Virus record (IMG/VR): IMGVR_UViG_3300030328_000901
Coordinates: 1 to 21,092 of that record
Source of the DNA: a virus
Strand: one strand, 5' to 3'
Length of the DNA stretch: 21,092 nt
The notes beneath the pieces are model-generated. The model was given only the letters and a program-made list of their open reading frames with translations. It did no database searches and was not told the DNA's origin. A program made the translations under genes and the position numbers. Each line of letters starts with the position of its first letter. Within the stretch, counting starts at the first letter, position 1. Positions 1 to 21,092 of the stretch are shown here, in pieces.

Positions 1-117
1 ATCATCAAGTGTGTTGTCTGTGGATTTTGCCAAGCCTTCTAGCAGATCAACAACAAGTTGTTTTACTGCCTTGGACTTTAAAAAGGCGAAAAGGATAGGC
101 TTAATTAATACGATCAT
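1..117 (-). CDS. small hydrophobic phage protein, 3' end cut off by window edge
   Basis: The first 39 codons of a gene run off the left edge. It starts with ATG at 115-117 and begins MIVLIKPILFAFLKSK, followed by a helical stretch with DLLEGLAKSTDN. The ATG overlaps the TGA of the preceding 31-residue gene in an ATGA junction, a translational coupling seen elsewhere in this window, and this supports the start. The N-terminal 15 or so residues are hydrophobic and could be a short membrane or amphipathic segment. From memory it resembles small hypothetical proteins found near the fibre genes of marine cyanophages; I know no function. The missing C-terminus prevents any length comparison. Confidence 0.6.
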   Translation of the reverse strand, partial: MIVLIKPILFAFLKSKAVKQLVVDLLEGLAKSTDNTLDD

Positions 118-209
118 TTTTTAGTAGTTTTTTTAGTAGTTTTTTTAGTGGACTTTTTTGCTTTAGCTTCTGTTTTAAGCTCTTTAGCACTTTTGTTAGC
201 GTATGTCAT
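114..209 (-). CDS. 31-residue Lys/Thr-rich small protein
   Basis: A short gene with ATG at 207-209 and TGA at 114-116. The protein begins MTYANKSAKELKTEAK and ends in a KKTT-type tandem repeat, so nearly half of it is lysine. It starts one base after the TAA of the gene before it (211-213), and its stop overlaps the start of the next gene as ATGA. This tight fit on both sides is the main evidence that it is real. The basic tail could bind nucleic acid or acidic membrane surfaces, but this is inference from composition only. Similar short MTYAN-type proteins occur, as I recall, in marine cyanophages. The poly-T seen on the plus strand at 118-155 is simply its lysine codons. Confidence 0.55.
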   Translation of the reverse strand: MTYANKSAKELKTEAKAKKSTKKTTKKTTKK

Positions 210-210
210 G

Positions 211-903
211 TTAAAAAGGTTTGTACCAAGGTTTCTCCTTGGGTGGGGTGTTTTGTTTAATATAAGAAGCGATAGATACAATGTCAGAACACATAGTATA
301 AAAAGGAGATTTAGGATGAATCATAAAACCCTTTTGCTGTAACTCAGCACATTTAAGTGCTCTAACTAACTCATAATCTAAACGCATCTTTTCTTCCTGT
401 CTTGCTGCTATGCGTCTACACTGCTTTAATCCACGTTTATCTAAAGGTACCATAAAGTTAATTTGAAAACCATAGTTCTCATTCTCTACGTAAGCTTCAG
501 GGTCATGTGGCTGTGTATTATTACCCATATAAAATGGGCTAAACGTCATAGTAGAGCCGTTACAACTTATATTAGGACCATAATGCTGCCTAGACGGTGC
601 TCCATTATTCTGGAATTGCACCGCCTGATTGGTTACATTACCTGTCGCAGCTGCAACTGGATTTGAGGTGTTTTGTACCTCTGGCTCACTTGCCAGTGCT
701 GGACTTCCTACTGTGAGAAGACTGATAAGGACGTAGTAGTAGCGTTTGTTGTGATACTTCTGTCTATGTCTATTGTCTCTACTACAGCTCCTGCTGCTCT
801 GGTTGTTATCTCCAGAGTGAAGGGGTCTCCAGCTGTTGTTACCGAGAATGTAGTCCCACTTCCAGAAACGTCTGCTGAAGGGGTTATATTTTCGCCAGTC
901 CAT
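211..903 (-). CDS. secreted or membrane-anchored marine-phage protein with uncertain start
   Basis: From about residue 55 the protein looks like a signal peptide (YYYVLISLLTVGSPALA, possible cleavage before SEPEV), then a Ser/Thr/Asn-rich part (residues 72-130), then a charged helical part (155-195) with DYELVRALKCAEL and four Cys at 114, 162, 185 and 205. This mature part resembles a hypothetical family I recall from marine cyanophages; its function is unknown. The start is the puzzle. No ATG, GTG or TTG lies near the signal peptide. The only in-frame ATG is at 901-903, giving a basic 54-residue extension whose DNA is also the end of the upstream gene in another frame. A GGAGGA ribosome-site-like motif lies 11 bases before that ATG. 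A frameshift from the upstream gene or a non-standard start is also possible. The stop at 211-213 lies one base before the next start. Confidence 0.75.
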   Translation of the reverse strand: MDWRKYNPFSRRFWKWDYILGNNSWRPLHSGDNNQSSRSCSRDNRHRQKYHNKRYYYVLISLLTVGSPALASEPEVQNTSNPVAAATGNVTNQAVQFQNNGAPSRQHYGPNISCNGSTMTFSPFYMGNNTQPHDPEAYVENENYGFQINFMVPLDKRGLKQCRRIAARQEEKMRLDYELVRALKCAELQQKGFMIHPKSPFYTMCSDIVSIASYIKQNTPPKEKPWYKPF

Positions 904-1067
904 TTAGAGTAAGCTCCTCCAAACAGTTCGTGGTCGATAGTTTCGGTAATAGTTTGTGTGGTGGTCGTGGTCGATTGCATAGAACCCTGTGTAAAATTTG
1001 GGGTTACTAATTCTGCTCTCGCTACCGTGGGTGCCATCAGTATGAGAAATAAACATAACTTCTTCAT
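708..1067 (-). CDS. small secreted marine-phage protein with N-terminal signal peptide
   Basis: The 119-residue protein begins MKKLCLFLILMAPTVARA, a typical signal peptide (two Lys, hydrophobic core, AxA cleavage before Glu19). The mature part is Thr/Ser-rich, predicted mostly beta, and ends TTSLSVFSQ, an ending I recall from a hypothetical family shared by marine cyanophages. No function is known; export to the periplasm or envelope is inferred from the signal. Its ATG overlaps the stop of the holin-like gene (ATGA at 1064-1067). Its last 196 bases are open in a second frame used by, or at least continuous with, the downstream secreted protein. The normal-looking C-terminus argues that this gene is complete and not broken. 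Confidence 0.8.
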   Translation of the reverse strand: MKKLCLFLILMAPTVARAELVTPNFTQGSMQSTTTTTQTITETIDHELFGGAYSKWTGENITPSADVSGSGTTFSVTTAGDPFTLEITTRAAGAVVETIDIDRSITTNATTTSLSVFSQ

Positions 1068-1369
1068 TCGTCTTTTTTCTTAACCATAGGGCAGTTTACT
1101 GGACCTTTGTTTTTGTTATTATTTCCAGTGGTCAAGCCAAATGTCGCAAGTGCTCCCGTAAACACCGAAGCTACGAACGTGATATCACTGTTGCCAGATT
1201 TCTTGACCATAGGTATTTCTACGTAGTTCATCGTAATGATGAATCCACTCCAAACCACAACTCCCAGACGGACAAATGTACCTAAGATTTGGATTTGGTG
1301 TTCTTGATCCTCTGCTGCGTCTTTGAGCTTTCCGAGGAGTCCTTTTTTTTCTTCCTGTTTTCCTTCCAT
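1064..1369 (-). CDS. holin-like small membrane protein
   Basis: A 101-residue protein with a charged N-terminus (MEGKQEEKKG), two likely membrane segments at about residues 28-50 and 62-81 separated by a short loop with EIPMVKK, and a Lys-rich C-terminus. Size, two hairpin segments and charged tails fit class II holins. Such a protein would make holes in the inner membrane at lysis, but this is inference from topology: no endolysin is visible nearby. Its first 29 codons overlap the end of the preceding proline-rich gene by 88 bases in another frame. It could instead be a virion or envelope protein of the same cassette. Similar proteins occur in cyanophages, as far as I recall. Confidence 0.65.
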   Translation of the reverse strand: MEGKQEEKKGLLGKLKDAAEDQEHQIQILGTFVRLGVVVWSGFIITMNYVEIPMVKKSGNSDITFVASVFTGALATFGLTTGNNNKNKGPVNCPMVKKKDE

Positions 1370-1725
1370 TTATTAACTTTACCTTGTAGGAATTTCTGTA
1401 CCTTCTTTTTGATTGGTTCAAATAAAGACTGAGTAATGCTAGTTGTAGCAACTGCTACCACTGCTGTAGTAACTGCTGTAACAACCACAGCTGTCTCAGG
1501 TATTGGCATCTGTATGTCCAATACAGGAATATTCAGTTTAGGTGGTTGGACTTGTCCTGTAGACTCAGGTTCAACCCCCAGTGGTGGTCGTAAATCCGTA
1601 GGAGGTACAACTATAGCTGGAAAAGCAGGTATATTTGCTTTAGGAGGCTTCAGTTCTGCCTGTGGTATAAGTAAACCTTTAGGTAAACCAAAACCTTCTG
1701 GCAAATTAACTGAAGGTATTCTCAT
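1282..1725 (-). CDS. proline-rich membrane-anchored marine-phage protein
   Basis: This 147-residue protein has three parts. Residues 1-77 are rich in proline with PP and xPxP patterns (NLPEGFGLP, PPTDLRPPLG, PIP). Residues 78-101 form one Val/Ala/Thr membrane segment. Residues 103-147 are a very basic tail (KKKVQKF, RKKKK). The architecture, beginning with the LPEG motif, matches a hypothetical family I recall in T4-like and T7-like cyanophages. Function is unknown; an extended rod crossing to an envelope anchor is a guess. It is coupled by ATGA (1722-1725) to the oxygenase gene before it. The last 88 bases, encoding the basic tail, also encode the start of the holin-like protein. Confidence 0.75.
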   Translation of the reverse strand: MRIPSVNLPEGFGLPKGLLIPQAELKPPKANIPAFPAIVVPPTDLRPPLGVEPESTGQVQPPKLNIPVLDIQMPIPETAVVVTAVTTAVVAVATTSITQSLFEPIKKKVQKFLQGKVNKWKENRKKKKDSSESSKTQQRIKNTKSKS

Positions 1726-2249
1726 GCTAAATTAAATGATATACTTATTCGTGATACTGTAGAGGTGTTTGTAGTAATACCATGTTTAAGATCACTAGGA
1801 AATAATAATAACAAACCTTCTCGACTTGAAGCCTCTACTCTTCCTTGCCAAGATCTTTTAGATGTAAAAAATATATTACCTGTACTACCTTTAACTTTAA
1901 AGTAATAAACGCCTGATATTTGATTATCTGAATGATCATGCACATGTCCATAGTTATGCTCTTTAAATAAAGCAACCCAAGACTCTTTAACCTTACAGTC
2001 TGCTGTTATACCTAAGCTATCTTTATAATTATCTACGTGATGTGTTATCTGAGATAATAAGGTATTACAATGATGCTTGATAATCCAATTCTCTGAAAAA
2101 GTAGGGTCAGATAAATAATGCGTTCTACCCCATTCAGGGTTAAAAGAAAATTTACTATTTTGTATCCCTTTGGTAATTTCATCCTGTATAGTACCAAAGT
2201 TATCCACTTGAGCACTATATAGAGGTACTGGAAACAGCTGCTCTATCAT
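1722..2249 (-). CDS. 2-oxoglutarate/Fe(II)-dependent oxygenase-like protein
   Basis: A 175-residue protein that resembles the 2OG-Fe(II) oxygenase group common in marine phages (TIGR02466 / 2OG-FeII_Oxy_5 type). Visible signs are the N-terminal LFPVPLY, the motif YGHVHDHSDNQISGVYYF with a likely HxD iron pair at His106/Asp108 (His104 is also close), the distal iron ligand His156 in FPSDLKHGI, and Arg167 in VSRISISF, which would hold 2-oxoglutarate. Members hydroxylate proteins or small molecules; the phage substrate is unknown. The complete set of residues suggests an active enzyme. It lies between fibre and envelope genes with 4-base overlaps on both sides, so fibre or cell-surface modification is a reasonable guess but unproven. 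Confidence 0.85.
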   Translation of the reverse strand: MIEQLFPVPLYSAQVDNFGTIQDEITKGIQNSKFSFNPEWGRTHYLSDPTFSENWIIKHHCNTLLSQITHHVDNYKDSLGITADCKVKESWVALFKEHNYGHVHDHSDNQISGVYYFKVKGSTGNIFFTSKRSWQGRVEASSREGLLLLFPSDLKHGITTNTSTVSRISISFNLA

Positions 2250-2650
2250 ATAGAATCTACGCCAGAAGGGTAAATTGGTAAGCGGTTTTCAACAGGTATT
2301 TTACCTAGTTTTCTAACTGCTGCACGGTTAGCAATTTTAGCTGCCGTTTCCTCACTCTCTTTCTTCTCTGCTTCTGATTTAGCAGTTGCGATTTTAGCTT
2401 TTTGAACTTCCCACGCATCTACATAATGTTTCACTTTCGTGTCATAATCTTGAGCAGTAAGATCTTCGTTACCACCTTCTATTTTTCCATTAACAGGAGC
2501 AGGTTCGATATCACCTGTTTGTGTTGAACCATACCATTGTATAGCCCAAATCTTTGAATCGTCAAAAGACCAAGTATCTAGTGCATAGGATTCCCCATCT
2601 ACTGAGACTACTTTATCTGGAACGATTACGCATACATTTTTAGTTGTCAT
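2246..2650 (-). CDS. fibre-associated small protein, possible assembly factor
   Basis: A 134-residue protein. The first half is beta-like, with VDGESYALDTWSF followed by IWAIQWYGSTQTGDIE. A pattern of WAxQW and GxIE is typical, from memory, of small proteins encoded just after phage tail fibres. Residues 70-112 form a charged coiled-coil-like helix (KAKIATAKSEAEKKESEE). The C-terminus is RAAVRKL and then a Pro-rich end. Role as fibre assembly chaperone or accessory adhesin is inferred from position and this pattern only. It overlaps the Cys-rich gene by 11 bases and the oxygenase gene by 4 bases. Confidence 0.7.
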   Translation of the reverse strand: MTTKNVCVIVPDKVVSVDGESYALDTWSFDDSKIWAIQWYGSTQTGDIEPAPVNGKIEGGNEDLTAQDYDTKVKHYVDAWEVQKAKIATAKSEAEKKESEETAAKIANRAAVRKLGKIPVENRLPIYPSGVDSI

Positions 2651-2936
2651 GTTCTATAACTTTTGTTAGTTTTGGCATTTGAGTAATAGCAGCAAGCATG
2701 TTTCTGGTATTAACAGACTCATTTCTAAATGATTCTACTGCTGCTCCTGTCTGCCTTTGCATTTGTGCATTTTCGATAAGTAAGGTGGGTAGCCATGTGA
2801 CTGCACACCCCCACTCATCTATATCTTCACCTGTTTGTGGATTCTGCCCACGTATCTGTGTGTACCATGAACATTCAAGTCCACGGCAATCTTCACCGAT
2901 CAGAGGGCATAAGGTGCCAGGTTTGAGTTGGGTCAT
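2640..2936 (-). CDS. conserved phage protein with four cysteines
   Basis: A 98-residue protein whose first half holds four Cys: C10, C17, C22 and C44, in the contexts LCPLIGEDCRGLEC and DEWGCAVTW. The spacing could bind zinc or an iron-sulphur cluster. The rest (LLIENAQMQRQTGAAVESF) is likely helical. I recall closely similar hypothetical proteins in other marine phages, always uncharacterised. Its stop is followed after 0-11 bases by the next gene, and its ATG sits directly against the stop of the second fibre gene. Tail-tip or metal-related roles are guesses from location and cysteines. No membrane segment or signal peptide is seen. Confidence 0.75.
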   Translation of the reverse strand: MTQLKPGTLCPLIGEDCRGLECSWYTQIRGQNPQTGEDIDEWGCAVTWLPTLLIENAQMQRQTGAAVESFRNESVNTRNMLAAITQMPKLTKVIEHDN

Positions 2937-4919
2937 TTAATCTTTAGAACAAATAATTACGTCTAGATATTGAACTGCAAAATCCATAGCTGTACCACTA
3001 AAGGAACCAGCATTATGGGTGTGGTTTCCAGTGTTACCACTAAAGTTAGCACTGAAACTATGAGTATGATTATTTACGTTGTGGCTGTGACCAGATCCAG
3101 AGAATCCGTGTGAGTGAGAGCCGCTACCTCCACTGTTATTAGTACCTATATTATAAGTTGAGTTTGCGTTTTCCCCTTGTCTTGTTCCATCACCTTGGTT
3201 ACTACCATAATTTTGATGATTACGGAAAGATGTACTATGGCTATGGCTAGGCATCTGGTTATTAGATAACGTATGGTTATTTACGTTACCACCTGTGTTT
3301 ACGTTACTTGTAGACGCACCAGAGTTACCTGTGTTACCACTTACACTACCACTAAATGAGGCTGTTGAGTTACCTGAAGAACCTACGTTACCAGCAGGTG
3401 TTCTGCTAGCAAACGCTGATGTAAAGGCTTGGTTACCACCACTACTTACTGAACCAGATACTACTCTAAGAGCTTTGTTGTCTACACTAGAGGTTATCTT
3501 TGTCCATCCTGTAGGAGCAGATGTCTGTTGGAAGAGCATCTTGGTTCCACTGGGGAACGGTTGAACTCCTGTTAGGTTAGATCCATCTCCATAAAGAGTA
3601 TCGAAGTAACCGTTAGCAACTCTTTTAGCGTTTTCACCGATATTATAACTCGAATCGGAATGGGGAATAAAATGTCCACTACCGTCTATATACCATCTGT
3701 CTGTACCGTGTTCTCTAAAGCGAATACCATTATCTCCACCACAAATATATAAAGCACTGTCATGCTGTTGAATCTTACCCGTTCCTCCACTTGTATTCCC
3801 CGTCCAACTCCCAGTAATGAAATCAACAGCTTTACCAGAAGCAACAGAAAGAATACCGTTGACAGTATCGTTAGCATCCGATCTTAAGTAACTCGCACCT
3901 TGAACTCCATCCAAAGTATCCGCATCTAATCCACTACCAGCACCGTCATTCCCTGCGTGCCACACTTTGTGATAAGTGGTTCCACTGTTCATCGTGAAAT
4001 CAATATCATCTTTTATCCTTATTCCTGAACCATCTTCATTGTTCTGTAAATCTAGATACCCATTACCGTTCCATTGAAGATAACCTTTATCGGTACTACC
4101 TTCTCTAAATCTTATATAAGGGTTAGTTGAACCTTGAAGAACGATTTTACCATTATCGGAACTATTTATATTTAAGGGATAGGTAGAACTATAAGTAAGA
4201 GTTAATTGTCCACTAGCAGTATCATCAGCATCCGATCTTACATAAGAGCTACCATTTGCTTCATAAGTATCTAATTTAGTACCGTCAGCAGCTACGTCTC
4301 TACCGTCAACTGTTCCTGTAACTGTTATGTTTCCTGTTACGTCAACACCAGCACCAACGTCTAGATTTTGTGCAACAGTTGTTGTTCCATTAGATGCTAT
4401 TGTCAACCTATCAGCACTGTTAGTATCATCTCTTAATTTCAAAACGCCACTTTGTGCTCTAATCCTAAAATCACTATTTGCTGCTGAATCAGTAAATATT
4501 AAACTAGGAGAAGTGTCTGTGATATTTACACTTGCAGCACCAAAGTTTCCTGTTGTAGTAACATCTTGCGATCCAAAATTAGGAGCAATCTTAGTTCCAG
4601 CTACCGCAGCACTTGCATTAACGTCTGCGTTTACGATTGTCCCGTCAACTATGTTTGCACTAGCTACGGTTACGTCTGTTGGTAAAGTACCAGCAGCAAT
4701 CTTAGCAGGTGCTATAGAATCTGTAGCTAATCTTCCAGCTATACTAGCACTGGAGACATTAGACATGTTTTCTCTAGCTACTGGAAAACCAGCAGCTGTT
4801 GAGCCGTCATGTACGACAAGAGTTTCCTTATCGGTATCAACAGTAACTTCACCTTCGGCTCCAGTAAAGCTACCATGTTGCGTGGTTGTTCCACGCCTTA
4901 GTTTTAATAATTTTGCCAT
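2937..4919 (-). CDS. second tail fibre-like protein with collar-like HxH tip
   Basis: The 660-residue protein begins MAKLLKLRRGTTTQHGSF, a common N-terminus of marine phage fibre proteins, with TVDTDKETLVVHDG nearby. The middle has beta-rich shaft modules, including two related copies (SYVRSDADDTASGQ and SYLRSDANDTVNGI) and the fibre motif VWHAGND followed by LDADTLDG. Residues about 470-660 look like a phage tail collar/receptor-binding tip: APTGWTK, NNQMPSHSH and a terminal AVQYLDVIICSKD. Five HxH motifs (559-561, 602-604, 611-613, 618-620, 633-635) sit in Gly/Ser/Asn-rich sequence. In T4 gp37, HxH motifs bind iron ions along the needle. Here it is probably a trimeric adhesin that contacts the host surface. 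Its ATG directly follows the stop of the first fibre gene. Confidence 0.85.
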   Translation of the reverse strand: MAKLLKLRRGTTTQHGSFTGAEGEVTVDTDKETLVVHDGSTAAGFPVARENMSNVSSASIAGRLATDSIAPAKIAAGTLPTDVTVASANIVDGTIVNADVNASAAVAGTKIAPNFGSQDVTTTGNFGAASVNITDTSPSLIFTDSAANSDFRIRAQSGVLKLRDDTNSADRLTIASNGTTTVAQNLDVGAGVDVTGNITVTGTVDGRDVAADGTKLDTYEANGSSYVRSDADDTASGQLTLTYSSTYPLNINSSDNGKIVLQGSTNPYIRFREGSTDKGYLQWNGNGYLDLQNNEDGSGIRIKDDIDFTMNSGTTYHKVWHAGNDGAGSGLDADTLDGVQGASYLRSDANDTVNGILSVASGKAVDFITGSWTGNTSGGTGKIQQHDSALYICGGDNGIRFREHGTDRWYIDGSGHFIPHSDSSYNIGENAKRVANGYFDTLYGDGSNLTGVQPFPSGTKMLFQQTSAPTGWTKITSSVDNKALRVVSGSVSSGGNQAFTSAFASRTPAGNVGSSGNSTASFSGSVSGNTGNSGASTSNVNTGGNVNNHTLSNNQMPSHSHSTSFRNHQNYGSNQGDGTRQGENANSTYNIGTNNSGGSGSHSHGFSGSGHSHNVNNHTHSFSANFSGNTGNHTHNAGSFSGTAMDFAVQYLDVIICSKD

Positions 4920-7900
4920 TTATAGGGTTCCGAAGTCGAGTTGTAAGTTTGATCCTGTGATTGTTCCAGCTGTCACCGTACCTGTGAATGTAGGGCTTGC
5001 AAGAGGTGCTTTGGTGTTTAAAGAAGCAGTGGTTGATGCAGCATAGTTAGAGTCATCCCCTAAAGCTGCTGCTAACTCATTTAATGTATTTAATGTTCCT
5101 GGAGCAGAGTCTACTAACGCATCAATAGCTGCTTTCACAAACGCTGTGGTAGCAACCTTAGTTGTGTTGTCTCCTGTAGACTGTGTTGTAGCTGTGGTTG
5201 CAGAAGTTATTGCACCATTAAGAGTAGCATCAAACTGTCCACCATTAGTGATATTCTTATTATTTGCATTAAGATGCCCACCTAATTGAGGGGAAGCATC
5301 AGATACAATCGCTGAAATTCCTGGTGATATACCAACCCATGAAGTACCATTATAGTAATTTAAGGTGTTTCCTGAACTATTATACCAAAGATCACCAGCA
5401 GAAGGGCTTCCTGGAGTAGAATTAGCTATCTTATATTCATTCGCATAACGGTTTACATCTGCAATAGAGCTAGATACAGTATTAACATTAGCAATACTAC
5501 CGCCTACGTTATTAACATTTCCAATAGCACCTGCTGTAGTATTCACATTAGCTATTGAACCAGCTACAGTTGTGATATTAGCGTTGTTTGTTGCAGCTGT
5601 AGTAACATTCGATGCTATACCAGCGACTGTGGTTACGTTTCCGCTTACCCCAGCAACTGTTGAGATGTTAGCATTGTTACCTGCAACTGTATTTATATTA
5701 GTATTATTACCTGCTACCGTGGTTATGTTTGCATTATTATTAGCTGCTGTTGTTACATTACCAGAAATCCCCGCCACCGTTGTCACATTGCTAGCAATGC
5801 CAGCAACAGTATTCATATTATTGACATTACTGGTAGTAGCCAGCGTATTCATGTCATTAACACAATCTGTAGTAGCTAGCTTGTTCATATCAGCTACTAC
5901 GTCAGCTGTACCCAAAGTATTCAAGTCAGCAACAACATCTGCTGTGCCTAAAGTGTTCATGTCTGCTATACAGTCTGTCGTGGCTAGTAAAGCCATGTCA
6001 GCCACTACAGCAGTAGCACCTAATGCTTGGATTTTGGCTATATTATCTGCACAAGTTTCTATACTATTACCTGTACCTGTAGAGGTAGCATCAGTAATAA
6101 GTCCTAAATCTTCTGTAAATGTGATATTACCAGACACAATAGCTATATCATCTAGAACACCCTGAGAAGGTGTGACTAATTGATAAGATGTACCGTTATG
6201 TACCTTAAGTTCTTTATTAGAAGAACTATCAAACCACATATCACCAGCTGTTAAAGCACTAGAATCGGCTCTTGTAGTTGGTGCAGAAGTTCCTACTTGG
6301 TATAAATCAGCATAGTTATGAACACTACTTATATTACTTGAACAGTTATTAACATGAGTTATATTAGTGGCTGTAGTATTAACATTAGAAATAGAACCTG
6401 CAACAGTGTTCATATTAGCTACGTTTGATGTAGTAGCCAACGTGTTCATGTCGTTGACAACATCAGTTGTGGCTAATGTGTTCATATCTGCTACAACATC
6501 TGCTGTACCTAGAGTGTTTAAATCTGCTACAACGTCAGCTGTACCTAAAGTATTTAGGTCAGCTACAGCATCGGCTGTACCTAATCTACCTATCTCTGTT
6601 GCTTTACCCGCTACAGCACCTATGTCTGTTGCATCAGCAGCTACTGCATTAATGTTTGTCGCATTAGCAACAACCGCATTGATGTTTGTAGAGTTAGCAT
6701 TTACAGCATTTATATTTGTAGCATTACCAGCAACAGCAGTCACGTTAGACGCAATACCAGCTACTGTATTTACATTGGCTATAGCACCAGCTACTGTATT
6801 TACATTGGCTATAGAGCCACCTGTGTTATTAACATTACCTATATTACTGGCAACTGTATTAACTTCAGACGCTTTTGGTACTAATCTATGGAATGTATAT
6901 GTATGAGCTGTACTGGTTGTGATAACAAGCATACCAAATCCAGCTGGATAGGTGGTACTTGCTGTTAAACCGTTAATGATAACTGCATTATTGTTGATCC
7001 TACCATTAGTTATTGTATGAGAAGTTACCCCAGACCCTGTAGTAATCGCACTTGTAAGAGCTTTTATACTAACAACAGTACCTGCATCATTCTTTATATC
7101 AGGATGTTCGTTAGGAAAACTTGTTTCATTATTAACTGCAACAAACCCACCAACTTCATCTACAAGATTAGCAACTTGTTGATCAATCGCAGCTGTAGTT
7201 GCTACACGACTGTCAGAACTAGACCACGTATCTCCACTTGCGATGGTTTCTGTAGAGTCCTGTCTAAAATACCTCGCATCAGAAGCGGAAGTAGTAAAGA
7301 AACTGACATCGTTTGGTGTTGACCCAGAGTGTTCACTGTTAAGTACAATGACTGAATCTGCTATCTTATCTGCTGTTACTGCATTATCTTGTATAGCCCC
7401 TGTATCGACAGCATTATTAGCTAATTCAGAAGAACCTACTGAGTTTGCAGCTAGATTATCTTCATTAACAACAATATCACTCGGAAGTGTACCACTACCA
7501 AGCTTACCCATTGTAACATTATTATCTAGGATCTTAACTGTTGTTACAGCGTTTGTTCCTAAAGCTGTTGCGTCTACCGAAGATGGTGCATAGTGCTCAG
7601 TATCCAAAGAATCAGCAGCAATATGCTCAGAATTGACTGCATCGTTTTCAATTTTTGTCCCATCTATAAGATCTCCTGCTAGGTCACCTCTTTGTATGGT
7701 GCCATCAGTAATCATTGTAGATGTTACAACCTGTGTAGCTCCTGTAGTTACTACTGTACCAGTTGCATCTGGTAATGTAATAGTTCTATCAGCAGTAGGG
7801 TCAGCCACTGTAAGGGTAATTTCGTGTGCATTATCTGTAGCACCTTCAAATATAATTGTCTTATCTTCTGGTAATCTATAGTTACCATCTCCATGACTAA

Positions 7901-8366
7901 AAATCTGTCTTTCTATATCAAAAGCTTTGTTTCTAGCCTCTTGTGCTGTAAAATTTGACTCCTTATTTGCTGAGTTTAAATCAGTATGTCTAAGAGTACT
8001 ACCTCCAGCAAAGGTAGTGTATTCCCCAGAGCCATCTCTGGTCCTACGTTCGACAGAAACTACCGCTGAATTAGGTATATTCTGGTTAAACGTAATGGTA
8101 TCATTGGCTGCGGATAATTGATAGTTATAAAGTTGTGTGCCCACCGCTACGGGAGGGAAATATAATCCAGTTGTATCGTTATATTGTGGGTGAGAGCTAG
8201 TTGAAGTAGTATCTGTCGCTGAACGTGACATCAATACCCTAGTCCCACCTGACAATGTTACATATACATCAAGATCATCTAAGTTATTCAGTTCTATCCC
8301 ATGCGAACTAAAGGTATTTGTACTACCATTAGCTGCTGGGAATGTATGTTTAGTTTTAACTGCCAT
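4920..8366 (-). CDS. T7-like tail fibre protein (gp17-like), repeat-rich
   Basis: A 1148-residue fibre, about twice the length of T7 gp17 (553). Residues 1-155 match the T7-type N-terminal attachment domain: MAVKTKHTFPAANGSTN, then VSVERRTRDG and LNSANKESNFTAQEARNKAF. Residues 220-345 are a shaft of SSELANNAVDTGAIQDNAV-type repeats. Residues about 505-688 and 780-973 are two blocks of 10- and 12-residue repeats (TVAGIASNVT; TLGTADVVADLN). Each block is followed by a similar module with AGDMWFDSSSN or AGDLWYNSSGN and a NGTSY/NGTSW strand. The end (APLASPTFTGTVTA) is a common fibre motif. The N-terminus attaches to the tail; the distal part, perhaps with the next gene product, binds the host. 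A 27-base gap separates it from the gp16-like gene. Confidence 0.92.
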   Translation of the reverse strand: MAVKTKHTFPAANGSTNTFSSHGIELNNLDDLDVYVTLSGGTRVLMSRSATDTTSTSSHPQYNDTTGLYFPPVAVGTQLYNYQLSAANDTITFNQNIPNSAVVSVERRTRDGSGEYTTFAGGSTLRHTDLNSANKESNFTAQEARNKAFDIERQIFSHGDGNYRLPEDKTIIFEGATDNAHEITLTVADPTADRTITLPDATGTVVTTGATQVVTSTMITDGTIQRGDLAGDLIDGTKIENDAVNSEHIAADSLDTEHYAPSSVDATALGTNAVTTVKILDNNVTMGKLGSGTLPSDIVVNEDNLAANSVGSSELANNAVDTGAIQDNAVTADKIADSVIVLNSEHSGSTPNDVSFFTTSASDARYFRQDSTETIASGDTWSSSDSRVATTAAIDQQVANLVDEVGGFVAVNNETSFPNEHPDIKNDAGTVVSIKALTSAITTGSGVTSHTITNGRINNNAVIINGLTASTTYPAGFGMLVITTSTAHTYTFHRLVPKASEVNTVASNIGNVNNTGGSIANVNTVAGAIANVNTVAGIASNVTAVAGNATNINAVNANSTNINAVVANATNINAVAADATDIGAVAGKATEIGRLGTADAVADLNTLGTADVVADLNTLGTADVVADMNTLATTDVVNDMNTLATTSNVANMNTVAGSISNVNTTATNITHVNNCSSNISSVHNYADLYQVGTSAPTTRADSSALTAGDMWFDSSSNKELKVHNGTSYQLVTPSQGVLDDIAIVSGNITFTEDLGLITDATSTGTGNSIETCADNIAKIQALGATAVVADMALLATTDCIADMNTLGTADVVADLNTLGTADVVADMNKLATTDCVNDMNTLATTSNVNNMNTVAGIASNVTTVAGISGNVTTAANNNANITTVAGNNTNINTVAGNNANISTVAGVSGNVTTVAGIASNVTTAATNNANITTVAGSIANVNTTAGAIGNVNNVGGSIANVNTVSSSIADVNRYANEYKIANSTPGSPSAGDLWYNSSGNTLNYYNGTSWVGISPGISAIVSDASPQLGGHLNANNKNITNGGQFDATLNGAITSATTATTQSTGDNTTKVATTAFVKAAIDALVDSAPGTLNTLNELAAALGDDSNYAASTTASLNTKAPLASPTFTGTVTAGTITGSNLQLDFGTL
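5440..6060 (-). repeat. coding repeat block 2 of the tail fibre (30- and 36-base units)
   Basis: Imperfect tandem units encode 12-residue repeats near TLGTADVVADLN and then 10-residue repeats near TVAGNNANIS. The two kinds occur in the same order as in block 1 (6380-6860), so the whole segment, including the following AGDLWYNS module, looks duplicated within the gene. Boundaries are approximate. The protein repeats probably make a long fibrous shaft. Confidence 0.8.
6380..6860 (-). repeat. coding repeat block 1 of the tail fibre (30- and 36-base units)
   Basis: Tandem units encode 10-residue repeats (TVAGAIANVN, VANATNINAV) and five 12-residue repeats (TLGTADVVADLN type). A 29-base stretch at 6756-6784 recurs exactly at 6786-6814, one unit of 30 bases later. 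Boundaries are approximate. Such repeats can change copy number by slippage or recombination and so alter shaft length. Confidence 0.8.
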
Positions 8367-8393
8367 TGATAATCAATGTAATAGGAATGGTGC

Positions 8394-11300
8394 CTATTGT
8401 GGAGCGACTCCAGTTGTGCCGTGTATTCTTAAGTTTTCTATTTGCTTATATAAACTTTTTTTAAGGCCAGGATTGGAAATCCCAGCAGCTTCTTTTTGGT
8501 AGTCTGATACTGTTATACGGTTAAATAAAGAATCAGGTTTATTAGAGTTATATTCAGGGAATCTATAAACACCTTTATCATCTCTTTCTTTTAAGGCTAA
8601 GACAGCTCTCTCTTTAGCTGAAGTAAACCGTTTTTGTACTTCTTGGTAGAACCATTCTTGCTTTCTTTTCCAGCCTGTATGGTCTGTTTTACCTAACTCT
8701 TTATATTGTTCGTAGTTATCTTTCCATTTCTCACTAGAAATCAACTGTTCTAACTCTTTTCTAAACTGTTTATCTTCAGCAAGAACTAATTTAAAATCAG
8801 ATTTTTCTTGAGAGTTTAACTGAACACCACCTAATGAGTTTACTTCCGCACCGATATCATATCTAATATCAAGTAAAGCTTGTTTGACAAAATCACCTTC
8901 TGTACTGGTAACAGTAAATGGACTTAACGAGTTGACTAATCTTAATACAGGATTATGTGGACCAATACGTAAAGGCTTTACATTATTTTTACCACGAGTT
9001 TTACCAAGAATATCATAATCATTCGGTACATTCGATTTAAAAATAAAGTCTTGTTGCCTAGCATACTCTAAAAAGGTGTTAGCTTCTTTTGATGTATTAT
9101 CAAAAACTTCTGCTAAGAACCTACTTTGACCACCTGCCCCAAGTTGAGGTCGGAATAGTTTTGCACCCATTCTTTCAAAGTTATAACCTTTATCAATAGA
9201 CCCATCAAGAAGACCAATCATATCACTAGCCCCTTGTACAACACCAAGATCAGCTACACCTGAAGCAAATAACCATGAAAGCTTTTCTACTGTTTGATCA
9301 AAGTAAGCATCACCTAAACGGTTATTATAATAAGCAAGATTACCAGCAAAACTAAATAAAGTTCCAGCGATATCAGACCTACCAAAACCTACATATATCC
9401 ACCCATTATCACCTTTAGCTTGAGTAGCAGGATTCCAAGGTTTAGGAATAGCAAAAGAATTAGGTTGGATTTTTAATGCTTTCCACATTCTTCTTTCACC
9501 TTCATCTTTAGGGTAATCTCCTATAACATGACCATTCATAGCGTATGCATAAGTGATACCCGCTAAGGTAGTACCTAATGCTACTCTCCCGATTAACTCA
9601 TCTTGTGCTCTAGGTAATTCTTCAGGGGATATACCCCATTTTTCAAAGTCTTTCTTTTTAACTACAATATCTTGGTACTGATCTCTTAACATTTTAAGAG
9701 GAGTACGATCAGCTACGTTACCTGCATTATTAAATGCTGGTCTAATAAAAGCAAAAAAACGATTAGTTAAAGGACTTTCTTGTAACCCTTCTAAGAACTT
9801 TTTAGAGTTCATAAAATCAGGAAACTCTTTCATTAAAGTGACTTCATCACCTATTTGCTTTGCTCTAGGATCTTTAACTACCCAAACATCATCTGCATTT
9901 TTTCTGAAAATTTTCTTACGAAATAATTCATCATATTGTTTTACAAAATCATTTAGATTATCAGGGTCTACACCAAGTTTTAAAGCTTCTTCTGCAGCTT
10001 CAACTGCCATCTGCTGACGACCTATTATAGTTCTAGTATAAGCGTCACCTGCGTTCATAACACTTCTACTAGCTTTCATGATAGGTAGTTTGTTAAGATT
10101 ATAAAAAAGATCTGTAACATTCTTGCCTTTTTTCTGCCAAAAATTCCCATACTTTTTATAAAATCTACTTAACTCTTCGTGTTTAGCATTACCTGCTTGA
10201 GAATCAAACCTACTACCATAATCAGGGTTTCTAAAGATAGCTTTACCATCTTGGTCAAATATTACTGGTTTATTATTTATTTTAAAGTTACGCATAAACA
10301 TCTGAAATGCTTCTTTTTGTGACCTTATTAAAGCAGAGTATTGAACACCAATCATACGGTTTTTAGTCTTCTTAAAAGAATCATAATCCATATGTTCCCA
10401 GAAAGTATCTTGATTATACTTACCTTTGAAACCATCTTTAGTAGCAAAATACTTACGAAATGGTATCAAATTATTAGCATACCATTGCTCAAAACCACGA
10501 GATACGTTTAAAGCATTAGTCATAAAGACAGCATTAACAGCTGTTTTAGGATGACCTAACCAAGAGTTTATAACGGTTTGGTACATTTCATCCATCAATC
10601 TAGGTGGGATTGGTTTTAATCTACCACTAAAATCTTTCATACTACCACCTCTTAAATACTTAGACAAGTATTCAGGGATTTGAGCAAGAGATGTTACTTG
10701 ACCATTACTTAATAAACTAATAGTTAAAAGATCATTAACTGATTCCATATCACCTGCTTTATACAGTTGAGATAAGTTATCAAAAATGTCATCAGCTTCT
10801 TTTTGTATTTCAGCTAAAACTTGTTTTGGTGGCTTTTTCATCATATCAAATAATGTTGTTATCCCACCTTGACCACCTCTTAATGTCATTCCAGCGTTAA
10901 AACCCCACTTTTTATTCTCAATGAACATGACTTTCATTAAGTCTGTGAACATTTCCCAATTACGAGTTAAAGGTAGGCTGTTATTAACTTGTAAAGTATT
11001 TTTAGCTAATTGTGCTGTGAATTTACCAAGAGTATGTAAGACAAATAAGTTAGCTCTCATTTGAGAAACACCAGGAGCTAGGACTTTTCTTTTACGCACT
11101 CTTCCAGATTTAGTTACATCTTTAGGGTCGCTGATAAATCTATACTCAGTAGCATCTGTTGCACCTTTTTTCTGTAAAGAAGCTAAAATCCTTTTATATT
11201 CTTTTACAAGATCAACATCTTTACCATCAATAAACTTCTCAATAGGTTCAAGAAATGGACGAGCTAATTCAATATCAGCTTCCATGCTCATTTTATAATC

Positions 11301-13106
11301 AGCTTCTTTCATACCCATTGATATACTATCTAAGTCCCTAGCTACTTCTTTGTAAATCTCGTAAAGATCTTTATTTCCAGCAGCAGCCCGACTTATATAT
11401 GGTTCATCAATAGTTCTAAATGCAGTATCCAAGGAAAGTTCGTTTTGCCAATTCCACTGACGTTCTTTCAAAGCCTGTTCTAACTCACCTATATCTACTT
11501 GGTAAGTACCATCAACTTTTTGATACTTAAAGATATCACCGTCATAAGTTGCTCTTTGGAAATCAGTTGAATTATTAGGATTAACAATAGGATCAGATTC
11601 ACGTAATATATTCTCTGCAGCTTGTTTTAAACTTTGACCTTGTATCGGCAACCAAGGATCATCATTTCGTGCTCCTATTTTTTGAGCAAGTTCAAAATAA
11701 TCATCCATTGCTAACTGTCTTAGAGAAGGTCTATCAGGCATATTTAAGATACCTTTAACATCCATGAAATCATCGTCACTAAGATTGCTAAAAGCTTCTC
11801 TCCATAGAGCATCTTCGTCTGCAACTTCAATCTCTGTAAGGTCAGCTTTACCTCGTTTTTTTAAATTGTTAATAAACCATTCTGAAGGTTCCTTACCATC
11901 CAATAGCCTACCATATTCAGCCTGATCTTCTATATCTAACTGCTTGAAGATATATTCATCTTTAGCATTATTAGGGTTAATACCTTTACCGTATTCATAT
12001 CGTGTTTGAGCTAAACGATCTCCAAGTTGTTGATCTTTGATAACACCTTCTTCTAATGTCTTATTAAAAATCCTATTAAAACCTTTGTCTATCTCTTGAC
12101 GAAACTCTTTACTTGCTGTTTTAATCCCCTTTTTTTTAAGAGCTATAGCTTTCCGACCTGCCCACCAACTAGCTTTTCTAAGACCATTACCTAAAGGAAA
12201 TATAAAATTAGCTGCTGAACCAACAAGAGCAGATTTCACTCGTTTTTCATACCATGTATCATCTTCATCTGCTCCTAACCAAGCTATAAAATCAGGAGCT
12301 AACCAAGGTACATGTTCTTCAGCCATATTAACTAAATTCTTTCCTTCAGAGTCAGACATAATTAACTCTGCTATAATACCATCTGTAGCTATATCTAATA
12401 TTCTTTGTGAGTTTCTAGAACCCCAACGTAAAAAACGATTAGACTGAACCATAGGACTAACAGCTCTAACAAGTTGGGTATTACCTACCATTGTACTAGC
12501 TTTAGTTCTAGCTGGTCCTAAAGCTTTACCAGCCCATCTAGTTAAAACAAAAAACTCTGCTACATCTCTACCGAATCTACCTATACCTGTTTGGTTTTCA
12601 GCAATTAATCGGTTATTACCATCAAACCAACTCTCATACTCATCACTTGAAGGGTCTTGAGTAGGATCAACTGGTCTACCTAGAGCTTGATTAACCTGTT
12701 TTTTAAGCTCATCTCCTGTTTTATCAGCAGTTAAAAGAACACTATTAGCTGCATCTTCAATACCACCTAAAGGTGCTCTAACACTTTCTCTAGCTAAGAC
12801 AGTGAAAAAATCAGTAGACTCATCTAAATCTTTTTGAAGTTGTTCATTACCAAGCTGTGCGTTAATCTTCTTTTGCTGTCTTTCGTTTATAATTTCCTGT
12901 TTACTTTTCTGATCCCCTTGGAATAGATTATCTATAGTATCGAGTACGTTACCAGATAAGTTATCTGTAAACTGTTCTACACGATTACTAGGTAAACCAG
13001 CAGAAGGATCAGGAGTTGAGAAGTCTACTGCTATTTCATTGTTTTGGTTTTCAATAACCTCTTCAACTTCTTCTGTGTTTTCTAAATTGTTTAAATCTTC
13101 TGTCAT
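8394..13106 (-). CDS. internal virion protein D (gp16-like)
   Basis: The 1570-residue protein is the longest in the window and occupies the position of T7 gp16 (1318 residues), just before the tail fibre. Such proteins are stored in the capsid core and ejected to form a channel across the cell envelope. It begins with an acidic stretch (NNLENTEEVEEVIENQ), then long mainly helical sequence. Hydrophobic stretches include one near residue 1170 (GRVALGTTLAGITYAYAM). T7 gp16 has a lytic transglycosylase at its N-terminus; I see no matching catalytic pattern here. It overlaps the gp15-like gene by four bases (ATGA at 13103-13106), with AGGA five to six bases before the ATG. Assignment relies on length, order and neighbours more than on motifs. 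Confidence 0.82.
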   Translation of the reverse strand: MTEDLNNLENTEEVEEVIENQNNEIAVDFSTPDPSAGLPSNRVEQFTDNLSGNVLDTIDNLFQGDQKSKQEIINERQQKKINAQLGNEQLQKDLDESTDFFTVLARESVRAPLGGIEDAANSVLLTADKTGDELKKQVNQALGRPVDPTQDPSSDEYESWFDGNNRLIAENQTGIGRFGRDVAEFFVLTRWAGKALGPARTKASTMVGNTQLVRAVSPMVQSNRFLRWGSRNSQRILDIATDGIIAELIMSDSEGKNLVNMAEEHVPWLAPDFIAWLGADEDDTWYEKRVKSALVGSAANFIFPLGNGLRKASWWAGRKAIALKKKGIKTASKEFRQEIDKGFNRIFNKTLEEGVIKDQQLGDRLAQTRYEYGKGINPNNAKDEYIFKQLDIEDQAEYGRLLDGKEPSEWFINNLKKRGKADLTEIEVADEDALWREAFSNLSDDDFMDVKGILNMPDRPSLRQLAMDDYFELAQKIGARNDDPWLPIQGQSLKQAAENILRESDPIVNPNNSTDFQRATYDGDIFKYQKVDGTYQVDIGELEQALKERQWNWQNELSLDTAFRTIDEPYISRAAAGNKDLYEIYKEVARDLDSISMGMKEADYKMSMEADIELARPFLEPIEKFIDGKDVDLVKEYKRILASLQKKGATDATEYRFISDPKDVTKSGRVRKRKVLAPGVSQMRANLFVLHTLGKFTAQLAKNTLQVNNSLPLTRNWEMFTDLMKVMFIENKKWGFNAGMTLRGGQGGITTLFDMMKKPPKQVLAEIQKEADDIFDNLSQLYKAGDMESVNDLLTISLLSNGQVTSLAQIPEYLSKYLRGGSMKDFSGRLKPIPPRLMDEMYQTVINSWLGHPKTAVNAVFMTNALNVSRGFEQWYANNLIPFRKYFATKDGFKGKYNQDTFWEHMDYDSFKKTKNRMIGVQYSALIRSQKEAFQMFMRNFKINNKPVIFDQDGKAIFRNPDYGSRFDSQAGNAKHEELSRFYKKYGNFWQKKGKNVTDLFYNLNKLPIMKASRSVMNAGDAYTRTIIGRQQMAVEAAEEALKLGVDPDNLNDFVKQYDELFRKKIFRKNADDVWVVKDPRAKQIGDEVTLMKEFPDFMNSKKFLEGLQESPLTNRFFAFIRPAFNNAGNVADRTPLKMLRDQYQDIVVKKKDFEKWGISPEELPRAQDELIGRVALGTTLAGITYAYAMNGHVIGDYPKDEGERRMWKALKIQPNSFAIPKPWNPATQAKGDNGWIYVGFGRSDIAGTLFSFAGNLAYYNNRLGDAYFDQTVEKLSWLFASGVADLGVVQGASDMIGLLDGSIDKGYNFERMGAKLFRPQLGAGGQSRFLAEVFDNTSKEANTFLEYARQQDFIFKSNVPNDYDILGKTRGKNNVKPLRIGPHNPVLRLVNSLSPFTVTSTEGDFVKQALLDIRYDIGAEVNSLGGVQLNSQEKSDFKLVLAEDKQFRKELEQLISSEKWKDNYEQYKELGKTDHTGWKRKQEWFYQEVQKRFTSAKERAVLALKERDDKGVYRFPEYNSNKPDSLFNRITVSDYQKEAAGISNPGLKKSLYKQIENLRIHGTTGVAPQ

Positions 13107-16100
13107 TGGTTTCCTATCCCATGTGTTCTAAGGTTGTACAAATACCTATCGGTATATTCCATTACTGTAGCATCTGTATAATTATTCATATCCCCAGTGA
13201 TTAACTGTGCAACATGGTATCTAATACCAAGATGTACATCACCATTAGCTGCTTTAATTGCTATAGGCCAGCTCTTTTCATTCATCCAGTTCCAAACTGC
13301 TTTCTGTGCTTTTTCGTTCTTTTCAAAATCCTTAATAGACATCTTCATACCTAACGCTTGCCTAGCAAATGGCATAACAAGATTACGTCTAATAGGGTAT
13401 TTACCTACAAAAGTTTCACCTTTACTTATACGATTACCCATAGAGATTTTTGATACATCATCTATAGGGTCCATAGCAACTCCATCAACAATTTTCTCAA
13501 AATGAATATGAGGATTACCACCAATACTACGTCCTGTGCTACCTATAGTACCTATAATCTGTCCATTATAAGAACTACCTACAGTAAGTTCAGGATTTAT
13601 ATCAGCCATATGAGCAAATCTATAGATAGCTCCAGAGTCATTATCTCTTATAGTAAGAACAGTACCATACGGGGATGGGTCTTTATCATACTTCTTAGCT
13701 TTATCATGGGCAAAGTTAAATTCATTTTCTATAACTGTACCATTAGTGATAGCAAATGCTGTTTGAACCCCTTCTTTACCACCTGTGCCTAAATCAATAC
13801 CAAAATGAGGTTCTTTTTGTGTAGGGTTCCTAGTCATCTGACCAACACCCCAATAAGAAAAACCACCGTCTTCAAATTCTGTAACCCAAGTACCTTTATC
13901 GGGGTTCCATCTTTCACCAAACTCTCCAGTTTTATCTTTATGCCCTACTGGTAAATGATACCCAGGGATACCAAACAGTTTATGCCCAGTATAAGTTATA
14001 CCATCAATTACTTTAGTTTCACCTGCTTGTAAAGTAGGTTCGATTCCTGATACTTCATTTCGTAAAATATCATCAACACCTTCTATATCAGCAAAATGGT
14101 TTGCTAATGTCATAAAGTTTATTGGTAATAACTTATCTATAGCTTGAGTAGCAACTTTACTATCTCCATTATTATTTTGAGCTAAGATTTTAACTTCATT
14201 AATTTTACCTTCATTTGTCTTAGCGTTTTCTTTAATCACCCCGTCTACAAAATCTGGTTCTACCTCTTCTTCAGTAAAAGTACCTTCAGGTAATAAAGCT
14301 CTCTGTGCATTAACAAACTCTGAATCAGTTAAACCAAAGACTCTTGCCAATTTACGAACTAAAGGATCAGATGAATAACCATTAGCTAATAAATTTAATC
14401 TTTCAGGTTTATCAATCCATAAAGTTTTTTCAGCTAATTTTTTACCATTACGCCCGTTAGCTTTAAGACTAGCTTTAGTCCAAGTTTCAACATCAGGTAT
14501 ATCAGCTTTAAATGGGTCTACATTATCTTTGTTGAAATAATTAAACCCTTCACCAATAGTCAAATACCATCTACTTTTTGGATCTTCCATACCAGCTGTC
14601 ACTTCATTCTGCATCTCACCTAAAGCTTGGTCATAAGCATCTGAATAAGTTAAGACAACACCATTAGTTTTAGCATCATTAACAAGTTTCAATGCTTTTA
14701 TTTTAACTTCCCAGTTAAATTGATCTGCAGCTTCTCTTTCACTACCTGTAAGTAATGTAACACCAACTTGTTTTTCTATCTTATCAAACATCTTTTCTGT
14801 ATCTTTCTCTCTATCTTTAATATGATCCTTATGTGTTTCAGTATAAGGTTCATCCATAACTTCTATATTATTTGTTTCTAAATACGCTTCAGCAATCTCT
14901 AAGTTTACATTATCTAAATCACTACCTTTAACTACTCCACCATTATTTTCTTTAGAAATCTCAATAGTTCGTATAGTATCGTTAGCACTTTGAGTTGGTA
15001 TAAAAAACTTCTCCATTAAATTAGTGATTTCACCAACAGCATATGGATGTGCTTTAATTAAACTAGCTTTAAAAGTCAACATTTCTTGAGTATAATCTTC
15101 AATACTATTACCAGTCTTAGCTATGTCTTCAGCTATCTCATTACTTTTATTAATAATAGCCAAAGTTGCTGATTGTTTCTGTCCTTTTACGTCATTAGAA
15201 TAACGCTTAGACATTTCTTCAGTATAAATTTTATTAATCGCATCTTCACTAAATAAACTTTTATCTATTTCTGCTAAAGTTTTAGCACCCATAGATGTAT
15301 CCAACTTTAACTTTGAAGCTACTGCAAGAAAATTCTCTTTAACTAATTGAGGATTTGCTGATCTACTAATAACATCTATAAATGTATTACTTATAGTTTC
15401 TTTAAGTAAAGCACCTTTACTTTTAGTTGCTGTAGCAGTTAAATACGGTCTAAGACGATCCTCAAGAGTCGTTATATCTTTCCATAAGCTAGTTGCTCCA
15501 GGAAGCATTTCCATAGAAGCACTTAAATGATTCGTTATAGCTGCTATTTGGTTTTCTTTAAACTCAAAGTCTATAGCATCATACCGAGTCTTAAGTTCTT
15601 TAGATATAACTTTTTTAGCTGGTTTACCTAAAACTTCAGCTACTGTTATATCACCTAAAGAACCTCTATTCTCATCAATAAACTTTCCAAGTAGATAAGC
15701 AGATGCAAAACGTAATTTATCTTTATCACCTTCTGCATCTTTTAGCATCCAAGGTTCTTCATCTCCTTTTCTTTGTAGAAGAATCTCACTGGAATTTAAT
15801 TCAGCTTTCAATTTAGCAGCAAACCCGTCAACAGCCAGAGCTGCTCTTCTATTTTCATACCCAAATTTATAAGCACTAGAAAATAGACCACGAGCTTTGT
15901 TAGCTTTATCTGTTTCACCTACTTTCTCTAATGGTGCTGCTACTTGTTTCTCAACTTTAGTTATTATATCAAGGTTTTTTTCAGATGTAGCTTGTATTTC
16001 TTGAAGCTTTTCATTTTTTATCTGTTTACCTGTTTGATCATAAAAGACTTCTTCAGTTTCAATTTCATCTTTTAATATAGCAGCTGCATCACCTTCAGCT

Positions 16101-16405
16101 CTAGCTTGATCTTGTGCATCTTTAGCTATACTTGTGACTGTTTTAGTCAGGAAGTTTTTAAAAGTAGCAGACATATCTGCCGCTTTCTGTGCCTCATACT
16201 TATCTAAACCAGTCTGTACTTGAAATATTCGTGCAGCTTCTGCTTCTAATTCTTTAGCAGATTGAACTCTTTTTTTAGTTTCTTCATCTGCTCTTTTAGC
16301 TAATTGGACAGCTAAAGCTTCTTTGTCTTTAACTTCTTTTGTTGGGACATTTCGCTGAACGTATCCAGTCTGCCAGTCCCCCTGCCTTGTAAAACCTGTA
16401 GCCAT
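13103..16405 (-). CDS. internal virion protein C (gp15-like) with M23 peptidase domain
   Basis: An 1100-residue protein at the gp15 position, longer than T7 gp15 (747). The N-terminal two thirds are charged and helical, as expected for a core and ejection protein. Residues about 860-980 form an M23/LytM metallopeptidase domain: PHFGIDLG gives His867 and Asp871, RFAHMAD gives His932, and PHIHFE gives His966 and His968. His867, Asp871 and His968 would bind zinc, with His932 and His966 catalytic. All five are present, so the domain is probably active and cuts peptide cross-links of peptidoglycan during DNA entry. The gene starts 19 bases after the gp14-like stop and is coupled to the gp16-like gene by ATGA. 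Confidence 0.88.
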   Translation of the reverse strand: MATGFTRQGDWQTGYVQRNVPTKEVKDKEALAVQLAKRADEETKKRVQSAKELEAEAARIFQVQTGLDKYEAQKAADMSATFKNFLTKTVTSIAKDAQDQARAEGDAAAILKDEIETEEVFYDQTGKQIKNEKLQEIQATSEKNLDIITKVEKQVAAPLEKVGETDKANKARGLFSSAYKFGYENRRAALAVDGFAAKLKAELNSSEILLQRKGDEEPWMLKDAEGDKDKLRFASAYLLGKFIDENRGSLGDITVAEVLGKPAKKVISKELKTRYDAIDFEFKENQIAAITNHLSASMEMLPGATSLWKDITTLEDRLRPYLTATATKSKGALLKETISNTFIDVISRSANPQLVKENFLAVASKLKLDTSMGAKTLAEIDKSLFSEDAINKIYTEEMSKRYSNDVKGQKQSATLAIINKSNEIAEDIAKTGNSIEDYTQEMLTFKASLIKAHPYAVGEITNLMEKFFIPTQSANDTIRTIEISKENNGGVVKGSDLDNVNLEIAEAYLETNNIEVMDEPYTETHKDHIKDREKDTEKMFDKIEKQVGVTLLTGSEREAADQFNWEVKIKALKLVNDAKTNGVVLTYSDAYDQALGEMQNEVTAGMEDPKSRWYLTIGEGFNYFNKDNVDPFKADIPDVETWTKASLKANGRNGKKLAEKTLWIDKPERLNLLANGYSSDPLVRKLARVFGLTDSEFVNAQRALLPEGTFTEEEVEPDFVDGVIKENAKTNEGKINEVKILAQNNNGDSKVATQAIDKLLPINFMTLANHFADIEGVDDILRNEVSGIEPTLQAGETKVIDGITYTGHKLFGIPGYHLPVGHKDKTGEFGERWNPDKGTWVTEFEDGGFSYWGVGQMTRNPTQKEPHFGIDLGTGGKEGVQTAFAITNGTVIENEFNFAHDKAKKYDKDPSPYGTVLTIRDNDSGAIYRFAHMADINPELTVGSSYNGQIIGTIGSTGRSIGGNPHIHFEKIVDGVAMDPIDDVSKISMGNRISKGETFVGKYPIRRNLVMPFARQALGMKMSIKDFEKNEKAQKAVWNWMNEKSWPIAIKAANGDVHLGIRYHVAQLITGDMNNYTDATVMEYTDRYLYNLRTHGIGNQ

Positions 16406-16424
16406 TGTTTTGTTTAGTTAATTA

Positions 16425-17165
16425 TTAAGGTTTCCACCAAGCTGTATCTGGACCACTAGCATGACCAATACCAGAGCCGACACCTACGCCAGCACTAACA
16501 CCTGCCATTACAGAACCAAGCATACTTGGTTTCTCTGGACTTGCTTGTTTAAGTGGGGTGACAGTTTGGAACTCAGCGACTGGTGCAAATAGTGGTCCAG
16601 CAGGTACTGCATTAACTGCTCTAGCATCAGCTCCATATTGTGAAAGTCGAGTACCATACTCTGACATAGCAAACGATTCATTAGCATTAAACAAACTAGC
16701 ATTTACTGCTGCCTGTTCAAATCCTAATTGTCTCTCAATATCTTGCATTGCAAGCATCATAGATTGTCCAGCTTGCATACCGCTTGCTAGTACAGTTCCT
16801 TGTGCCTGTATTGAAGCAGCTAATTTCTGCTGCCCTTCAAATGCTGCTTCAGTTACTTTTTCATTTAACTTTAATTGGTTAGATAAACTTGCTCTAGTAG
16901 CTTCTTGTTGGTTAAGCTCTAGTTGTTTATTTAAGTTAGTCCTAGCAGCTGCTTGGGCATCTAACTGTGCTTCAAATACTTTTGATTTTTGTTGGTCTTT
17001 AAACGCTGAGATTTGTATCTGATTCTGATACTGCATCTTAGCCATTGCATTTGATCTATCAACAGCTGCTTTCTGTGCTCTCCATTGAGACATTTTAGCT
17101 TGACGATCAGCAATAGCAGTTCCAACGCCAGCTACAGCAGCTATTGCGATTACGGCTGTGCACAT
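16425..17165 (-). CDS. internal virion protein B (gp14-like)
   Basis: A 246-residue protein similar in layout to T7 gp14 (196 residues): a short hydrophobic N-terminus (CTAVIAIAAVAGVGTAI), a long Ala/Gln-rich helical middle (residues 20-150; KMQYQNQIQISAFKDQQ), and a Gly-rich C-terminus (GVSAGVGVGSGIG). T7 gp14 is ejected first and forms the pore in the outer membrane, so the same role is inferred here. The start overlaps the gp13-like gene by 16 bases. Order gp13-gp14-gp15-gp16 is the T7 order and strongly supports the call. Confidence 0.85.
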   Translation of the reverse strand: MCTAVIAIAAVAGVGTAIADRQAKMSQWRAQKAAVDRSNAMAKMQYQNQIQISAFKDQQKSKVFEAQLDAQAAARTNLNKQLELNQQEATRASLSNQLKLNEKVTEAAFEGQQKLAASIQAQGTVLASGMQAGQSMMLAMQDIERQLGFEQAAVNASLFNANESFAMSEYGTRLSQYGADARAVNAVPAGPLFAPVAEFQTVTPLKQASPEKPSMLGSVMAGVSAGVGVGSGIGHASGPDTAWWKP

Positions 17166-17596
17166 AATTTCATAAATTCTATAATAGGAACTTTATTATA
17201 TACTCGGTAATTTAAAAACTTAAAGCCTAATAGTTTTAATAGTTTAATGTGGTGTTCATTACGCATATCTGCATAATTCCATAAATAAGGATTGGGTAAA
17301 GAATCTACCCAGCGTTTAGCTTCTCTTACAAGCGTATGGGGGAACTCTGCACTGGCCTCAGTACATAGCATCCATATTGCATTTGTAGGGGTTACACCCG
17401 CCACTCCAGCAGCCTTGCCGTTGGGAACCTTGAAATAAACTGAAACTGCTGAATCAAAATAACCTTGAACACAAGCAGCTTCTCCACACATTTTTATTGT
17501 ATCTTCTACCTCACGTCTGTCTTCCAAACGGAGGTCCAACCCTACACTTAGAGCTAACTCTGGAGTGCAAGGTTGGATATACTTACCTTCGTACAT
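17150..17596 (-). CDS. T7 gp13-like protein (GNAT-fold, DUF2833 type)
   Basis: A 148-residue protein. Residues 105-125 (LWNYADMRNEHHIKLLKLLGF) match the conserved LWNY...HI..LK..G segment of T7 gp13 (138 residues), and the central VAGV and AIWMLCTE fit its strand pattern. The family has an acetyltransferase-like fold; in T7 the protein is needed for proper virion assembly, and no reaction is established. Its start overlaps the gp12-like gene by 14 bases and its stop overlaps gp14-like by 16 bases. Placement between gp12 and gp14 is exactly as in T7. Confidence 0.85.
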   Translation of the reverse strand: MYEGKYIQPCTPELALSVGLDLRLEDRREVEDTIKMCGEAACVQGYFDSAVSVYFKVPNGKAAGVAGVTPTNAIWMLCTEASAEFPHTLVREAKRWVDSLPNPYLWNYADMRNEHHIKLLKLLGFKFLNYRVYNKVPIIEFMKLCAQP

Positions 17597-20531
17597 GTCT
17601 TTTTTGGTTATATATGCCGTCCCAGCTAGCTGAGATCAAAGCGGTGGAAAATGGATCTGGTATTTTTATTTGTAAGTTATATTTATCATTCTTCTTTTGT
17701 ATAGGTACTCTTACTGATTTGTTTAATTGTGAAGGTGGTTCACCAAAGTTAGCTAATCCAGTCTTCATACCTGATTCATACTGAATGAAATCATTAAACT
17801 CTTTAGTAACTGTACCGCTAGCATCAACATAAGAATTCTGAGCTGTCAAATGAAACTGCATTGGACCTGAAACACCTAAGTCAAAGTTGAGTCCAGACAC
17901 CCTTAAAGCAGCATTTGTGTCATATTTATTAGGTTCAAGTGCTAAATAATAGTTTGGTAGTTCTATAGTAGTTGTGTAAGCATAACCTACAGCTACTTCC
18001 CACCCAGTCATATTGATATTATTAAAGGTAGCACTGTTGGTACCTACAGCATCAGCTTTAACTACTGTACCTGCTTGTGTACCATTCATACCAACTGCAT
18101 AAAAATTAGTAGTACCTGTTGGTGTGTAAGGTATTGTTAATACTGTTTTCTCAGGATTTGATGTAGTCTGAGCTGTATATGCTATATTAGATGGTATCAC
18201 CATATTATCAAGACAAACTTCAAACCATCTAGCTGTGTATAATGGTGAACCAACATTAGATTCACTACCACCTACAGTATAACTACTACTAGCTGTGGCA
18301 TCTGTTACATACTCATGTCTAAGTAGTACAAAGTTACTACTTTGTTTAACTACAGTATAGAAACTACCACCAGTATAAACCATATGTTGAAGTGTACCTG
18401 TCAATCCCCAACTATACCAAGCAGATTGATCTCTCCTGTCTCCAGAATCATAATATTTATAATGGTAAAGTTCAGTTGAATTTTTCTTACCAAATGTAAC
18501 AATACCTAATGCGGATGAGACAGTGGACATTGAAACATCTTTTGGTATATACTCTGGAACAACTCTAGTTTGTTCTAGTATTTTAGGCGGTACATCATCA
18601 TCAAGTATTGTAGCTTCGTATGCTCTAGTATAAGCAGATACATTAGAAGTAAACATAACTGATGTACCCATATCTTGAGGTTGTAGAGAAGCATCACATT
18701 CATAACTAGATATCTTTTTTAATCTAGCTGTTTTAGGGCTGAAAATATCTGACTCAGTAAATAACAAGAACTGTCCATTATCACTGAACATTAATACTCC
18801 TTTTTGTATAGGGAGTACATGATTAACAAATGCAGGTTTAATATCAGAGACAGTAATATCTACAGGGTTATCATCACTTGTAGAAATAGCAGACACAATA
18901 AAGAAATTAAAATAATCCCCAGGACGGCTCATAATTACTTGCTCGTTGGCAATTAAACCAAGTCTATTTCTGTGAAAAAATATTTTAGAAATTTCTAAAC
19001 CATTAAAACTAGGGAATGGGTTAGTTACATCATCACCCACTTCTCTATATTTCCAGTAGTTATCATTACTATCAGCGTTAGCTGTGGTTTCATCTAACCT
19101 TTTAAAAGTAAAGGTACCATTACGGTTATTGACCAAAGCATGTGGCATTGTATCAGGATCAAAACCTTTAACCATAGGATCACTACCTGATGAAAAGTTG
19201 TGTGGTCTAACACACTCTTCCCAACTACCACTACCTTGTGTACCATTATCAGCTATAAATTTTACATAATAGTTATCAGCTTCTAAGTTATCAGCATTTG
19301 CAATCTGTGCTATATATCCATGCTTACATTGAGCTGGTAATCTACTAACATCTTGTGCAGTATTACCTATAACATTCATCATTTCATTTACAGCACCTCC
19401 TAAGAAGTTTACTGTAGGAGCAGCACTACCATAAAGATATAAACCACTACCAATTACTTCAGCTGTGACATTAGCTAAATTACTATTTATCTTTGTAAAC
19501 AAAGCTTGTATAATAGTAGCCATAGAAAGCTTACCTTTATCAGGATTCTTAGGGCTACGATAGAAAGCTATACCAGACACACCTTCATAAGTATCAACAG
19601 GCTCAACTGCTTTAACTTTAACTCTATAAGAAATACCTTCAATACTTATATCTACATACTTAGCTAAAGCTGTAGACTCACTGGTAGTTTTTATAAGTCC
19701 ACCGTCTTTAAGTGTGACTTGTGCTGTATATCTAGTTTTATAAACTTGTGTATAACCTAAGAAATCAGAAACTTCTGTTCCTGTACCGTCATAGTTAGCT
19801 TGGTTTGAATCAACATAGCTAGAAGCGTTGACTGTTACATGACCGTCAACATCCTCACATGCACTATCTGTAAATGAGAACTGTGCTAAACCAGCATACC
19901 TACCATCTTTATTGGTATCATCCCAAGTGTTACCATCGGAGGTACCTTTATCAACTTCAAGTGCTGTGACTCTATAGTAAGTGTTAGGTGTGGGAGCTGT
20001 AGCACCTGTGTACATTATGTACTCAGTGTTATAAGCTATAGTATCTAACCTAGCAAAAGCGTAGTTCCCACTGTTGAGAGGAGTATCAGTGTTCCCAGTC
20101 GTACCAACCGTCTGTTTTGGGTTAGTGATGATCGTATAATCTTGGATTGTCTGTATAGCATAAGCTTGGGTTGTTCCTGTTTGTTGCATATAATCAAACA
20201 AAGCATCACCATTAGCGTTGGTTAAAGTTTTTTCAGTACCATCTGCTAAATCCCATATTCTAATAGGTTTAGTCCCGCTATAACTAGATAATGCTGTCAT
20301 TTGTGCTAGATATTTTTCATCTCCATCTCTAAGTATTTCATACCAGTAACCATTGTCACCAGCATTGGTGAGGGTTTTTACAAACTCACCTGCAGGACGC
20401 TTCATTAAACCAAACGTAACGTCAGGTACAGCATTATCACATACTCTGAGCTGTCCAGGAAATTTAATTGTGTCGGGCTGTTGCGATACTCCTCCTAGAA
20501 AGTTAGGAATACGTTGATTAATTGCTGCCAT
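17583..20531 (-). CDS. tail tubular protein B (gp12-like nozzle)
   Basis: A 982-residue protein, longer than T7 gp12 (794). It begins MAAINQRIPNFLGGVSQQPD followed by RPAGEFV, the typical N-terminus of the family. Residues about 518-543 carry FHRNRLGLI and MSRPGDYFNFF, a hallmark of gp12-like nozzles. The sequence is beta-rich throughout. In T7, six copies form the tail nozzle below the gp11 ring and hold the fibres with gp11. Extra length lies mainly in Thr/Asn-rich inserts (residues about 130-300), probably surface decorations. The ATG overlaps the gp11-like stop by one base (TAATG), with AGAAGG just upstream. Confidence 0.93.
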   Translation of the reverse strand: MAAINQRIPNFLGGVSQQPDTIKFPGQLRVCDNAVPDVTFGLMKRPAGEFVKTLTNAGDNGYWYEILRDGDEKYLAQMTALSSYSGTKPIRIWDLADGTEKTLTNANGDALFDYMQQTGTTQAYAIQTIQDYTIITNPKQTVGTTGNTDTPLNSGNYAFARLDTIAYNTEYIMYTGATAPTPNTYYRVTALEVDKGTSDGNTWDDTNKDGRYAGLAQFSFTDSACEDVDGHVTVNASSYVDSNQANYDGTGTEVSDFLGYTQVYKTRYTAQVTLKDGGLIKTTSESTALAKYVDISIEGISYRVKVKAVEPVDTYEGVSGIAFYRSPKNPDKGKLSMATIIQALFTKINSNLANVTAEVIGSGLYLYGSAAPTVNFLGGAVNEMMNVIGNTAQDVSRLPAQCKHGYIAQIANADNLEADNYYVKFIADNGTQGSGSWEECVRPHNFSSGSDPMVKGFDPDTMPHALVNNRNGTFTFKRLDETTANADSNDNYWKYREVGDDVTNPFPSFNGLEISKIFFHRNRLGLIANEQVIMSRPGDYFNFFIVSAISTSDDNPVDITVSDIKPAFVNHVLPIQKGVLMFSDNGQFLLFTESDIFSPKTARLKKISSYECDASLQPQDMGTSVMFTSNVSAYTRAYEATILDDDVPPKILEQTRVVPEYIPKDVSMSTVSSALGIVTFGKKNSTELYHYKYYDSGDRRDQSAWYSWGLTGTLQHMVYTGGSFYTVVKQSSNFVLLRHEYVTDATASSSYTVGGSESNVGSPLYTARWFEVCLDNMVIPSNIAYTAQTTSNPEKTVLTIPYTPTGTTNFYAVGMNGTQAGTVVKADAVGTNSATFNNINMTGWEVAVGYAYTTTIELPNYYLALEPNKYDTNAALRVSGLNFDLGVSGPMQFHLTAQNSYVDASGTVTKEFNDFIQYESGMKTGLANFGEPPSQLNKSVRVPIQKKNDKYNLQIKIPDPFSTALISASWDGIYNQKRHVRR

Positions 20532-21092
20532 TACCTTCTTTGTAAAACTTTATATGGTCGATAAACAGTACTAGCATTTGTCCTACCTTCTTGGTTATTG
20601 AAGATATTGTAATCACCTTGGTTGGTATCATACTCTAATGCTGTAGCCCGTGCTTGTGCCTCATCTACAGAGATGAGTTCAGCTGCTTCGGGGTTGTTTA
20701 CCATGCGGTTAGAAGCGATCCTTGTGGCTCTGATGGTTATATAATCTTTAAACACCTCTGGTATATCACCAAATTCTATCATCCATATTATATCAACATA
20801 GATTTTGCCACCAGATGTGTTTGTAAATTTATAAGTGTGATCGTGTAAATCGTATAATTTTTGAATACCGTTATCAGTTTTTTTAATAGTATCAAATGCA
20901 TCTGGGTGTCGGAATCTATTAAGATCTATTTGTAAAACATTAGCGGGTATAATCACTTCATCGTTTGTATTTAAAGTGATAGGATATTGTGTTTCAGTAT
21001 TGAATTTCCAGCCTTCTGCTAATATCTCACGGCAGACTTGCTGCAGAGTTTTCTGTGCAATAACCACTTCAGGGCTTTGTACACTTAAGGTA
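20531..21092 (-). CDS. tail tubular protein A (gp11-like adaptor), 5' end cut off
   Basis: A GTG at 21065-21067 could be read as a start, giving 178 residues, but the frame stays open to the window edge and the upstream codons read TLSVQSPEV. T7 gp11 has the similar STLEG...A...IL pattern before its GW.FN motif, here GWKFNTE. I therefore treat 21067 as internal and the gene as truncated by the edge, with a short N-terminus missing. T7 gp11 (196 residues) forms the ring joining the portal to the nozzle and supports fibre attachment. C-terminal features include DYITIRATRIASNRMV. The stop overlaps the gp12-like start by one base. Confidence 0.9.
   Translation of the reverse strand, partial: TLSVQSPEVVIAQKTLQQVCREILAEGWKFNTETQYPITLNTNDEVIIPANVLQIDLNRFRHPDAFDTIKKTDNGIQKLYDLHDHTYKFTNTSGGKIYVDIIWMIEFGDIPEVFKDYITIRATRIASNRMVNNPEAAELISVDEAQARATALEYDTNQGDYNIFNNQEGRTNASTVYRPYKVLQRR

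Follow-up and report, generated by a model that had tools for sequence, protein, structure and literature searches.

Apart from its cyanophage homologues, two kinds of described system come closest to the locus presented here. The Rz/Rz1 spanins of phages lambda and T7 are two exported phage proteins encoded in overlapping frames; in T7 the gene order is 17.5/18.5/18.7/19. In the frameshift genes dnaX and gpG/gpGT, the latter for a phage tail-assembly chaperone, a second frame lies in the −1 register and overlaps the end of the first. The locus that we analysed is contained in a window of 21,092 bases, the whole stretch of IMG/VR record IMGVR_UViG_3300030328_000901 that was studied, and consists of two genes, A and B. 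With Rz/Rz1 it shares two predicted exported proteins in overlapping frames, and with dnaX and gpG/gpGT the −1 position of the second frame at the end of the first. Comparison with relatives makes it highly probable that A and B are two genuine out-of-frame overlapping genes and that B arises by internal initiation at ATG 903, not by frameshift fusion. The features concerned are the following.

1064 to 1369, minus strand: gene C (DUF6450), upstream of A and overlapping the start of A by 4 bases.
708 to 1067, minus strand: gene A, open reading frame of 119 residues with a normal stop and a predicted N-terminal signal peptide.
211 to 903, minus strand: gene B, open reading frame of 230 residues from ATG 903, in the −1 frame of A, with its stop codon at 211 to 213.
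708 to 903, minus strand: dual-coding overlap of A and B, 196 bases.
915 to 920, minus strand: GGAGGA, Shine-Dalgarno-like and not conserved.
901 to 903, minus strand: ATG start codon of B, shared between A's Lys codon AAA, which gives its last base, and A's Trp codon TGG, which gives its first two.
742 to 903, minus strand: basic N-terminal extension of B, 54 residues, ahead of the signal-peptide core.
691 to 741, minus strand: hydrophobic core and cleavage motif of the B signal peptide, YYYVLISLLTVGSPALA, read by eye.

An earlier note, made from the sequence of the window, had described a 196-base two-frame overlap in which A ends at a normal stop after 119 residues, and had given the extension frame as open for 65 codons with ATG 903 as its only ATG. 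All of its coordinates proved right. A check of the open reading frames bore out the rest: the B frame extends over 230 open codons between ATG 903 and its stop, 65 of them within A, and no other ATG, GTG or TTG is present in that frame upstream of the B signal peptide. At the codon preceding ATG 903 the frame is closed, by TAA in the source record, and it is closed there in its closest relatives too. The signal peptides of A and B were recognised by eye, from a conserved hydrophobic core and an A-x-A motif; the core in B spans the end of A, most of it lying within A's last codons and the rest in the bases that follow. Nearly identical contigs from other samples (L002 to L007) show the same arrangement of the two genes, and an assembly or sequence error was therefore ruled out as the cause of the overlap.

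The closest annotated relatives of the source record are T7-like cyanophages such as NATL1A-7, and the A/B pair is present in podoviruses and in T4-like phages of Synechococcus and Prochlorococcus. Homologues of protein B were found in 456 phage records, all from cyanophages or marine phages, T7-like and T4-like, and the same method gave 50 phage records for protein A. A corresponds to PHROG 650 (profile match, E 2e-33) and weakly to Pfam DUF6322, and B to PHROG 848 and 1755 (profile matches, E 3e-54 and 8e-51) and to cyanophage 'gp165'; none of these three PHROGs carries a known function. Cyanophage protein B is also encoded at loci L578 to L592, which carry the labels Flavobacteriaceae, Neomarinimicrobiota, Nonlabens, Chloroflexota and others; these contigs probably come from phages and were either sequenced in those cells or binned with them.

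We then looked at the conservation of the internal start. Several hundred loci were fetched, both genes were located in 415 of them by a first motif search, and dereplication left 256. B was in the −1 frame of A at all 415 loci, and each of the 256 dereplicated relatives had a start codon inside A followed by an open frame up to the signal peptide (ATG in 241). As a null model, the synonymous codons of A were shuffled in the 243 testable genes, and an open −1 frame with a start codon was expected in 32% of them. In the clade of the source record such a frame was observed in 138 of 138 sequences against 12% expected, with ATG as the start in 97% against 7% expected, meaning that in this clade the open −1 frame with a start exceeds chance. 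Applied to the source record alone the shuffle is weak (p = 0.2), and its force comes from the relatives. The −1-frame ATG straddles two codons of gene A, taking its first base from the third position of one and its other two from the Trp codon that follows. Among the podoviral relatives with Ser ahead of that Trp, the Ser codon was TCA in 89 of 102, compared with 28% for Ser at other sites of gene A; P-SSP7-like sequences, which start B further on, had ACT at that codon in 24 of 29 cases. A tally of stop-risk codon contexts was partly circular because the start had been picked from the open stretch, and we relied on the shuffle and constraint tests instead.

The earlier note had proposed that homologues be compared for constraint in both frames. 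When this was done, the synonymous variation of A turned out to be reduced in the overlap. Ahead of the overlap it is near saturation, with an observed/expected ratio of 0.93. The ratio was 0.83 in the extension (p = 0.0012 compared with the pre-overlap part) and 0.69 over the B signal peptide (p = 4e-5), both p values serving as a guide since the sequence pairs are not independent. When stop-risk contexts were left out the two falls persisted (p = 0.021 for the extension and 2e-5 for the signal peptide, again from pairs that are not independent). The column of the B start codon, with a ratio of 0.29, is among the most conserved, and this value is not due to simple relatedness since synonymous variation upstream is near saturation. 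The extension is mildly constrained and mainly kept open, and the signal peptide is strongly constrained. Because the constraint on the extension is only mild, the exact N-terminus of B could differ. Conservation of the ATG, the absence of stops and the synonymous constraint all support true overlapping genes with a B start at ATG 903, one of three explanations that the earlier note had put forward.

Another of the three was a non-standard start near the signal peptide. In that case B would begin at a non-AUG codon, its signal peptide would be short and ordinary, and ATG 903 would be unused. An n-region of 54 residues is indeed unusual, and the roughly 70 residues ahead of the B cleavage site are long compared with bacterial signal peptides, which counts against a start at ATG 903; moreover, in the S-H38 and P-SCSP1 lineages no more than about 30 residues separate the start of B from its cleavage site. 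However, the source record has no ATT, ATC, ATA or CTG in frame between −67 and −37 from the end of A, near-cognate codons of this kind are found in only 59 of 257 sequences, and the conservation of ATG 903 and of the open extension would be left unexplained. We thus hold a non-AUG start to be very unlikely.

As for initiation at ATG 903, the codon is preceded by GGAGGA and then by the 11 bases GCTTACTCTAA. The earlier note had seen in GGAGGA the strongest ribosome-site-like sequence of the record, and had suspected that it might be chance. It is indeed the longest Shine-Dalgarno-like match before any of the 14 open reading frames of the source record. At this site the relatives mostly have GGT GGT (Gly codons), and five or more matching Shine-Dalgarno bases occur in only 19 of 132 of them. 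Since the site is not conserved among relatives, a Shine-Dalgarno function of GGAGGA was rejected; the motif is probably there by chance, and would be at most a local help.

The position of the start differs among lineages. B starts in five columns of A, in 238 of 238 cases on a Trp codon, as expected from the fact that a −1-frame NTG is possible only where a codon of A begins with TG. On a tree of B, for which the part outside the overlap was used, the start position changed at least 11 times. The starts in other lineages lie at −112, −67, −64 and −56/−53 relative to the end of A, and the extension there is shorter or absent. Among P-SSP7-like sequences, an ATG at −67 is accompanied by a TTG at −112 that is often closed, and the sequences without ATG at −67 have ATG or GTG at −112. 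T4-like phages of the S-H38 kind start B at −64, which leaves a signal peptide some 30 residues long. In clade MPP-C (P-SCSP1 and contigs), whose loci were found with a widened motif, separately from the 415-locus search, B is in the +1 frame at 76 of 76 loci and has its own ATG at −56 or −53 followed by a short ordinary signal peptide. The earlier note had held that stops in the extension frame of homologues, or an ATG next to the signal peptide, would speak against the overlap or point to a sequence error. Such cases do occur, in the P-SSP7, S-H38 and P-SCSP1 clades, where they mark a relocation of the start and no error in the source record.

These data also bear on the third explanation, namely that A and B are fused by a programmed −1 ribosomal frameshift towards the end of A. 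The −1 frame of B in most clades is what such a mechanism needs, and A is strongly conserved over its last codons, synonymous sites included; this conservation, however, is accounted for by the signal peptide of B. No slippery heptamer X XXY YYZ is shared in the overlap: among 257 open regions a canonical one occurs in 9, with no common position. The internal start is always present, beyond chance, and every relative examined has its own start codon for B, unlike frameshift genes. Finally, a −1 frameshift cannot produce B in MPP-C, where the gene lies in the +1 frame and begins with an ATG of its own. It is in these respects (no conserved slippery heptamer, an internal start and a frame changed in one clade) that A/B differs from dnaX and gpG/gpGT, and we consider a frameshift fusion extremely unlikely.

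Measured against the predicted start, the public annotation of B is inconsistent and its N-terminus appears truncated in several reference genomes. The annotations of P-HM1 and S-RIM8 already show the A/B overlap (in the T4-like P-HM1, gene clusters 236 and 235 are the homologues of A and B). In P-SSP7, S-SBP1, S-RIP2 and SS120-1, B is annotated as beginning after its signal peptide, as with PSSP7_045 in P-SSP7. In NATL1A-7, gp165 (B) is annotated from 8 bases into A. A literature search found no description, in searchable papers, of the selected internal start of B, of its relocation or of this overlap.

The start of B is ambiguous in the relatives of NATL1A-7, which have a second ATG 8 bases into A. 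A long open B frame with an ATG near the start of A was seen at L082:3009-3893 and at 35 further podoviral loci, belonging to NATL1A-7 relatives and a few other groups. One could thus imagine that B starts a few bases inside the start of A in some lineages, and formerly did so in that of the source record, all of A being dual-coding and the TAA before ATG 903 a secondary shortening. In line with this would be the NATL1A-7 annotation of gp165 and the 36 podoviral sequences whose B frame has an ATG close to the start of A and stays open across almost the whole of that gene. Such a frame is expected in 7% of cases under pooled codon usage, but in 44% when each gene's own codons are used, and the codon ahead of ATG 903 closes the frame in the source record and its closest relatives. 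We give this scenario as a whole next to no chance.

With B starting at ATG 903, ribosomes would translate A from its start at 1067, and other ribosomes would initiate inside A, in the −1 frame, to give B. The first 54 residues of B would form a long basic n-region before a signal peptide of ordinary type, the hydrophobic core of which would for the most part share its bases with the last codons of A; both proteins would be exported. Phage lineages have shifted the start of B along A, each time to a Trp codon, one clade having B in the +1 frame instead. The overlap, the conserved start, the lack of stops, the constraint and the relocation emerge directly from the comparison of relatives, at the level of sequence; from these we infer initiation in vivo, export and processing.

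The protein features were examined with this in mind. The position and A-x-A motif of the B signal peptide are conserved in relatives, the residue after the motif being E, S or Q. B has four invariant Cys, at 114, 162, 185 and 205, which would fit an oxidising compartment. The AlphaFold2 model of A (mean pLDDT 83, pTM 0.39, overall shape uncertain) shows a pair of very long beta strands, each some 22 residues in length, separated by a small beta part, and that of B (pTM 0.40) a single long helix at 156-190. Neither A nor B matched any solved structure in sequence searches. Comparison of the A model with structures (Foldseek, VIA-align) gave weak matches only, to long beta hairpins (best Z 3.8, best E 0.045). 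Pore stems, FliF and the phi29 collar were among them, and matches this weak were not accepted as signs of homology. B had no confident match among solved structures, and its matches among viral models were mainly cyanophage relatives.

In podoviruses the A/B pair follows the small DUF6450 protein, near the terminase genes, and two transmembrane regions are annotated in the P-SSP7 homologue of gene C. In T4-like phages the pair adjoins hli or psbA genes. Other features of this neighbourhood were recorded. Genes D (1282-1725) and C (1064-1369) of the window overlap out of frame by 88 bases, 1282-1369 on the minus strand, and shorter overlaps are annotated at this junction in P-SSP7 and NATL1A-7. 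A putative 2OG-Fe(II) oxygenase (PF13759) is encoded upstream of the gene cluster, at 1722-2249 on the minus strand. In T4-like cyanophages the gene before A (L087:1626-2207, PHROG 564) is weakly related to the A family (PHROG 650, E 4e-4), which suggests a tandem paralogue.

The podoviral setting, a pair near a small protein with two transmembrane regions and terminase genes, recalls that of Rz/Rz1 in T7. The differences are that A and B have no lipobox and no conserved Cys after either cleavage site, that A is predicted to be beta and not coiled coil and has no conserved Cys, and that T4-like phages carry the pair by hli or psbA genes. We regard as unlikely, on this evidence, that A and B form an envelope-disrupting or lysis pair, spanin-like and unrelated to spanins, in which A would be a secreted long beta hairpin assembling in the periplasm or outer membrane and B its disulfide-bonded periplasmic partner, the overlap keeping both as a cassette exchanged between podoviruses and T4-like phages. 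More generally, the conservation of a putatively exported pair in differing genomic settings suggests, with less assurance than for export, that A and B may act together as a phage-encoded module of the cell envelope.

The A/B pair is found in hundreds of marine cyanophage genomes, and the mis-annotated N-terminus of B in several reference genomes would have hidden its export; with the corrected start, B can be expressed and tested correctly. As judged from its relatives, this overlap with an internal start is unusually well documented, and the shifts of the start among the Trp codons of A, together with the change of frame in one clade, form a clear record, in nature, of an overlapping gene moving its start.
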